Source of the DNA: Phycisphaerales bacterium
GTDB taxonomy: Bacteria; Planctomycetota; Phycisphaerae; UBA1845
Reading direction: 5' to 3'
Assembly (NCBI GenBank): GCA_013140575.1
Contig: JABFSN010000168.1
Coordinates: 1 to 64,000, forward strand
DNA length: 64,000 nt
Part shown: in pieces, positions 1 through 64,000 of the stretch
How the letters are laid out: each line of letters opens with the position of its first letter
How positions within the stretch are numbered: position 1 is the first letter of the stretch
Position numbers and translations under genes: made by a program
Notes under the pieces: model-generated
Seen by the model: only the letters and a program-made list of their open reading frames with translations
Told to the model about the DNA's origin: nothing
Database searches by the model: none

Positions 1-127
1 CACCTGCTGAACGACTTCCGGGTTCGGGGGATACGCAAGGTACGATGCATGGCGCTGTGGTCGCGTGGCGCTGTGGTCGGCGTTGGCGTACAACCTGATG
101 CACTTCGCCGCGGTTCTGCCGAGTTGA
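1..127 (+). pseudogene. C-terminal remnant of a DDE transposase, frameshifted
   Basis: Frame 1 reads HLLNDFRVRGIRKVRCMALWS and, after a one-base frame change, continues ALAYNLMHFAAVLPS and a stop at 125-127. This is the usual C-terminal signature (DFRVRG..KV...AL.AL.YN) of IS1182/IS5-like transposases. The frame break is caused by an imperfect 16-bp tandem duplication: GGCGCTGTGGTCG occurs at 51-63 and again at 67-79. Removing one copy restores the reading frame. The 5' part lies outside the window. The family assignment rests on a short tail and is tentative. Confidence 0.6.
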
Positions 128-364
128 CGGGGGGCGAAGGTCGAGCGGCGGGTGGAGGAACGGAATCCGACCCGCGGAAAACCCATCGCGGCTTCGCGGA
201 AGTCGCCGCGAACGTTGAATTGGCGACCGACGGTGTCGTCCCATTTCAGCCCGAGCGAGCCGGGCGTATGAAATTCGGCTTCGGTTCGACGCGGAGCGCC
301 ACGCGGCGTACGACGAGGTCCGCACTCTTCTACGGCGGGCTTGCCGAACTCCGTGGCGAGGGAT

Positions 365-487
365 TTCTTCGTCCCGAAGAGGCGGCGGACTGTAGCCACG
401 GGTGGAGCGGCGCGCCCGCGAAGCGGGCCGACGCGGAACCCGTGGAAGGGGTGTTCCTTTCGCGGACCCGCCCCGGATGGGGCGGAG
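365..487. repeat. REPIN-like dispersed repeat, copy A
   Basis: The stretch contains nested inverted repeats: CCACGGGT near 397 with ACCCGTGG near 440, CGCCCGCG with a GCGGGC partner, and CCGCCCC with GGGGCGG near 470-480. The segment GGCGGACTGT.GCCACGGGTGGAG and the end CCGCCCCGG..GGGGCGGAGGA recur in reverse orientation at about 47828-47945. It lies just beyond the stop codon of the Y1 transposase at 511, the position expected of a REP/REPIN sequence mobilised by a RAYT. No convincing gene exists in 128-510. Confidence 0.55.
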
Positions 488-510
488 GAATCGCCGGGGC
501 GCGCGGCGGA

Positions 511-963
511 TCAATCAAACACGTACTTCTCCTCGAACTCGACCGCGTGCGCACGGAGCAGCCGCAACAGTTCGGACGTGAAGTCCTCTTTCTTGTGATG
601 CTCGGCCTGGGCCGCGATGTACTTTTTGACGGCCCCCTCCTGTGACTTGCTGACCGAGAAAGCGCTGTATCCCTCCTGCCATGCGAACGCGCCGAGCGTC
701 GGAAACGTGTCATGCACCCACTTCGAGGAACGCGCTTTCACCGTGCGCATCAGGTCCGACACCGACCCGTCCGGCCGCCACCGCAAGTAGAGGTGGACGT
801 GATCCGGCATGCCGCCGACGTCGTAGACCACGCCCTTCGCGGCCCGAACGATGCCGCTCATGTACGGATACAGACGCTCGGCAACGTCGGACGTAAGCCA
901 CGGCTCGCGGTGCTTGGTCGAAAAGACAACGTGAAGGAGAATCTGGGCGTAGGTGCCGGACAT
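511..963 (-). CDS. Y1-family (IS200-like / RAYT) transposase
   Basis: The 150-residue protein has the HUH nuclease features of the Y1 transposase family: a PDHVHLYL segment with the HxH metal-binding pair and a downstream YIAAQAEHH helix carrying the nucleophilic Tyr. The start is placed at ATG 963 (MSGTYAQILLHVVFSTKHRE), which gives the normal family length; the open frame extends 20 codons further upstream without a family match. Such proteins cleave and rejoin single-stranded DNA at hairpins. There is no tnpB partner and a REPIN-like repeat adjoins the stop, so a domesticated REP-associated transposase is more likely than an autonomous IS200. That last step is inference. Confidence 0.9.
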   Translation of the reverse strand: MSGTYAQILLHVVFSTKHREPWLTSDVAERLYPYMSGIVRAAKGVVYDVGGMPDHVHLYLRWRPDGSVSDLMRTVKARSSKWVHDTFPTLGAFAWQEGYSAFSVSKSQEGAVKKYIAAQAEHHKKEDFTSELLRLLRAHAVEFEEKYVFD

Positions 964-1046
964 CGCTGTCCTTTCGTCGGCTTGGGAGACTCCCTCGCCC
1001 CGCCGAGCTTGGGAATTTATCAAAACGCGCTATCATGGATGGTCGT

Positions 1047-1082
1047 GTTTGGGTGTCAGCCCCTACCTCCCGACACCCAAAC
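1047..1082. repeat. Perfect 11-bp inverted repeat
   Basis: GTTTGGGTGTC (1047-1057) and GACACCCAAAC (1072-1082) form an 11-bp perfect stem with a 14-nt loop. It sits about 85 bp upstream of the Y1 transposase start, inside the 1024-1476 gap, which otherwise shows no gene. It may be another hairpin target of the transposase or a regulatory hairpin. There is no T-run, so it is not a classical terminator. Confidence 0.6.
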
Positions 1083-1476
1083 ATGGCATTCGATGAAGGT
1101 GCCGATCAAAAAATTCCCAAGCTCGAAGGGGCGAAAACCGGTACCCGGGCGCGTCAGCCCCTTGGAACCCCCAAACCCGTGTGCCCGAAGCCGCGACCGG
1201 GCAAGGCTCCATAACTCTACACCCGCGAGAACATGCTTCTCGGAAAGCCCGCTCGACCGCGCATCCCCGCCGCCATGCCCAGAACGTGTGATAGAACCGG
1301 ACCAGTCATTTCGAAACTTGCCAAGCCTTGATGCGAGCCTCCGAGCGGCAGGGTAATTTGTCGTCGGGACCAAGTAACATGCCGCCCCGGATTGGACGGG
1401 GTTCCCAGCTGATGCCGTCGCGATATAATCGACCCTCGCCTGGCGTGAGGCGCTCACGTTCGAAGGAGCGGCACGA

Positions 1477-2820
1477 GTGGACCTGATAGTCGAAAACGTC
1501 CGGTGCTTTGCGGGTCGGCATGTAGCGCCCCTCGCACCCGTGACCGTACTTGTGGGCGAGAACAGTTCAGGGAAGTCAACTCTCCTCGCAATGGCTCGGA
1601 TCGCGTGGGATGCGATGAGTCAATTGGAGGTTCTCGACTTCAACGAAGAACCATTCCGATTGGGGGCATTTGATGACCTTGCCACTACCACTGAGGCGGG
1701 CAAATCGCCGACTTTCGCAGTAGGGTATCGCTACCCTCCACGAACCGCAGACAACCGAGGTCTGGCGGTTGCATTGAATGACGACGTTGAGGTTCGGATT
1801 GTTTTTTGGGGTAAAGACACGCAGCCGGCCGTCAAGGAATGGGTTGTTCGAAGCGGGAGCTATGAGGTTGCGCATAGGCCGGGCGCGTCGGGAGATGGGA
1901 AGGAGCCGGTCCTCACGATCAATGCGCCCCTTACAAACCTTTCGTTCACCGCCCGCGACCTGCCCATGGCCCCGTCCATCATGGCGATTTGCCGCAATTG
2001 GCACTATTTCAGAATGCGCATGACACACGAAGCCGCAAATCTATTTGGAAAGCAGGAGGGCAAGCCTGCGGCCAAGGAGGATCTTGACGTCCTTGACTTG
2101 GTGCTGTCGAGCGTGGACCTGGCCCTCCGACTTGGTCGACCGTATGCGAGTGCGCCGATTCGTACGAAGCCGACACGAACGTACGATCCGTTGACCGACA
2201 AACCTTCGCCTGAGGGTGACCACGTACCGATGATGCTTGCCAAGCTCATGGTCTCGGCGCCGAACGCCCCGCAACGGAAGTCTCTTTTCGAGGGACTGCT
2301 GGCGTTCGGCGCTGCCGCCGGCCTCTTCAAGTCTATTGATGTTAAGCGGATGGGGGGGAACGAGGCCAATCTCCCGTTCCAGATCCGAGTTGGCATGGGC
2401 GATGGCCCGCAGTTCAACCTGGTCGATGTTGGCTACGGAGTAAGTCAAGTGCTTCCGATTTTGGTTGATGCGATCATCAACAAGAAGCGAATGCTGCTTT
2501 TGCAACAGCCGGAGGTACACCTGCATCCCAAGGCGCAAGCTGAGCTTGGCTCGTTTCTTGCCAGGCTTGCGGGCGATCACCGCGCCGCGCCAATCCTGAT
2601 CGAAACGCACAGTGATTATCTCCTTGATCGGATTCGGATGGACGTTCGGGACAAAAAGGGCATTGCGGGGAAAGACGTAATCGTACTGTACTTTGGCAGG
2701 GATTCAAACGGCACATCAATCACGCCCATTCGTATCGACGATAACGGCAATCTTGTGGACGCGCCGAGCGGTTACAGGGATTTTTTCCTTGACGAGGAAC
2801 GTCGCTTTCTGCAGGGCTGA
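1477..2820 (+). CDS. AAA family ATPase (DUF3696-like), candidate defence ATPase
   Basis: The 447-residue protein is an SMC/OLD-like ATPase. Walker A is GENSSGKST at residues 27-35, the ABC-like PEVHLHP segment starts near residue 344, and the H-switch is IETHSDYLLDR. The C-terminus resembles DUF3696. The start is GTG at 1477, with AAGGAG at 1463-1468 eight bases upstream. Four bases separate it from the PIN-like gene, so the two are translated as a pair. The acidic Walker B position reads LLLQQPE instead of the usual D/E-bearing LLxEQPE or LLLDEPE; this may impair hydrolysis. Such ATPases commonly gate a linked effector in anti-phage systems, and that role is inferred here. Confidence 0.85.
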   Translation: MDLIVENVRCFAGRHVAPLAPVTVLVGENSSGKSTLLAMARIAWDAMSQLEVLDFNEEPFRLGAFDDLATTTEAGKSPTFAVGYRYPPRTADNRGLAVALNDDVEVRIVFWGKDTQPAVKEWVVRSGSYEVAHRPGASGDGKEPVLTINAPLTNLSFTARDLPMAPSIMAICRNWHYFRMRMTHEAANLFGKQEGKPAAKEDLDVLDLVLSSVDLALRLGRPYASAPIRTKPTRTYDPLTDKPSPEGDHVPMMLAKLMVSAPNAPQRKSLFEGLLAFGAAAGLFKSIDVKRMGGNEANLPFQIRVGMGDGPQFNLVDVGYGVSQVLPILVDAIINKKRMLLLQQPEVHLHPKAQAELGSFLARLAGDHRAAPILIETHSDYLLDRIRMDVRDKKGIAGKDVIVLYFGRDSNGTSITPIRIDDNGNLVDAPSGYRDFFLDEERRFLQG

Positions 2821-2824
2821 GCCG

Positions 2825-3319
2825 ATGTGTGTGATTATCGACGCCTGTGTACGAGACAGGGTGTTTTCGTCCCCACCACATCCGGACGCAGTTCCGGTAC
2901 GTGAGTGGATTGAGAGAAGAGGCGGTCGCGTTGCCTATGGCGGCAAGATCCTCTGCGATGAATTGTTCCAGAGCGAGAGGGCGCGACGTCAGATTCGAGT
3001 GTGGAAGCAAGCAGGACTTGCGTCAGAGTTCCCCCAAATCGCCATAGATGCCGAGACCGCCCGCGTGAGAGCTGGTGGCGTTGTGCGGTCCAACGACTCT
3101 CACGTCGTGGCGTTGGCGCGGGTTAGCGGAGCCCGAACGCTGTATTCAACGGATGTGAACCTGCACATCGACTTCAAGAACACGCAGCTCGTGGCCGATC
3201 CGGGCGGAAAGATTTACCAGGGCGCGCACCACAGGAATCTATTGGAGCACACGTCAAGTTGCAGAGTTGGTCGATCGCGATTGACCCAGGACCTCTGGAC
3301 ACCGCGCGACCCACTTTGA
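2825..3319 (+). CDS. PIN-like nuclease domain protein, partner of AAA ATPase
   Basis: The 164-residue protein starts MCVIIDAC and shows the PIN-fold pattern of spaced acidic residues: D6 after the first strand, E46 in KILCDEL, D91 in SNDSHVVALA and D110 in LYSTD. These would bind the metal of a ribonuclease. The ATG at 2825 follows the ATPase stop by 4 bases. The C-terminal tail after about residue 125 (KIYQGAHHRNLLEHTSS) matches a pattern I associate with PIN-like partners of AAA ATPases. No VapB-like antitoxin is adjacent, so the ATPase is the likely controller. The PIN assignment is by motif, not by homology search. Confidence 0.7.
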   Translation: MCVIIDACVRDRVFSSPPHPDAVPVREWIERRGGRVAYGGKILCDELFQSERARRQIRVWKQAGLASEFPQIAIDAETARVRAGGVVRSNDSHVVALARVSGARTLYSTDVNLHIDFKNTQLVADPGGKIYQGAHHRNLLEHTSSCRVGRSRLTQDLWTPRDPL

Positions 3320-3448
3320 CGCAGTCGGAAAAGTGAAAACGCTTCAACTTGGCAATGTCGCTGAGCCCGCGCCAATGTGGCAGAATTCATAGAAGCGGGT
3401 CGTCCGCGCGAAATGAAATGTTCCCCCGGCGTGCGCGACCGGTTTCCG

Positions 3449-3477
3449 CTCTGCGCCCTCCGCGTCTCCGCGGTGAA
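3449..3477. repeat. Dispersed CTCCGCG/CTCCGCGG-type repeat
   Basis: The sequence CTCTGCGCCCTCCGCGTC followed by TCCGCGGTGAA matches the pattern of a repeat of the form TTCACCGCGGAGacGCGGAGG that I recognise as scattered between genes in many environmental bacterial genomes. It lies between convergent genes (2825-3319 and 3520-5037). A related fragment (GAAGCCACGGGGGCACGAAG followed by AAAGACGGAG) lies at 39038-39067. Recognition is from memory; no copy count was possible. Confidence 0.4.
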
Positions 3478-3519
3478 TTATCCCGCCGGGGGAAGCGGGT
3501 CAGATTTCGCCGGAACGGT

Positions 3520-5037
3520 CTATTCCCGGCCGGTGTTGCGGTACCAGATGATGGCGTCGTTGGATAGACCCGAAATGCCGCGGCGGTCGAGCGTGGACAG
3601 AATGTCCATCAGACCGTCGCCGTCCAGGTCGACCACCTTCACCGCGTTGATAAACGTGGCGTTCTCCGTGATTTCCGATCGGTCGACGTTGGGGTCGGTG
3701 ACGGCGGGCAGGTCCGCGGTCGGCGGGTTGTCGTCGATGAGCAGGTTTTCCTCCCACTGATCGTACACCGTGCTGCCGCCGAACGTATCGAACCACAGCA
3801 ACGCCCCCTGGGCGCTGGCCGCGATCTCCAATTGGCCGTCCTGATCGATATCCCCCAGGCTGATGGCTTCGGGCGTACGGGTAATGAACTCGGCGACGGT
3901 GAACGCCTGCCAGGGCACGAACCGCACCGGCGCGGTCGTGGGGCGTTCCGGTCCCTTGAACCACATGATCAGGCGGCCGGCCGACGAACGCATGACCACG
4001 TCGACGATGTCGTCGCCGTCCATGTCGCCCACATCGACGATATCCGAACCCGGCGCGATCACGGCGATGCTCCCCCTTTTCCACGTGCCGTCAGTCAGAT
4101 GAAAAGCATCGGGCACGTCGATCCGCGGGTTCCGCATCCACCGCACGCTCGACGTGCGCGCGCTCGGATAGGTCGCGATGATGTCCAGATCGCCGTCGCG
4201 GTCGACGTCGGCCGTGACCACCGACTTGATCGGCGGCGCGTCCACTTCGACCGTGAACGGGGCCCACGCGCTCTCCTGCCGGGCGGTCCCCGTTCCGGGG
4301 TTGGTGTAGAACTCGATGCGGTTGCCGGCGCCTTCACACTCGGCCGCGTTCCACGCCACCACGATGTCCGGTCCGTTGGCCCCGTCCATATCCGCGATGG
4401 CCATGCTGGTGAATCCGCCCGCCTCGGGCATGCGCGCGTCCGCCGGCGACGCGCCTGCGGTCACCGATTGGGACAACTGCACGTCCGTCCAGGTGAACGA
4501 GTTGTTCGACGTCGCCGGATCGTCCGGTCCGTAATAGATAATGATCGCCCCCGCGGGCGTGTCCTCAGCGTCGGAAAACACACCCGTCTGCCGGCAGCGC
4601 GCGAACACCCCCATGTCCTTTACCAGGACCACCACGTCGTTCCGGCCGTCCTGATCCATGTCCGCCACGGCGACGCCCGCGACGATCGAAATCGGAAAAT
4701 CGCCGGCCAGGCTGATGGTCTCGAACGTGATCACGCCCTCGTCGTCCACCCGCTGAAAATGCAGTTGAATGGGTTTCGATTCGTTCCACGCGCTGGCCAC
4801 GTCCATCCGTCCGTCGCCGTTCAAATCGCCCGTGGCCACGAATTGCGGACCGGCCGAATCCTCGCTCTGCGGATCGAGCTGCACGGGCGTGAACCGGCGG
4901 GCGTTGACCGCGCCCTCCTCCAGAAACAGGTTAGTCAGCCGGTCCGGCACGAGCGGCACGATCAGCCCGCACCCGGCCACGGTGGCCAGACCCGCGGCGA
5001 CCACGATCCGACGTTGCGCGATCACACGTCCGTTCAT
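3520..5037 (-). CDS. FG-GAP/VCBS repeat lipoprotein, paralogue 1
   Basis: This 505-residue lipoprotein has a lipobox-like VAGC after a hydrophobic N-terminus. It carries seven FG-GAP repeats with calcium-loop signatures such as DLNGDGRMDV, DMDQDGRNDV, DVDRDGDLDI, DIDQDGQLEI and DLDGDGLMDI, as expected for a seven-bladed beta-propeller. The start is ATG 5037, preceded by AAGGAG; the frame extends further upstream without an RBS. It begins 20 bp after the end of its paralogue (5058-6704) and is probably cotranscribed with it. The function is unknown; such propellers are usually surface adhesion or ligand-binding proteins. Confidence 0.85.
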   Translation of the reverse strand: MNGRVIAQRRIVVAAGLATVAGCGLIVPLVPDRLTNLFLEEGAVNARRFTPVQLDPQSEDSAGPQFVATGDLNGDGRMDVASAWNESKPIQLHFQRVDDEGVITFETISLAGDFPISIVAGVAVADMDQDGRNDVVVLVKDMGVFARCRQTGVFSDAEDTPAGAIIIYYGPDDPATSNNSFTWTDVQLSQSVTAGASPADARMPEAGGFTSMAIADMDGANGPDIVVAWNAAECEGAGNRIEFYTNPGTGTARQESAWAPFTVEVDAPPIKSVVTADVDRDGDLDIIATYPSARTSSVRWMRNPRIDVPDAFHLTDGTWKRGSIAVIAPGSDIVDVGDMDGDDIVDVVMRSSAGRLIMWFKGPERPTTAPVRFVPWQAFTVAEFITRTPEAISLGDIDQDGQLEIAASAQGALLWFDTFGGSTVYDQWEENLLIDDNPPTADLPAVTDPNVDRSEITENATFINAVKVVDLDGDGLMDILSTLDRRGISGLSNDAIIWYRNTGRE

Positions 5038-5057
5038 CTTCCGCTCCTTGGAAACGG

Positions 5058-6704
5058 TCACGGCGGTTGCTTGCAGCCCGGAATCAGCGGGACGTCCAGT
5101 CCCACGTCCCCGGGCAGCAGGACATTGCGGAACCACACCACCACGTCATTGCTCAAGCCGCTTTGCGACTGCCGGTCGATGGTGGCGATGATGTCCGTCG
5201 CCCCGTCGCAGTCGATGTCGAACACCAACAGTTCATTAATAAACGCCGGCCCCTGCGATGCGAACAACGAATTGTCCAGTTGCGCATCGTCCACGATCAG
5301 ATTCGCCGACCATAGGTCGTAGACGGACGGGGCAGTGCTCGAATCCAGCCAGAACACCGACCCGTCCGCGCCCAGCAGCACCTCCGGTCGCCCGTCGAAA
5401 TTGATGTCGCCGAGCGAAATGCCCAGCGGGGACCGATCGCCCAAATCCAACAGCGTGTACACCGTCCAGGGGATGTCCTCCCGCGGCGGAACCGTCACCG
5501 ACACGTTCAGATCGTCGTCCGGACCCGGGTGCCGGAACCACTGCACCACCTTGCCGTTGTTCGACCGCACCACGATGTCCACGAGACCGTCGCCGTCAAC
5601 GTCGCCCGGCGTGATTTGATCCGCTCCGCCGTCGATCTGCCCGATCGGCCGGCGGGCGTCGAACGCTCCGCCGCCCAAACTCCGTCGCCAGGATATGTTG
5701 GCGCTCACCGTACCGGGTCGGGTCATGACCACGTCCAGTCGGCCGTCGATGTCGACATCCACCAGCCGCAGCGCCTTCAATGGTTGAGCGCCGCGGTCCA
5801 CCAAAATTTGCGTCCAGGCGGCGTCGTTCCGCGCCCCCGCCCCACCCGGGTTGGGGTATAGTTCCACGTCGTTTTGATTGTCCGAATGGCAGGGTTCGTC
5901 CGGCCGGTTGCTGGTGATCACGATGTCCGGGTTGCCATCACCGGTGACGTCGCCCACGTCGATGGCCGTCATGCCGCCGTTTTCGGGAACGTCGAGCGCC
6001 CGGCCACCCTCGTCCACCGGCCGCCCCGGGGGGATTCCCCCCGGCGGATCGGGATTCAATTCCAGCGACGCCGTAATCAGCGTTTCGGTCCACTCCGCGC
6101 CGTTTTCAATCGTCGTTGCATTCCCCGGCGAGAATAGAATGGCGGCCACGCCGGTAAAGCCGTCGTCCAGCTCCTCGCCGTTCAGCGGGCAGATCGGAAT
6201 GTACCCTTGGTGCTTGACTAGGACGACGATGTCCAGCCAGTCGTCGTTGTCCATATCCACGAGCTTGACGCCCGCGGTGATGGCAATCGGCGACGTACCG
6301 GCGATTTGGGTGCTGCTGAAGAAAACCACGTCATTACCGTCGCGGCGTTGCAGGTGAATCTGCACCACCTGCGATTGATTCCACGCGGACGCGAGGTCGG
6401 GTAACCCGTCGTTGTCAATATCGCCCACGACTATAAATTTTGGACCCGCACTGTCTTCGCTTGCTGGGTCGATGGAACGCGCCAGGAAAAAGCTCTCGGT
6501 TGAAGTTTCGTCTTCGACTTCCGGCACCAGCGGCGGCAGCAGCCCGGCGTCTTCGTGTTCGGTGAACGTGCCGCCCCCCTCGACGAATCCGCGATCCAGA
6601 CCTTCGTCTCGCGAACCTTCGAACGTGATGACCGGCCCGCATCCCCACCACAGGACGGCGATGCCGGTTACCAACGCCAGCGATTTCAGAAACTTCGACG
6701 CCAT
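5058..6704 (-). CDS. FG-GAP/VCBS repeat lipoprotein, paralogue 2
   Basis: This 548-residue lipoprotein has a signal peptide ending in a WWGC lipobox and seven FG-GAP calcium loops (DIDNDGLPDL, DMDNDDWLDI, DVTGDGNPDI, DVDIDGRLDV, DVDGDGLVDI, DINFDGRPEV, DIDCDGATDI). The opening of the first repeat, SEDSAGPKFIVVGDIDNDG, matches SEDSAGPQFVATGDLNGDG in the downstream neighbour, and both share NAAW/DAAW and YDLWSANLIVDD/YDQWEENLLIDD segments. The pair is therefore a tandem duplication. ATG 6704 is preceded by GGGGAGA. No enzymatic motif is visible. Confidence 0.85.
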   Translation of the reverse strand: MASKFLKSLALVTGIAVLWWGCGPVITFEGSRDEGLDRGFVEGGGTFTEHEDAGLLPPLVPEVEDETSTESFFLARSIDPASEDSAGPKFIVVGDIDNDGLPDLASAWNQSQVVQIHLQRRDGNDVVFFSSTQIAGTSPIAITAGVKLVDMDNDDWLDIVVLVKHQGYIPICPLNGEELDDGFTGVAAILFSPGNATTIENGAEWTETLITASLELNPDPPGGIPPGRPVDEGGRALDVPENGGMTAIDVGDVTGDGNPDIVITSNRPDEPCHSDNQNDVELYPNPGGAGARNDAAWTQILVDRGAQPLKALRLVDVDIDGRLDVVMTRPGTVSANISWRRSLGGGAFDARRPIGQIDGGADQITPGDVDGDGLVDIVVRSNNGKVVQWFRHPGPDDDLNVSVTVPPREDIPWTVYTLLDLGDRSPLGISLGDINFDGRPEVLLGADGSVFWLDSSTAPSVYDLWSANLIVDDAQLDNSLFASQGPAFINELLVFDIDCDGATDIIATIDRQSQSGLSNDVVVWFRNVLLPGDVGLDVPLIPGCKQPP

Positions 6705-6920
6705 GGGTGTTGTCTCCCCATCGTCCACCGCGGATCGCGTCGTGCGCTCCGCTCCCAAGGTTTATCGGCAATCGCCGCGCGCGGGCTGGACGCCCGACCG
6801 CGGCACTCCCCCCGTGCGGACGCACGACGCATCCGCGGTACACGAAATCCCGTCCCCCGTTGCGGACGCCGAACGGCATCGGGCCGCGCCCCGACCTATG
6901 CCGCTGCGTTGAATCACCCG

Positions 6921-7010
6921 TTACTGTTGTGCGGTGCCGATCAAAACGTCGATTAGCGAAAACAGGGTGATCAGCACGGTTACAAATAAGGCGAACAGAC
7001 CATTGATCAT
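6921..7010 (-). CDS. Small single-span membrane peptide (29 aa)
   Basis: ATG 7010 is preceded by GGAG at a spacing of 6 bases, giving a 29-residue peptide (MINGLFALFVTVLITLFSLI followed by a short tail ending TAQQ) that is almost entirely one hydrophobic helix. An in-frame ATG at 7022 lacks an RBS and was not chosen. It is on the same strand as the FG-GAP pair and about 215 bp upstream of it. No family is recognised. The RBS and clean hydrophobic composition are the only evidence that it is real. Confidence 0.4.
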   Translation of the reverse strand: MINGLFALFVTVLITLFSLIDVLIGTAQQ

Positions 7011-7022
7011 CCGCGACTCCAT

Positions 7023-7362
7023 TATCCGGACGCAAGCCCGTCGGCGCGCGTCGCGACGTCGGGCATCTGCTCCGTCATAGGCCTTCCGTCCCAATCCAAA
7101 CTACGATACTTAATCCCGGACGGCGGCCGCGCCAAATGTCGAATCGCGGATTCGCGGTCGCCGGTCGCGGCCATCGTAACTCCGGTGTTTTCACGATCGC
7201 CCGATATCGGGTGGGCAGGCGTGAACGGCGCGCGACCCATCGGGGTTATCGTCCGGACGGTGGCTCTTGATCAAGTGGGACATGCCCGAAATGGGTGTTG
7301 TGTCATACTAAATATGAGCTTAGAATCATCCGTTGCGTCATTCCACGAACCGTGTGAACACC
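7023..7362. other. Intergenic region, nothing recognised
   Basis: This is the divergent region between the small membrane peptide (minus) and the release-factor-like gene (plus). Reading frames here lack RBSs and family features. It must hold promoters for both directions, but I could not single out a convincing -35/-10 pair. Confidence 0.4.
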
Positions 7363-7896
7363 ATGTTTGTTGATTCCGCGGCCGGCCGGGACGCGATCTT
7401 GGCGTTGGATGACCCGCTGTTGCTCGCGCAGTGCGACGTACACACCTATCGATCCAGCGGTCCGGGCGGGCAAAAAAAGAATAAAACCGACTCGGCCGTC
7501 CGGCTGAAACACCGTCCCACCGACGTGAGCGCGGTGGCCACGGAAAGCCGATCGCAACATGAAAACCGCGCCCGGGCGTTGCGCCGCCTGCGGTTGGCGA
7601 TCGCGCTGCACGTGCGCCGGCCGATTGACGTTACCACCTACCGCCGCGGCGCGACGCTGGCGGAATGCGTTCGCGACGCACATATTCACGTCGGCCGCAA
7701 GGACGGGCGATTCAACCCGGTGGCGGCCGAGGTGCTCGACGTGCTGGCGGCGTGCGGGGTGCGGGTCTCGACGGCGGCGTCGGCGATGGGGCTGACGACG
7801 GCCGGGCTGGTGGCGTTCCTGCAAACCGAACCGCAATTATGGCGGCGGGTGAACGAAATGCGCACCGCGGCCGGTTTGACGCAGTTGCGAACCTGA
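7363..7896 (+). CDS. Peptide chain release factor-like protein (RF-1 domain, GGQ)
   Basis: The 177-residue protein has the class-I release factor GGQ loop, SSGPGGQKKNK at residues 31-41, followed by the conserved VRLKHRPT and SRSQHENRARAL segments of the peptidyl-tRNA hydrolysis domain. The codon-recognition domains of RF1/RF2 are absent, as in ArfB/YaeJ- and PrfH-like proteins, but the C-terminus (residues about 90-175) is a distinct helical extension rather than the basic tail of ArfB. It probably acts on stalled ribosomes; this is inference. ATG 7363 is used; a TTG ten codons upstream is possible. Neither has a strong RBS. Confidence 0.85.
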   Translation: MFVDSAAGRDAILALDDPLLLAQCDVHTYRSSGPGGQKKNKTDSAVRLKHRPTDVSAVATESRSQHENRARALRRLRLAIALHVRRPIDVTTYRRGATLAECVRDAHIHVGRKDGRFNPVAAEVLDVLAACGVRVSTAASAMGLTTAGLVAFLQTEPQLWRRVNEMRTAAGLTQLRT

Positions 7897-7933
7897 TGCG
7901 TCGACGGGGGAGCGCCCTGGGTGGCAGGAAACC

Positions 7934-8443
7934 ATGCCGGCGGGTGAACACAAGCGACAGCAGGTCTCGACGGTCTCGTGCGCGGTAGTGACGGTCAGTG
8001 ACACGCGCACGGAGGCGGACGACGCGAGCGGGGCGCTCATCCGCGAATTGTTGACCGAGGCCGGCCATCGCGTTCGTCTTTCCGTCATCGTGCGCGACGA
8101 CCCGGAACGAATTCGCGAGGTATTGACCGGCGTGCGCGACGATCCGTCGTGCGAGGCCGTGCTGATGACCGGCGGCACCGGGTTAGCGCCGCGGGACGTG
8201 ACCCACGAAGTTGTGTCGGGATTGCTGGACAAGCGATTGGATGGTTTCGGCGAGTTGTTTCGCGGGTTCAGCTTCGCCGAAATCGGGCCGGCGGCGATGT
8301 TGTCCCGCGCCGTGGCGGGGGTGATGGGATCGACGGTGGTTTTCGCCATGCCGGGATCGACCGCCGCGGTACGACTGGCCATGGAACGGCTGGTCCTGCC
8401 CGAATTGCCGCATGTTGTTTACCTGTTGTCCGGCAAGCAATGA
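7934..8443 (+). CDS. moaB: Molybdenum cofactor biosynthesis protein MoaB/MogA family
   Basis: The 169-residue protein carries the MoCF-binding fold signature: CAVVTVSDTRTEADDASG at the N-terminus, MTGGTGLAPRDVT in the middle and FAMPGSTAAVRLAME near the end. Family members adenylylate molybdopterin (MogA) or are MoaB-like homologues. The size and lack of extra domains fit MoaB. It starts 37 bp after the release-factor-like gene on the same strand. No other molybdopterin genes are in the window. Confidence 0.9.
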   Translation: MPAGEHKRQQVSTVSCAVVTVSDTRTEADDASGALIRELLTEAGHRVRLSVIVRDDPERIREVLTGVRDDPSCEAVLMTGGTGLAPRDVTHEVVSGLLDKRLDGFGELFRGFSFAEIGPAAMLSRAVAGVMGSTVVFAMPGSTAAVRLAMERLVLPELPHVVYLLSGKQ

Positions 8444-8517
8444 CAGCCCGGTGACGTCGTCGAACCGACGTCGCACCGTTTCAGTCCGCCGTTGATTCAG
8501 GTCGATATCCGCGATTG

Positions 8518-8757
8518 ATGAACACGGACGACGCAACGATCGATCAGCCGGACGAAACCAACGGTGTCGATGCCGCGGCGAGACGCGGGCCGCGACCGTG
8601 GCTGGGCGTCCGTTTCGATTGCTGCAACGTCTACATCCGCGTCTACCGGAACCGCGACGGCACCGCGTACGCCGGTCGGTGCCCCTCCTGCGGCCGGGCG
8701 ATTCACGTTCCCGTCGGTCCCGACGGCTGCAGCTCCCGTTTTTTCATCGCGTCGTGA
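8518..8757 (+). CDS. Small conserved Cys-rich protein, unknown function
   Basis: The 79-residue protein has an acidic variable N-terminus and then a compact domain with C35-C36 and C55-x2-C58 (GRCPSCGR), suggesting a zinc ribbon. The segment RPWLGVRFDCCNVY..IYRN-like (here VYIRVYRNRDGTAY) and the ending SSRFF match small proteins I associate with Planctomycetes. ATG 8518 is chosen over an overlapping TTG at 8515. No function is assigned. Confidence 0.7.
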   Translation: MNTDDATIDQPDETNGVDAAARRGPRPWLGVRFDCCNVYIRVYRNRDGTAYAGRCPSCGRAIHVPVGPDGCSSRFFIAS

Positions 8758-8884
8758 TCTGGCCTCCGCCCCTTCGTTCTGGTACGATGGCCGCGCAGGG
8801 GTTTGGGTGACGCGGAGTTCCGGGTTTCATCGAATGTGATCGGGTGCGGCGACCTGACGAGGCCGGTATCAGGGGGATATGACG

Positions 8885-11800
8885 ATGCGCTTATCAATCG
8901 CGAAGTGGAATGTGAAAACGGCGGCGGGGTTGGCGGCGATGGTCGCGGCGGTGTGGTGCGCGTCGCACGGGCACGCGGAGACGTGCACGCCGGGCGGGCT
9001 GCCCGACATGGTGGAGCCGGCGACGATCGCGGGGGTGGATTGGAACGTCCTGTACACCAACGATTCGTTTCTGGATTGCAGCGAGGCGGGCGATTATTTC
9101 TCGACCGCCTGGGCGGACAAGATCGGGGGGATCATCACGGGGGCGGCCGACCGGCAGACCAACGACTGGAATTTCGACTCGCCGTGGTTCACCGGTCTGC
9201 CGGATGTCGATCTGGTCGTCTTCGATTCATTCGACACCGGGACCAACAACACAACTTGTGTAACGCTGGACGCGCCCAAGATGCGCTGCGCGTCGGACCG
9301 CTCGCTGCGCTGGGTCATTTCGCACGAGATGTTCCACGGCATTCAGCGGCGTTATGAAGTCAACGGCGGGCTGGACGGTGGCCTCGGTTTCGGCTCGTGG
9401 TACACCGAGGGCACGGCCCGCTGCCTCGATGACCGTTACGACAACGAACTGGACGGCAACGGCCCGTACATTACGGATTCCAACCGGTTGATGGGGTCGG
9501 ACGACGCCGATCTGGGCCCCTATCGCGACCTGTCGCTGACGCAGTTGTCGTATCGCGGCTGCCTGTTCTGGGGCTACTGCTGTGAACAACTCGGGTCGGT
9601 GAACGTCGAGCCGGACAGCGGAATCGATTTCATTCGCACGCTGTGGGAAAACACCGAGGCCGACCTTATTGACTCGGGCAGCAAGGACGCGATCGGTTCC
9701 ATGCGGCGCACGGTCGAGGAGGAAAGCGGGCGTCCGCTGGACACGTTCTTCCAAGATTACACCATCTGCCTGTACGCGCGGGAATTCGACGCCACGGCGC
9801 TGCCCAATCCGTCACGGTACGCGTTCGTTGATGAAAACGCGGGGAACGCGGGGGACGGTCCGTTGGACAACATGGTGCGGAGCTTCACGCACGACGGCAA
9901 CCTGATGATTCCGCAGTCGGTATTGGGGGCGACGGTGAAATCGTACGGGCAGCGGATCGGGGAGGTGACGTTCGCTGGTCCGCCGATCACGGGCGTGCCC
10001 TGTCGCGTCGTCGGCGTGCGAGGCACGTCGGATCAGGACATGGGCTGGTCGGTGGTGGCGGTGAAGAACGACGACGGCGCTGCGCCCGAGGAGGCGATTT
10101 CGCTTTCCAAGCAGCAGGGCAAGGAATACGCACGGGCGTTTCTGCTGAACCCGTTCAGCCCGCTGACCCGGCTGGGGCTGATCTTCACCGGCTTCGGTGA
10201 AGACGCCTCGTTCAATTACACGGTGGACACGGGACCGGCGACCATCAGCATCATCCGCCCGACGTTCACGCGGCCGGCGTATCCCGGTCCGGCGAACAAT
10301 CCCGGGCGGATGCTGGTGCGGGTGTACGTAGACGGTCCGGACAATTTGAAACCGTCGGACGTGGTCGGTCAGGTGTCCATACTGGGTTTACGCAAGGAGG
10401 ATTTCAGCGTCACCATCGGCGCGGCCAATGCCCCCATCGTGACGGCGGGCTACGTGGGTGGCGAATACTGGCTGGTGGTGGACGCGCCGAATCAGGCGGC
10501 GGACGGATTGTACGACGTGACGGTGCGGCTGTGCCCGGACGCGCCCAACGGTCCGTCGGACAGCGAGGACAACGCCGTGGTGTACGCCGACATCACGTTG
10601 AATCACGTGCTGGTGATCGACCGTTCGGGCAGCATGGGGGAGCCGGAAGACGGTCCGATCAACAAACTTGACGCGGCCAAGAACGCGGCGTCGCTGTATG
10701 TCGACGCGGTGAAGGACAGCGATCGCATCGCGGTGGTACGTTTCAGCGGAAACGACATGGAATGCGACGACGACGCCAACACGTCGGTGGGACTGGGGTT
10801 GGCCAACGCGGGTCAGCGAACCAACGCCCGGAACGCGGTCACGGGTCTGACGCCCAGCGGCTGGACGTCGATCGGCGACGGGTTGTGGAAGGCGCAGGAT
10901 GTGCTCGACGGGTTCGGGCTGACGGACATGGACGTGAAGCAGATCGTGCTGTTGTCGGACGGCGAGGAGAACGAGGCCCGGTTCTGGGCCAAGACCGGTG
11001 CGGTCAATTGCGGCGCGGGAAACACGCTGGACGACCGCGTGGACAACCGCATCGTGCCGACCGACACCGTGGTGAACAGCATCGCGTTCGGTCCGGAATC
11101 GAACCAGGCGCTGATGCAGGACATCGCCACGCAGACGCAAGGTGACTATTCGTACATCGAGGTGACTGACGCCGGGGCGATCGAGCCGGGAACCTCGGGC
11201 GGCGGCGCGCTTTCCATGATCAGCGAATTGGCCGACGACTACATGAAGAAGCTCCAGAAGGCGGGCGGACTGGAACGGATATTCTTCGAATCCGGGATGG
11301 CCGACGGCGGCGTGGGCACGACCGTCATTATTCCCGTGGAGGAAGGCGGCGTGGACGAGGCGGAGTTTTTCGTCAATTGGCCGGTGTCGGCGGGCGCGGT
11401 CACGGTGGAGCTGCGCAATCCGGGCGGCGTGCTGGTCACGGCCGCGCAGGCGACCATCTACTCGACGCCCACGCACACGGTGTTCCACATGAACGCGGTG
11501 CTGGGCACGGGATCGTGGCGCGTGGACATCAAGCCGGCCAACGATTCGGAGTTCATCGTCGGTCTGCTCGGGAAGCAGAAGGACGGTCCGGCGCTCGTGG
11601 CCGACGTGGTGCAAGTGCAGACCGGCGGACTGCAGGGCATCCCGAATTTTGGCAAGTTTGAGCGTGGCGTGCCGGTGGTGATCATTGCCGTGCTGACCAC
11701 GAACCGCGGCGGCATCGCGGGCGCCAATGTTGAGGCCACCGTGCGCCGACCCGACGGTACGCAGGCGTGCGGCGTGCTGGTCCTGCGGGACGACGGCACG

Positions 11801-13264
11801 CAAGGCGACGGCGAGGCGGACGACGGCATCTACGCGGCCGTTTTCACGGACACGGGTCAGGCCGGGTCGGATCGGGGCGTGATCAACGACGACCCGGGGA
11901 ACACCAGCCCGGGCGGAACGGTGGGCACCTATCGCGTCGATATCATCGCCGATGGAAGTACGAGCCAGGGGGACACGTTCGGCCGATCGGCCAGGGCCTA
12001 TTTTCATATTTACGAGACGCCGCGCAACGACGAGGACGAGGACGGTCTGCCGGATACGTGGGAGAAGTATTACGGCACGAATCTGACGGTGAACGACGCG
12101 TCGAAGGACCCGGACGACGACGGTCTGAAGCACATCGAGGAATTCAAGCACGGCACCGATCCGTTCGATCAGGACACGGACGACGGTGGAGAATCGGACG
12201 GGTCGGAAGTGATGGGCGGGCGGTGTCCGCTTGATCCGGGCGACGATCTGCTGCCCTGTCCGGAGGATGTGGGCGTCATCGCCGACACCGGCGATCTGGA
12301 CGAGGGTGTGCTGATCCCGCTGGCCAACCTGCTGTACTTCCCGGTGCATCCGTCGTACGAGTTCATGCGCATCTTCCGGTCCGATCAAAACAGTCCGGCG
12401 AATTTCGTCATGGTCGCGCAGTTGCCCATCAACGGGCCGCAGGACGGCACGCACTACGACATGAACCTGATCGACGGCCGAACCTATTTCTACAAGTTCC
12501 AGGCCGTGGGCATTAAGGGCGCGACCAGTTGCAAATCGAACATCGTCCGCGCGAAAGCCTATGCCCATCCGGTGGCGCCCGCGGGCTGGCTGCAGCTCAA
12601 CAGCGGGGCCGAGCGTACCGACCGGGCGGCCGCGCTCGTAGCGCTGAATCTGGCGACGGGGGCGGGATGGTATCGGATCAAGAATGGGCCGTTTCTGGCG
12701 GTCGACCCGTTCCTACCCGTGCCGGAATCGCCGTATTTGAACTGGAATCTCGCGCTGCCGCCGCCGGGCGGACTGGCCCGGGTGTTCGTGCAGTATAAGG
12801 ACACGGCGACGGGCCGAACGTCGGAAGTGTTTGAAGAGACGATTGTCTACGATCCCAACGGTAATTTCGACGGTGCGGGGTTGCCCAATTTCCTCGATGC
12901 GGATGACGACAACGACGGCGTGTCGGATTCGGACGAGATCTTCATTTACCACACGGACGCCTACAAGGTGGACACCGACGAGGACGGCCGGTCGGACGGG
13001 TTCGAGGCCAACAACGGCTGTCTGAATGCCCGGAATCCGGACACCGACGGCGACGGGATTCTCGACGGGGCCGACGATCTTCCCGCGGGCGACGATCTCG
13101 ACGGCGACGGGATGGGCACGGTGCTCGACTACGGCAAGTTCCAGATGTGTTTCACGGGTCCGGGCGGCGGGCCGGTGTCGCCGGGCTGCGGCTGCGCCGA
13201 TTTCGACGGCGACGACGACGTGGACCTCGACGACTGGGAGGCGTACGTGAACGAAGGAGGTTAG
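8885..13264 (+). CDS. Giant secreted metallopeptidase-VWA protein with TSP3 and dockerin-like C-terminus (CLCA-like)
   Basis: Counting residues from the in-frame ATG at 8879: a signal peptide covers about 1-33. A gluzincin-like HEMFH motif lies at 149-153, with a candidate third ligand E177 in SWYTEG. A VWA domain spans about 577-770 with MIDAS DRSGS at 581-585. A beta-sandwich follows that ends LRDDGTQGDGEADDGIY, then an FN3-like segment near 1130-1225. Thrombospondin-3-type DxDxDG repeats and a dockerin-like CGCADFDGDDDVDLDDWE end the protein. Metallopeptidase, VWA and the DDG..DGIY beta-domain are the elements of animal CLCA proteins. ATG 8885 is preferred because AGGGGG at 8871-8876 is 8 bases upstream of it. 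A surface adhesion or processing role is inferred. Confidence 0.85.
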   Translation: MRLSIAKWNVKTAAGLAAMVAAVWCASHGHAETCTPGGLPDMVEPATIAGVDWNVLYTNDSFLDCSEAGDYFSTAWADKIGGIITGAADRQTNDWNFDSPWFTGLPDVDLVVFDSFDTGTNNTTCVTLDAPKMRCASDRSLRWVISHEMFHGIQRRYEVNGGLDGGLGFGSWYTEGTARCLDDRYDNELDGNGPYITDSNRLMGSDDADLGPYRDLSLTQLSYRGCLFWGYCCEQLGSVNVEPDSGIDFIRTLWENTEADLIDSGSKDAIGSMRRTVEEESGRPLDTFFQDYTICLYAREFDATALPNPSRYAFVDENAGNAGDGPLDNMVRSFTHDGNLMIPQSVLGATVKSYGQRIGEVTFAGPPITGVPCRVVGVRGTSDQDMGWSVVAVKNDDGAAPEEAISLSKQQGKEYARAFLLNPFSPLTRLGLIFTGFGEDASFNYTVDTGPATISIIRPTFTRPAYPGPANNPGRMLVRVYVDGPDNLKPSDVVGQVSILGLRKEDFSVTIGAANAPIVTAGYVGGEYWLVVDAPNQAADGLYDVTVRLCPDAPNGPSDSEDNAVVYADITLNHVLVIDRSGSMGEPEDGPINKLDAAKNAASLYVDAVKDSDRIAVVRFSGNDMECDDDANTSVGLGLANAGQRTNARNAVTGLTPSGWTSIGDGLWKAQDVLDGFGLTDMDVKQIVLLSDGEENEARFWAKTGAVNCGAGNTLDDRVDNRIVPTDTVVNSIAFGPESNQALMQDIATQTQGDYSYIEVTDAGAIEPGTSGGGALSMISELADDYMKKLQKAGGLERIFFESGMADGGVGTTVIIPVEEGGVDEAEFFVNWPVSAGAVTVELRNPGGVLVTAAQATIYSTPTHTVFHMNAVLGTGSWRVDIKPANDSEFIVGLLGKQKDGPALVADVVQVQTGGLQGIPNFGKFERGVPVVIIAVLTTNRGGIAGANVEATVRRPDGTQACGVLVLRDDGTQGDGEADDGIYAAVFTDTGQAGSDRGVINDDPGNTSPGGTVGTYRVDIIADGSTSQGDTFGRSARAYFHIYETPRNDEDEDGLPDTWEKYYGTNLTVNDASKDPDDDGLKHIEEFKHGTDPFDQDTDDGGESDGSEVMGGRCPLDPGDDLLPCPEDVGVIADTGDLDEGVLIPLANLLYFPVHPSYEFMRIFRSDQNSPANFVMVAQLPINGPQDGTHYDMNLIDGRTYFYKFQAVGIKGATSCKSNIVRAKAYAHPVAPAGWLQLNSGAERTDRAAALVALNLATGAGWYRIKNGPFLAVDPFLPVPESPYLNWNLALPPPGGLARVFVQYKDTATGRTSEVFEETIVYDPNGNFDGAGLPNFLDADDDNDGVSDSDEIFIYHTDAYKVDTDEDGRSDGFEANNGCLNARNPDTDGDGILDGADDLPAGDDLDGDGMGTVLDYGKFQMCFTGPGGGPVSPGCGCADFDGDDDVDLDDWEAYVNEGG

Positions 13265-14058
13265 CGTCGCACGGCGTCGCGTCGCGCCGGCCGAACGATC
13301 ATGAGCATTCCCAGACCGACCAGCGCGAAAGTGGTCGGTTCGGGAACATAAAACGACAAACTCAAATTGCTCACGAATTGCTCTCGTGAACGAGTTCCGG
13401 CGACGCCATCGCCCGCCATCGACGTCGTGAGTCGAAGCAGATCACCCTCCGAAGCTACGAGGGCGATCGGAATTCCTGGCATACCCGGTCGGTCGAAATC
13501 TCGAACCACTTCGCCGCGCGTGACGTTTTCCAGCACGGCATGGTACGAACCATTAAACGCCGGCGATTTGTTCACCAAGAAGTAGTAGGACCAAAAGACC
13601 TCGCCCGAGGGAGACGAGAACTCGATGACCGAAGCCACCGTCGCCTCGGCCATTCCGCCGGGGCTGCTGCTCACCGGCCTGGAAGGCCAGTAAACCGCCG
13701 CAACCGCGACTTGGAGCCTCAATACGTCGCGACGGTGGAAATAGCCGGGTACGTTGCGATATTCATCAAACCTCGAAACCCCTCCCGCAAAAGTCGTTAG
13801 GCTCCCCTCGTAGGTTTCCGGCTCAATCTCAGCTCCCGCATAAACGTGTGAATCGTGCGGATCGCTATTGGTGATACTGGCAAACAACGGTGGTGAGCCG
13901 TCGAACAACTGAATCGCGCCGGTGGCGAGAACGTCGTGACGGGTGACGTTGAACACAGGTGCCGCGGGTGAGTAACCCGACAGGGAATCGCCGTTCGCGA
14001 CTCCGGAAAGCCGGATGAGTCCGATGAACGCGGAAATCCGAACACATCGATGACACAT
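13261..14058 (-). CDS. PEP-CTERM sorting domain protein
   Basis: This secreted protein of about 265 residues ends with the sorting signal VPEPTTFALVGLGMLMIV followed by a basic tail RPARRDAVRR, the classic PEP-CTERM arrangement recognised by exosortase. The middle part (PAFNGSYHAVLENVTRG and similar) has no domain I can name. ATG 14058 gives a plausible signal peptide (VRISAFIGLIRLSG); a start at 14121 is also open. Its stop codon overlaps by 4 bases the stop of the convergent giant VWA gene. No exosortase gene is in the window. Confidence 0.8.
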   Translation of the reverse strand: MCHRCVRISAFIGLIRLSGVANGDSLSGYSPAAPVFNVTRHDVLATGAIQLFDGSPPLFASITNSDPHDSHVYAGAEIEPETYEGSLTTFAGGVSRFDEYRNVPGYFHRRDVLRLQVAVAAVYWPSRPVSSSPGGMAEATVASVIEFSSPSGEVFWSYYFLVNKSPAFNGSYHAVLENVTRGEVVRDFDRPGMPGIPIALVASEGDLLRLTTSMAGDGVAGTRSREQFVSNLSLSFYVPEPTTFALVGLGMLMIVRPARRDAVRR

Positions 14059-14210
14059 GGGGTTCAGACCCTTCTCCGAGTCGCAGGGCTTGGATGATGG
14101 CCGAACTTCGTTGCATGTCAACGGGGCGGCGATTCGGCGTTTAGGGTAGTCTGGTTGGCATTGCCGTCAACCAACCGGTGGGTTGCGCGGATCGGCGGCG
14201 CCGGCAAACG

Positions 14211-15851
14211 CTACACCGCGTCGCGGAGGAGGCCGAGGTCGGCGATGTCGTAGAAGCGTCGGGCCTGGGACAGGATGCCGCGGATTTCGGCGTTGTCGGG
14301 GAACAGGACGGCGGCCTTGGTCAGTTCGTCGAGCACGTCCTCGCGCTTCAGGCGGACGTCGTGGCGGAAGTTGCCGTCGTCGTCGAGAAAGATAGTGCGC
14401 ATCCATTCGATTTTGCGGATGGTGCGCAGTTGTGAATTGGGGATGGCGGCCAGTTGGAGTTCGCCGGCGCCGTAGGTGAAGTCCTCGAAATCGACCGTGG
14501 ATTCGTCGAGCAGGCCGGCCTGCACCACTTCGTTGTAGAAGACCGTGCCGGGCAGCGGCGTGACAATGGCGAAATTGGTGACCGCGAGTTTCAGGCCGCG
14601 GGCGTATTCGACGGTCTTGTGCACTTCATCCAGGGTTTCGCCGGGGAAGCCGATCATGAAGAAGCCGCGGACCTCGATGCCCAGCTCCTTGGCGCGGGCG
14701 ACGATGGGCGGGGCCATTTTGATGTAGTTCGGTTTGCGGACGGCTCGTAGCCGGGCGCTGTTGGCGCTTTCCACGGCGATGGTGAAACTGACGCAGCCGC
14801 TCGCCTTCATTTTTTCGAGAAGATCGACGCTTAAAAAGTTCACGCCGAGACCGTTCGGCGCTTCCCACGTGATCGGAATCTTGCGTTCCACGATGCCGTC
14901 GAAGATGACGGCGGCACGGTCCATGTCGGCCGTGAAGTTGTCGTCCTGAAAGGCGATGTGCTCGACGCCGTAGGTTTCGACGAGGTGTTCGATTTCGGCG
15001 AGCACGTTTTCGGCGCTGCGCGTGCGGTAGGCCTTGCCCCAGGTGACGTTCTTGGCGCAGTAGGTGCACTGGAACGGGCAGCCGCGGGAGGTGGTCATCT
15101 GCGCGGCGCGTTTGCGGCGTTCGCCGTCGAGGCGGATGCCCTGCGGCTCGCCGATGGTGAAATAGAGATTCATGTCCACCATGTGCCGGGCGGGGAACGG
15201 GACCACGTCGAGGTTTTCGATCCAGCGGGCCACGGGCTGGTGCACGACGCGTCCGCCCTGTCGATAACAAATGGCATCGACGGAAGTCGTTTCGCGTTGA
15301 CGGTTCAAGGCTTCCAGCAGGCCGGCGATGATGTTTTCGCCCTCGCCGATGACGCAGTAGTCGACGTTGGGATTCTGGGCCAACTGTTTGTAGAACGCCG
15401 ACACGTGCGGTCCGCCGGTGATGATGACGATTTCGGGATCGACCTCGCGGGCGATGGCCGCGATCTGCAACATGCGTTTTTCCTGCGTGGAGAACAGGCA
15501 GGAGATGCCGATGGCGTCGGGTCGGTAACGGACGATGCGTTCGCGGATTTGGTCGGGCGACAGACCGTAGACGACGCGGTCCTTGCCAATATCGACGATG
15601 GTGTCGTAACCCTCGCTGGCGCAGTCCACGATTTCGACCTCGTGACCGGCGCGTTCCAGCATGGACGCGACATAGCCGAGGCCGAGCGGGAACAACGCGG
15701 ACTGTCGCGACTGATATTTCGGGATGACCATGGGCGGGAACAGCAGCTGAACCCGCTTAACGGGTCGGCGCAGGCTGTCGGGATGCGGCGTCAGAATCGG
15801 TTCGGCCGAACAAACCGGCTGCGGTTGCAACCCCAAAACGGAAATCCCCAT
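14211..15851 (-). CDS. B12-binding radical SAM protein
   Basis: The 546-residue protein has an N-terminal cobalamin-binding Rossmann domain (LGLGYVASMLERAGHEVEIVD, then GISCLFSTQ and ITGGPHVSAF) and a radical SAM core with the [4Fe-4S] motif CPFQCTYC in a SRGCPFQCTYCAKN context. The later segments QDDNFTAD, SFTIAVESA and RGFFMIGFPGET are typical of the BchE/Elp3-like radical SAM fold. The substrate cannot be told. The gene stands alone between a PEP-CTERM gene and galE on the same strand, so the context gives no pathway. Confidence 0.9.
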   Translation of the reverse strand: MGISVLGLQPQPVCSAEPILTPHPDSLRRPVKRVQLLFPPMVIPKYQSRQSALFPLGLGYVASMLERAGHEVEIVDCASEGYDTIVDIGKDRVVYGLSPDQIRERIVRYRPDAIGISCLFSTQEKRMLQIAAIAREVDPEIVIITGGPHVSAFYKQLAQNPNVDYCVIGEGENIIAGLLEALNRQRETTSVDAICYRQGGRVVHQPVARWIENLDVVPFPARHMVDMNLYFTIGEPQGIRLDGERRKRAAQMTTSRGCPFQCTYCAKNVTWGKAYRTRSAENVLAEIEHLVETYGVEHIAFQDDNFTADMDRAAVIFDGIVERKIPITWEAPNGLGVNFLSVDLLEKMKASGCVSFTIAVESANSARLRAVRKPNYIKMAPPIVARAKELGIEVRGFFMIGFPGETLDEVHKTVEYARGLKLAVTNFAIVTPLPGTVFYNEVVQAGLLDESTVDFEDFTYGAGELQLAAIPNSQLRTIRKIEWMRTIFLDDDGNFRHDVRLKREDVLDELTKAAVLFPDNAEIRGILSQARRFYDIADLGLLRDAV

Positions 15852-16115
15852 GGTGATCGCACCCCCACAAAACGCCCGCCCTCGAGCGCGTCATATGTGA
15901 CTCAAGCGGTGCGCCACCCCCCGCGAAGGGGACTGCGTAGCCGCGGAACGCCCCCCGGGGCGCTCACCGGCGCCGCACCCAACCCCAATCAATTCTCGTA
16001 TCCCCGCTCCGGACCCGAACTTCCGGCGGTCGTCGGCGCTGTGTGCGCCGGGCCGCGACGATTACCACGATGATAGTAGTGGGTATCAGGAAATACAAGC
16101 AGTTAGGTGTGATTT

Positions 16116-17105
16116 CTACCCGGCCGGATAACCGTCGGGGTGGGTCTGATGCCACGTCCATGCGGTTTCGATAATTGGCCGAATGTCGGCGAAACGGGGC
16201 GTCCAATCCAATTCACGCTTGATTTTAGAGGCGTCGGCGTAAAGCCGCGGCGGGTCGCCGGGCCGTCGGGGTGCGTCGACCGACGGAATGGGGTGGCCCG
16301 TCGCGTCACGAGCGGCGGCGATGACTTCCCGGACGCTGGTGCCCCGGCCCGTACCGACGTTGTAGGCGCGAAACGTGCTGGCCGGTTGCGATTCGATCGC
16401 CCGCACGTGGGCGTCGGCCAGGTCCTCGACGTGCACGTAGTCGCGGATGCAGGTGCCGTCGGACGTGGGGTAGTCAGTTCCGAAGACGCGGACCGATTCG
16501 CGACGGCCGAGGGCGACCTGCAGGACGATGGGGACCAGGTGGATTTCGGGGTCGTGATCCTCGCCAAGGGTTCCATCGGTTGCAGCGCCGGAGGCGTTGA
16601 AGTAGCGCAAGGCGCAGCCGCCGAGGCCCCAAGCGTCGGCGGAGTCGCGCATGGCCCATTCGACGGCGAGTTTGGTTCGGCCGTAGGGGTTAATGGGTTG
16701 CTGGGGCGTGTCCTCGGTCAGGGGCATTTCGTCGGGCTGGCCGTAGGTGGCGCAGGTCGAACTGAACACCATGCGCTGGATGCCGGCGGCGTGCATCGCG
16801 TGCAGCAGGGCGACGGAGTTGGCGACATTGTTGCGATAGTATTTGAGCGGGTCACGAACCGATTCGCCGACGTCGAGATGGGCGGCGAAGTGCAGGACGG
16901 CGTCGAACCGGCCGGAGGAAAGCGTTTCGCGGAGGAGGGCCGGGTGGGCGAGGTCGCCGTGGATGAAACGGGCGCGAGGGTCGACGGCGGCGCGATGGCC
17001 TTGGGACAGGTTATCCAGGACGGTGGCGCGGTGGCCGGCGTTGCACAGGGCGCGAACGCAATGGCTGCCGACGTACCCGGCGCCGCCGGTAACGAGGATG
17101 TTCAT
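16116..17105 (-). CDS. galE: UDP-glucose 4-epimerase
   Basis: The 329-residue short-chain dehydrogenase-type epimerase interconverts UDP-glucose and UDP-galactose. It has the NAD-binding GGAGYVGSH at the N-terminus, a catalytic Ser/Thr in FSSTCATYG, the YGRTK catalytic Tyr-Lys, and the substrate-binding RYFNASGA and RDYVHVEDLADAH segments. ATG 17105 is chosen, giving MNILVTGGAGY. The length is normal for GalE. Upstream, 177 bp separate it from mnmE on the same strand. The 15852-16115 gap holds no gene. Confidence 0.95.
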   Translation of the reverse strand: MNILVTGGAGYVGSHCVRALCNAGHRATVLDNLSQGHRAAVDPRARFIHGDLAHPALLRETLSSGRFDAVLHFAAHLDVGESVRDPLKYYRNNVANSVALLHAMHAAGIQRMVFSSTCATYGQPDEMPLTEDTPQQPINPYGRTKLAVEWAMRDSADAWGLGGCALRYFNASGAATDGTLGEDHDPEIHLVPIVLQVALGRRESVRVFGTDYPTSDGTCIRDYVHVEDLADAHVRAIESQPASTFRAYNVGTGRGTSVREVIAAARDATGHPIPSVDAPRRPGDPPRLYADASKIKRELDWTPRFADIRPIIETAWTWHQTHPDGYPAG

Positions 17106-17282
17106 GTGATTGGTTCCCACGGTTGACCCGGCGGTGCTGCTTCACCGGATGGGTCGCGACGGGGCATTGATACGGGAGGGATGGTGAAATCGCCAGTGGC
17201 GGCGCGAGCGGAATGGCAGGCAGGGTTTCCCGCAGCAGCGTTACGGGCTTGCGCGGGCCATGCCCACCGTGGGGCGGGGGTT

Positions 17283-18689
17283 TCACTTGCCGATGCAGAA
17301 CGACGCGAAGACGCGACCGAGGAGGTCGTCGGTGGTGACGCTGCCGACGATGGCGGCGAGGGCGTCGAGGGCGTCGCGAAGTTCGAAGGCGAGAATGTCG
17401 GCGCGGTCGATGGTTTCGGCGAGATCGGCGGACTCGTGCAGGGCGCGATCGACGGCGTGGAGCGCGGATTGAACGGCGTCGCGCTGGCGCGCGGTCAATA
17501 GGACCGCGTCGCGGGTGAGATCGGCGTCGTGAAGGTCGAGCGCGTCGGCGAGCACGCGACGCAATTCGTCGATGCCGGCACCGGTGACGGCGCTAACCAA
17601 ACAGACTGCGCCACGGGCCCTTTTTTCCAATCGTTGACGTAGTTGATCCAGAACAGCGGAATCGAGCAGGTCGATTTTGTTGGCCACGGTCACGCGCGGC
17701 GTCCGGTTCGTCGCGTCACCGATGCGAAGCACGGAGTCGTCAAACATCGCGGCGCCGTCCACCACGAGGCAAATCAGCGAGACGCGGCCGGCGGCGTTCG
17801 ACGTCGCAACCGCGGCGTCGCGCATCAGGCCGGTCATGTCGGTGTCGACGCCGGCGGCATCAAGAAGGACGGCCTGACCCCTGCCGAGCGAGATGGTTGC
17901 TGACAGGATGTCGCGCGTGGTGCCGGGCACGGGCGAGCAGATGGACCGATCGGTGCCGCTGAGGAAGTTTATCAGGGTGCTTTTGCCGGCGTTGGATCGG
18001 CCGACGAGGAGGATGTGGGGGAGGGAGTCGATGCGTTCGGTCGATTCGGCATGGCGCAGAAGCGTGTGCAGCTCGGCGGCGAGTTCGGACAGTCGGGAGC
18101 GGAGGACGTCGGGGGTGATGAACTCGATGGGCTCCTCCGCGAAGTCGATGTCGGCCTCGACCAGCGCGACGAGTTCGGCCAGCCGTTCGATCAATTCGTC
18201 GATGTGCCGGGCGAACCGGCCGGTCATCATGTGGCGGGCGGCGCGGAGCTGAGCATCGGAACGGGCGTGGATCGCGGCGGCGACGGCCTCGGCGCGGGTC
18301 AGGTCGATTCCGCCGTTCAGGAAGGCGCGAGCCGTGAATTCGCCGGGTTGGGCGAGGCGGGCGCCGAGGCCGGTCAGTCGTTCCAGCAGCATGGCCAACA
18401 CGGATGGGGCGCCGGGGACGTGGCATTCGAACGAATCTTCACGGGTGTAGCTGCGGGGCGCGCGAAAGAGGAACAGTTGTCCGGGAATGAGGCACTTCGG
18501 CTCGAGGTCGAACAGCCCGATCAGGCGACGGAAACCCGGCGAACGGGATGGGGTCATTCCCCCGCCCGATCGGAATACGTGATCGGCGAGCGTCAGCGCG
18601 TCGGGGCCGCTGCAGCGGACGATGCCGCGCGGGGCGTGGCCGGGGGGTGACGCGACGGCGACGATGGTGTCTTGGGTGCATTCGTACAT
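17283..18689 (-). CDS. mnmE: tRNA-modification GTPase MnmE
   Basis: The 468-residue protein matches MnmE, which with MnmG modifies U34 of tRNAs. The N-terminal folate-binding domain starts MYECTQDTIVAVASPPG. The G domain has G1 GRSNAGKST, the G2 region PGTTRD, G4 NKID, and the C-terminus ends in the CIGK motif carrying the essential Cys. G3 is unusual: DAAG in place of DTAG, and the position 12 residues after this Asp, where E. coli has the catalytic Glu282, appears to be Met. The frame stays open far upstream, antisense to ileS, but homology begins at ATG 18689. A 90-bp divergent region separates it from 18780. Confidence 0.93.
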   Translation of the reverse strand: MYECTQDTIVAVASPPGHAPRGIVRCSGPDALTLADHVFRSGGGMTPSRSPGFRRLIGLFDLEPKCLIPGQLFLFRAPRSYTREDSFECHVPGAPSVLAMLLERLTGLGARLAQPGEFTARAFLNGGIDLTRAEAVAAAIHARSDAQLRAARHMMTGRFARHIDELIERLAELVALVEADIDFAEEPIEFITPDVLRSRLSELAAELHTLLRHAESTERIDSLPHILLVGRSNAGKSTLINFLSGTDRSICSPVPGTTRDILSATISLGRGQAVLLDAAGVDTDMTGLMRDAAVATSNAAGRVSLICLVVDGAAMFDDSVLRIGDATNRTPRVTVANKIDLLDSAVLDQLRQRLEKRARGAVCLVSAVTGAGIDELRRVLADALDLHDADLTRDAVLLTARQRDAVQSALHAVDRALHESADLAETIDRADILAFELRDALDALAAIVGSVTTDDLLGRVFASFCIGK

Positions 18690-18779
18690 GCGGGGGTATT
18701 TTATCGGGGTGGCGTGCGGGGTGCGATGCGGCGATATTCTACGCGGCGGTTTCGGTTCGAGACCTGCCGGAGTCGGGGA

Positions 18780-19094
18780 ATGATCCGATTCGCGTGCGAC
18801 CGATGCGGCGTGGCGTTGAAATCCAACGATTCCGCGCGGTTCATTCTGAAGATCGAGGCGTATGCGTCGGCTGGTCCGCTGGCGTTCGACCGGGAGGAGA
18901 TCGAACGCGACCGTTCGGCCGAGATGGAAGCGCTCATCGAGCAGTTGAAACGCACGGACGCGGACCAGATCGAGGATCAGACGTACCGGGCGATGCGATT
19001 CGACCTGTGCCGGGAGTGCCATCGGGAGTTTCTGGCGGATCCGATCGGGCGCAGGCATCACGATGGGCGGCACGACCGGGAAGATGAATCGTGA
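18780..19094 (+). CDS. Small CxxC zinc-ribbon-like protein
   Basis: The 104-residue protein has paired cysteines CDRC at residues 6-9 and CREC in FDLCRECHREF, which could build a split zinc ribbon around a charged central helix. ATG 18780 has GGAG seven bases upstream. It precedes ileS by 48 bp on the same strand and may be cotranscribed with it. No named family is recognised. Confidence 0.65.
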   Translation: MIRFACDRCGVALKSNDSARFILKIEAYASAGPLAFDREEIERDRSAEMEALIEQLKRTDADQIEDQTYRAMRFDLCRECHREFLADPIGRRHHDGRHDREDES

Positions 19095-19142
19095 CGGATA
19101 GCTGCCGGGGTCGCGGCGCCGGCATTGTCGGAGGAGCGGGGC

Positions 19143-22100
19143 ATGGCGTTCGAGAAGGTGGATGCGAAGCCGGATTTTCCGGCGATGGAGCGTGACGTAC
19201 TGAAGTTCTGGGAAGAGACGCGGGCATTTGAAACGTTGCGCGAGAAGAACCGCGGGGGACCGAAGTGGTCGTTCCTGGACGGACCGATCACGGCCAACAA
19301 CCCGATGGGCGTCCACCACGCGTGGGGGCGGACGTACAAGGACGTGTTTCAGCGTTATCACGCCGCCAAGGGTCACGACACGCGCTATCAGAATGGTTTT
19401 GATTGCCAGGGGCTGTGGATCGAAGTCGAGGTCGAGAAGGCGCACGGATTCACCAGCAAGAAGGATATCGATGCATACGGCGTCGGGCGATTCGTCGAAG
19501 AGTGCAAGACGCGGGCGCGGAAGTACGCGGCCATTCAATCGGAACAGTCGAAACGGCTGGGCTATTGGATGGACTGGTCGAATTCGTATTACACGATGTC
19601 GGACGGGAATAACTATGCCATTTGGGCGTTTCTGAAGAAGTGCCACGACGAGGGGTTTATCTACAAGGGCGAAGACGTGATGCCGTGGTGTCCGCGGTGC
19701 GGGACGGGCATCAGCCAGATGGAGATGAACGAGGGATATCGGGCGACCGAGCATCTGTCGGTGTTCGTACGGTTTCCGCTGTTGGAGCGCAAAGGCGAGG
19801 CGTTGCTGGTGTGGACGACGACTCCGTGGACGCTGACCTCGAACGTCGCGGCGGCGGTCAAGCCGGATATGGTCTATGTGAAGGTGCGGTGCGGAGAATG
19901 GGTCTATTACGTCGGCAAGGGAAATTTCGAGGCGGCACGGAAACAGCCGGTCGGAGATGCCGGCGGCGCCGGTCCCAGTCTGATGTCCATACAGGCAATC
20001 TTCAAGAACGCCGGCGGCTTCGAAGTATTGGGGACGGTGCGGGGCGAGGAATTGGTCGGCCTGCGTTATACGGGGCCGTTCGATCATCTGGACGGAGCGG
20101 CCGTCGCGCGTGAACACCATCGAGTTATCGCGTGGGACGCGGTGACGGAGACCGAGGGGTCCGGAATCGTGCACATCGCGCCGGGGTGCGGCAGTGAGGA
20201 CTATCATCTCGGCAAATCGCTGGGACTGCCGGCGATTGCGCCGTTGGAAGAGGATGGGCGATTCCGGAAAGAGTTCGGGGCGCTGACGGGTCAGCGATTC
20301 GTCGACGTGGGCGAAGGCATTGCGGCCGACTTGAAGACGCGGCAGGTGCTGGTGGCGAAAGAGCGATATCTGCACCGATACCCGCACTGCTGGCGGTGCA
20401 AGGAGGAGCTGGTCTATCGGCTGGTGGATGAGTGGTTTATACGCATGGAATGGCGTGATCGCATCATGGACGCCACGCGTCAGGCAAGCTGGATACCGGA
20501 ATGGGGAATGGAGCGGGAACTGGACTGGTTGAGGAACATGGGCGACTGGATGATTTCCAAGAAGCGCTATTGGGGTCTGGCGCTGCCGATCTGGGAGTGC
20601 GGCGAATGCGGACATTTTGACGTGGTCGGTTCAAGAGAGGAATTGCAGTCGCGGGCGGTCGGAGGGTGGGACCGGTTCGACGGAAACTCGCCACACCGGC
20701 CGTGGATCGACGAAGTGAAGATCAAATGCGGGCAGTGCGGACATGGATCGGTGTCGCGCATTAAAGACGTGGGTAATCCTTGGCTGGACGCGAGCATTGT
20801 GCCGTTTTCCACGATGGGTTATTTCGAGGACCGTGCGTATTGGGAGCAGTGGTTTCCGGCGGATTTCGTGGTCGAGGCGCTTCCCGGGCAATTCCGCAAC
20901 TGGTTTTACGCCATGCTGGCGGTTTCGGCGATGTTGGTGAACCGGTCGCCATTCAAGACGCTGCTGGGGCACGGCCTGGTGCTCGACGACAACATGGAGG
21001 AAATGCACAAGTCGAAGGGCAACGCGATTGAGTTCAATGAAGCGGCCGACAGCATCGGCGTGGACGTGATGCGGTGGATGTATTGCCGGCATTCACCGGA
21101 GCGGAATCTGGCGTTCGGGCCGGTGCACTGCGACGAAATCCGCAATAAGATGATGCGGCCGCTATGGAACACGTACTTGTTTTTCTGCAATTACGCGCGA
21201 CTGGACGGATTCGATCCGGCGCGGCCGCCGTTGCCGCTGGACCGGCGCAGCGATTTGGACCGGTGGATTTTGTCCGATCTGCAGGGTTTGATCGAGTTGG
21301 CGGACGGCGCCTATGCGCGTTTTGAACCGCATGTTTTTTGTCTGCGCGCCGAGAAGTTCATCGACGATTTGAGCAACTGGTACGTGCGCCGGTCGCGGCG
21401 CAGGTTCTGGAAGAGCGAGTGGTCGGACGACAAGCTGGCGGCGTATCAGTCTTTATACGAGGTTCTGACATCCCTGTGTCAATTAATTGCTCCGGTCGTT
21501 CCGTTCGTGACCGAGTCGATGTATCAGAATCTGGTTCGGCGGCAGAACCATCCGTCACCGGCGAGCGTCCATCATCTGTCCTTTCCAACGGCCGACGCGT
21601 CGCGCGTCGATCGGAAATTGTCGGAGCGAATGAACTGCCTGCTGCGGATTGTTTCGATGGGCCGGGCGGCGCGGACGGTGTCGAAGCTAAAGGTGCGCCA
21701 GCCGCTGGCGGAAATGCGGGTGCAGTGCGCGTCCGACGCGGAGCGGGCGGCCGTGGAGCAGTTCGACGATCATCTGCTGGAGGAACTGAACGTCAAGCGG
21801 GTGACGATCGAGAGCGACGTAGCGCATGAATGTCGCGCCTCGGCACGGGCGAACATGAAATTCGTCGGCCCGCGTCATGGCAAGGACGCAGCGGCGATCG
21901 ACCGGGCCGTTCGATCGTCCGACGCCCTGCAGATCGCCGGGCAATTGTCCCGAGGCGAACCCTGCGTCGTCGAATGCAATGGCCGAAGAATCGAACTCGC
22001 GCCGGACGAGGTCATCATCGAAAAATCATACGGTGATGCCTGGGCGGCCGAGGAAAACGGCGGGACGATTGTGTTGCTGGACAAGCGGGTGACGCACGAG

Positions 22101-22367
22101 TTGAAGCTGGAGGGCATTGCCCGGGACATTGTCCGGCAGGTGCAGAATCTGCGCAAGGACGCCGGCTTGAACGTGGAGGATCGGATCCGACTGAGTCTGC
22201 AGACGGACGCCGCGGCGTTGCGCGAGGCCATCGAATTCTGCGGCGACCACATCGCGCGGGAGACGCTGGCGACATCGATCGTCGGCGAATCGTTGCCGTC
22301 CGCAGACGGGGCGACGCAGGTGGATGTAGATGGGATGTCATTAAGCGTCGCACTGTGCCGTGCGTAG
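19143..22367 (+). CDS. ileS: Isoleucyl-tRNA synthetase
   Basis: The 1074-residue class I synthetase charges tRNA-Ile. The N-terminal PAMERDVLKFWEE block, the editing domain with LVWTTTPWTLTSN, the DIGxxx-like WLDASIVPF block and the C-terminal anticodon-binding region are present. The signature motifs diverge: the HIGH position reads HHAWGR in NPMGVHHAWGRTYKD, and the KMSKS loop reads MHKSKGN. Cys pairs CPRCG, CWRCK, CGECG and CGQCG suggest bound zinc. ATG 19143 has GGAGGAG six bases upstream; the frame is open six codons earlier. The call as IleRS rather than ValRS is by overall sequence pattern. Confidence 0.9.
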   Translation: MAFEKVDAKPDFPAMERDVLKFWEETRAFETLREKNRGGPKWSFLDGPITANNPMGVHHAWGRTYKDVFQRYHAAKGHDTRYQNGFDCQGLWIEVEVEKAHGFTSKKDIDAYGVGRFVEECKTRARKYAAIQSEQSKRLGYWMDWSNSYYTMSDGNNYAIWAFLKKCHDEGFIYKGEDVMPWCPRCGTGISQMEMNEGYRATEHLSVFVRFPLLERKGEALLVWTTTPWTLTSNVAAAVKPDMVYVKVRCGEWVYYVGKGNFEAARKQPVGDAGGAGPSLMSIQAIFKNAGGFEVLGTVRGEELVGLRYTGPFDHLDGAAVAREHHRVIAWDAVTETEGSGIVHIAPGCGSEDYHLGKSLGLPAIAPLEEDGRFRKEFGALTGQRFVDVGEGIAADLKTRQVLVAKERYLHRYPHCWRCKEELVYRLVDEWFIRMEWRDRIMDATRQASWIPEWGMERELDWLRNMGDWMISKKRYWGLALPIWECGECGHFDVVGSREELQSRAVGGWDRFDGNSPHRPWIDEVKIKCGQCGHGSVSRIKDVGNPWLDASIVPFSTMGYFEDRAYWEQWFPADFVVEALPGQFRNWFYAMLAVSAMLVNRSPFKTLLGHGLVLDDNMEEMHKSKGNAIEFNEAADSIGVDVMRWMYCRHSPERNLAFGPVHCDEIRNKMMRPLWNTYLFFCNYARLDGFDPARPPLPLDRRSDLDRWILSDLQGLIELADGAYARFEPHVFCLRAEKFIDDLSNWYVRRSRRRFWKSEWSDDKLAAYQSLYEVLTSLCQLIAPVVPFVTESMYQNLVRRQNHPSPASVHHLSFPTADASRVDRKLSERMNCLLRIVSMGRAARTVSKLKVRQPLAEMRVQCASDAERAAVEQFDDHLLEELNVKRVTIESDVAHECRASARANMKFVGPRHGKDAAAIDRAVRSSDALQIAGQLSRGEPCVVECNGRRIELAPDEVIIEKSYGDAWAAEENGGTIVLLDKRVTHELKLEGIARDIVRQVQNLRKDAGLNVEDRIRLSLQTDAAALREAIEFCGDHIARETLATSIVGESLPSADGATQVDVDGMSLSVALCRA

Positions 22368-22409
22368 CGACGAAGACAAGAGGTCGAGTCGACGAGTAGA
22401 GCCGGGCGG

Positions 22410-23558
22410 ATGACTTCAGATTCTGGCGAATCGACTGCATCTGACAGGGTGAAGACCTTCCTGCGCTTGCAGTGCGCGAAAGACGTTGGCCCCATCAGCG
22501 CGCGGAGTTTGATCGAGCGGTTTGGGACCATTGAGGCCGTGTTTGAGGCATCGACGTCGGCGTTGGAACAGGTGGAGGGCATCGGGCGGGCGCGGGCGGC
22601 GGGTATCCGCGCGGCGCGAAGCGACGATGCGCCGGACCGCGAGATGGACCGTGCGGCTGAATGCGGCGTGCGCATCATCTGTCTGGAAGACGCGGAATAC
22701 CCGCGGTTATTGAAACACATCCCCGACGCGCCACTGTGTCTATACGTTAAAGGCGCGTCGATCGGCGCGGACGGGCCGACGATGGCCATCGTCGGATCGC
22801 GGCGGTCGTCGCGTTACGGACTCGAGCAGGCTGAACGGTTCGGCGGGTCGCTGGCCCATGCCGGCTTTACCGTGGTGTCGGGGATGGCCCGCGGGGCGGA
22901 CGGGGCGGCCCATCGCGGGGCGCTGAACGCGGGCGGGCGGACGGTGGCCGTGCTGGGCTGCGGTCTGGCGCACGTCTATCCGCCAGAACACAAGGGGCTG
23001 GCGGAGGCAATCGTTCAACAGGGCGCACTGGTTTCGGCGCTGCCGATGGACACGCCGCCCGACGCGAGTCACTTCCCGCCGCGCAACCGCATCATCGTGG
23101 GGATGTCGCTGGGCGTGCTGGTCATTGAGGCGGGCAAGCAGAGCGGAGCGTTGATTTCCGCGCGGCTGGCGACCGAGTACGATCGGGAAGTGTTCGCGTT
23201 GCCCGGTATGATCACCAACCCCTATGCCCACGGCACCAATGCGTTGATCCGTGAGAGTTCCGCGAAGCTGATCACCTCGCTGGACGACATCCTTGATGAT
23301 TTCGGCGACCTCGGGCGATTGATGAAAGCCGATGGCAACGGGACGATCGACGATTCTGATTCGGCGGCGCGGGTGCCGCCGCTGAGCGATCTGGAGCGGT
23401 CCGTGTTCGAGACCATCGGCGCCGACGAAACGCCGTTGGAACACATTGCCACGCAGTCCGGGGTTTCCCCGGCGGCCGTCGCGTCGACGTTGACCAAGCT
23501 TCAGCTCAAGGGCGTGATCGTGCAAAGGCCGGGAAACATGTTCGTCCGGCGTGCGTAG
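22410..23558 (+). CDS. dprA: DNA processing protein DprA
   Basis: The 382-residue protein has an N-terminal helix-hairpin-helix region (GPISARSLIERFG, VEGIGRARAAGI). Its central Rossmann domain carries AIVGSRRSSRYG, VVSGMARGADGAAHRGAL and PPRNRIIVGMS, the DprA hallmarks. A C-terminal winged-helix segment covers about residues 315-380. DprA loads RecA on incoming single-stranded DNA in transformation. It starts 42 bp after ileS on the same strand. The length and all motifs look intact. Confidence 0.95.
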   Translation: MTSDSGESTASDRVKTFLRLQCAKDVGPISARSLIERFGTIEAVFEASTSALEQVEGIGRARAAGIRAARSDDAPDREMDRAAECGVRIICLEDAEYPRLLKHIPDAPLCLYVKGASIGADGPTMAIVGSRRSSRYGLEQAERFGGSLAHAGFTVVSGMARGADGAAHRGALNAGGRTVAVLGCGLAHVYPPEHKGLAEAIVQQGALVSALPMDTPPDASHFPPRNRIIVGMSLGVLVIEAGKQSGALISARLATEYDREVFALPGMITNPYAHGTNALIRESSAKLITSLDDILDDFGDLGRLMKADGNGTIDDSDSAARVPPLSDLERSVFETIGADETPLEHIATQSGVSPAAVASTLTKLQLKGVIVQRPGNMFVRRA

Positions 23559-23571
23559 GGAGCGGTGCCGC

Positions 23572-24033
23572 GTGCCACGTATCGTCAGTGACATCGTGGA
23601 CGTCTATCCCTACCGTGTGGCCGACGGGATCGCGCAGTTTCTGGTGTTGCAGCGCGGCCACGGGTCGGCGTTGGGCGGCACGTGGCAGGCGGTCCACGGG
23701 CACATCGAACCGGGCGAGACTGCGTTCGAGGCCGCGCGGCGGGAGATGTTCGAGGAAACCGGGCTTGCGCCCGATGCCTGGCACCAACTGGAGTTCGTGA
23801 ACACGTTTTTCATGGCCGCCCGGGACGAGGTTCACCTGTGCGCCTGTTTCGCCGCACGGGTCGGACGGGACGCGGAGCCGGCGTTGAGCGACGAGCACAT
23901 CGCCCACGTCTGGGAAGGGGTCGAGGACGCAACGGCGCGGTTTCATTGGCCCGGTCAGCGTCGGGCGATTCAGGAGGTCTGTTCCGTGGTGTTGCCGGGC
24001 GGGGCGGCGGCCGCTTCGTTGCGGCTGGCGTGA
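23572..24033 (+). CDS. NUDIX hydrolase
   Basis: The protein of about 153 residues has a complete NUDIX box: G-x5-E-x7-REMFEETGL, within GHIEPGETAFEAARREMFEE. It hydrolyses an unspecified nucleoside diphosphate derivative. GTG 23572 is chosen because AGGGAG at 23557-23562 is 9 bases upstream; an earlier in-frame GTG at 23551 overlaps dprA. The gene follows dprA directly and is likely cotranscribed. Confidence 0.88.
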   Translation: MPRIVSDIVDVYPYRVADGIAQFLVLQRGHGSALGGTWQAVHGHIEPGETAFEAARREMFEETGLAPDAWHQLEFVNTFFMAARDEVHLCACFAARVGRDAEPALSDEHIAHVWEGVEDATARFHWPGQRRAIQEVCSVVLPGGAAAASLRLA

Positions 24034-24250
24034 ATCCGCGTGGCGTTGACAATACCGGTTGACGCAGGCGAATCGGCGCGGTATCGAGTCGCCCGCGCAA
24101 GGGGCTGGGGTTCACGCGTCGGGAGTAGTCGGCCGGGACGACGGTTCCGTCCGGGGTGTCGTCGGCGCTTGTGAGGGGGAACGCAGCGCTGGAGAATCTG
24201 GTCGGGAGCGGCTTGGTCCGCGGCGGACCGGGCGAATCAAGGAGCGGATC

Positions 24251-24328
24251 ATGAATTGGATGGTTGCCGTTGTTCTGGCGGTGGTGGTCGTTGTGTTGTT
24301 GATCATCCGCAAGAAACAGCAGGGGTAG
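24251..24328 (+). CDS. Small single-span membrane peptide (25 aa)
   Basis: CAAGGAG ends six bases before ATG 24251. The 25-residue product is MNWMVAVVLAVVVVVLLIIR followed by KKQQG: one hydrophobic helix with a positive C-terminus. It is on the same strand as the NUDIX gene, 217 bp downstream. No family is recognised. The near-ideal RBS makes it more convincing than its length alone would. Confidence 0.5.
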   Translation: MNWMVAVVLAVVVVVLLIIRKKQQG

Positions 24329-24356
24329 CTCGCGGCGCCAGATAGCGGGGGTGCCG

Positions 24357-25043
24357 TCATCGCCCGGCATCGTGTGCGAGATGCTGTAGCGGGCAGCCGT
24401 CGCAACGCGCGACTTTGCCGCAGTGGCGTTTCCCCAGCGCGACCAGCAACGCGTGGAATTCGCCGTACACCTTCGCGTCGGGCCGCATGGCCGTTTCGAA
24501 CACACCCTTGGTTTCATCGTAATCCGAATCCGGATCGATGAGAAAATGCCGCCGGCCGATCCGTTGCGTGTAGGCGTCGACCACGAACGTGGGGAAGCCG
24601 CCTGCGTACAATAGAATGGCGTCGGTGGTTTCCGGACCGATACCGGGCACGGCCAGCAAGTGCCGGCGCAGGACACTCCCATCCGTCGCGAACATCGCGC
24701 GCAGGTCGCCGCCGTAGTTCGTGTACAACCAATTCACGAACGCCTGAATTCGCCGCGCCTTGACGCGAAAGGTGCCCGCGGGCCGGATGCAATCGGCCAG
24801 TTCCTCCTCGTGAATGTCACGGAGCCTGGCGAATGAAATGAGGCCCGCCTGTTTCAGTCGGGCGATGGCCCGCTCGACGTTGGTCCACGCCGTGTTCTGG
24901 GTCAGGATCGCCCCGACAATAATTTCCGCCGCCGAATCCGCCGGCCACCAGTGCTGCCGGCCAAAGGCGGCGAGCAGCACTTCGTAAATCCTGCGTATGG
25001 CGTGGCGTCGTCGAGGAATCCGCGGGCCGCGTGGTTGTGGCAT
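24357..25043 (-). CDS. HhH-GPD DNA glycosylase (endonuclease III-like, COG2231-type)
   Basis: The 228-residue protein of the HhH-GPD superfamily excises damaged bases. The hairpin LLAVPGIGPETTDAILLYAG and the catalytic Asp in VVDAYTQRIGRR are present. The Lys that makes endonuclease III a lyase (GxGRKTA) is Glu here (GPETTD), suggesting a monofunctional glycosylase. At the C-terminus only three Cys of the iron-sulphur motif are seen (HCGKVARCDGC); the fourth is missing. This resembles MagIII/COG2231 proteins. ATG 25043 gives MPQPRG; the RBS is weak. Confidence 0.85.
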   Translation of the reverse strand: MPQPRGPRIPRRRHAIRRIYEVLLAAFGRQHWWPADSAAEIIVGAILTQNTAWTNVERAIARLKQAGLISFARLRDIHEEELADCIRPAGTFRVKARRIQAFVNWLYTNYGGDLRAMFATDGSVLRRHLLAVPGIGPETTDAILLYAGGFPTFVVDAYTQRIGRRHFLIDPDSDYDETKGVFETAMRPDAKVYGEFHALLVALGKRHCGKVARCDGCPLQHLAHDAGR

Positions 25044-25225
25044 CGCCGGGTAGGATGGCCGAAATGCGGCGGACTGACCATGCCGATGGCATCCGCCGAC
25101 GGTTGCGATGATCGCCCGTGCATGCGGTGGGTGACGGTGGGGCTTTCGTGGAGCTCCCGGAGATGTTTGCCGGCCGAGCGTCGGACTGCGCGGACGGATT
25201 GCCGTCACCGGCGCCCTTCCGCGAT

Positions 25226-25687
25226 TCAGCTCGCCGGCGCCGCGCACCGCGGGAGGATCACGATCTCGAACCAGTAGTCCTTGAGCCGTTGAACGGCCGT
25301 CATGAACCCGGCCAGGTCGACCGGCTTGCGAATGTAGCTGTTGGCCCCGTCGCGATAGCAGCCCTCCACGTCGCGTTCGTCGGTCGACGTGGTCAGAACG
25401 ATGACCGGTATGCGCTTGAGCTGGGCATCGCGTTTGATCGTGGCCAGCACCTGCCGCCCGTCCGTGCCGGGCAGATTCAGGTCCAGCAGGATCACGCCGG
25501 GCCGCGGCGCATCGCCATGCTTGCCCCGCCGATAAAGGTAGTCCAACGCCTCGTCGCCGTCGGCACAGTGGTTGACCGCGTTGGCGACGCCCGTCTTGCG
25601 CAACGCCCGGAGAATGGCCTCGCAGTCTTCGTGGCTGTCTTCAACCAGCAGAATGGGCTGTCTGAAGGGCTCGTTCGTCTCGTACAT
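25226..25687 (-). CDS. Single-domain response regulator (Rcp1/CheY-like)
   Basis: The 153-residue receiver domain has ILLVEDSHED with the acidic pocket, the phosphoacceptor Asp in GVILLDLNLPG, and the conserved Thr and Lys in VLTTST and YIRKPVDL. There is no output domain. The LNLPGTDGRQVL segment and the C-terminal MTAVQRLKDYW are typical of Rcp1-like regulators paired with phytochrome-like or hybrid kinases. ATG 25687 is preceded by GGAGGAG. No sensor kinase is adjacent. Confidence 0.9.
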   Translation of the reverse strand: MYETNEPFRQPILLVEDSHEDCEAILRALRKTGVANAVNHCADGDEALDYLYRRGKHGDAPRPGVILLDLNLPGTDGRQVLATIKRDAQLKRIPVIVLTTSTDERDVEGCYRDGANSYIRKPVDLAGFMTAVQRLKDYWFEIVILPRCAAPAS

Positions 25688-26090
25688 GGACTGCTCCTCC
25701 GGCTCGCGTGGAAGAAACGACCCATCCCGTGCGGTCGGCCGATTCGATCCGGATGCGCTCACCGAGACGCTCGACGGTCTTCTTGACGATAGTCGAATCC
25801 GGGTGCTTGCCGCCGGCGTTTTGGCGCCGGCACCCTTGCCCAAGTTCGGACCGCGACCACACCACCCTGATTCAAACACCGTGAGCACCGTTTGACGATC
25901 CGTTAGAGACAGGATCGGTCGGATGTCAGACGGACTGTAAACGCCGACGGGGGCCGATGGCGGGAGTCTCCACGGCGGAGGATTCGCTGCGGATTATCGG
26001 AGCCCAATCGCGCGGGCCGGCGCACGACGGCACGGTCAGGGCGGCGCTACCGAGGGGCGTCGGGCGGGGACCATCAGCGATCGACGACCA
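25688..26090. other. Intergenic region, nothing recognised
   Basis: About 400 bp between two minus-strand genes. Frames here lack RBSs or recognisable domains. The part nearest 25687 should contain the promoter of the response regulator, but no clear -35/-10 pair was found. Confidence 0.4.
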
Positions 26091-26999
26091 TCACTTGGGA
26101 TCATCGGGTTTTTCATGTTTTTCTGTGTCGTCCGGTTTCTTGTCGGCGTCTTTGGGCCCACCGGACTTGGCTTTCTCAGCTTCCGCGAGCAGCTGCTTGA
26201 CCCCTTCGGGCAGGTCAAAACGGTCCGCGGGAATCTCGACGTTGTGGGCGAGGGAGTCGGTCGTGAAGTTGATCTCGCTGCCCATCTGAGTGACGGTCTG
26301 GCGGTGGGAAAAGAGAACGCCGTCGACTTTTTTGTAGTCGTCGAAGAGAAGGGACGTGGGGATTTCGCCCATGGGGGATTCCGCGATCGAGTCGCGCTTG
26401 ACCAAAAGGGACGTGTCCTTGGCATACCACGCGGTTTCGGGCTTGGCGTTCTCGCCGTTGGGCGTGATTTGAACCTTGTAGCAGGGAGTCTCCCCGACGT
26501 TCTCCATGCCGACGCATTCCACTTTCGCGTAGATGGATCGCCATTCGAGATCGGCATTGAACGTCGCCTCGCGCATGGCGCCGTCGCGTTCGGCGTCTTC
26601 CATAATGCGCGGCCCACCCATCACGGGGTGGATTTGCCAGGCGACCTTGCCGTCGGTGCCGAATTCGATTTGGCCGAACGCTTCGGATTCAATAAGCGTG
26701 TAGGACTTGTTGGCGGAGGCGCCGTACGAGGTCAACTTCATCGTCAGCCCCTGGGAGGGGATGTTCATGGTCCCGGTGAGTTTGCGGTTGGTCAACTTGC
26801 GGTAGGCGGCAGCGCCGCCGGTGACCTCGACGTACTTGTCCAGGATCGATTCGCCGGAGGGCAATTTTTCCGCCGGATCCTGGGCGCGGGCGAACGGCGG
26901 CGTCAGCAGCGGGAAAGCAACGACCAGCGAGGTCGCCAGCGCCCCAACGATGCGAACGGACCCCGTCCACGTGCGGACATTCGAGAAACGACGAGCCAT
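26091..26999 (-). CDS. Secreted protein resembling outer-membrane lipoprotein-sorting (LolA/LppX-like) family
   Basis: The 302-residue protein has an N-terminal signal sequence ending PPFARAQD. The opening ESILDKYVEVTGGAAAYRKL and a beta-rich middle (GTMNIPSQGLTMKL, YYK-like FDDYKKVDGVLFSHR) are typical of periplasmic proteins with a LolA-like half-barrel that bind lipids. The tail is highly charged and Lys/Pro/Asp-rich. The function is inferred from pattern only. It lies downstream of an S41 peptidase lipoprotein on the same strand, 88 bp away. Confidence 0.65.
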   Translation of the reverse strand: MARRFSNVRTWTGSVRIVGALATSLVVAFPLLTPPFARAQDPAEKLPSGESILDKYVEVTGGAAAYRKLTNRKLTGTMNIPSQGLTMKLTSYGASANKSYTLIESEAFGQIEFGTDGKVAWQIHPVMGGPRIMEDAERDGAMREATFNADLEWRSIYAKVECVGMENVGETPCYKVQITPNGENAKPETAWYAKDTSLLVKRDSIAESPMGEIPTSLLFDDYKKVDGVLFSHRQTVTQMGSEINFTTDSLAHNVEIPADRFDLPEGVKQLLAEAEKAKSGGPKDADKKPDDTEKHEKPDDPK

Positions 27000-27087
27000 G
27001 ACGCTGTTCTCCTATTGTTGGAACGGGTCGAGCACTTGATTCGACCGGAGTTTTCATCGATCGGGACGCCGGCGAAGCCGCGCCCGA

Positions 27088-28479
27088 TCAATCGTTTCTT
27101 TCCACCGTACGGCGTTCGCCGCCCGACGATTGTATCCACCACACGGCCGCGTTGATAGCCAGATCGCGCCCGGCGAGGAGGGCCTCGCGGGTGTGCGGTG
27201 CTTCCAGATCGGGAGTCACGCCGTTGTCCTCGAGGGCCTGTCCGCCGGCGGACAGATAGTTGGCCACGGCGTACTGAAAGCCGTCACCGTTGGGCAGTCG
27301 GTCGATGCGCGAAGGCAGGGCGGCCCCGGCCGTCCGCGTGCCGATGATCACGGCCCGCCCGAGGTCTTTCATGCCGCCCGCGAGAATCTCGGCGGTGGAG
27401 CCGGTCAGTTCATCGACGAGGATCGCGACCGGGCCGAGGTAGGCGTCGACGCGCGGCGATACGGTGAACTTGAGTTCCTGATCGCGCGTGTGCATGACGC
27501 CCAACCGCCGGGTTTCGTTTTTGAAGAACCAACTGGCGACGCCCATGGCCATTGCCCCGATGCCGCCGGGATTGCCGCGAAGATCGATGATGATGCCGCG
27601 GGCGTCGGCGAAGGATCGCACGGCTTCTCCGAACGGGGTCAGGACTGACTGCGGATCGAAGAAGCCGTTGAAGGCGATGTAGCCGACGCCGCCGTCGAGG
27701 CGGCGGGATTCGAACCAGACATGAAAGCGGGGCAGATGTCCGAAGTGCACCCGTTTCCCGCGGGCGGCCGCGAGCGTGACTTCCCGTTCGACTTCGCGGT
27801 TGCCCTCGTCGAGCAGGACGAGTGCGACGCGTTCACCAACGTCGCCGCGAAGGCGGGAGGTGACGGCCCGGGTCATCAGCAGGCGTTGCGCGGAACCGGG
27901 TTCGATGTTGGTCTCCAGACGGCCGAGCAGCTTGGAAACGTCGTCGCGGCCGATGGTCCGTATTTCCCAACCCGGTCGAATGTCTGCTTCTTCGGCGGCG
28001 GAGCGGGGATCAAGCGCCGTCACAATCACGCGGCCGTCGAGAAGGCGCACGTGAATCCCCGCGTCGCCGTCCGACGCCGGTGACGAGTTTGCCGGTTTGT
28101 CGATATCGTCGTACGCGTCGGCCGGGATGATGCCGAAGTGGGTTTGCTCCAACCGATCGATCATGGCTTCGGTGGCCGCACGGGCTTCGGTGGCCACGGT
28201 CGCCGCCGCGACGCGGGTTCGGAATTCGTCGCGCGCCGGCCGCCATTTGGTCTCGACGAGATCGCGGTCCCAATGGGCCTGCTCCACCGTGGACCACACG
28301 TAGTCGAACGATTCCACGTTCAGGCGTTGTTGATCCGCCGTAAGCCGGGGCGGACGGACGCCGCCGGGGGCGCAGCCGACCCCGTGAATGGCGATGATGT
28401 ACCCGATCGCACCCAGAACCGATGGCCGGTGGCGAACACGGTGCGGCGCCGAATGCCGGTTCGTTGGCGGAACGTGCAT
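27088..28479 (-). CDS. S41 family peptidase-like lipoprotein
   Basis: The protein of about 463 residues has a lipoprotein signal ending GVGC when started at ATG 28479. A PDZ-like segment (AAEEADIRPGWEIRTIG) precedes the S41 core: IIDLRGNPGG and the nucleophile region VDELTGSTAEILAGG. The GKG Lys of CtpA/Prc is absent; the sequence reads GTRTAGAAL, as in IRBP/tricorn-type S41 members. It is therefore unlikely to use the Ser-Lys dyad of CtpA. It probably acts in the periplasm on unfolded proteins or tails, by inference. Confidence 0.85.
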   Translation of the reverse strand: MHVPPTNRHSAPHRVRHRPSVLGAIGYIIAIHGVGCAPGGVRPPRLTADQQRLNVESFDYVWSTVEQAHWDRDLVETKWRPARDEFRTRVAAATVATEARAATEAMIDRLEQTHFGIIPADAYDDIDKPANSSPASDGDAGIHVRLLDGRVIVTALDPRSAAEEADIRPGWEIRTIGRDDVSKLLGRLETNIEPGSAQRLLMTRAVTSRLRGDVGERVALVLLDEGNREVEREVTLAAARGKRVHFGHLPRFHVWFESRRLDGGVGYIAFNGFFDPQSVLTPFGEAVRSFADARGIIIDLRGNPGGIGAMAMGVASWFFKNETRRLGVMHTRDQELKFTVSPRVDAYLGPVAILVDELTGSTAEILAGGMKDLGRAVIIGTRTAGAALPSRIDRLPNGDGFQYAVANYLSAGGQALEDNGVTPDLEAPHTREALLAGRDLAINAAVWWIQSSGGERRTVERND

Positions 28480-28935
28480 GGGTCGAATCCGAAACGGGGC
28501 GGACGTTCCCGGGGTCCGCGCGTTGTCGGCCCGCGACCACCGCGACAGCCGATTCAAAGTCAGTCTGATCGTGTTGAGCGACCGACGCAAGCCGTTGAGG
28601 GGCGAAGTGACGATTTCCATCGCGAACGGACACGATCCGACATCAAGCCGGGAACTCCCAAAAGGGAAACCGACCGCAGACTGTCATTCTGAGGTCGCTG
28701 AAGGCGACCGAAGAATCTCGTCGGATCGAGGTCCTTCGCCGCGCTGGGGATGACACATCCTGTTCGGTTTCCCCAATCTGTGGGCCCATCACGGGCGACG
28801 CGGGCTTCGCACGGTTATCGGTCCGGTACATGGCGAATCGGGCCGTCGCCTTGATACGGTCGCCGGCGTGGTCGATATGTCATGGGGTGGCATGCGCGCG
28901 TCGTCGATGGGCGATGCGGCGCCGCTCACGTATGA
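28480..28935. other. Intergenic region with one dispersed repeat
   Basis: The divergent region between the S41 lipoprotein gene (minus) and the PilZ-REC-Hpt gene (plus). It contains the inverted repeat at 28682-28755, described separately. No gene with an RBS was found in the rest. Confidence 0.4.
28682..28755. repeat. Dispersed TGTCATTCTGAG-type inverted repeat
   Basis: The element begins TGTCATTCTGAGGTCGCTGA and ends GGGGATGACA, so the termini are imperfect inverted repeats; the interior contains GCGACCGAAGAATCTCGTCG. This matches a non-coding repeat pattern (TGTCATTCTGAGCGnAGCGA with AAGAATCTC) that I know from intergenic regions of many unrelated bacteria. Only one copy is in the window. 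Its mover is unknown; a RAYT is a reasonable candidate. Confidence 0.55.
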
Positions 28936-30081
28936 ATGACGCGGTGGCCCGTTCCCGCAAAACCCGGGTCCGATGGACCGTCCATAGTGACGAATACACC
29001 AGCTACAACAGGTGCGGCTCGCTCAATCCGGTTGACCGACGAGCAAATCCAGGCGCTTCTGGACGAGTTCGATGTGAAGTCACCGCCCGGAAGTCACGAG
29101 CGGCGGGCGGACGAACGTTACCGATACCGCGTGTCGGGCTGTGTCATTCAGGTGGCGCAGCCCGGAGCCGGCGGTTCCGTCTCCTACTCGATGCCGACGC
29201 GGAACCTGAGCGCCAGCGGGATCGCCGTCATACACGGCAACTACGTGCACCCCAAAACGCCCTGCAGTGTACAGCTCATCAGCTCGCATGGTTCGTGGGA
29301 GACGGTGACGGGCAAAGTCGCCGCGTGCCGGCACGTCAAAGGACTGATCCACGAAGTGGGCATCCAGTTCGACCGCCGAATCGACGTGGGCATGTATTGC
29401 CCCGACGCGGTCAAGTCGCGGATTCTCCTGGTGGATGACGACCCGCTGATCGTCCGACTCGTCGAGAAGCATCTGCACAGCTTGAACGCGGAACTGAAAC
29501 ACGTCGACGACGGCGAAAAGGCTGTCCAAGAGGCGCTGGCCCACGTCTACGACGTCGTGCTCATGGACATGGAGATGCCGGTGTTGAACGGGTTCGAGGC
29601 CACGCAGCGTCTGCGGTCCCAGGGTTACACCGGTCGCATCGTGGCCGCGACCGGATACACGGGTTCGGCCGATCGGGAGAAATGCCTGAAAGCGGGGTGC
29701 GATTCGTACCTGGCCAAGCCATACACGCGGCAGGCGCTCGTGGAGCTGCTGCGGTCGCTGCAGCAGGAGCCGCTGTTTTCTTCGATGTCGAACGACCCCA
29801 CCATGGTGGACCTGATAAACAGTTTCGTCGAGGGGCTGCCGGCGCGGCTGCGCGCGATTGAAGAGGCGCATCAAAAGCGGGACGCGGCGGCACTGGAATC
29901 GCTCGCGCGGCGGCTGAAAGGAGAAGCGGGCGGATATGGCTTCGATCCGATCACGGACGCGGCCGCCGCGCTCGAGAGCACCATCAAAAACGACCCCGGA
30001 CTGGAGCGGATCAAGTCGCAACTCGACAAACTGGTCTCCTATTGCCAACTCGCGCGGACATCGACCACCAAGGCGGGTTGA
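28936..30081 (+). CDS. PilZ-REC-Hpt fusion signalling protein
   Basis: The 381-residue protein has three modules. A PilZ c-di-GMP-binding domain (about 50-145) carries RRADERYRYRVSG and NLSASGIAV. A receiver domain (about 155-275) has ILLVDDDPLIV, phosphoacceptor VVLMDMEMP and LAKPYTR. A C-terminal Hpt-like four-helix domain has LARRLKGEAGGYG where active Hpt domains read LAHxLKGsAgxxG, so the phosphorylatable His is Arg here. The protein could join c-di-GMP and phosphorelay inputs; the Hpt part probably serves as a docking module. The start at ATG 28936 has no strong RBS. Confidence 0.85.
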   Translation: MTRWPVPAKPGSDGPSIVTNTPATTGAARSIRLTDEQIQALLDEFDVKSPPGSHERRADERYRYRVSGCVIQVAQPGAGGSVSYSMPTRNLSASGIAVIHGNYVHPKTPCSVQLISSHGSWETVTGKVAACRHVKGLIHEVGIQFDRRIDVGMYCPDAVKSRILLVDDDPLIVRLVEKHLHSLNAELKHVDDGEKAVQEALAHVYDVVLMDMEMPVLNGFEATQRLRSQGYTGRIVAATGYTGSADREKCLKAGCDSYLAKPYTRQALVELLRSLQQEPLFSSMSNDPTMVDLINSFVEGLPARLRAIEEAHQKRDAAALESLARRLKGEAGGYGFDPITDAAAALESTIKNDPGLERIKSQLDKLVSYCQLARTSTTKAG

Positions 30082-30132
30082 GCGGTTCCGGAACCGTGAC
30101 ACGGCGGCCGACGCCCGCGCGACCTGCGACAT

Positions 30133-33100
30133 CTACGGGCAACAGACGTTGATGCCCTGGAAAGCGTCCAGGACGGCGAAGAGATCGAAAATATCAACGA
30201 TGCCGTCGCTGCGGCACTGTCCGATGTCCATGCGGTCGGCGTCGCAGTCCACCGTCCGTCCGATCATGACCGACAGCACGCACAGTATATCGAAAATGTC
30301 CACAAGATCGTCTTCGTTGTAATCGCCGAAGACTTCACACTCGTCGGGCGCGCCGTTGGCGTCGCAGTCGAGGCTCGTTCCATTGTCGATGTCGCAACGG
30401 TCGAGCACGCCGTTGATGTTGCAGTCCGCGGCATTTCCGCCGGCGAGATCCTGATCATCCGGCACTTGATTGCCGTCGCAATCGGATTGACAATCGTCGG
30501 GAATGCCATCGCCGTCGGGCGGAAGGACATCCACCGCCTGGCCGCCCGCCAGTTCGCACCCGTCGAGGACGTCATTGTCATTGCAGTCCATGGCCGCGCC
30601 GGTGAAGAGATCGCGCCCGTCCGGCGCCGCGTTGGCGTCGCAATCGGTGAACGCGCCGGCTTCCAACGCCCCGCTGTCAACAATGTCGAACAGAACGCGC
30701 TCCGCACCCGTCAGATCGGTTTCGTTCATTCGCGGCACGAATGCGGGATCGCCGCCGTTGATACAGGGTGAAGATGGTGCCAGCCGGAAATCCCCGCCGG
30801 CCGGGTCGACAAAATCGGGGTCCAGGTCGAAATTGCCCGGTCCCCACGACAGCGGACCACTGGCGACGAGCACGCCAGCCTGGCCGTTGGTGACGTCACT
30901 GTAGCGAATCGCCTTGGCTCCGCTGCCGGCAAGATACAGTTGTGAACCTGCGTCAGCGTCGTTAAGTCGGAAGACCGAGCCGTCCACGTTTAGTCCCGCC
31001 GTCGAGACATAAACCGCCCCGCCCCGGGCATTGGCCTGGTTGTCGAAGAACGTGCACTGCTGAACGGTCAATGCGCCGTTGGTGATAAAGAACGCGCCGC
31101 CCAGTTCCGCCTGGTTACCCGCAAACAGGCAATTGCGAATGGTGGTTGCGCCCTGGAACGCATAGACCGCGCCGCCGTAGAACACATCCGCCCGGTTGTT
31201 TACGAAAGAGCAGTTTTCGAAAACCAACTGGCCGCGGAAGCTGTACGCCACTCCGCCGTAACGAAGCGCCAAGTTGTCCTCGAAGACACATCGACGGAAC
31301 ACCGCCCGGCTGTCGCGGATGAAAACAGATCCACCGGTGTTGCCGTACCCGTTGCGGAAGGTCAGTCCGTCGATATAGAGCGCGGTTTCTCCGGAATTGA
31401 TGTTCCACGCCGCGGCCGTTCCACCGCCGTCGACGATGCAATGCTGTGGACCGTTCTGGCTACGAATGGTCAGTCTGCGGCCGTCGACGTCCAGCGCCGC
31501 GTTCAGCGGGCCCGAATAGACGCCGTCGCGGATGATGATTTCAATCAGGCTTTCCGCCCCGCTTCCCGCGTTCTGGACGGCCAGTCCGATGTCGCAGAAC
31601 GGATCGGCCATCGTGCCGCTGCCCGGAAAGAAACAGTTAATCTGATCGACGAATATGGATTCGAGCGGGTCGCACTCGTCGGGAACCCCGTTGACGTTGA
31701 TGTCGACGCTGCCCGCCGCGGAAATATCGCAACTGTCGGCCGCCCCGTTGCCGTTGCAATCGGGCTCGCACTCGTCGGGAATGCCGTTTGACGTGCAGTC
31801 CTGGCTGTTATTGTCGGCGATGTCGCAGTCGTCGGGAATGGCGTTCGCATTGCAGTCCGTTTCGATGTGCAGACATTCATCGGGAACACCATTTTCGTTG
31901 CAATCGTCAACACCGCCGGCGATGTCGATTTCGTCGAGCACGCCATTGCCGTTGCAGTCTGATGGAACCACGACGATCGCGGGCGTCAACGTCGGGATGG
32001 TAATGGACTGACTGTTCTGACCGGCGAACGCGCTGCGGGCGGATTCAAAGCCGATTTCGAATGTGCCGCCGATCAAATCGGTCGCCTGCAGGAAAACCGT
32101 CGCCGCATATTTCTCCACGCCGGGATCGACGAGGGAATCGGCCGCGTTGAACAGGGCGTTAATGATTCGGAAATCCGGAAACGTGGTGATGACGTTTGCC
32201 ACCCAGAGGCTGAAGAGGTTGGCAAACACGTAGTTCGGGTGCGCCGTGTCGACATAAACCGCGCCGGCGGCGTTGCAGAAACCATCAGCCTCGCAGCGCA
32301 CGTTTAGTCCCGGACAGTCGTCATCGTGCTGACACGGCGCCCGGAGCAAATCCAGGCCGCCGTACAATCCGGCGTGGAAATTGGATCCGTTGACTTCCGG
32401 TTGATATCCGCGAAGGCGCGGTTGACCATCGAGGTTCAGATCCCAGCCGGAAATGCGCACCTCGAATTGCACCGTCTGGCCGCCCTCGTGCAATGTGATT
32501 TCATTGCCGTTGATGTCATGCGACCCGGTAGCGCCGACGGGCACGAGCAAGAATCCCTTGCCGTCGCATTCGTCGGGGGTCGCATTGCCGTTGGCATCCT
32601 GCGAACCGCCGTCGGAAATGTCGCAGTCGTCGAGCGCGAAATTGCTGTTGCAGTCGCGGTTGGTGCGGTTGAAAATATCGCAGAGATCCGGCAAGCCGTT
32701 ACCGTTGCAATCGTCTTCCGGTTTTCCATGGGGTTCGCATTCGTCGGGAATTCTGTTGTTATTGCAGTCGTCGCTGGTGGGGCCGGCAATGTCGCAGACG
32801 TCGGCGACGTCGTTCTGGTTGCAGTCCGGCTCGCATTCGTCGGGCACCCGATTTCCGCTGCAATCAATGCTCGATCCCGCCGCGATATCGCAACTGTCCG
32901 CGCGTCCGTTCTCGTTGCAGTCCGGTTCGCATTCGTCGGGAATGGTGTTGTTCGTGCAGTCGGCGCTGGAATGAACGGCTATGTCGCATTCATCCGGTCG
33001 GGCGTTCTGGTTGCAGTCGCGGCTGACGGCGAAGAAAATGTCGCACAGGTCGGGCCGGGCGTTGGCGTTGCAGTCGTCCGACGGCGCGCCGCCCGGTTCG

Positions 33101-34920
33101 CATTCGTCGGGGACAGCATCGTGATCGCAGTCGGGCGATCCGTGCTCCAGATCGCAACTGTCCGCCACTCCGTTCTTGTTGCAATCGGGCTCGCATTCGT
33201 CGGGGATGCCGTTGCCGTTTAGGCGACCGTCGCAGTCTTCGCTGAATCCCGCCCCGATGTCGCACCCGTCGGGGACACCGTTCTCGTTGCAATCGGGCTC
33301 GCATTCATCGGGAACGCCGTTCCCGGCGCAGTCCGAACTGCCGCCGCCGGCGATATCGCAATCGTCGGCGACGTCATTGTCATTGCAATCCGGTTCGCAT
33401 TCGTCGGGCAGACGATTTCCGTTGCAGTCGTCGCTCGCGCCCGAAGCAATATCCGTTTCATCGACCACGCCGTTGCTGTTGCAGTCCCACACCGCGGCCG
33501 CCGCGTTCACCACGGCGCCGGTCAGCGTCTGACCGTCGAGCGACGCCACGCCGCGGGCCGTGCGCAGCACGCGCTCCTTCACCTGCGGCCAGGGCATCTC
33601 CGGCAGACGGCTCATCACCAGGGCGAACACGCCGGTGACGTGCGGGGCGGCCATCGACGTGCCGTCCAGATAACCATACCCATCGCCGAGCACGGTGCTG
33701 TAGACGCACGTTCCGGGAGCGCCCAGGTCCACACTCGTCGCTCCGCGGTTCGAGAAAATGGCCAGGTTGTCGCGATTGTCGATGGCCGCGACGCCGACAA
33801 TGTTGTCCAGGGCGTACCCGACCGGGTAATAGGGAACCTTGTCGTTGTCGTTCTTGAAATCATTGCCCGCGGCCGCGATGAAGACGTGGCCGACGGTCTG
33901 CGAGGCCTCGATCACGTCGTGGAGCGCCAGCGAGAAGCACAAGGGGTTCTCGCTGCTGCACCCCCAGCTGTTGTTGGACACCCGGATTCCAGCTTGAATG
34001 ACGTAGTCCATCGCCATCACCGCCGACGACGTGGATCCGCTGCCATTCTGATTGAAGACCTTCAGTGCCACGATCTTGCACTGATGGTTGACGCCGGCCA
34101 CGCCGATTCCATTGTTCCCGACGGCGCCGATGGTTCCGGAGACGTGCGATCCGTGGCGATGATCGTCCATGGGGTCGGAATCGCCGTTGTGGAAATCGTA
34201 GCCGTGAACGTCGTCGATCCAGCCGTTGGCGTCGTCGTCGATGCCGTTGCCGGGAATCTCGCCGGGATTGGTCCACATGTTGCCCGCCAGGTCCGGGTGC
34301 AGGTAATTCACGCCGGTGTCGATGACCGCGACGCGGAAATCGGGATCGCCGGTCCAGACGTCCCACGCCTGCGCGGCGCGGATATCGGCCCCCGGCGTTC
34401 CTGTGGGGTAGCAGAAGAACCCGAAACCCGGTTGTCCGGTGTTCTGCATCCCCCACAACCGATTGAAGTACTCGTCGTCAGGAACGTCGGCTATGTGAAT
34501 GGGCGCGTCCTGTTCCGCGTACAGCACCTGCGGTTGGGCCCGGTACGCGGCCAGAACGGCGTCTCGTCGGTCGGGCGATAGCTCCACGATGCACAAGCCG
34601 TCGACCGATCGAACGTCATGTACCACGCGGGCGGCGGGGTTCAGGCGGTGAATCGCCCGCCGACTGCTGGAAGCCGATCCCGGCTGGAAGCGGACCAGCA
34701 ACCGGTCCGGCCGAGGCGCGACCGGTTTGACCGGTCCGCCCGCGGAAGCACCGTCAATCACCTGTAAAAGATTGTCCATGTGCCGTTGGATATCCGGCGA
34801 GGGCGACAATGACTGCGATTCAGGCGACTGCGCGCGGGACGCGACCGTCGTCAGCAAACCCATCAGACAGCCCGCCAAACACGGCCCAGCACGACACGCC
34901 GACGACAATCTCGTTCTCAT
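30133..34920 (-). CDS. Giant subtilisin-like (S8) protease with DCNGNG repeats, beta-helix and dockerin-like end
   Basis: The 1595-residue secreted protein has a signal peptide (1-30), an I9-like propeptide (about 70-145) and an S8 catalytic domain with Asp201 (VAVIDTGVN), His256 (HRHGSHVSG) and Ser422 (GTSMAAPH). Two arrays of DCNxNGxPDECEPDCN-type repeats (about 480-810 and 1000-1110) surround a segment of unknown fold. A right-handed parallel beta-helix follows (about 1130-1390), then more repeats and a dockerin-like C-terminus (DLVDIFDILCVL...GIVDIFDLFAVL). It is probably an extracellular, calcium-stabilised protease. Start ATG 34920. Confidence 0.88.
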   Translation of the reverse strand: MRTRLSSACRAGPCLAGCLMGLLTTVASRAQSPESQSLSPSPDIQRHMDNLLQVIDGASAGGPVKPVAPRPDRLLVRFQPGSASSSRRAIHRLNPAARVVHDVRSVDGLCIVELSPDRRDAVLAAYRAQPQVLYAEQDAPIHIADVPDDEYFNRLWGMQNTGQPGFGFFCYPTGTPGADIRAAQAWDVWTGDPDFRVAVIDTGVNYLHPDLAGNMWTNPGEIPGNGIDDDANGWIDDVHGYDFHNGDSDPMDDHRHGSHVSGTIGAVGNNGIGVAGVNHQCKIVALKVFNQNGSGSTSSAVMAMDYVIQAGIRVSNNSWGCSSENPLCFSLALHDVIEASQTVGHVFIAAAGNDFKNDNDKVPYYPVGYALDNIVGVAAIDNRDNLAIFSNRGATSVDLGAPGTCVYSTVLGDGYGYLDGTSMAAPHVTGVFALVMSRLPEMPWPQVKERVLRTARGVASLDGQTLTGAVVNAAAAVWDCNSNGVVDETDIASGASDDCNGNRLPDECEPDCNDNDVADDCDIAGGGSSDCAGNGVPDECEPDCNENGVPDGCDIGAGFSEDCDGRLNGNGIPDECEPDCNKNGVADSCDLEHGSPDCDHDAVPDECEPGGAPSDDCNANARPDLCDIFFAVSRDCNQNARPDECDIAVHSSADCTNNTIPDECEPDCNENGRADSCDIAAGSSIDCSGNRVPDECEPDCNQNDVADVCDIAGPTSDDCNNNRIPDECEPHGKPEDDCNGNGLPDLCDIFNRTNRDCNSNFALDDCDISDGGSQDANGNATPDECDGKGFLLVPVGATGSHDINGNEITLHEGGQTVQFEVRISGWDLNLDGQPRLRGYQPEVNGSNFHAGLYGGLDLLRAPCQHDDDCPGLNVRCEADGFCNAAGAVYVDTAHPNYVFANLFSLWVANVITTFPDFRIINALFNAADSLVDPGVEKYAATVFLQATDLIGGTFEIGFESARSAFAGQNSQSITIPTLTPAIVVVPSDCNGNGVLDEIDIAGGVDDCNENGVPDECLHIETDCNANAIPDDCDIADNNSQDCTSNGIPDECEPDCNGNGAADSCDISAAGSVDINVNGVPDECDPLESIFVDQINCFFPGSGTMADPFCDIGLAVQNAGSGAESLIEIIIRDGVYSGPLNAALDVDGRRLTIRSQNGPQHCIVDGGGTAAAWNINSGETALYIDGLTFRNGYGNTGGSVFIRDSRAVFRRCVFEDNLALRYGGVAYSFRGQLVFENCSFVNNRADVFYGGAVYAFQGATTIRNCLFAGNQAELGGAFFITNGALTVQQCTFFDNQANARGGAVYVSTAGLNVDGSVFRLNDADAGSQLYLAGSGAKAIRYSDVTNGQAGVLVASGPLSWGPGNFDLDPDFVDPAGGDFRLAPSSPCINGGDPAFVPRMNETDLTGAERVLFDIVDSGALEAGAFTDCDANAAPDGRDLFTGAAMDCNDNDVLDGCELAGGQAVDVLPPDGDGIPDDCQSDCDGNQVPDDQDLAGGNAADCNINGVLDRCDIDNGTSLDCDANGAPDECEVFGDYNEDDLVDIFDILCVLSVMIGRTVDCDADRMDIGQCRSDGIVDIFDLFAVLDAFQGINVCCP
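32560..33485 (-). repeat. Coding tandem repeat array, DCNGNGxPDECE units
   Basis: Within the subtilisin gene the reverse-complement motif TTGCAATCGGGCTCGCATTC and its variants recur along this stretch, roughly every 90-100 bases in pairs. Each unit encodes about 30 residues of DCNxNxxPDECEPDCNxN. Codon-level differences between units (TTGCAGTCC, TTGCAATCG, CTGCAATCA) show the array is diverged rather than freshly duplicated. A second shorter array lies at about 31655-31960. Confidence 0.75.
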
Positions 34921-35410
34921 TACCGAACTCCAAATCGCCTGTCACCCCCGCGGAGATGTCGTCATTGTATCGTCGCCGTGCAGATTATCATTCGACCGGA
35001 GCGCGGTGGCAGCGCTGCGGTTTGGACTAACTCACTGTTAAGTCAGGAAAAATGGGGAAATCGCATTTTGCCTATTGACTCCAATTTGCTTATGTTCTAC
35101 TCTCCGCGGCAGACGAAAAGCAGGCCATCCGGCTTCGGTCAATGTCGCTCAGCCGTGCGCGTCGCCCATCGGGCGCGCTGGCATGACGAGGTGTTGATTG
35201 CGGCTGGGCGGGCCATCGTTGGCGGGACGCTGTCCGCTTCGCGCGGTTCTGAACCGTCGACGTGGATGCTTTCCGGTCGGGAGAGAGGCGCGCTGATTCA
35301 CGCGAAGGGTCGGACCCATGTCCGACTTTTTCGCACGGCACGCAAAGCGTTATCGGACATAGCGTTGGGCTGCCAAGCCGGCTCCTGATCCCGGGGCTGC
35401 GAAAATAGCG
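34921..35410. other. Intergenic region, nothing recognised
   Basis: About 490 bp between the subtilisin start and the ferredoxin stop. Local AT-rich sequence near 35035-35100 may hold the subtilisin promoter. No frame has an RBS with a recognisable product, and no RNA family was recognised. Confidence 0.4.
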
Positions 35411-35692
35411 TCATTCCGTTTCCAACAGCGCGGCCATTTCAGGCACCATCAAGACTTGATCGGTGGGGACCATGGTAATGACGTCCCACGGGCACACTTG
35501 GGCGCACAGTTTGCACCCGATGCAGACGGCCAAATCGATGGTGCAGATGCCCATGGCGTAGCCGGGGTGCCTGGGATCGCCGATTTTGTCGATGCAATCG
35601 ACCGGGCAAACCGTGACGCAGGCGTCGCAGCCGGTGCACAAGTCCTCGTCGAGGATGGCGAGCTGTTTGGGTAGCTTCTTTTTCTTGGCCAT
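35411..35692 (-). CDS. 2[4Fe-4S] ferredoxin
   Basis: The 93-residue protein has two cluster motifs, CTGCDACVTVCPVDC and CIGCKLCAQVCPWDV, each C-x2-C-x2-C-x3-C with a CP, as in bacterial-type 8Fe-8S ferredoxins. The two are separated by a longer insert than in clostridial ferredoxin. The N-terminus is Lys-rich (MAKKKKLPK). AGGTGG precedes ATG 35692. It is a stand-alone gene with no oxidoreductase partner nearby, so its electron partner is unknown. Confidence 0.92.
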   Translation of the reverse strand: MAKKKKLPKQLAILDEDLCTGCDACVTVCPVDCIDKIGDPRHPGYAMGICTIDLAVCIGCKLCAQVCPWDVITMVPTDQVLMVPEMAALLETE

Positions 35693-35939
35693 CGATCCAC
35701 CTGCGCGGCGCCCGGAACCGACCGGTCGAGAATCTACATGGCACCGCGGTCGCTCGCCAGTTTATCGCCCAGCGGAAGGGGCAACAAGAGATCGGGGGCG
35801 GTGGGACCGCTGTAAAGTTCATCCCTCGTGAGCTCCGTCCGCGAGCCCGCGCAGCCCAATGCCGATTCGATTGTGTTCCGGGTTCCCGTTGGACGCCGCA
35901 TTCGTTCCCCCGCCGACGGCCGAAGGTTAGCATGACGCC

Positions 35940-38900
35940 ATGTGGGCGTTGTGGAACTGGGCGCGGATTCACCGCTGGGGGCTGATCGTCGGGATCGGGA
36001 TGACCGTTCTGACCGCGGCGTTGTTCGTCACCGGCGTGTTCTCGCCCATGAGCCTGTACGTCCTGGACTACAAATTTCAGAAGTTCGGCACGATCGCGGC
36101 CGACCCGTCCATCGTCATGGTCGACATCGACGACTACGCGCTGGAACGGGTGGAGGCGTGGCCGTGGCCGCGGCGCCGGCATGCCGATTTGATTCGCGTT
36201 TTGGACGAGCTGGGCGCCCGGGCGGTGCTGATGGATATCGTGTTTTCCGAGCCGACGGGCGGCCGCATCGAGGATCCACGATTAAACGCCGATCAGGACG
36301 TCGATCCGCGGGAAGTCGCGGCCGGCGAATTGAGCATCGACGCGGCGGTCTGGGACGACAACGAATTCGTCGAGGCGCTGCGGGACGCGGGGAATGTATT
36401 CCTGGGTCTGTTCGCGAAAGTGTACAACCCCGGGTTCCCGCCGCAGTCGCTTCGGGCGCGGGTCTACGCGATTCTCGATCACCGACCGAACGTGACGTTT
36501 GAGCAATTCGACGTGGAGATGGGAACGGCGTTTCGGGAATTCGTGACCGGAGCGACGCCGCGCGGGCGCGACGCATTGCAGTTCGATGCGCGGGAGCTGT
36601 TCGATGCGTATCGCATGGAGCATTTGCTGCAGCGCGAGTACCTGTTGGACAACGAAGCGACGACCGCTCGGCTGGGGTTGACGCGGGCGTTCGTTAACCG
36701 GCATTTCGGGTCGGCGAAGCGCAACGTGGCCCGTCGGTTGACGTGGGCGTATCTGACGGACCATCCGGGGGCGAGTTGGGCGGAATCGCGGGCCCATTTC
36801 ATGCCCGGCGTGGCGGCGGATCATTACGACGCGGACCGGGCGGACCTGTTGCGGGCGTATCGGGCGATTTCGGGCGAGCGCTACGTCGTCGATTCGGCCA
36901 TTGCGATGCATTCATCGTTCGCGGGACGGGTGCCGCACGCGGACGACCTGACGTTGCCGGTGGACAAGTTCGCGGCCGTCGCGGGCGCAGGCATGGTGAC
37001 GTTCGAAACCGGCGCGGACGGCGTGATGCGCCGCGTGCCGCTGGTGGCCGAGGCGCGGGGGCGGATGTTGAAGCACCTGGGGTTCGCGACGGCGTGCGCG
37101 GTGCTGGGCATCGACGAGAAAACGATCCAGCACGGCGCCGACGGGTCGCTGGTCATGGCCACCGGCGACGGGTTGCGGCGGTGGCGCATTCCGGTCGATG
37201 CCAATGGCCGGACGCTGATCAACTGGCACATCGACCGGTCGAATCCGACCTGGTCGGCGAGTTTTACGCATCTGTCGGTGACGCGGCTGATGGCGGTTCC
37301 GGAATTGCGGCGGGCGATCGAGTACGACGAGGGGCGGCTGGCGAACGACCGGCTGGAATTCGTACGCGCCAGCGCGGGGGATGCCGCGGCGCGGGTCAAC
37401 GATTACATCGCAGCGGTGAACGAGCGCAAGGCGCTGCGCTGGTCGGCGGTGACGGATGCGGACCGGGCGCGGCTGGCGGAATTGGAATTGCAGACGGTGC
37501 GCATTGAGAAGGAAAGCACCGACCACGTAGTGGGCCTGGCCGACGAAGTGCGTCAGGCCGTGGCCGACGGGTTGGTTCTGTCGGACGACAACCCCGAGGA
37601 CGTGGCCGCGAAACGGGCATTGGAATTGGCAGACCGCCACGGGAAGGAAACGCCGGTGGAGACGTTTGAGGCCGGCATCGCGTCGAAGCGGGCAAGCCTG
37701 GACCGGCTGATGGGGGAGCTGCGGCCGAGATTCGAAGGGAAGATCTGCCTGTTGGGTTATACGGCGTCGGCCGTCGCGGACACCGTGAATTCGCCGGTGT
37801 TCGACGAGATGCCGGGCGTGCTGGCCCACGCCAACGTGATCAACAGCATTCTGGCGGACCGTTTTCCGAGCGAAGCGCGACCTTGGATGATGATCGCGGC
37901 GATTGCGTTGGCCGGACTGGCGGTCACCGTAATCACCGCATGGCGGGACCTGTGGTTCAGCCTGGCGACGATGCTGCTGCTGGCCGTCGCACTGGAAGGG
38001 GCGTCGTTCGCGGCGTTCTACGCGTGGACGGTCCACATTGAGATGGAGGCGGCGGCCGTGGGGGCGGCGTGCATCTGGGCAGCCGTAACCGGTTACCGGC
38101 AACTGGTCGAGGAGCGGCACAAACGGGCGTTCAGCACGTCGCTGGCCCAGTACACGTCGCCGGCGATCGCGGCCCAACTGGCCACGCAGTTGTCCCAGCG
38201 CGGAGCCAAACTGGACCTGTCGCCGGTGCCACGTGAAGTCACTTGCTTCTTCAGCGATTTGAAGGGGTTCACGTCGATTTCCGAACGGCTGGGAGCGTCA
38301 CGCACGCGGGAGGTGCTGAATCCGTACCTGGAGGCCATGAGCAAGGTGCTGATCGACCATCAGGCCATGATCAACAAGTTCATGGGCGACGGCATCTTCG
38401 CGTTTTTCAACCCGCCATTGATGGCGGTCGAGGGGCACGCGCAGGCGGCGTGCGAGGCAGCGCTGGGTTCGTTCGCGGCGCTCGAGGAATTGAAGGATCG
38501 CATGGGGCACGGCGAACTGGAGAAGGAAGTGCGGGCGTTGAGCATGCGCGTGGGGCTGAACAGCGGCGAGGTGTTCGTGGGGGACTACGGCAGCGGGAGC
38601 AAGCTGGACTACACCTGCATCGGGGACACCGTGAACCTCGCCGCACGGTTGGAACCGGCCTGCAAGCCGTTTGGAATCCAGTGCCTGATTTCGGAAACCA
38701 CCTACCGGCCGAGTCAGGACAAGTACGTGGTCCGCCACCTGGGCGGATTGCAGGTGGTGGGCAAGAAGCAGGCGGTCCAGGTCTACGAACTGATCGGCCG
38801 GCGCGGGGAGGTCGACGGCGAGAAGCAAGGCTACGCCGCATTGTTCGGGCAGGCCGTGACGCGGTTCCAGGCACGAGATTGGAACGGCGCCTTGACGATT

Positions 38901-39029
38901 CTGGAGAAGTGCCGGGCGAAGCGATCGGACGATCTGGCCGTCGATCTGCTAACCGAGAACGTTGAGAAGCACCACGAAACCCCACCGCCGGACGATTGGA
39001 ATCAGGCAATCGAGTTGACGTCGAAATAA
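35940..39029 (+). CDS. CHASE2 domain adenylate/guanylate cyclase
   Basis: The 1029-residue membrane protein has an N-terminal transmembrane helix and a large extracytoplasmic CHASE2 sensor (opening SIVMVDIDDYALERVEAWPW and closing GKICLLGYTA). Two or three further membrane helices (about 640-720) precede a class III cyclase domain (about 760-950). The metal-binding Asp residues lie in FFSDLKGFTS and KFMGDGIFAFF, and DYTCIGDTVNLAARLE holds the substrate-binding end. The CHASE2 region has a long insertion rich in charged residues (about 470-560). It probably makes cAMP in response to an unknown external signal. ATG 35940 has only a distant RBS. Confidence 0.9.
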   Translation: MWALWNWARIHRWGLIVGIGMTVLTAALFVTGVFSPMSLYVLDYKFQKFGTIAADPSIVMVDIDDYALERVEAWPWPRRRHADLIRVLDELGARAVLMDIVFSEPTGGRIEDPRLNADQDVDPREVAAGELSIDAAVWDDNEFVEALRDAGNVFLGLFAKVYNPGFPPQSLRARVYAILDHRPNVTFEQFDVEMGTAFREFVTGATPRGRDALQFDARELFDAYRMEHLLQREYLLDNEATTARLGLTRAFVNRHFGSAKRNVARRLTWAYLTDHPGASWAESRAHFMPGVAADHYDADRADLLRAYRAISGERYVVDSAIAMHSSFAGRVPHADDLTLPVDKFAAVAGAGMVTFETGADGVMRRVPLVAEARGRMLKHLGFATACAVLGIDEKTIQHGADGSLVMATGDGLRRWRIPVDANGRTLINWHIDRSNPTWSASFTHLSVTRLMAVPELRRAIEYDEGRLANDRLEFVRASAGDAAARVNDYIAAVNERKALRWSAVTDADRARLAELELQTVRIEKESTDHVVGLADEVRQAVADGLVLSDDNPEDVAAKRALELADRHGKETPVETFEAGIASKRASLDRLMGELRPRFEGKICLLGYTASAVADTVNSPVFDEMPGVLAHANVINSILADRFPSEARPWMMIAAIALAGLAVTVITAWRDLWFSLATMLLLAVALEGASFAAFYAWTVHIEMEAAAVGAACIWAAVTGYRQLVEERHKRAFSTSLAQYTSPAIAAQLATQLSQRGAKLDLSPVPREVTCFFSDLKGFTSISERLGASRTREVLNPYLEAMSKVLIDHQAMINKFMGDGIFAFFNPPLMAVEGHAQAACEAALGSFAALEELKDRMGHGELEKEVRALSMRVGLNSGEVFVGDYGSGSKLDYTCIGDTVNLAARLEPACKPFGIQCLISETTYRPSQDKYVVRHLGGLQVVGKKQAVQVYELIGRRGEVDGEKQGYAALFGQAVTRFQARDWNGALTILEKCRAKRSDDLAVDLLTENVEKHHETPPPDDWNQAIELTSK

Positions 39030-39178
39030 TGGGCCGGAAGCCACGGGGGCACGAAGAAAGACGGAGTTGCTGAGATTGGAACACGGGAAACGGAAGTCAT
39101 GACGTCGGCGGCCGACGGACGGGGCCGCGGTGTTCAAGGGGACGGTTGGGGGGTATGATCCGCAATCGAGGCGGTGCC

Positions 39179-39294
39179 GCGTGATGACGGTCGGGTCCCA
39201 TGCAGTGGGCCCGCCGGACACCGGGTCAGGCTGGAAACAGAGCAGCCCATTCGGCGTGTTCAGGTGCCGTGGTTTCACCTGACCGTCGTCACGC
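39179..39294 (+). ncRNA. ffs: Signal recognition particle RNA (bacterial small SRP RNA)
   Basis: The universal SRP domain IV signature is present: GGGTCAGGCTGGAAACAGAG followed by CAGCCC, with the GGAA tetraloop and the asymmetric AGCAG loop that bind Ffh. The ends GCGTGATGACGGTC (39179-39192) and GACCGTCGTCACGC (39281-39294) form a 14-bp closing stem with one G-U pair. The size of about 116 nt fits the Alu-less bacterial form. The position just upstream of dnaX is a common bacterial arrangement. The rest of the 39030-39437 gap shows no gene. The exact 5' end may be a few bases earlier. Confidence 0.88.
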
Positions 39295-39437
39295 GTCATC
39301 GCTTCTTGAATAGGGACGAAGGGACCGAGGGACGCAGGACAACGACGGTTCAGACGCCGAAGCGGTGAACGTCCAAGGATCGGGAATCGACCGCGGGGGC
39401 GAATGGCCTGTGGGTCGGACGGATCGAGAGTAGTTGA

Positions 39438-41150
39438 ATGTCGTACACCGTCCTAGCTCGCCGATACCGAAGTCAGACGTTCGAAGACCTCGTCGGGCAG
39501 GAGGCGATCGCGACCACGCTGAAAAACGCGGTGACGCTGGGCCGGGTCCACCACGGCTATCTGTTCACCGGCACGCGCGGCGTCGGCAAAACGTCCACCG
39601 CCCGCCTGCTGGCCAAGGCGTTGAACTGCCTGAACAGCGACAAGCCCACGCCCAAACCGTGCTGCGCCTGCGACGCCTGCCGTCTGATCGCCGAGGGCGA
39701 GGACCTCGACGTCATCGAGATCGACGCGGCCAGCAACACCGGCGTCGACGACATCCGCCTGCTGCGCGAGAACGCGGCCTACCGCCCGGCGCGCTCGCGC
39801 TACAAGGTCTACATCATTGACGAAGTGCACATGCTGAGCACCAACGCGTTCAACGCCTTGTTGAAAACGCTGGAGGAGCCGCCCGAGCACGTCAAGTTCA
39901 TCCTGGCCACCACGGAGATTCAGAAGGTGCCGGCCACCATCACCAGCCGCTGCCAGCGGTTCGATTTCAAACGCATCGGCGTCGACGCGATCGCCGGTCA
40001 GTTGTCGTCCATATTGAAGCAGGAAGGTCTGGAGGCCGACGACGCCGTGATCCGGCGAGTCGCCCGCTTGGCCGATGGATCGATGCGCGACGCGTTGTCC
40101 CTGCTGGATCAGGTCGTGGCCTCGTCGGGTGGGCAATTGACGGTGGCCGCATTGGAAGACATTCTGCCCAGCCCGCACGACGAAGCCGTGGCGGCGCTGA
40201 TCGACCAGGTGGCCGACGGAAACGCGGCCGGGGCGCTGGCCTGCGTCGATCGGGCCTATACCAACGGTCAGACCGCCGACAGGTTGTGCGAACTGCTGAT
40301 CGGGCATCTGCGCACGCTGATGTTGATGAACGTCTGCGGCGCGGATTCGGAACTGGTGGACGTAGCGTCCAACGTGCGCGACGCGATGACGTCGCAGGCC
40401 GGTCGGTTCGACGCCCCGACGTTCGTCTACATGATCGGCCTGATGGAAGAGACGCGGCGATCGGTGAAGTCGAGCGTGATGTCGCGGGCCTTGGTGGACG
40501 CGGCCGTCGTGCGGCTGGCATTCGCGGAGAAGTTTACGGAAATCGAAGCGTTGATCGCGCGATTGGACGCCCAATCGGACGGCGCGGCGGTCACGGAATC
40601 GACGTCGAGCACGAAGATGGGAAACCGTCGATCCGCGGCGTCAACGGAACGAGGCGGCGAAACGCCGGCGGTCCGGCCGGCGCCGCGCGCGGAAACGCCA
40701 GTGTCATCGTCCGTCACGATGCCGTCGCGCGGCACGGCGTCGGGCGGCCATTCAGCGGTAAAAGAAAAAGCGACCGGCGGGCCGGCGGCGGCGGCGCCGC
40801 GGCTTGATTCCACGGCGGGATCAACACCCGGCGCGCGTCCCACGGTCGGTCGATCGGTGAGCCCCGCGCCGTCGAAGCGCCCATCGCCAACGCCGTCCAT
40901 GACGAGCGGCACGAAGCCGTCGCGCGGGGCCGCGACGACGCAACCCGTGAGTTCGGCCGACGAGGTTCGAGTGCGAAAAAACCCCGTGGTTCGTCAGGCG
41001 CTCGACCTGTTCGACGGCACGGTGGTCAGCGTGCAACGCACGGTGCGGACGGAAGAAGTCATCCCCGCGGCCGACGATCCCAGTGCCGCGTCGCCGGAAG
41101 ATGATTCGAATCAGGATGCGGCGGGCGAGAGCGAAACAGGAGAAACATGA
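39438..41150 (+). CDS. dnaX: DNA polymerase III subunit gamma/tau
   Basis: The 570-residue clamp-loader ATPase has Walker A GTRGVGKTS (residues 45-53), a zinc module with cysteines at 64, 75, 78 and 81, Walker B IIDEVHML (126-133), the SRC motif in TSRCQRF, and a Pro/Ala/Thr-rich low-complexity C-terminus from about 385. The C-terminal portion is short compared with E. coli tau. An A AAA AAC heptamer lies in the correct phase at 40976-40982 (codons CGA AAA AAC). It follows the SRP RNA and overlaps ybaB by 4 bases. Confidence 0.95.
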   Translation: MSYTVLARRYRSQTFEDLVGQEAIATTLKNAVTLGRVHHGYLFTGTRGVGKTSTARLLAKALNCLNSDKPTPKPCCACDACRLIAEGEDLDVIEIDAASNTGVDDIRLLRENAAYRPARSRYKVYIIDEVHMLSTNAFNALLKTLEEPPEHVKFILATTEIQKVPATITSRCQRFDFKRIGVDAIAGQLSSILKQEGLEADDAVIRRVARLADGSMRDALSLLDQVVASSGGQLTVAALEDILPSPHDEAVAALIDQVADGNAAGALACVDRAYTNGQTADRLCELLIGHLRTLMLMNVCGADSELVDVASNVRDAMTSQAGRFDAPTFVYMIGLMEETRRSVKSSVMSRALVDAAVVRLAFAEKFTEIEALIARLDAQSDGAAVTESTSSTKMGNRRSAASTERGGETPAVRPAPRAETPVSSSVTMPSRGTASGGHSAVKEKATGGPAAAAPRLDSTAGSTPGARPTVGRSVSPAPSKRPSPTPSMTSGTKPSRGAATTQPVSSADEVRVRKNPVVRQALDLFDGTVVSVQRTVRTEEVIPAADDPSAASPEDDSNQDAAGESETGET

Positions 41151-41491
41151 TGCTGGGTGGGCTGGGGAATCTGCCGGGATTGATGAAGCAGGCCAAGGCG
41201 TTTCAGGAGCGGATGGCCTCGCTGCAGCAGGAGCTGGCATCGAAGCGCTTCGAATGCGAATCGGGCGGCGGGGCGGTGAAGGCCGTCGTCGACGGCAAGG
41301 GCGTGCTGATTTCGGTCCGCATTCAACCCGACGCGGCCGCGGACGTCGAGTTGTTGGAAGACATGGTCACGTCGGCCGTCCGCGCCGCGAATCAGAAAGC
41401 CCACGACGCCATGCGCGACACCATGTCGCAATTGACCGGCGGAATCAACATACCGGGATTGACCGACATGCTCGGAACCGGCGGAAGCTAG
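41147..41491 (+). CDS. ybaB: YbaB/EbfC family nucleoid-associated protein
   Basis: The 114-residue protein starts MMLGGLGNLPGLMKQAKAFQ and has the family pattern of an amphipathic helix, the SGGGAVKAVVDGKG beta-hairpin and a C-terminal helix. It binds DNA as a dimer. The start ATG overlaps the dnaX stop as ATGA, implying translational coupling. The usual third gene, recR, does not follow; a repeat element does. Confidence 0.92.
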   Translation: MMLGGLGNLPGLMKQAKAFQERMASLQQELASKRFECESGGGAVKAVVDGKGVLISVRIQPDAAADVELLEDMVTSAVRAANQKAHDAMRDTMSQLTGGINIPGLTDMLGTGGS

Positions 41492-41513
41492 TGCTCCATC
41501 GCAGCTTATTTTT

Positions 41514-41633
41514 CGGGTGGCACGGGCAAGCGTACTCGCTTGCCCGTGGTCTCGCCCGCCGAGCGGCGCCCTGGTTTCATCGATTCCCGCTCAGCCTATA
41601 CGGACAACGGAGTACCGTTGTCCGTGCCACCCG
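41514..41633. repeat. REPIN-like double hairpin, copy B1
   Basis: A 12-bp perfect terminal inverted repeat, CGGGTGGCACGG (41514-41525) and CCGTGCCACCCG (41622-41633), encloses two perfect hairpins: CACGGGCAAGCG-tact-CGCTTGCCCGTG (41521-41548) and CGGACAACGG-agta-CCGTTGTCCG (41601-41624). Two REP hairpins in opposite orientation make a REPIN. The same ends recur at 47779-48079. It fills most of the 41492-41821 gap. Confidence 0.75.
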
Positions 41634-41821
41634 GCGCAGAACTTTCGCTGCGACGGAGCACTGGCGTTGCGGTGCACCTGTAGTATCGGGTCAGGAACCG
41701 CCCCACTCACGCGGACCCATGTGCCGCCCCACCGACCCGTTCGTTGACCCCGGTCGACGATTGTCCATAATGGATGCCGGGTTCGGCATTCGGCCGCGTT
41801 CGGGACGGTTTGCACCTGAAA

Positions 41822-43312
41822 ATGAACAGATCACGAAACATTCGGGCTCTGCGCGCGTCGCTCGGCATCGCCACGTCGGCCGCAATGTCGGCCTGCACGC
41901 CGACCGGCGACACGGGCATGAACGACAACGGACCGATCGACTCCCCCGGCGGCGTCTTCTGGAGCGCGGTGTTTGACGCTTCCAAAACCGGCGTCCTGAC
42001 CGGCGTGTGGGGATCCGGGCCCGACGACGTATTCGTGGTGGGCGGCGCGGGCGAGGATGGCGAAATCTACCGTTTCGACGGAACCACATGGGCCGGCATG
42101 GCCATTCCCATCCGCGCTCCGCTTCAAGGCGTCTTCGGGTTCGCGTCGAACGACGTGTTCGCGGTCGGCGACGGTGGAACGGTGCTCAACTTCGACGGCG
42201 AAAGCTGGGCGCCGCTGAACACCGGCACGACCGAAACGCTTCGCGACGCGTGGGGTACGTCGTTCGACGAACTGTGGATCGTCGGCGGACCGTCGGCCGA
42301 CAGTCAGCCGACCATTCTGCGTTACGACGGGTTCGCGTTCGCCCGATTCGGCCTGCCCGTCATCGATCGGTCGGCCCCCATTCTGTACGGCGTATGGGGC
42401 GACGGGGTGAACGTGTACGCCGTCGGATCGGCCGGCGTCATTCTGCAATTTGATGGAACGACATGGACCCAGGCCCCCACCGGACCCGCGGTCGAACCCG
42501 CGGCCAACGCCGACCTCAATTCCATCTGGGGCACCGGCCCGGACAACATTGTGGCCGTCGGGGGCGCGGCCCACGCTCGCATCGCGGTGTATGACGGGCG
42601 CAGTTGGACGGCACAACAATTCTCCGACACCCCCGGCCTGCGCGGCGTGTATATGACCGAGCCCGACCGGGCCATCGTCGTCGGCGACGGCGGCTACGTG
42701 GGCAGCTTCAATCCGCAAACGCGCGAATTGACCGACGAATCCTCCGGCGCGTCGGCGGCGCTGCTGTCCGTTTGGTCCGATCGGCCCGACGCGTTCTACG
42801 CGGTGGGCGGGGCGACGACGCCGCTGGCCGGTGTCGCGCTGATTCGCACCCCGGACGAGCCGGGTATCGACGTGACGGAACCCCAGCCGGCCCCGGAACC
42901 GGTTGTGCCGGAAACGTCCATCGAGATCGGCCGGGCCAACGGCGAGGAATTCGTGCTCATCGCGGACGGCGGCGACATGCCCATGTTCAGTTTCGGGCAG
43001 GGTGGCATACACATGTTCCTCAGCTACCGCGTGATGGGCTTCCGGGCCAACCCCAACGTCACGGTGACGATCAGTGCCACGCGCGTGGAGGATTTCGCGC
43101 CCGTGATTCGCGAGTTCGCCCAATTGGAAGACATGACCGAGATCGAGCCGGGCGTTAACCAAACCCTGGACCGGCTGGTCCGCGTCGATTCCATCGTCTC
43201 GGCCGACATCATCGACCGGGAGATTCTCATCCTCGTGACCGTGACCGACACGCTGAACCCGGCCGTCACCGCCACCGTTGGACAACGCCTGCACCTACTC
43301 CCCCCGCCGTAA
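41822..43312 (+). CDS. Beta-propeller repeat lipoprotein, unknown function
   Basis: The 496-residue lipoprotein has a lipobox SAC after a short hydrophobic N-terminus. It has at least five repeats of the form GVWGxGPDDVFVVGxxGxIxxFDGTTW (for example TGVWGSGPDDVFVVGG, FASNDVFAVGDGG, SIWGTGPDNIVAVGG), likely blades of a propeller. The C-terminal part (about 370-490) is a separate beta domain. Proteins of this type are common in bacteria that make many surface lipoproteins. No catalytic residues are visible. Confidence 0.75.
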   Translation: MNRSRNIRALRASLGIATSAAMSACTPTGDTGMNDNGPIDSPGGVFWSAVFDASKTGVLTGVWGSGPDDVFVVGGAGEDGEIYRFDGTTWAGMAIPIRAPLQGVFGFASNDVFAVGDGGTVLNFDGESWAPLNTGTTETLRDAWGTSFDELWIVGGPSADSQPTILRYDGFAFARFGLPVIDRSAPILYGVWGDGVNVYAVGSAGVILQFDGTTWTQAPTGPAVEPAANADLNSIWGTGPDNIVAVGGAAHARIAVYDGRSWTAQQFSDTPGLRGVYMTEPDRAIVVGDGGYVGSFNPQTRELTDESSGASAALLSVWSDRPDAFYAVGGATTPLAGVALIRTPDEPGIDVTEPQPAPEPVVPETSIEIGRANGEEFVLIADGGDMPMFSFGQGGIHMFLSYRVMGFRANPNVTVTISATRVEDFAPVIREFAQLEDMTEIEPGVNQTLDRLVRVDSIVSADIIDREILILVTVTDTLNPAVTATVGQRLHLLPPP

Positions 43313-43427
43313 CGCGATCACCTGCGCACCATTCACAATCTTCGAATCGAAATGAAATGCCGGGGTATCGCGCGCCGTTGACTGGCTGGGTGGCGACTTG
43401 CAGACCGCACGTCGGGCGGCGCCACGG

Positions 43428-43775
43428 TCAGGCGGTGCGGGACGTCCGCCGTCGACCGACGGCAGGCTTTGCCCGGCGGGCGGCTCTCGCCTCCAGCCAT
43501 TTTTTGAAAGACGCCTGGCTCTCGCCCGAAGCGCGCCCCGCCAGAAGCCCCTCGACGCTGATGTCCTCGTCCAGGTCTTTCCAGTGAATGCCGTGCCCGC
43601 GCCCGATCAGTCGCCAGTTGCCGCGCTCCCGGGCGCTGGCGTGCAACAGACGCGGATACCAGACCAGCGGCGCCGATATCGTGCGGCCGTCGCTCAACTC
43701 CACGCTCAGCGCATCGTCACTCAAATGCACGCTTTCCGCGGTGGGGAGGGTCAGTTCAAGGGCCGAAATACTCAT
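43428..43775 (-). CDS. DUF2442 domain protein
   Basis: The 115-residue protein matches the DUF2442 pattern: VHLSDDALSVELSDGRTISAPLVWYPRL, then IHWKDLDEDISVEGLLAG. A basic C-terminus follows. GAGGAA precedes ATG 43775. It overlaps the DUF4160 gene by 20 bp, so the two are translated together. DUF2442/DUF4160 pairs are widespread and sometimes predicted as toxin-antitoxin-like modules; the activity is unproven. Confidence 0.85.
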   Translation of the reverse strand: MSISALELTLPTAESVHLSDDALSVELSDGRTISAPLVWYPRLLHASARERGNWRLIGRGHGIHWKDLDEDISVEGLLAGRASGESQASFKKWLEARAARRAKPAVGRRRTSRTA

Positions 43776-43992
43776 TCCATTCCTCGATCAGTCTTGTTTC
43801 CTGTTTCCGCAGCAGCGCTTCGATTCGGCTGAGTTCCCTGCGCGAAAAGCCGCCGCTCCGCGCCAGCCGCACCGGATCGAGCCAGAACTTCGCGACTTTG
43901 TCCTCGCGCTCGACATGCACGTGAATCGGCTCCGTACGGTCGCCGGCGTAGAAGAAGACGCGATAAGGCCCGATGGTGGCAACGGTCGGCAT
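43756..43992 (-). CDS. DUF4160 domain protein
   Basis: The 78-residue protein has the DUF4160 signature: MPTVATIGPYRVFFYAGD, then PIHVHVEREDKVAKFWLDP and a C-terminal helix with the pattern LIEEWNEYF. ATG 43992 is used; an in-frame GTG at 44001 is possible. It is upstream of and overlaps the DUF2442 gene by 20 bp. It probably forms a functional pair with it. Confidence 0.85.
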   Translation of the reverse strand: MPTVATIGPYRVFFYAGDRTEPIHVHVEREDKVAKFWLDPVRLARSGGFSRRELSRIEALLRKQETRLIEEWNEYFGP

Positions 43993-44252
43993 GGCTCGCA
44001 CTCATCTTCGTCCGCGTTGCCGCGCGGGTCGTTTTCGTTCGCCATCGGCGCTCCCGCCCTTGGATCCCGGGTGTTCGAACGGACGCGATGGGAAACACCA
44101 CGAGCCGACTGACGCCGCTTCCGCCAATCCGGGGGATTATCCAAGCCGATCGGAGAATGTCCAGACCGGTCGGGGAATCGGCGCGGGGCAACCGCGCCAT
44201 TGCACGTTTCAATCGTCGCCAATGTCCGGCGGGGGTTCGCCGTCGGTGTGGG

Positions 44253-45641
44253 TCAGCCGCCCTCCAGATCGGCCGTGATCTGTTCGGCCACGTCCAGCGC
44301 CGCGCGGGCGTTGGACGGGTTGTGCACGCCGCGGCTGCTGTCGGCGTCCACGAACTGATAATTGAACTTGGCGTTTGCGAGCTGGGCGCGTTCGTCGTCC
44401 GTGGCCAGTTCATCGGGATTGATGTACGCGTCGTTGGTCATGTCGAAAAACGGGGCCAGCGCGGCCAGACGCATTTGGATGTCGGACTGGAGATCGGCGC
44501 GGAGCGTGCCCGCTTCTTCGGCCGTGTGACAGTCGAGGCAGCCGGTGTATTCCGGCGCCTGGTGCTCTTCGATATCCTCGTCGAACGGGTTGAACGTGTG
44601 ACCGGTGACGTTGGGGTTGCCCTCGTCGGGTTCCTCGACGTCGTGCAGGATCACGTGGCATTGGGCGCAGGCCTGTCCGGCATCGGTGGCGACCAACGTG
44701 CCGTGGGCATGGGCCTGTTCGAGCGCCGAACCGTCGGCCTGAACGGCGCCGACGCCGGTCAACATCTCAAGCTGCGGATGGTGCGGAGTGTTGCCGGGCA
44801 GTGCTTCTTCGCCTTGCGTGTGACACTCGCCGCACAGCGTCGCCACGGGGGCGCGCAGTTGCACGTCCTGGTCCACGCCGCCGTGCGGGGCGTGGCAGGT
44901 GGCGCATTCGATGGTGTTGACCGCGGTCACTACCGTTGGAATTTCCACCGTCTCGCCGTCGGCGTTCAGTTCCACGGCCCGGCGATAGTCCTGCGAATGG
45001 CATTGCAGGCAGCGATCCTGCGCGAAATCGTTCTCCTTCAGCGTCTGCAACGCACGGGCGTGACGCGAACTTTCCCATTCGTCAAACGTGGGGTGATGGG
45101 CATCGGTGTGGCACGCCCCGCAAACCGCGGACGACAGGTCGATGGTCGGCCGCGATGCTCCGTCGGCGGGGTTTCTTGCGTGGTCGCCGGCGGCGCCGTG
45201 ACAGTTCTCGCATTGCACGCCGACCAGTTCCGGCGTGGCGGTCTCATCGACGAAACCGTCGGTCTCGCCGAAGCCGACGGTGTGGCACGGCAAACAGACC
45301 GCGTTGGTGTGCTGTCCGATGGCCCGCAACGACTCGATCGCGTTCGCATGGGGCGTCTCGGCCCAATCGACGTGCGTGTTGCCGTGGCAGTCCATGCAGA
45401 CATCCGCGCCGACGAACGCCTTGCCCACGGGCGTTGCGTTGTCGTTACCGTTGCCGTTTGCGTTCGTATTGCCATTCGTGTTCGCGTTGGTGTTTCCATT
45501 CATGTTATCCGTGCCGTCCGTCGGGCAGCCGGTGATCAGCGGGATGGACGCGACGATGGTCAGGCACCCGAAAAACACAGCCGATAGGGCACGAATGTTT
45601 GGCCGATGAGTCGAGCGAGTGTCCACGATGAGTCCTTTCAT
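44253..45641 (-). CDS. Nine-haem c-type cytochrome lipoprotein
   Basis: The 462-residue lipoprotein (lipobox ITGC) has an Asn/Gly/Thr-rich linker at about 48-70 and nine CxxCH haem-binding motifs: CMDCH, CLPCH, CENCH, CGACH, CLQCH, CATCH, CGECH, CAQCH and CLDCH. Further His residues (for example HGNTHVDW, HAPHGG) could be distal ligands. It lies downstream of Rieske and cytochrome b genes on the same strand, 202 bp from cytochrome b. It may take the place of cytochrome c1 as electron acceptor of a bc complex; that is inference from order. Start ATG 45641. Confidence 0.92.
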   Translation of the reverse strand: MKGLIVDTRSTHRPNIRALSAVFFGCLTIVASIPLITGCPTDGTDNMNGNTNANTNGNTNANGNGNDNATPVGKAFVGADVCMDCHGNTHVDWAETPHANAIESLRAIGQHTNAVCLPCHTVGFGETDGFVDETATPELVGVQCENCHGAAGDHARNPADGASRPTIDLSSAVCGACHTDAHHPTFDEWESSRHARALQTLKENDFAQDRCLQCHSQDYRRAVELNADGETVEIPTVVTAVNTIECATCHAPHGGVDQDVQLRAPVATLCGECHTQGEEALPGNTPHHPQLEMLTGVGAVQADGSALEQAHAHGTLVATDAGQACAQCHVILHDVEEPDEGNPNVTGHTFNPFDEDIEEHQAPEYTGCLDCHTAEEAGTLRADLQSDIQMRLAALAPFFDMTNDAYINPDELATDDERAQLANAKFNYQFVDADSSRGVHNPSNARAALDVAEQITADLEGG

Positions 45642-45843
45642 GTCCGGGCGCGCGAGCGCCGAGCCTGTGCGTCAGCACGACGTGCTCGTTCCGGCCCGAA
45701 ACCGGCACGACGGGGCTGTACGTATTCGAGATTCTCTCCTGCCCGGGAAACCGGACGGGAGCATGGGTAACGCGAGCGCGCCACCGTGTCAACATTCTAT
45801 CGGATCGGACCCGCACCCATCGTGAATCGAGAAACGCCCGCCA

Positions 45844-47031
45844 TCACGGTTGCGAGTCCGACGCCGGATGAGCGCCGTCGGCCGCGTTCGCATCGATTGC
45901 ATGGGGAATGCCGAGCAGGTCGATGTGATATCGTTTTCCGAAGAATGATTGTTCCGTTTCCGAAATATGACCCAGATAGCCCAGAATCAACGCCGTGAAC
46001 ACGCCGGCCAAACCCAGCGCGATCGCAAACGGGCGCTTCCGCGGATGTCGATGCGGGTTGCGGTCCAGGAACGGCCAGAACAGCAGCAACACGAACGGCA
46101 GGGAACAGGCGAAAATCCCGAACACGGCGCCGTACCGGCCTTCGAAATACTTCAACAGCTGATAGCTGGGCAGGAAATACCATTCCGGCTTGATGTGTTC
46201 GGGCGTGGAAAGCGGGTCGGCCGGAACGCCGATCTCCCACGGCCAAACGACGGACAGCGTCACCAGCACGGCGACCAACAACACGGCCACCACGCCCTCC
46301 TTGGCCACGTGTACGGGGAAAAACGGGATGCCGCGTTGTGAGTCGAGCGGCCGTTCCTTTCCGACCGGCTCGAGCGTGGACAAGTTATGGATGCGCATCA
46401 AGACCAGATGAATGACGACGATGCCGGTCAGAATCCACGGAAGGATGATGACGTGCACGACGAAGAACCGCGATAGGGTCTCGCCGCCGACGGCGTCTCC
46501 GCCGCGGAGCATGGTCTGCAACCACGGGCCGATCAACGGCACCTTGTCGGCCGACTCCGTCCCGACCGTGGTGGCCCAGAAGGCGATCTGGTTCCACGGC
46601 AGCAGGTATCCGGTGAAGCCGAACACGATGGTGCAAATGAACAGCAGGACGCCGGTCACCCAGGTCAGTTCCCTGGGTTTTTTGTAGGCGCCGGAAAAGA
46701 ACGTACGCATCATGTGGCACAGCACCGCCAGGATCATCAACGATGCGCCCCACGCGTGAATCTGCCGGTACAGCCATCCGAAATTCGCCTCGGCCGTGAT
46801 GTATTGAATGGACTTGTGCGCGGCTTCCGGCGTCGGGCGGTAATAGATCAACAACAGAATGCCGGTGATGGTCTGACTCAGAAACAGCAGCAGGGACAGA
46901 CTGCCGAAGACGTGCAGCCACCCGGTATGCGGCGGCAGGCGTTTGTGAATCTGTTTGTCGAGAAACGCGCCGACGGGCTCGGTATCGAAACGGTCGGCGA
47001 AGAACCTCGTGACACGGGATTTCATCGTCAT
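45844..47031 (-). CDS. Cytochrome b of a bc-type complex
   Basis: The 395-residue membrane protein is a full-length cytochrome b with about eight helices. The two bis-His haem sites are in QIHAWGASLMILAVLCHMMR and in VVHVIILPWILTGIVVIHLV. The quinol-oxidation motif is PEWYFLPSYQLLK. It oxidises quinol and passes one electron to the Rieske protein, whose gene lies upstream. ATG 47031 is chosen (GTG at 47037 is also in frame). It ends in a short polar tail. Confidence 0.93.
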   Translation of the reverse strand: MTMKSRVTRFFADRFDTEPVGAFLDKQIHKRLPPHTGWLHVFGSLSLLLFLSQTITGILLLIYYRPTPEAAHKSIQYITAEANFGWLYRQIHAWGASLMILAVLCHMMRTFFSGAYKKPRELTWVTGVLLFICTIVFGFTGYLLPWNQIAFWATTVGTESADKVPLIGPWLQTMLRGGDAVGGETLSRFFVVHVIILPWILTGIVVIHLVLMRIHNLSTLEPVGKERPLDSQRGIPFFPVHVAKEGVVAVLLVAVLVTLSVVWPWEIGVPADPLSTPEHIKPEWYFLPSYQLLKYFEGRYGAVFGIFACSLPFVLLLFWPFLDRNPHRHPRKRPFAIALGLAGVFTALILGYLGHISETEQSFFGKRYHIDLLGIPHAIDANAADGAHPASDSQP

Positions 47032-47140
47032 GGACACCTGTCATCGTCCGCCGGTCGGCGGCTTTCGCACGCCGAGCCGGAAAGAGTTCCGGCGAATCGG
47101 GGTGCGAGGAAGGATTCTCGCACCCGCGAATTCGCGCACC

Positions 47141-47245
47141 CGCGATGCTCGTCCGCCCTCCCGGGCGGACATGGATCTCGGGCCCGTCAACCAGGGACTG
47201 AAGTCCCTGGCTACGATCGTGCGCCCTCCGGGCGAAGTAGCCGCC
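47141..47245. repeat. Short palindromic repeat cluster
   Basis: Between Rieske and cytochrome b there is CCAGGGACTGAAGTCCCTGG (47191-47210), a 9-bp stem with a 2-base centre, flanked by CGCCCTCCCGGGCG (47155-47168) and GCGCCCTCCGGGCG (47220-47235). Such GGGACTTCAGTCCC palindromes are seen between genes in many bacteria. They may act as REP elements. Confidence 0.5.
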
Positions 47246-47290
47246 GCACGATCGCGGTCACGAATGGCCCGGGTCCAATCGTGTTGGTAG

Positions 47291-47725
47291 TCACGCGGCC
47301 GACACGAAGACGGCGTCACCCACTTGTTTGGTGACGTACTTCACCAGCGGAGACGGCGGCGGGCCGGACACCACGTGGCCATTCTCGTCGAAGACGGCCG
47401 CGTGGCAGGGGCACAAAAACCGCTTTCCGCCCGCGTCCCACTTCACCAGACAGCCCAAGTGGGTGCAGACCGCCGAAAATGCCTTGAAGCCGTTGCGGTC
47501 GCGGACCACGACGACGGCCTCGCTGCCCACGCGGATCATGGCGCTCTGTCCGGGCGTCATGTCCTTGGCGCCGGGCAATTCGACGCTTTCGGCACCGGAT
47601 GCGCGGGCCGCGGGCCATAGATACGCGATCGCGGGCAGGGCCATGGCCGCGCCCGCGATCGACGAACAGAACCCGATGATGCCGTCCAAAAAAGTTCGCC
47701 GGGTCGGTGGTCGTTGCGTCTGCAT
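47291..47725 (-). CDS. Rieske iron-sulphur protein of a bc-type complex
   Basis: The 144-residue protein has a Tat-like N-terminus (PPTRRTFLDG) that also serves as membrane anchor, and a Rieske [2Fe-2S] site CTHLGC (87-92) and CPCH (105-108). The ligands are Cys87, His89, Cys105 and His108; Cys92 and Cys107 would form the disulphide. It is short for the family. It precedes cytochrome b by 259 bp on the same strand, the usual order for quinol:cytochrome c oxidoreductases. Confidence 0.93.
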   Translation of the reverse strand: MQTQRPPTRRTFLDGIIGFCSSIAGAAMALPAIAYLWPAARASGAESVELPGAKDMTPGQSAMIRVGSEAVVVVRDRNGFKAFSAVCTHLGCLVKWDAGGKRFLCPCHAAVFDENGHVVSGPPPSPLVKYVTKQVGDAVFVSAA

Positions 47726-47778
47726 AATCCCAATCCGTGCTTGCCGATTTTACGCGAGTTCCGTCGTACCTGATTCGT

Positions 47779-48079
47779 CGGGTGGCACGGGCAAGCGTAC
47801 GTACGTGTTTAGCGTTGTCCGCGGCGCGTCCTCCGCCCCTACCGGGGCGGGGTTTCACGCGAGACGCAGTCCACGGGTTGCGCGATGCTGCGCATCACTC
47901 CACCCGTGGCCACAGTCCGCCGCCCCGCCGGGGCGAAAATGGATGCGTGGCGTAAAACTTCGCAAAACACGTACAAGCGTGCTCGCTTGCTCGTGTTTTC
48001 AGCCCGGGCACCCTCGCTTCGCCTAATCATAATCGCCCGTGGCGCATGGACAACCGGTTTCCGTTATCCACGCCACCCG
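47779..48079. repeat. Composite REPIN-like element, copies of both repeat families
   Basis: The ends are CGGGTGGCACGGGCAAGCGT (47779-47798) and GGACAACCGGtttCCGTTAT...GCCACCCG (about 48058-48079), matching the ends of the 41514-41633 element. Inside, about 47828-47945 matches the 365-487 repeat in reverse, and CAAGCGTGCTCGCTTG near 47975 is a further hairpin. One repeat thus seems nested inside another. It occupies most of the 47726-48372 gap; no gene was found in that gap. Confidence 0.65.
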
Positions 48080-48372
48080 ACCCGAAACAGCGGCTGCGGC
48101 GAACCGCGAGCCCGGTCCATGACAGTTCGTCCCGACCATTCATGTTCCGCATGATCGTGGCCGTACGTCCAATTGCAAGCGGTCCATCGCGAATGATCGC
48201 TCGATTGATCGGCATGCAGCCTCTCCAACGTGTCGCTCGCCGCCGCGCGCCCTGAATTCCCCGCTCGACGGCCATGTTAGCGGGGTTCGCAGGAACACGA
48301 CACGGACCTTCGAAGGTCGGGAGAATCGGCGGAATGCAGCCACGATCGGGGACACGTTCGCAGGGTGTGGCA

Positions 48373-48807
48373 TCAGGCGGGGAGCCACCGGGCCAATGCC
48401 GACCGATAGGGTTCCGGAATCGGGATCGCCTGCCATGTCGCGGTGCTAATGAACGTGACGAAATGAACGACCTCCGCCGTCGTCTCGCCCGTCGCAACGT
48501 TGACCAGCTTGAAGCCGAACGCCGCCCGGCGGTTCCCGACCTCGCGAATGGTCAGATGGACGTCGGCCTGATCGCCGAATCGCAGCGGCCGCCGATAAAC
48601 CACGTGCAGATCGACGGTGGGCATCCCCACCTTGTGCTCCTGAACCATCGTCCACCAGGGGAGCTTCAGTTCGTCGGTGAAAAACTCCTCGAGAACGCGG
48701 CAGCACATATCGGCCACCCGCGGATAATAAAGCACCTGGGCGAAATCCACGTCGTCCAGGTGGATGCGGACCCGCCGCGTAAATGTTTGGACCGTCACCG
48801 GGTTCAT
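48373..48807 (-). CDS. Acyl-CoA thioesterase, 4-hydroxybenzoyl-CoA thioesterase/YbgC family
   Basis: The 144-residue hot-dog fold protein has the family motif DVDFAQVLYYPRVADM, where the Asp in D-x-D/N is catalytic in YbgC-type enzymes, followed by the long helix and strands VGMPTVDLHVVYRRPLRFGD and FVTFIS. It hydrolyses an acyl-CoA of unknown chain. ATG 48807 is chosen; the frame is open 44 codons upstream without homology. The gene is isolated. Confidence 0.88.
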   Translation of the reverse strand: MNPVTVQTFTRRVRIHLDDVDFAQVLYYPRVADMCCRVLEEFFTDELKLPWWTMVQEHKVGMPTVDLHVVYRRPLRFGDQADVHLTIREVGNRRAAFGFKLVNVATGETTAEVVHFVTFISTATWQAIPIPEPYRSALARWLPA

Positions 48808-48965
48808 GCCCACCCCACGTGCTTGCCGCCCCCTCGCGGTTTCGCCCCTGACCGGCCTGTTCCGACCTGCCGACCCGGGGCACCGCGGAATTCTATCCAC
48901 CGCCGGGGGCGGCGTCCCGGCGGACTTGTCAGCGTCCATCGGCGGGATATGATTCGGAAAGCGAC

Positions 48966-49037
48966 GCGGGTGTAGCTCAGTGGTAGAGCGTCACGTTGCC
49001 AACGTGAATGTCGAGGGTTCGAGCCCCTTCACCCGCT
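48966..49037 (+). tRNA. tRNA-Gly (anticodon GCC)
   Basis: A 72-nt cloverleaf: acceptor GCGGGTG pairs with CACCCGC, the D arm contains AGCTCAGTGGTAGAGC, the anticodon arm is TCACGTTGCCAACGTGA with GCC at 48998-49000, and the T arm has GGGTTCGAGCCCC. The discriminator is T and no CCA is encoded. Its 3' end is followed by an integrase-bearing element, so it probably served as attachment site. Confidence 0.95.
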
Positions 49038-49308
49038 GTTCGGGCAGGCGTGGTCCACGAGCGACAACGGCGTCCAACTCTTGTCACGGGCGAGAGTTAC
49101 GACGCCTTCGCCGACCGCTCCGAAAACCTCGCAAACATGCCCGTTTTGCCAATGAGTGCCTACCGCTGACGCCGATGGACGCGCGTACGTGGAAGGTTTA
49201 GTGGAAGGTAAATCGGCGAGCGCGCAATAACGAACTCCGGAGAGACCGAAATTCGGCCCGTCAACCCGGTTGGATTGAGTGACTTTTCTGCGGGCCGGAG
49301 CGCGTCGT

Positions 49309-50832
49309 TCAGGACGTAACCCGGCGGCGTTGGGGGGCGTCGTGGGCGACGGTGATGGCGCTCAGCGACGTTTCGGACGGCGTCAGCGGGGGAAGGGCCG
49401 CAATCGCCCCGGCCACGTCGAGGAGCTTTGGATCGGTGTAGATGTTCGCGGTCAACTCGGGTTTCGAGTGCCGCATGGCGGCCTGCGCTGTGCGAAGCGG
49501 TATGCCGGCCGCGCACAGGTGCGTGCCGAACGTCACCCGTAGGGCGTGAATGTCCACGACGCGATTGCGTTCGTCCCGCTTTGGAATACCCGCCGTGGCG
49601 AGGTCGCGATCGAAGATGCGGGTCAAACCCGAGGGGATGCGGAACAATGGCGTAGACAGGGGCAGTCTGGCGGGTATCGGCTTCCGTTTTGTGCTCGCCT
49701 CATCCTGCAGCATTTCGAGCCGTTCAGTCAGCCAGGCCCGCAGTTCGGCCACCAAGTCCGCTCGTAACGGGATGTCCGATCCCCGACGATTCTTTTCATC
49801 GGAGGGATTCAAGACGGCGAACGCGACGTGACTGTGGAGTTCGAGTTGTCCGACGGCCAACGAGGCCAGTTCGCCTTTGCGGAGGCCGGTCAGAAATAGA
49901 GTTTTGTAAATTAGTGCCCGTTCACGCCCGGTCCGCTCGAGCCGGGCGAGCAGGCCAGGATTGTTCTTGAGCGCCTCGCGGGCCCGTTCCGCGGCCGCGT
50001 CGAGGTTCTCGACGGTCAGGGGTACGCGTTTCCACGTCGCCCGGCTCCGAGGCGCTCGATCGGCGTCGGCGTCGGTCGGGGTGATTCCGCGGCCGTACTC
50101 GGCCAGGGGTCGCAGACGGGCGACCTTCAGGAGGCGCAGTAGTTCCGCCACCGTCAGAGCCCGACGTTGGTGCCGCCGATCCGCGTTCTGATCGGCCCGC
50201 GGCAGGTCGGCGAACGGATTCCGCGTCAACCGGTGCGTCCGTCGGCACCAATTCCCGAAGCCGATCAGGCTTTCGCGATAGCCGTTGCGCGTCGCCGCGC
50301 CCATGCCCGCATCGGCCTGCGCCACAATCCATCGCTCAACCGGCCCAGGCGACAATTGCTGGAGCCGTGTAAACCGGCAGGCGCGCGCGAGACGTTCCAG
50401 CCTCCTCAGAACCATGCCCATCCGGCGCGGGTCGCTGCCCTTGGCCCGCAGATGCCTTTCATATGCGGCGACGTGCTTTGACAGCGGCGACGTTGCGTGA
50501 TCGGCGATATCGGTCTCCGCCGTTGTCAGGACGCCGGCGCGCACGAGTTCGGCGTTCCGCTCGAGCTTGGTCAGCACCGTCCGGGCCGCGATCTCGTCCT
50601 TGCAGCCCGTGGCCACCTCGACGATTTCACCGTTTCCATCGCGATAGCGAGCCAGGAACTGCCGGGACTGGCCCCGAACGCGGAGTTTGCCATCCTGGCA
50701 ATCGACGACCTCGCCTGACCGACGCTGGCCGTTCCGCAGTTGCCACCGGGCGATACGCACGCCGCCCTGCTCGGTGATCTCGGCGCCGGCAGGCACCGGC
50801 ATGGTGTATCGTTTGCGAAAAATCATTCCCAT
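49309..50832 (-). CDS. Tyrosine recombinase (integrase)
   Basis: The protein of about 507 residues has a SAM-like core-binding region (about 130-220) and a C-terminal catalytic domain. The tyrosine recombinase residues are Arg in LTGLRKGELASL, Lys in DEKNRRGS, His and Arg in DIHALRVTFGTHL, the second His in MRHSKPELTANIYTD and the Tyr nucleophile in the same segment. The N-terminus (MIFRKRYTMPVPAGAEI) resembles a short SH3-like module of planctomycete phage integrases. The start could be 50832 or 50826. The stop codon faces the tRNA gene. Confidence 0.9.
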   Translation of the reverse strand: MGMIFRKRYTMPVPAGAEITEQGGVRIARWQLRNGQRRSGEVVDCQDGKLRVRGQSRQFLARYRDGNGEIVEVATGCKDEIAARTVLTKLERNAELVRAGVLTTAETDIADHATSPLSKHVAAYERHLRAKGSDPRRMGMVLRRLERLARACRFTRLQQLSPGPVERWIVAQADAGMGAATRNGYRESLIGFGNWCRRTHRLTRNPFADLPRADQNADRRHQRRALTVAELLRLLKVARLRPLAEYGRGITPTDADADRAPRSRATWKRVPLTVENLDAAAERAREALKNNPGLLARLERTGRERALIYKTLFLTGLRKGELASLAVGQLELHSHVAFAVLNPSDEKNRRGSDIPLRADLVAELRAWLTERLEMLQDEASTKRKPIPARLPLSTPLFRIPSGLTRIFDRDLATAGIPKRDERNRVVDIHALRVTFGTHLCAAGIPLRTAQAAMRHSKPELTANIYTDPKLLDVAGAIAALPPLTPSETSLSAITVAHDAPQRRRVTS

Positions 50833-51003
50833 CGGTTGCATCCGACCCGGATCCGTACCGGGTGCCCCAAGGGAGCGGTCACGCGCCGAGGAAGGCAAGG
50901 CAAGCCGGCCGCCTGTTTTCGGCTTTTTTCTGGCCGCGGCGGCTGTCCCGGGGTGCGAAGCCGCGAGAACTTCCCAAGGCCACGGACCGGCCAGCCCAAC
51001 CTG

Positions 51004-53802
51004 TCAAACTTGGTCCCACGGGTCCCGATCCGCTTCACTTGCCCATTCGGCCTGCTGGTTCAGATCGTCGACCGACAGCTCGCCGGTCGGTCCGTTCAAC
51101 CCCGTTCCCGAAGTCGTTCCCGAAGACGACCCGCGTTTTTCGCGAATCCCCGAAGTTCCCGAAGACGTTTCGTAAACTCGTATATCATTCACACCATCCA
51201 CAACGCCCTTTTCCAAGGTCGCCTTCGCGAATTTAGAAACCTCTTCGGGGACTTCGGGGAACTTCGGGAAACTGCCATTTGAATGCGGGGTTTTACATCC
51301 GGCGTCTTGGGGCGACTTCGGGGGACGCACGTCAGGAATCAAGCGAACCTGATATTCGTGTCGTTCCCGTTGCTGTTCGTCGTGGTAGGTCCGACGTTCG
51401 ATTTCGTGTGCGTCGATGATAATGACGTGGCTGGAACCGAAGCAGGACGCCAGCCTCCGGCCTACGCCTCGCATTGCCTTGTCGCGAGTTACATCTAATT
51501 GCAGGTTGCCGCCCTCGGCCCCGACTCCGGGGATCTCGATCCCGGCGTCATCCAACAGGTCGATCAGCCGGTGGGTGTGAAGCCATTGGTCGATTGCTCC
51601 GGCCCTCGCGACGGCCATCACCACGTCCCGAAGCCAGGTCATGGAGGGCGTGCTGACTCGGCGTTGTTCGCCCTGATGGCCGACGAGCAGGGGGGCCTCG
51701 CCCAACACGTGCTGGGCGATCCAATCGAGCGTCTGCGCCCACGCTCGGAAGTCGTGGCGGGTCTCGTTGGTCCCTGGCCTCCCAGCCTCGAACCACATCC
51801 GAACGACGGCGAAGACTGCCGCAAGATACTTTGACGGATTTGCCCGAACGTGGGCGAGGATGTCGCCCTCGACGTATCGTGCAAACCGGTAGTCTTCCGG
51901 CTGTTTCCGTAACCTCACGATGGCCGAACGGTTGGAAAGGTCACGCGTCGTTTCGGCCCGATTCGACGTGAACATGATGACGAACCGACGCGGATCAATC
52001 GCGACGTTCTTGGAATACGCCGTCCGCGCCGTAAACACGTCTTCGGTCAAGAACGATTCAATCTCCGTCGAGTTGATCTTGTCCCGCATATTGTCGAACG
52101 AGATGAACGGCTCACCGGCGATCAGCTTCGCGCTGAATTGTTCGTCCACGCTCCCGACCCCGCTCTTCCGGGTCGTGATGGTCGCGACCTTGCGGCCATA
52201 GATCGCCGCGGTTAATTTGTTGCGAAACCCCTTACCTGCCTGTGAATGGTCGGCCTCAGTCATGTCCATCGGCAGTCGGCACCGCGAAAGCTCGCCGAAC
52301 ACCAACGCGGGTGCGATCACCGACGCCAGCGCCCGCGAACGGTCCGACGGCGAAGCGAATTGAAAATCTTTGAGAAGCTCGTCGAATAATTGCCGTGCCT
52401 CCTCGACCGTCACGTCGGGGACGGGAGCTCCGGCCGCGTAGATCCCGCTCGCACGGTCATAGCCGCACACTTGAACGAGTCGGCCATCACGTTCGATCGT
52501 CACGGGACACGATGAAAGTAGCTTGAGTTCCGGCAACTGCGACACGAATGCCTCGGCGTGCATGATTGCCTTTGCGACGGACTCACTGCACAAAGCAGGC
52601 TTCAGTTTGGGCTCGTCACCCCTCGTGTCCCAGCGTGCCAGCTGCGCTACAGTTTCAAACTCGGATTGCAAATGCTTGGGCTCGAGTACCTCCAGTGTTT
52701 CGCCGTGTTGGTACCGCGCCACGGCACCGCCGCGATTGAAGACTCGTTCGGTCCGGCCAAGCAACGCCCCAAGGTCGCGCCCCACCTCGGTGTAGGTTCT
52801 TACTCCGTCCGGCAATGTGACCACCGGCAACCGGTCGCATTTGGCTCCGCTGCGAGGCTTTGCCGGCGATTCTGCAAACGCATACGCTTTTTGAACCGTC
52901 GTCCGTACCCAATCGTCGCGTTCGCCCTTGTCGCATCCGTTGTCGGCGCACCACTGCCGTATAGCCGTTTCGACCTCCGCAGTCGGCACGCTATGGCGAA
53001 CCAATTCCGTCGCGATGCTCATGGCAACGGCGGACCGCGACGTGTCGCGCATGCCCGTCGCGTCGCCTTTCCAGCGCTTGGCCAACAGGGTGTTCGGTTT
53101 GCCGATCAGTGATTGCACGCGCGGAGACAGTCCGTCGGAGGAGACGGCCGCGCTAATTTCCGCCGGTTTCTGTAGCTCGCCGAAGCCCAGCTGCATTGCG
53201 GTCATTCGCAGGTCGGCCTCGGACACACGAGTGACCGATTTCATTGCGATCATCGGGTCGATCGTGTTCCAGTCGTCCTCCAGGTCCACGAAACGAGACT
53301 GACCCCACAGCGGGTATCGGATCAGATTGCCGATGCACTTGCCGGTCAGGGTGTCCTGCTTGGGATAGACCTCCTTGAATTTGATGCCGATTCGGGTTTC
53401 GACGCCCCGCCAGAACGCACGAACAATCCATGCTTCAATCGGTTCGATGAAGAAGAGCCAGACGTGCGCCGCGCATCCGCTTTGAGAGATTTCGACCAGC
53501 GGCGTGAATCCCGACTTGACCAGCTCGAAATACAACGCCTCGGCCTTCTCCCGCCACCGCGGGTCCGGGGCATGCGTCTTGTTGTCGAAATCAACCGCCG
53601 AGAAGAAGCACGTGTTGTCCAGCCTCGGCGAATAGACGCCCAGGCAGCGCTTCCCTGACAAGTGTTCCGCTTCGAGGCGTTCCGGGGTGATCGATCCGCG
53701 TTCCCAATCGAACCCCCTGCCCGTGGCGACGGCGATGATGTCGTCGCGGCCCCTGAAAAGTTCCACCATGAGTCGGGCGACAGCTTGCGCGGCAGTCCTC
53801 AA
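51004..53802 (-). CDS. Primase-polymerase (TOTE-type AEP) fused to AAA+/SF3-like helicase
   Basis: The 932-residue replication protein has an archaeo-eukaryotic primase domain in its first 200 residues: the metal-binding VDFD at 70-73, and ISQSGCAAHVWLFF with the conserved His at 113, as in TOTE-type AEPs. A central region (about 240-310) resembles a primase C-terminal helix bundle. The C-terminal ATPase has a degenerate Walker A SQAGKGF (520-526), a Walker B-like FISFDN (566-571) and sensor MFTSNRAE (610-617). It would prime and unwind at the element's own origin. TTG 53802 is the first start; ATG 53769 is an alternative. Confidence 0.82.
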   Translation of the reverse strand: MRTAAQAVARLMVELFRGRDDIIAVATGRGFDWERGSITPERLEAEHLSGKRCLGVYSPRLDNTCFFSAVDFDNKTHAPDPRWREKAEALYFELVKSGFTPLVEISQSGCAAHVWLFFIEPIEAWIVRAFWRGVETRIGIKFKEVYPKQDTLTGKCIGNLIRYPLWGQSRFVDLEDDWNTIDPMIAMKSVTRVSEADLRMTAMQLGFGELQKPAEISAAVSSDGLSPRVQSLIGKPNTLLAKRWKGDATGMRDTSRSAVAMSIATELVRHSVPTAEVETAIRQWCADNGCDKGERDDWVRTTVQKAYAFAESPAKPRSGAKCDRLPVVTLPDGVRTYTEVGRDLGALLGRTERVFNRGGAVARYQHGETLEVLEPKHLQSEFETVAQLARWDTRGDEPKLKPALCSESVAKAIMHAEAFVSQLPELKLLSSCPVTIERDGRLVQVCGYDRASGIYAAGAPVPDVTVEEARQLFDELLKDFQFASPSDRSRALASVIAPALVFGELSRCRLPMDMTEADHSQAGKGFRNKLTAAIYGRKVATITTRKSGVGSVDEQFSAKLIAGEPFISFDNMRDKINSTEIESFLTEDVFTARTAYSKNVAIDPRRFVIMFTSNRAETTRDLSNRSAIVRLRKQPEDYRFARYVEGDILAHVRANPSKYLAAVFAVVRMWFEAGRPGTNETRHDFRAWAQTLDWIAQHVLGEAPLLVGHQGEQRRVSTPSMTWLRDVVMAVARAGAIDQWLHTHRLIDLLDDAGIEIPGVGAEGGNLQLDVTRDKAMRGVGRRLASCFGSSHVIIIDAHEIERRTYHDEQQRERHEYQVRLIPDVRPPKSPQDAGCKTPHSNGSFPKFPEVPEEVSKFAKATLEKGVVDGVNDIRVYETSSGTSGIREKRGSSSGTTSGTGLNGPTGELSVDDLNQQAEWASEADRDPWDQV

Positions 53803-53950
53803 CGTCGGCCCCGCTTTCCGGTGACCGGAAGGGTCGCCGCGCCGGCCCGTCCCTGGCCTGCGGCGGTTCGGATCCCTTGGCTGGTGACGTGGCTGAGCGT
53901 CTCATGCCCCGACAATGCGAGCGGGAATCCCGTGGCCGCGTGCTTGCTGG

Positions 53951-54214
53951 TCACGAGCGGTGAGCCCCGGGCTGTTGGACGGGGCACCGCGCGGCGATCC
54001 ACTGCTCCAAATCAATTCGGCGCCATCGAACCAGCGCGCCGAGCTTGACCGGACGCGGCATCTTGCCGCTGTCGGCCATTCGGTGGATGTGGCGGATCGA
54101 ACAGCCGCCCAGAATCGTTGAAACGGCCCGGACATCCAGCATTTCAGCGGCAATGTTCGGTCGTGGATCAAGATTGACGGTGCGCCCGTCGGAAGACTGC
54201 ACTTGCGTAGTCAT
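53951..54214 (-). CDS. AlpA/MerR-type helix-turn-helix regulator (excisionase-like)
   Basis: The 87-residue DNA-binding protein carries the AlpA-type winged helix: EMLDVRAVSTILGGCSIRHI, then HRMADSGKMPRPVKLGALVRWR. Such proteins act as excision or lead activators in satellites and prophages. ATG 54214 is preceded by GGAGG at 7 bases, which settles the start although the frame continues upstream. It lies directly upstream of the primase gene and 86 bp from the iteron block, which it could bind. Confidence 0.88.
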   Translation of the reverse strand: MTTQVQSSDGRTVNLDPRPNIAAEMLDVRAVSTILGGCSIRHIHRMADSGKMPRPVKLGALVRWRRIDLEQWIAARCPVQQPGAHRS

Positions 54215-54299
54215 TTTGAAGCCTCCACACATCGGAACTGGCGAGCACTGTGCCCGCGTGACGCGTGGAGTCTCGTCTAGAAAGTACCGTTCGTCAGTA

Positions 54300-54343
54300 A
54301 GCAACGGTATAGCAATGGTATAGCAATGGTATAGCAACGGTGC
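54300..54343. repeat. Four tandem 11-bp iterons
   Basis: AGCAACGGTAT (54300-54310), AGCAATGGTAT (54311-54321), AGCAATGGTAT (54322-54332) and AGCAACGGTGC (54333-54343) lie head to tail with no spacer. One helical turn per unit is the usual spacing for cooperative protein binding. The block sits upstream of the AlpA-primase genes and downstream of the 587-residue gene. It could be the replication origin, the AlpA operator, or both. Confidence 0.85.
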
Positions 54344-54364
54344 GCACCGTTCATCGCGAACGGT
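54336..54364. promoter_or_regulatory. Nested palindromes abutting the iterons
   Basis: AACGGTGCGCACCGTT (54336-54351) is a perfect 16-bp palindrome. Its right half begins a second dyad, ACCGTTC (54346-54352) and GAACGGT (54358-54364) with a 5-base spacer. A further ACCGTT lies at 54286-54291 on the other side of the iterons. All share the ACCGTT/AACGGT half-site that also forms the iteron core, so one dimeric protein may recognise all of them. Confidence 0.75.
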
Positions 54365-54373
54365 AGTGTGCTG

Positions 54374-56137
54374 CTAGTCGTGGGTAACCGCGGACAGCAG
54401 TTCGTCGCCGCGGCGCGTGAGCCAGTACCCGCCCTTCCAGCCGAGCTTGCTTGCAGCGAGCTTCCGGTGCACCAAATCGGACAGTGGTACCTTGAAGCCA
54501 CTTCTGTTCTGTTGCGAACCTTCGGCCTTCACGGCGATCTTGGAGGCATCCTGCAGGGACTCTGCATCGAGCGCCTTCAACTCGCGCAGCGCGATCATGC
54601 AGTTCCGTTGACGGTCGGTGAGCGAGTTCCAAAGTTTGAGCTTCGCGTCTGACTCCGTGAGTTCCGCTTCTCCGCCATTCGGGGCGCCGTCCGTTTTCAT
54701 GATTGGCGTCGCGTCCGACTCCAAAGGGATGGCTTCGCCCTCGCGAATCGTATTGCGGTGGTCGTCTATCGGATCGGTCCCATTCATCGCCCCGGCCGAC
54801 GCACCCGGGGGCGATGCGACGACGATCTGATCCCGGAACAGCCCGCATGCCGTGGAGCACGCTTCGGCGCGGAGCTTGATCCGGTGCCGCTGATCGGCTT
54901 CGTCTCCGTCGGGTTCGCCCAGCGCCGATTCATCCTCCACGAACGCATCAGGCGGACGGCTCCATTCCTTGAATACGCGGCGACCCGGTGGCAGGATTCC
55001 CTTGGCCCGCAACTTGGCCGTCCAAATCCTCAAGGCCTCCCGGCGGCCCGGCGCCATCGATCGAAGCTCACTTGCCGCGAAGTATGTGATAATGGGTGCG
55101 ACGCTCGCGTCTATTCGCACGTGCTGCCAGTCCAATTGCGAAGCGTCGGGGTGAAACAACCCCGGGTGTTTCTTGATCTGGCGTTGAATGGCGAATGTCC
55201 ACAGCCGGCACGTGCGTTCGTGGCCGGGAGTGCCGAGAAACCCCTCAATGACGTGCGCGAACGGTCCTGTTGTATTCAAAATCCAAGACCGTTCACGTTC
55301 CCAGTCGGGCAGCAAGCCGGCATCGGCTGCGGCGTTCAGTAGCGTTGCCGCTTGCAGCAGGGCCGCTCCGAAGTCGTGCTCTAGGTGCGACATCTTGGCC
55401 GTTTCCGCTCGGCCTGCGAGTTCAGTAAACTTGTCGCCGAGGCCTTGAAACATCTTGGCATGCCTCCTTGCGATTTCGTTACGGGCCACGTCATCCTCCT
55501 GTTGTTTGGTGAGTGATGTTTCCTGTGCCGTTCGTGTAACAAGAATGGTCCCCTCGTTCGAAGCCGATCCGGTTGGGATGTCCGGCGCATCATCGAAATG
55601 AATCGCGATGTGATTGGCCACGGCTCCCAGCATGTTGCATATCCGGTGTAGGCGATTAAGGCGCCCGTCGTGCCCGCGAATCGGAATGGAACCCTCGTTT
55701 ATCGATTCCGCCAGTTCAATCCACGTGTGCCACGGACGCCCTGTCGTTTTTTCGACTTCCGCGGCCAACGATGCAATCCAAGTTGCGACGATTCTAACCG
55801 CGTCCATTCGGGCCGACTGGATTCGGCGCTTAAACTGGCGTGCCGTCAGCCTATCAGAGGAAAGCAGCAAGTCACGCAACTTGCCTTCTGCCTCGCATAT
55901 GCATCGGTTCGTCTCTGAGCCTCCCGGGCGGCAGGATCGAAAGTGCCCGATAAATGATTCCGCGAAATCGGTCGCATTCTTGAGCGCGGATTCTCCCGTT
56001 ATCTTTTTCGATCGTTGCGTTGCTCGCTGCTGCGTCTCTTCGAGCGCCAGCAGCATTTCCGCAAGGTACGTAGCGGTTTCGAATTCCGCCGGGGTTACGA
56101 ATTCAATTTCAGTTGCTGGCGATGCGTCGTCGATCAC
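54374..56137 (-). CDS. Large unknown protein of the integrated element
   Basis: I do not recognise this 587-residue protein. It is mostly alpha-helical and charged, with a long helical N-terminal half (about 15-200). The C-terminal 90 residues look like a winged helix (LTDRQRNCMIALRELKALDA, then GFKVPLSDLVHRKLAASKL and GGYWLTRRGDELL). There is no signal peptide, membrane helix, Walker motif or nuclease motif. GTG 56137 is used, with GAGG 9 bases upstream. It is a candidate for an element-encoded regulator or accessory function. Confidence 0.7.
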   Translation of the reverse strand: MIDDASPATEIEFVTPAEFETATYLAEMLLALEETQQRATQRSKKITGESALKNATDFAESFIGHFRSCRPGGSETNRCICEAEGKLRDLLLSSDRLTARQFKRRIQSARMDAVRIVATWIASLAAEVEKTTGRPWHTWIELAESINEGSIPIRGHDGRLNRLHRICNMLGAVANHIAIHFDDAPDIPTGSASNEGTILVTRTAQETSLTKQQEDDVARNEIARRHAKMFQGLGDKFTELAGRAETAKMSHLEHDFGAALLQAATLLNAAADAGLLPDWERERSWILNTTGPFAHVIEGFLGTPGHERTCRLWTFAIQRQIKKHPGLFHPDASQLDWQHVRIDASVAPIITYFAASELRSMAPGRREALRIWTAKLRAKGILPPGRRVFKEWSRPPDAFVEDESALGEPDGDEADQRHRIKLRAEACSTACGLFRDQIVVASPPGASAGAMNGTDPIDDHRNTIREGEAIPLESDATPIMKTDGAPNGGEAELTESDAKLKLWNSLTDRQRNCMIALRELKALDAESLQDASKIAVKAEGSQQNRSGFKVPLSDLVHRKLAASKLGWKGGYWLTRRGDELLSAVTHD

Positions 56138-56676
56138 GGTTCACTACCTCATCGAGTCGTGACCCGGTTCCGAAGCCAATTCCGACCCGCCGACGATTCT
56201 ACGTTGGACCCGCGGCGCGACAACGCGGTGTGCCTGATTCCTCGAAGTCCCGTGAGAATCATCTGGAACCGGTGTGCGGTGCGAACAGTTCGCACCGATG
56301 GAAAATTACAGGCCAGCCGCCCTTCCGAAATCGGAATGCCGCAACCGGCGGCGCCCGAGAAGTTCGAAACGCAATGTCGGGGTGCCGAGAACAACAGGCC
56401 TGTTAACCCGAACAACCAGTTAACCGCGAGAGGTCGATAGTTCGATAGGTTTTCGCGCCGCCTCGCGCTGAATCGGTCTCGAATCGAGAGCGCCCGACAC
56501 GACTCGCGACGCCGTTTTCGCAAACCGATAGTCGGGCCAAGAACCGCGTTTGGCGCAACAACGCGTGGGTTTTGGACTTGCGGCGACTCGTCGACGCGGC
56601 CCACGCGCACGGACCCGTTAACCAAAGGGCCGCCCGATTTCGCGGCGGCCTTCTCACCTCCCCGAACGCATCCCTA
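56138..56676. other. Non-coding region of the integrated element
   Basis: About 540 bp without a convincing gene. It contains the inverted repeat at 56277-56297 and three GTTAAC hexamers (56402, 56419 and 56617). A 158-codon minus-strand frame (56149-56625) is of uneven composition, without RBS or homology, and is not called. Confidence 0.4.
56277..56297. promoter_or_regulatory. Inverted repeat, candidate operator
   Basis: Arms CGGTGCGAA and TTCGCACCG, 9 bp each and perfect, are separated by CAG. The dyad lies about 140 bp upstream of the 587-residue gene. It shares CGGTGCG/CGCACCG with the palindrome at 54336-54351, suggesting one regulator for both ends of that gene. Confidence 0.6.
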
Positions 56677-56684
56677 GTGTTGCG

Positions 56685-57389
56685 TCACTCGTTAATCTTC
56701 GGGTACAGTCGGCGTAGCTTGATTCGGGCGTCGGCGGTGGTGAATCGCCAGTCGATGATGGCGCGGCTGCGGCTGCGGCTGCGGTTGCGGTCGTTCTGCC
56801 AGCGGTCGACGGCGGCGGCGAGCGTGGGTTGATCGGGAACGCGATCGCCCATGCACTGCCGCGAGAGCACACCCAGTTCGATTTCCGCCATGTTCAGCCA
56901 ACTCCCGTGCTTCGGCGTATACACCACCTCTAATCGTTCGATCAACCGTCTGGCCTCGGACGGTTCGAAGGCCTCGTACAGCGATGCCAACGCGTGCGTG
57001 TTCAGGTTGTCCATGACCAGCGTCACCCGCTCGGCGCGCGGATAGTGCACATCCATCAGCATGCGAACCTGCTCGGCCCAATCGCATTTCGTCCGCCGAT
57101 CCGTGACCGCCACGCGCCGTCGACCTGCCATCGGTTCGCAGAACAGGAACACGTTGGTCGTGCCGTTCCGCTCGTATTCGTAGTCGAACCGCTCGGACTG
57201 TCCCGGCAGGGCCGGTTGGGGCAGGCGCGTCTCCTTCACGAGTTGCTTGCTGGTCTCGTCCATGCACACCACAGGCCGCTTCGGATCGTACGGCCGGTGA
57301 TAGACCTCCAGCACGTTTTCCATCGCGCAGACGAACTCGGCGTTCTGCTCCGGCGGAATGCACCACATCTGCTTCCGCCAAGGCTTCAA
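56685..57389 (-). CDS. IS630 transposase, catalytic half (DDE)
   Basis: This frame encodes the DDE catalytic domain: Asp in VVCMDETSKQL, Asp in TLVMDNLNTH and Glu in SWLNMAEIELGVLSRQC, with the IS630-typical TPKHGSWLN. It is in the -1 frame relative to the upstream half. Slippage on the A7 tract (57394-57400) yields the family-typical LKKNELKPW junction. A low-complexity RSRSRSR insert appears near the C-terminus, from short CGGCTG repeats at about 56765-56790. An independent TTG start is unlikely to be used. Confidence 0.88.
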   Translation of the reverse strand: MKPWRKQMWCIPPEQNAEFVCAMENVLEVYHRPYDPKRPVVCMDETSKQLVKETRLPQPALPGQSERFDYEYERNGTTNVFLFCEPMAGRRRVAVTDRRTKCDWAEQVRMLMDVHYPRAERVTLVMDNLNTHALASLYEAFEPSEARRLIERLEVVYTPKHGSWLNMAEIELGVLSRQCMGDRVPDQPTLAAAVDRWQNDRNRSRSRSRAIIDWRFTTADARIKLRRLYPKINE

Positions 57390-57844
57390 CTCGTTTTTTT
57401 GAGCGCGCGGCGCACGGTCTCATAGCAGATCGAGTCCACGATGTTCAATTCCACCAGCCGATCCGCCAGCAGCCGCAAGGTCCACCGCCGCCGTCCCTCC
57501 GGCGGCTTCGAGCAAGACACCGCGATCAATCGCGCCTCTTTCGCTCCATCCAGCAAAGGCTCCACCGCGGGCCCGCACCGTTTCTTCCGCTCCAGGGCCG
57601 CCTCCAGGCCCTCCTCCACGCATCGCCGCCGGATCTGTTCGACCGTGCGGGTCGTCACACCCAGCCCCTCGCCAATCCGCTCGTCCGTCCAGCCGGGGCC
57701 ATCCGCCGATTGGTCCGCCTGCAACAACACCCGCGCGTGCGTCAACTTCCGCGCCGCCCCTTTGCCCACCGACACCAACCGCTGCAACCGCTCGCGTTCC
57801 GACGTCTCCAGTCGAACCACATACCGCTTGTTGGGTCTGTTCAT
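57386..57844 (-). CDS. IS630 transposase, DNA-binding half
   Basis: The 152-residue frame holds the N-terminal helix-turn-helix region: RLQRLVSVGKGAARKLTHAR, then WTDERIGEGLGVTTRTVEQI, followed by a second HTH (LRLLADRLVELN). GGAGG precedes ATG 57844 or 57847. The frame ends just after the A7 tract at ALKKTS. Frameshifting there is needed to make full transposase; the short product alone might act as repressor. Confidence 0.88.
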   Translation of the reverse strand: MNRPNKRYVVRLETSERERLQRLVSVGKGAARKLTHARVLLQADQSADGPGWTDERIGEGLGVTTRTVEQIRRRCVEEGLEAALERKKRCGPAVEPLLDGAKEARLIAVSCSKPPEGRRRWTLRLLADRLVELNIVDSICYETVRRALKKTS

Positions 57845-58203
57845 CATGATCCTCCATGATCCGGATTCCGTCATCCACACCACGAAGAATCGACCATAGG
57901 CAACGACAAACTCGAAGATTTAGCGGTGACGGGACACTAGCAGCAACTCTCTCACGCGTCCTGGGCGGCCGTAGCGAGTTGAGGCGGCCGCTCAAGACTG
58001 GACGTGAACCGCAGGCTGATTTTCATAAAGGGCCGCTTCTATTGCTGTCTGATTTTCGACTCGTGCCATCCACCCCGCGCCGCCCGACTCTGGCCAGGAG
58101 CTGGCCCCGGCGCCAGCATCACGTCGCGACCGAACGCGGAGGATCAGTTTCCGGGCGATCAATGAAAAATGATACAAAGCGACAAAAGAAACTCGTATTC
58201 GAC

Positions 58204-58231
58204 TTGCGTTACCCCGCCCGCACGGTACACT
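58204..58231 (+). promoter_or_regulatory. Candidate sigma-70-type promoter of the DUF3494 operon
   Basis: TTGCGT (58204-58209) and TACACT (58226-58231) are 16 bases apart, a fair match to the -35/-10 consensus. Initiation would fall near 58238, just at the 5' end of the structured leader. The match is modest and promoters of this phylum are poorly defined. Confidence 0.35.
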
Positions 58232-58392
58232 CCTGTCTAGTGCGAACGGGATCGCGGTCCGTTTTGCGTCGATTCCGGTCGCACCTATCGGATGACTAGA
58301 TAAGGAGCAACCCGGCCCGGCCGGGTGGCTCGTTGCAGAGTAAGCCGACGTGATTGAACCCCTTTTGGAGTTCGATCACGTCGGTTTTTTTT
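58229..58392 (+). ncRNA. Structured 5' leader ending in a terminator, candidate cis-regulatory RNA
   Basis: Several nested pairings are visible before the terminator. CTCCT/TCTAG (58230-58240) can pair with CTAGA/AGGAG (58295-58306). GTGCGA (58242-58247) pairs with TCGCAC (58279-58284). GCAAC and GTTGC flank a very stable hairpin ACCCGGC-CCG-GCCGGGT (about 58308-58324). The order of multi-stem domain, terminator and secreted-protein gene is that of an attenuator or riboswitch. It does not show the c-di-GMP-I core or any other class I know. Confidence 0.4.
58345..58392 (+). terminator. Strong intrinsic terminator in the DUF3494 leader
   Basis: CCGACGTGATTGAAC (58345-58359) and GTTCGATCACGTCGG (58370-58384) form a 15-bp stem with one G-U pair and a 10-nt loop, followed directly by eight T (58385-58392). 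It is the clearest intrinsic terminator in the window. It lies 88 bp upstream of the first DUF3494 start codon, so transcripts from upstream must pass it to express the genes. Confidence 0.88.
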
Positions 58393-58479
58393 CGTTTGGA
58401 GTTTACGGAATCGCCGGTCGTCTCGATGCGAGCCGCGTTGCACGCCGGCCAAAGTCTGCGGCGATGTGGAGGAACAAGA

Positions 58480-59325
58480 ATGACATTCAGAGTGAATTGT
58501 GGGCTGACGCTCCTCGCGGTAGCGATACTCAGCGGCGCGCGGTCACCGGCGAAAGCCGATCTTCTCAGTTCGGCGGAGAGCTTCGCGGTTTTGGGTGGCT
58601 CGACGGTGACCAATATCGGTTCGACCACCATCTTCGGCGATCTCGGGGTTTGGCCGGGTCTGGCGACCATCGGCCTTCCGCCGGGGATCGTCAGTGGAGG
58701 AACGATCCACGCCGGCAACGTGGTCGCGCAGCAGGCGCAGATCGACCTCGCCACGGCGTACGATGCGCTCGCCGGCATGGCGTTCAATCTCGATCTGACA
58801 GGTCAGGATCTGGGTGGACTGACGCTCACGCCCGGTGTCTATCGGTTCTCGTCGTCGGCTCAGTTGACCGGGCCACTTACGCTTGACGGTCTCGGCGACC
58901 CCGATGCACTCTTTGTCATCCAGATCGGGAGCGCCCTCACAACCGCCAGCAATTCGTCTGTTCACGTTATCAACGGCGGCGATTCCAACGTGTTTTGGCA
59001 GGTCGGCAGTTCCGCGACGCTCGGCACGGGGACGGCATTCGCAGGCAGCATTCTCGCGCTCACGAGCATTACCCTGAATACCGGCGCAAGCATAGTGGAC
59101 GGAAGAGCCTTGGCGCGCAATGGTGCGGTGACGATGGATGCGAACAACATCTCCGTTCCGGAACCGGGCACCATTTTGCTTCTCGGCTTCGGGCTGGCGG
59201 GTCTGCGCGCTGCCGGAAAGAGGCGGCATCGTTCAGCGGCGTGGGTCGGGTCCGCTGACCGTCCGTCGCCGAACAGCTGCAAACGAGAAACGACCCACGG
59301 GACGATTATTTTCCACACGACTTGA
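58480..59325 (+). CDS. DUF3494 (ice-binding-like) PEP-CTERM protein
   Basis: The 281-residue secreted protein has a signal peptide (about 1-24) and a DUF3494 beta-solenoid domain: [20 protein letters not shown], then [28 protein letters not shown] and [29 protein letters not shown] signal ([17 protein letters not shown]...RR) follows. A further tail of more than 30 residues comes after the sorting signal, which normally ends the protein. GGAGG precedes ATG 58480 at 7 bases. Its stop is 14 bp before the next DUF3494 gene. DUF3494 includes ice-binding proteins and many surface adhesion proteins from warm habitats. Confidence 0.88.
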
Positions 59326-59339
59326 AAAGGAGGACCATC

Positions 59340-60659
59340 ATGCGAACAACCGACGCCAAAACGAAGGCGATTGGCACCTTTTGGATTGTCTTATTACTAC
59401 CGGTCGTCTTTTTTGCCGGATGCGCGTTGTCCCCAACGGGTATGACGCCGCCTCCGAACGACGCCGACGGGGACGGTGTGCGCGACACTGCGGACGACTG
59501 TCCCGATACTCCGTCCGGATCGGCCATCGATGCGCGCGGATGTACCGCCGAAGGACCAGACGTGGACGGGGACGCTGTGCCGGACAGTGCGGACCGATGT
59601 GAGGACACTGCTCCGGGTGCGGCGGTCGATGCGACCGGCTGTGCGGCTGAGCAGCTCGACAATGATGGCGATGGTGACGGCGTCAACGACGCGCTTGACG
59701 AGTGCGCCCGGACGCCCGTGACGGTAGAAGTTGACGACAGCGGATGTCCGGTTAGTGCGCCCGGCACGCCGGATAGCGACGACGATGGTGTTCCCAACGA
59801 TGTCGATCAATGTGCGAACACCACGGATGGGGCCGATGTGGACCCCAACGGTTGCGCCGATAGCCAGCTCGATACGGACGGCGATAACGTGAGCGACGAT
59901 CGGGATGAATGTCCGACCACGCCGCCGCAGACGGTGGTATCGGCCAACGGCTGCCCCGAGACGGCGCCGCCACCGCCACCGACGGGTCCAGCGCCGGTAG
60001 TCCTTGGAACGGCCGGCGATTTTGTGATTTTGGCAAAATCGGGAATCGATACCGTGCCGAACTCCGTGGTGACCGGAGACATTGGAGTTAGTCCAATCGA
60101 CTCCACCGCCATAACCGGGTTTTCATTAACACTTGATGCCAGTACCACGTTTTCGACATCTCCTCAGGTCACGGGATTGGTATTTGCAGCCGACTACAGC
60201 GCTCCGACACCCGCGGAGATGACCGCGGCCATCAGCGACATGGAAACCGCGTTTACGAACGCCGCCGGACGACCAACGCCCGATTTTACTGAACTGGGCG
60301 CTGGTGATATCAGCGGGCTGACACTCGTCCCCGGCCTGTACAAATGGGGTACCGGAGTGTTGATATCAACGGATGTCACCCTTAGCGGCGGCTCAAACGA
60401 TGTCTGGATATTTCAGATAGCGGGAGGCATTACTCAGGCATCCGCAACGAGCGTCGTCTTGGCCGGTGGTGCATTGCCCAAGAACATCTTCTGGCAGGCT
60501 TTTGGTGCTGTTGCACTGGATACGACTGCGCACTTTGAGGGAATAGTATTGTCCCAAACGGAGATCACCCTGGCGACCGGCGCATCGATAAACGGCAGAC
60601 TGTTGTCACAGACTGCGGTCTCGCTTGATCAGAACACGGTTACAGAACCCGCACCGTGA
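59340..60659 (+). CDS. TSP3-repeat DUF3494 lipoprotein
   Basis: The 439-residue lipoprotein (lipobox FAGC) has four or five thrombospondin-3/OmpA-linker-like calcium repeats (NDADGDGVRDTADDCPDTPSG and similar, about 40-205), a Pro-rich hinge, and a C-terminal DUF3494 domain (from VVLGTAGDFVILAKSGIDTV to the end). AAAAGGAGG precedes ATG 59340. It is cotranscribed with the PEP-CTERM DUF3494 gene. The pair shares the binding domain but uses different anchors. Confidence 0.88.
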   Translation: MRTTDAKTKAIGTFWIVLLLPVVFFAGCALSPTGMTPPPNDADGDGVRDTADDCPDTPSGSAIDARGCTAEGPDVDGDAVPDSADRCEDTAPGAAVDATGCAAEQLDNDGDGDGVNDALDECARTPVTVEVDDSGCPVSAPGTPDSDDDGVPNDVDQCANTTDGADVDPNGCADSQLDTDGDNVSDDRDECPTTPPQTVVSANGCPETAPPPPPTGPAPVVLGTAGDFVILAKSGIDTVPNSVVTGDIGVSPIDSTAITGFSLTLDASTTFSTSPQVTGLVFAADYSAPTPAEMTAAISDMETAFTNAAGRPTPDFTELGAGDISGLTLVPGLYKWGTGVLISTDVTLSGGSNDVWIFQIAGGITQASATSVVLAGGALPKNIFWQAFGAVALDTTAHFEGIVLSQTEITLATGASINGRLLSQTAVSLDQNTVTEPAP

Positions 60660-61012
60660 TGGCGACGCGGGCCCGAATTATTTACCGGCGGTCGTGAGTG
60701 TCCGGCTCATGTGGACAACTCCCCGGACTTCGTTCCCGGGTGCCTTCCGGAGGGGGTTGGACGCCGCGTGATTGGGGACAGAGCTCCCAGGGAAAGCGGC
60801 GAGGGCCGCCGGGGCTCGGTAACCCTGCGACGACTGCGGCCGATGATGGTTGCAGTCGTTTCGCCGGGCGGCGCGCAGCACCTTGGCTTCGCGCGGGTCG
60901 GGGAGGAGGGTCTGGCCACGAATTCCGGCATTAGGCGGTTTTTCGATTTTCGTCAGTATTGCTCCCATTGCCGCCCTCCCGGAGGGCTACGAGGTTCATC
61001 GGGGCCGCGGCG
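60660..61012. other. Intergenic region, convergent genes
   Basis: About 350 bp between the DUF3494 lipoprotein (plus) and the PAS protein (minus). It includes a short palindrome CCCTCCCGGAGGG near 60974, similar to repeats at 47155 and 63947. No gene or clear terminator was recognised. Frames on both strands are open but lack RBSs. Confidence 0.4.
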
Positions 61013-61828
61013 TTACCGCGACGGCGGTTGTGATTTATCCGACGATCTCTGACTGGCAGTTTTGCGGGGTTTTTTGAACGATGCGTTCTTTCGCGGCATC
61101 GGCTTGCCTGTGCCTGTTGACGACTTGTCGCCAATTGGGCCGATGGACGTGTCGACAAACTCCCGGATCGCCCGTTGCACCTGGTCCGCAAGCTTGCGCC
61201 TGGCCATTTGGCTGCCAAGTGACCGGCGCAATTGCGACAATTCGGCTGTCCGTTCCTGGAGCTGTTTTTTCAGTTGCTCGTGGGCGTCGCGCTCCTGCTG
61301 CTCCGCTTGTTTGCGCGCCGTGATGTCTTCGATCATAGCTATGATCCTGACGGCTCGGCCGGCATGATCGCGCAGGGCGGACCCGTGTACACGCACCCGG
61401 ACAACACTTCCGTCTTTGCGGACGCAACGTTTTTCAATGGACCAGGAGTCGGTCTTGCCGCGGATCACCCGCGCAACCTCCTTCATGTCTCTTTTGCGAT
61501 CCTGAGGATGAGTAAGACCAATGTAGGTTTTGGTCAGCAGTTCTTCGGCTGAATACCCCACAATCTCGCAGAACTTGGTGTTGACCCGGTTAAAGTGGAA
61601 TGCGGGAGTATCGGCTTGAATCATGCCGATGCCGTCAAGATCGAACATGGCGGAGAATTCGCCGCTGCTCTCCAGGCACGCGTCCTCGACCTTGCGGAGC
61701 AGCAGGAATGCGATCTTGTCCTGGCCGACGACCGCATCCACTTCCTGGCGCTTCAAGGCCTCGACGATGGGTTCCGCCGCGGCCAGCCGCTTTTCGAGTT
61801 GCCGATAGGTTGGTTTGGTTTTCCTCAT
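61013..61828 (-). CDS. PAS domain protein of the kai operon
   Basis: The 271-residue soluble protein has one PAS/PAC domain (about 58-178: MIQADTPAFHFNRVNTKFCE, then GYSAEELLTKTYIGLTHPQD and RIIAMIEDITARKQAE), followed by a coiled coil (about 180-225) and a basic Ser/Lys-rich tail. There is no kinase, cyclase or receiver domain. ATG 61828 overlaps the kaiB stop by 4 bases. It may relay or sense a signal for KaiBC, as PAS kinases do beside kaiBC in other bacteria, but it lacks the kinase. Confidence 0.85.
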   Translation of the reverse strand: MRKTKPTYRQLEKRLAAAEPIVEALKRQEVDAVVGQDKIAFLLLRKVEDACLESSGEFSAMFDLDGIGMIQADTPAFHFNRVNTKFCEIVGYSAEELLTKTYIGLTHPQDRKRDMKEVARVIRGKTDSWSIEKRCVRKDGSVVRVRVHGSALRDHAGRAVRIIAMIEDITARKQAEQQERDAHEQLKKQLQERTAELSQLRRSLGSQMARRKLADQVQRAIREFVDTSIGPIGDKSSTGTGKPMPRKNASFKKPRKTASQRSSDKSQPPSR

Positions 61829-62151
61829 GACTCCGTTCCCGACAGGCGGAGTGCGGCAAGCACCTTCGGTAAGTCACTCAGGTTGCCCAGGACCATCACC
61901 CTTGGACGTGGATCGACCAGAATCAACGCCGGGGTGACCAATATGTTGTCCCTGACCGCGGCTTCAAAGTCCTTCACCACATCGATCGTTTCAATTGTGC
62001 AACGACCGTTCAGGTACTCCCTGCAAAGGCCACGAAGGTTGGCGAGTGCTGTTTGGGAATTCTGTCCGTTGCCTGCGATGAACAGCCGGAGCAAGTAATG
62101 GCGGCTCTGTCCCTTTCCCGCGCGGCGGCCGGCTTGGAGCGACTTGCTCAT
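61825..62151 (-). CDS. kaiB: KaiB family protein
   Basis: The 108-residue thioredoxin-like protein has the KaiB pattern: YLLRLFIAGNGQNS at the N-terminal strand and DNILVTPALILVDPRPRVMV followed by LGNLSDLPKVL in the fold-switching half. It has an N-terminal basic extension absent from cyanobacterial KaiB. It overlaps kaiC and the PAS gene by 4 bases each, so all three are coupled. Confidence 0.92.
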   Translation of the reverse strand: MSKSLQAGRRAGKGQSRHYLLRLFIAGNGQNSQTALANLRGLCREYLNGRCTIETIDVVKDFEAAVRDNILVTPALILVDPRPRVMVLGNLSDLPKVLAALRLSGTES

Positions 62152-63620
62152 TTTCCGCCGTCCTTTCGGCCGGCGCTCCCCGCCCGAACCGGTGGTGGCT
62201 GTGGTTTGTCGGTGAACTCTATGCCCCGGTTCGTAATGACGTACGCCTGGCGGCGATTGGAGTGCGCCGAGCCCCTGGACTTTACGATGAAGATCTGCCG
62301 GTTGACCTCCTGGTCGGTCTCGACAAAACGCAGTTGGACGACCGCGTCCACCACGGAGGAGAAGCCGACGCCGCTGATTTCCTCATCGCTACTTGTTTGG
62401 CCGTTGACCTGGTTGGTCAGGATGCTGGTAATGCCTCGTTCCTTGACCACGCTTATCAGCCGCATCATGAAATCAAAGGCCGCCTGTTCGGACCCCATGC
62501 GGAGGCAGGCGGAGACTGCGTCGAGGATCAGGTGGTTCGGCTTGAAGCTGTCGAGGGCCAGAATGGTACGACCCAGGTGACCATCAGAGCCAATGCTTTC
62601 CGGCATGGCGGTTTGGAAGAGCAGCTTTCGGGCGCGAATGGCTGGACGCAGGTCGATCCCGGGGCTGAGCATCCCGCTGATCAACGCCTCCTTGGATTCC
62701 TCGAAATTCAGGCTTAACACCCTTTCGCCGCGACGGCAGGCGGCATGCGCGAACGTGCTCGCCAGCGTGGTCTTGCCCGCGCCGCTGTTGCCCGAAATAA
62801 GAACGCAGGATGCGCGGCGGAAGCCTCCATCCAACATTAGGTCCAGTCCCTTCAATCCCGTGGAGACCTTTGGCCCCAGCGGCTGATGGGTCAGTTCGGC
62901 CGTGGTCAGCGGAAACAGGACAATCCCGTGCTCGCCAAAGACGTAGGGATACTCGTTGGTCCCAAAGCCGGAGCCCCGATACTTGATCACCCGTAATCGG
63001 CGAGTCGCCACTTGTCCCACCACTCGGTGGTCGAGGCGGATCACGCAATCCGCCATGAAGTCCAGGAACTCATATTGAGACATTTGTTGGGCGTCGTCGC
63101 GGTGAGACTTCACCGAAAGGACGCTGGTCAGCCCCCGGTCAGTTAACCAATCATGGAGCCTGAACAGTTCGTTGCGTTCGCGATTCAAGTCGTCGTAAAT
63201 CCGCAGCAGCACGTCCAACGCATCCATCACGATCCGCTTGGCCCGGATCCTCTTTACGTGCCCGCCCACGATCGCCAGCATTCCCTGAATGTCGAAATCG
63301 CCGGAGCGGACTTCTTCCCCGGGCAACCGGGCCTCAACGATGGCGATCTTGCCGGCCTTCTCCAGGGCCGCCAGGTTCCATCCCATCGACCGCGCGTTCA
63401 TACGGATGGCCCCGGCTCTTTCCTCAAATGTAACGAACACCCCGGGTTGACCCGCCATCGCCCCACGGCAAAGGAACTCCAGACCCAGCACCGTCTTTCC
63501 GGAACCCGGCCCACCACAGACCAACGTGGTCCGCCCTCGGGGAAATCCGCCCTCCAGGATCTGATCCAGCCCGGCGATTTGGGTTGCCACTTTGGGGATG
63601 GGGCGACGTTTTCCGTGCAT
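62148..63620 (-). CDS. kaiC: Circadian clock-type ATPase KaiC
   Basis: The 490-residue protein has two RecA-like domains. CI has Walker A GGPGSGKT (36-43) and catalytic Glu pair FVTFEE (62-67). CII has GNSGAGKT (277-284) and LNFEES (304-309). At the position of the cyanobacterial phosphosites S431/T432 it reads FSSVVDAVVQL, with Ser421 and Ser422, so autophosphorylation is possible. KaiA-binding tail residues are not conserved and no kaiA is present. ATG 63620 is the first gene of the operon. Confidence 0.94.
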   Translation of the reverse strand: MHGKRRPIPKVATQIAGLDQILEGGFPRGRTTLVCGGPGSGKTVLGLEFLCRGAMAGQPGVFVTFEERAGAIRMNARSMGWNLAALEKAGKIAIVEARLPGEEVRSGDFDIQGMLAIVGGHVKRIRAKRIVMDALDVLLRIYDDLNRERNELFRLHDWLTDRGLTSVLSVKSHRDDAQQMSQYEFLDFMADCVIRLDHRVVGQVATRRLRVIKYRGSGFGTNEYPYVFGEHGIVLFPLTTAELTHQPLGPKVSTGLKGLDLMLDGGFRRASCVLISGNSGAGKTTLASTFAHAACRRGERVLSLNFEESKEALISGMLSPGIDLRPAIRARKLLFQTAMPESIGSDGHLGRTILALDSFKPNHLILDAVSACLRMGSEQAAFDFMMRLISVVKERGITSILTNQVNGQTSSDEEISGVGFSSVVDAVVQLRFVETDQEVNRQIFIVKSRGSAHSNRRQAYVITNRGIEFTDKPQPPPVRAGSAGRKDGGK

Positions 63621-64000
63621 GATCTACTCCTGTTCGCGACTTCACGTCGCACCGGCCAAGCTCGCAAACGCCCGGGGATTGTCGGCGCCGACACACCCGG
63701 GAACAAAAAAACCGACGTAGCCGAACACGCACAGGTACTCGACCACGCCGGCTTACTCGTTGACTGGCCTCCCGGCGCCGCCGGGTTGCCCTTCATCTCG
63801 TCTACCGATTCGGAGGCGATTCGCACAGTAATCGCGCCCCACCACATCCATTGTGACACCCGCCGCGGACAAAGCAAACCGGTCTCTCAGGGGACGACCT
63901 GCTCCCTGGCGAATGATCCAGACGACGGAGAGTGCAGCCGCCCTCAGGGCTGCGGGGTTGGCGGTATTATCGCCTGGCGGGCAGGCCTATTTCTTCTTCA
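63621..64000. other. Upstream region of kaiC, nothing coding recognised
   Basis: 380 bp to the window edge. The kai promoter should lie here, but no clear -35/-10 pair was found. A short palindrome GCAGCCGCCCTCAGGGCTGC at 63943-63962 resembles the CCCTC..GGG palindromes at 47155 and 60974. Confidence 0.4.

Follow-up and report, generated by a model that had tools for sequence, protein, structure and literature searches.

A satellite-like integrative island at tRNA-Gly(GCC) in a planctomycete-type genome and its relatives with terminase but without capsid genes

The window (the whole 64,000-nt stretch of DNA that was analysed) contains one tRNA recognised by ARAGORN, a tRNA-Gly(GCC) at 48966–49037 on the plus strand, and to its right four genes that all lie on the minus strand. 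Adjoining the 3′ end of the tRNA is a gene for a tyrosine integrase (49309–50832; about 507 aa from its ATG, with the open reading frame reaching a TTG at 50898), which matched PF00589 at 54.9 bits and contains the catalytic motifs TGLR, HALR, RH and IYTD. It is followed by a 932-aa replication protein (51004–53802) in which an AEP-TOTE primase domain (PF22548, 95.8 bits in Pfam) is fused to a VapE/SF3-like helicase (PF05272; PHROG primase/helicase), with DxD, AHVW, Walker-type GKG and FDN motifs present. The third gene (53951–54214) specifies an AlpA-like regulator or excisionase of about 87 aa from its ATG (open reading frame to 54337). This protein matched PF12728 (HTH_17) at 27.6 bits and PHROG 66, 'excisionase and transcriptional regulator', and has homologues in related elements; the Phage_AlpA Pfam profile fell below its cut-off. 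The first-pass annotation had named an integrase, a TOTE-type AEP primase-helicase and an AlpA regulator here, and all three are borne out by the Pfam and PHROG matches and by the motifs. It had overlooked the fourth gene (54374–56137), which belongs to the element core and occupies a position that we call X. Its 587-aa product matched no Pfam family above cut-off and has a homologue in a relative (G031:C81); an AlphaFold model was set aside (mean pLDDT 40).

Between alpA and the 587-aa gene lie 3.8 copies of an 11-bp tandem repeat, AGCAACGGTAT (54300–54341; TRF score 70). The best window of this array gave 29 of 31 matches, whereas 60 shuffles of the region never exceeded 22, so the iterons claimed previously also stand, and they are a candidate origin or operator. 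Their sequence differs among relatives; in this position a clear direct repeat was seen in G461 alone, where it has a different sequence. The host is taken to be of planctomycete type on two grounds: named relatives of the primase come mostly from Planctomycetota and Verrucomicrobiota-group genomes, and the gene content includes kinases, ECF factors and dockerins.

The ARAGORN call confirms that the element sits beside a tRNA-Gly. When 60 relatives were searched with the tRNA and its upstream flank as query, partial tRNA-Gly copies that start at nt 26–28 and end at nt 72 were found in many of them, as well as in the window's own genome (G000). These copies, including one at G000:C208:7374, define a 46-bp att core. 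At attL the core corresponds to tRNA nt 27–72 (48992–49037, plus strand) and opens with the anticodon-stem palindrome CACGTTGCCAACGTG; the tRNA gene is left complete, since the element brings a replacement 3′ half, as can be read directly from the DNA. The tRNA-Gly(GCC) gene is both the insertion target and an insertion hotspot in the bacterial family of the host. Beyond the core, an arm of about 175 nt (49038–49212, plus strand) is conserved beside related integrases and half-sites in BLASTN comparisons across loci, and two GTGSAAG motifs 12 bp apart occur in it at +152/+164 (to +154/+166) in all 7 of the left ends examined. At three loci (L045:10073-10410, L048:10047-10343 and L041:7420-7601) a left-arm stretch of about 180–380 nt is also found after the half-site, 85–91% identical to the copy that follows the tRNA and with no integrase there. 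These duplicates are either remnants of earlier insertions or part of a longer repeat.

Relatives of the window's integrase, 63–75% identical to it, lie at the same tRNA. The same layout of integrase, replication gene or genes, AlpA-like gene and X, all on the minus strand beside the tRNA or half-site, was seen in G031, G030, G003, G017, G028, G033 and G461, and an integrase with a partial gene set in G013, G019, G458 and G460; many of these genomes are fragmented, gene calls are heuristic and one portion of locus L046 is given as N. A tree of 24 rows placed the tRNA-Gly(GCC) integrases, together with that of G460 (also at a Gly half-site), on one branch with 100/100 support. Three integrases at this tRNA (G057a, G011 and G032) fell outside the main branch, which indicates that other integrase lineages have also reached it. 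More distant integrases (45–55% identical) adjoin tRNAs for Gly-TCC, Gly-CCC, Thr, Pro, Val and Lys, and the peptide patterns used recovered no integrase relatives in IMG/VR. The window's genome itself encodes a further tyrosine integrase from this superfamily (50% identity; G000:C253:69548-71535, L105), which adjoins a tRNA-Gly(TCC) and has an AlpA-like gene 6.5 kb further on. In another family, G044:C18 (L196:7636-13115) shows the order X, AlpA, primase (42% identical) and integrase at a tRNA-Lys, with no attR found in the stretch examined.

One relative, G461, provides a complete element on a single contig: tRNA-Gly is followed by the integrase, and the 46-bp core recurs without a mismatch after 34,874 bp. 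Its genes run from integrase through a DUF3987 helicase, the AlpA-like gene, X, a type I restriction-modification cluster and an RHS-type surface protein to a terminase large subunit (TerL), which lies beside attR together with genes for an 804-aa protein and for a ParB_N/DNA methyltransferase that is split by an insert. None of the genes identified in this att-delimited element was recognisable as portal, capsid or tail. The methyltransferase gene (L100:16750-19431) carries its insert in frame near residue 326, and the same split occurs in G475:C32 and G485:C45; the insert is possibly an intein. At the right end of G003, HNH, small terminase (TerS) and TerL genes lie beside a methyltransferase, with homologues in G028.

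An empty site was found in G464, of the same genus as G028, where the tRNA-Gly is uninterrupted. Arm sequence comes next, then a gene for a secreted protein and one resembling that for lysyl-tRNA synthetase (lysS, a name given from its sequence); the region is covered by two contigs with an overlap of about 127 nt. The half-site of G028 precedes lysS on one contig, and the tRNA there precedes the integrase on another. An empty site with the exact right flank of G461 had no match in its genus. More distant integrase relatives also form compact, complete elements at other tRNAs. At tRNA-Gly(TCC), the G475 element lies between repeats that agree at 44/44 nt and are about 10.0 kb apart; besides an integrase, a DnaB-type helicase, AlpA and X it carries a large terminase subunit of the gpA type. 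In G469 a 65-nt repeat at 89% identity spans about 9.2 kb at tRNA-Thr. The repeats of G451, at tRNA-Gly(CCC), match at 48/49 nt, lie about 7.2 kb apart and enclose an integrase, a DnaB-type helicase and a small primase but no recognised terminase. The comparison that the first-pass annotation had suggested therefore recovered the gene set beside tRNA-Gly in relatives and defined attL and attR, through the 46-bp core, and an empty site.

Where the window's copy ends is a separate question. It had been placed at 48966–56674, with its right boundary at an insertion sequence of the IS630 family. No second att core or attR was found in the window or in the whole of its contig (C42, 67,532 bp), and a candidate attR half-site lies on another contig, at G000:C208:7374-7420. 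The right ends of eight related elements have a common 61-nt sequence to the left of the core, CAAGGTGA...CGCCGTAACTCTT...GGTTAGAACCCACCG; the element right-end sequence includes GGTTAGAAC...CACGTTGCC. A matrix of this right end, built without C208, gave 59 bits on C208 and at most 13.7 bits anywhere in C42. C208 also holds a fragment of a ParB-methyltransferase gene. With only a single tRNA-Gly(GCC) and a single half-site found in the genome, the data are read most simply as one island that would run from 48992 in the window across an assembly gap to C208, a link that we infer from this pairing of single sites and not from contiguous assembly. On this reading the IS630 is not the element boundary, the interval previously assigned to the element is its left third or less, and the window's copy would measure at least 26 kb (18.5 + 7.4 kb at least). 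A further contig, C111 (TerS, TerL and an integrase-like fragment), may lie between C42 and C208, but it could pair equally well with C225, which holds a serine-integrase element.

To the right of the core, the IS630-family insertion (56675–57941, minus strand; DDE_3 and HTH_32, with inverted terminal ends CTAGTGT...CGTCAC) contains a transposase ORF pair (56685–57389 and 57386–57883, both minus). Beyond it are genes that are probably cargo. Two ice-binding-like surface proteins (58354–60659, plus; PF11999), with PEP-CTERM and thrombospondin type 3 repeats, are counted within the element because they fall in the inferred interval from the tRNA to C208. A terminator-like 21-nt inverted repeat (86% complementary, 4-nt loop; 58342–58387) stands just before the first of them. 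The remainder, identified by Pfam, comprises a PAS protein, KaiB, KaiC and MpsC (61013–64000, minus), followed beyond the window by collagen/OmpA, PRC-barrel and DUF892 proteins. The kaiBC block (61013–64000 and L042) is syntenic with G002:C75, where the kaiBC part is 89% identical in DNA over 2.6 kb and the shared block also includes the PAS, MpsC, collagen/OmpA and PRC genes, though the genera differ. KaiC is 91% identical between the two genomes compared with 75% for cytochrome b, a backbone gene, and among the 60 relatives searched a close kaiBC copy was found only in G002; the other loci over the same threshold were three, in two other relatives, at 33–34% identity. Together, these values indicate that the block is accessory, and the sequences suggest that it was probably exchanged between genomes.

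The replication genes also differ in origin from their neighbours. In a serine-integrase element of G031 (G031:C81), homologues of the primase and of the 587-aa protein occur as a pair, whereas close relatives of the integrase carry DUF3987 or other replication proteins instead, so that the replication module has been swapped. The window's copy is a mosaic, with a replication module that matches those of serine-integrase elements, an internal IS630 and a probably transferred kaiBC block.

The distribution of terminase genes bears most directly on lifestyle. TerL of the G003 type was present in 15 of 100 relatives and the HK97-type portal PF04860 in 6 of 100, with both in only G007, G057 and G458; hence 12 of the 15 TerL-bearing genomes, including G000, G003, G028 and G461, lack PF04860, the only portal type scored. 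IMG/VR contigs with this TerL family continue with the PF04860 portal and a PF05065 capsid. As this pairing is the normal phage state, the absence of the portal in the relatives is informative, and their TerL genes lie mostly outside complete HK97-type phages. That two unrelated terminase types occur within one integrase superfamily suggests repeated acquisition. No relaxase or conjugation domain was detected among the scanned proteins of the window's copy, G461 and the other relatives scanned. Capsid, packaging and conjugation genes had all been described as absent; this holds for the sequenced part of the window's copy, but complete relatives do carry a terminase. The earlier interpretation also depended on a genuine insertion and on the absence of a longer prophage beyond the IS. 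The empty site in G464 speaks for insertion, and a Pfam scan from the IS to the contig end found no structural genes, so that neither objection applies.

These results make it reasonably likely that a large integrative island, at least 26 kb long, has its left end in the window and a satellite-like mobile element as its core. Our best reading is of a new family of satellite-like integrative elements with a presumed dependence on phages; judged from the gene content of complete relatives, which have packaging but no shell genes, its members probably travel in the capsids of other viruses. A satellite lifestyle is better supported than in the first-pass annotation because complete relatives are capsid-less yet carry terminases. 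As the sequence shows, the integrase directs insertion to the anticodon-stem/T-arm half of the tRNA-Gly(GCC) gene; the AlpA-like protein would act as regulator, excisionase or both, and the AEP/VapE primase-helicase would copy the circle after excision, starting at an origin close to the iterons. The element would make no virion of its own and would spread in helper-phage capsids, aided in several relatives by its own terminase, as the complete elements suggest. In the corresponding module map, the left end would hold exchangeable replication modules, the middle cargo (restriction-modification, surface proteins and, here, kaiBC) and the right end packaging genes and the ParB-methyltransferase. 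For a broader proposal, an undescribed and widespread planctomycete phage-satellite family with its own terminase (TerS and TerL, or gpA-type TerL) but without portal or capsid, with replication modules swapped between tyrosine- and serine-integrase elements and adaptive cargo such as kaiBC moved between genera, we regard the case as evenly balanced.

Could the elements instead spread without phages, as integrative plasmid-like elements with an integrase, an AlpA/Xis protein and an iteron-controlled primase-helicase, the terminases being passengers? The iterons beside alpA, compact relatives such as G451 without a recognised terminase and the presence of the same primase type in serine-integrase elements all fit this idea. 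We nevertheless consider it unlikely: terminases occupy the right ends of both G461 and G003, G028 has homologues, an unrelated gpA-type enzyme is found in G475, and two independent acquisitions suggest selection; moreover, the scanned proteins included no relaxase or conjugation domain. It is much less probable still that these are decayed prophages whose structural genes were deleted. TerS and TerL of the HK97-phage type, HNH and the ParB-methyltransferase are normal phage neighbours, and fragmentary copies exist in G012 and G000:C230. However, the capsid-less layout recurs across genera with intact att sites and integrase motifs, which makes independent decay to it unlikely, the compact 7–10 kb relatives have near-exact att repeats, and the portal is missing from most TerL-bearing genomes, as described above.

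A different doubt concerns only the extent of the window's copy, which might be a compact element of 7–8 kb cut at its right by the IS630, with the DNA beyond being chromosome or a tandem element that owns the C208 half-site. Indeed, the core from the tRNA to the 587-aa gene measures about 7.1 kb, close to the shortest complete compact relative (7.2 kb), and arm remnants follow the half-sites in G003 and G031. Against this stand the accessory kaiBC block to the right of the IS, with its close copy confined to G002 among the 60 relatives searched, the single half-site and single tRNA-Gly(GCC) of the genome, and the 35-kb element of G461 with the same layout; we therefore hold this alternative, too, to be doubtful. 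Rather improbable is a cargo island resembling tycheposons, one that spreads as a cargo element and not as a phage satellite. Tycheposons are defined by a tRNA border, a tyrosine recombinase and adaptive cargo (PMC10872708), and all three features recur here, the variable cargo including kaiBC and surface proteins, in a comparison made at the level of description. In contrast, the right-end terminase, the ParB-methyltransferase and AlpA lie outside that definition.

Among described satellites, the closest likeness is to the phage-inducible chromosomal islands (PICIs), which in Gram-negative bacteria are defined by an integrase, a replication module, a regulator, a unique att site, no structural genes and a size of 12–15 kb (PMC6092414). 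Site-specific attachment, an integrase, a primase-type replication module, an AlpA-type regulator and a lack of structural and lytic genes are common to both; the integrase, replication module and AlpA-type master regulator were found in the window's copy and in its relatives. A PICI site is not used by prophages; the present family has its own 46-bp core, but the integrase lineages of G011 and G032 share the tRNA. The differences are considerable. All core genes run towards the integrase with alpA upstream of the primase, an order unlike that of Gram-negative PICIs; the window's copy, at an inferred 26 kb or more, and G461, at 34.9 kb, exceed 12–15 kb, while the compact relatives span 7–10 kb; some PICIs carry a terminase small subunit, whereas the relatives here carry TerL with TerS, or a gpA-type TerL; and these elements, known from their genes alone, belong to a planctomycete-type host lineage. 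The capsid-less relatives with terminase favour a satellite-like assignment. Against the name PICI, used earlier for this locus, stand size and gene order. Terminase genes within the satellite recall capsid-forming PICIs (cfPICIs), but no capsid, portal, protease or connector gene was recognised in the complete G461 element.

Other systems match in part. As in tRNA integrative elements generally, there are direct repeats (G461, G475 and G451), an empty site (G464) and the C208 half-site. The portal, capsid and tail expected within a prophage were not recognised between the att sites of G461, and no PF04860 portal occurs anywhere in G000 or G461. An ICE or IME would be expected to encode a relaxase and, in the case of an ICE, conjugation machinery; the scanned proteins of the window's copy and of G461 contained no such domain. 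HK97-type temperate phages (viral contigs L142, L145 and L152) have the same TerS/TerL family, but they continue into portal and capsid whereas the elements do not. With TOTE conflict systems there is a likeness in the AEP-TOTE primase domain, but in the window's copy a VapE-like helicase is joined to it within the replication protein of a mobile element; such a system is ruled out by context, the neighbours being the integrase, the AlpA-like protein and the 587-aa protein, with no conflict partners.

Terminase genes have been taken as a sign of phage mobilisation, and a review of mobilizable elements lists satellites from families of Proteobacteria and Firmicutes and, recently, Cyanobacteria and Actinobacteria (PMC11389934). 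Within the literature searched, 'phage satellite' and the name of a planctomycete did not occur together in any paper; the satellite-like tRNA-Gly family is apparently undescribed so far. If the satellite reading holds, it supplies a defined att site, ends and a module map, a basis for tests of induction, packaging and the transfer of cargo in a host group whose gene transfer is poorly understood, and terminase matches alone would overcount prophages in the planctomycete lineage.

Finally, we noted a second element type in the window's genome (G000:C140:16504-32476; L102, L103 and L111), with a large serine integrase, a primase, a ParB-methyltransferase, TerS and TerL, and no portal recognised. 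Similar elements occur in contigs C225 and C230, in G031:C81 (L192) and in G003:C77 (L194), and an IMG/VR contig (L138) has the same layout with its start missing. In G057:C87 and G007:C566, TerL lies beside a PF04860 portal; these loci are candidate complete prophages and possible relatives of a helper phage.
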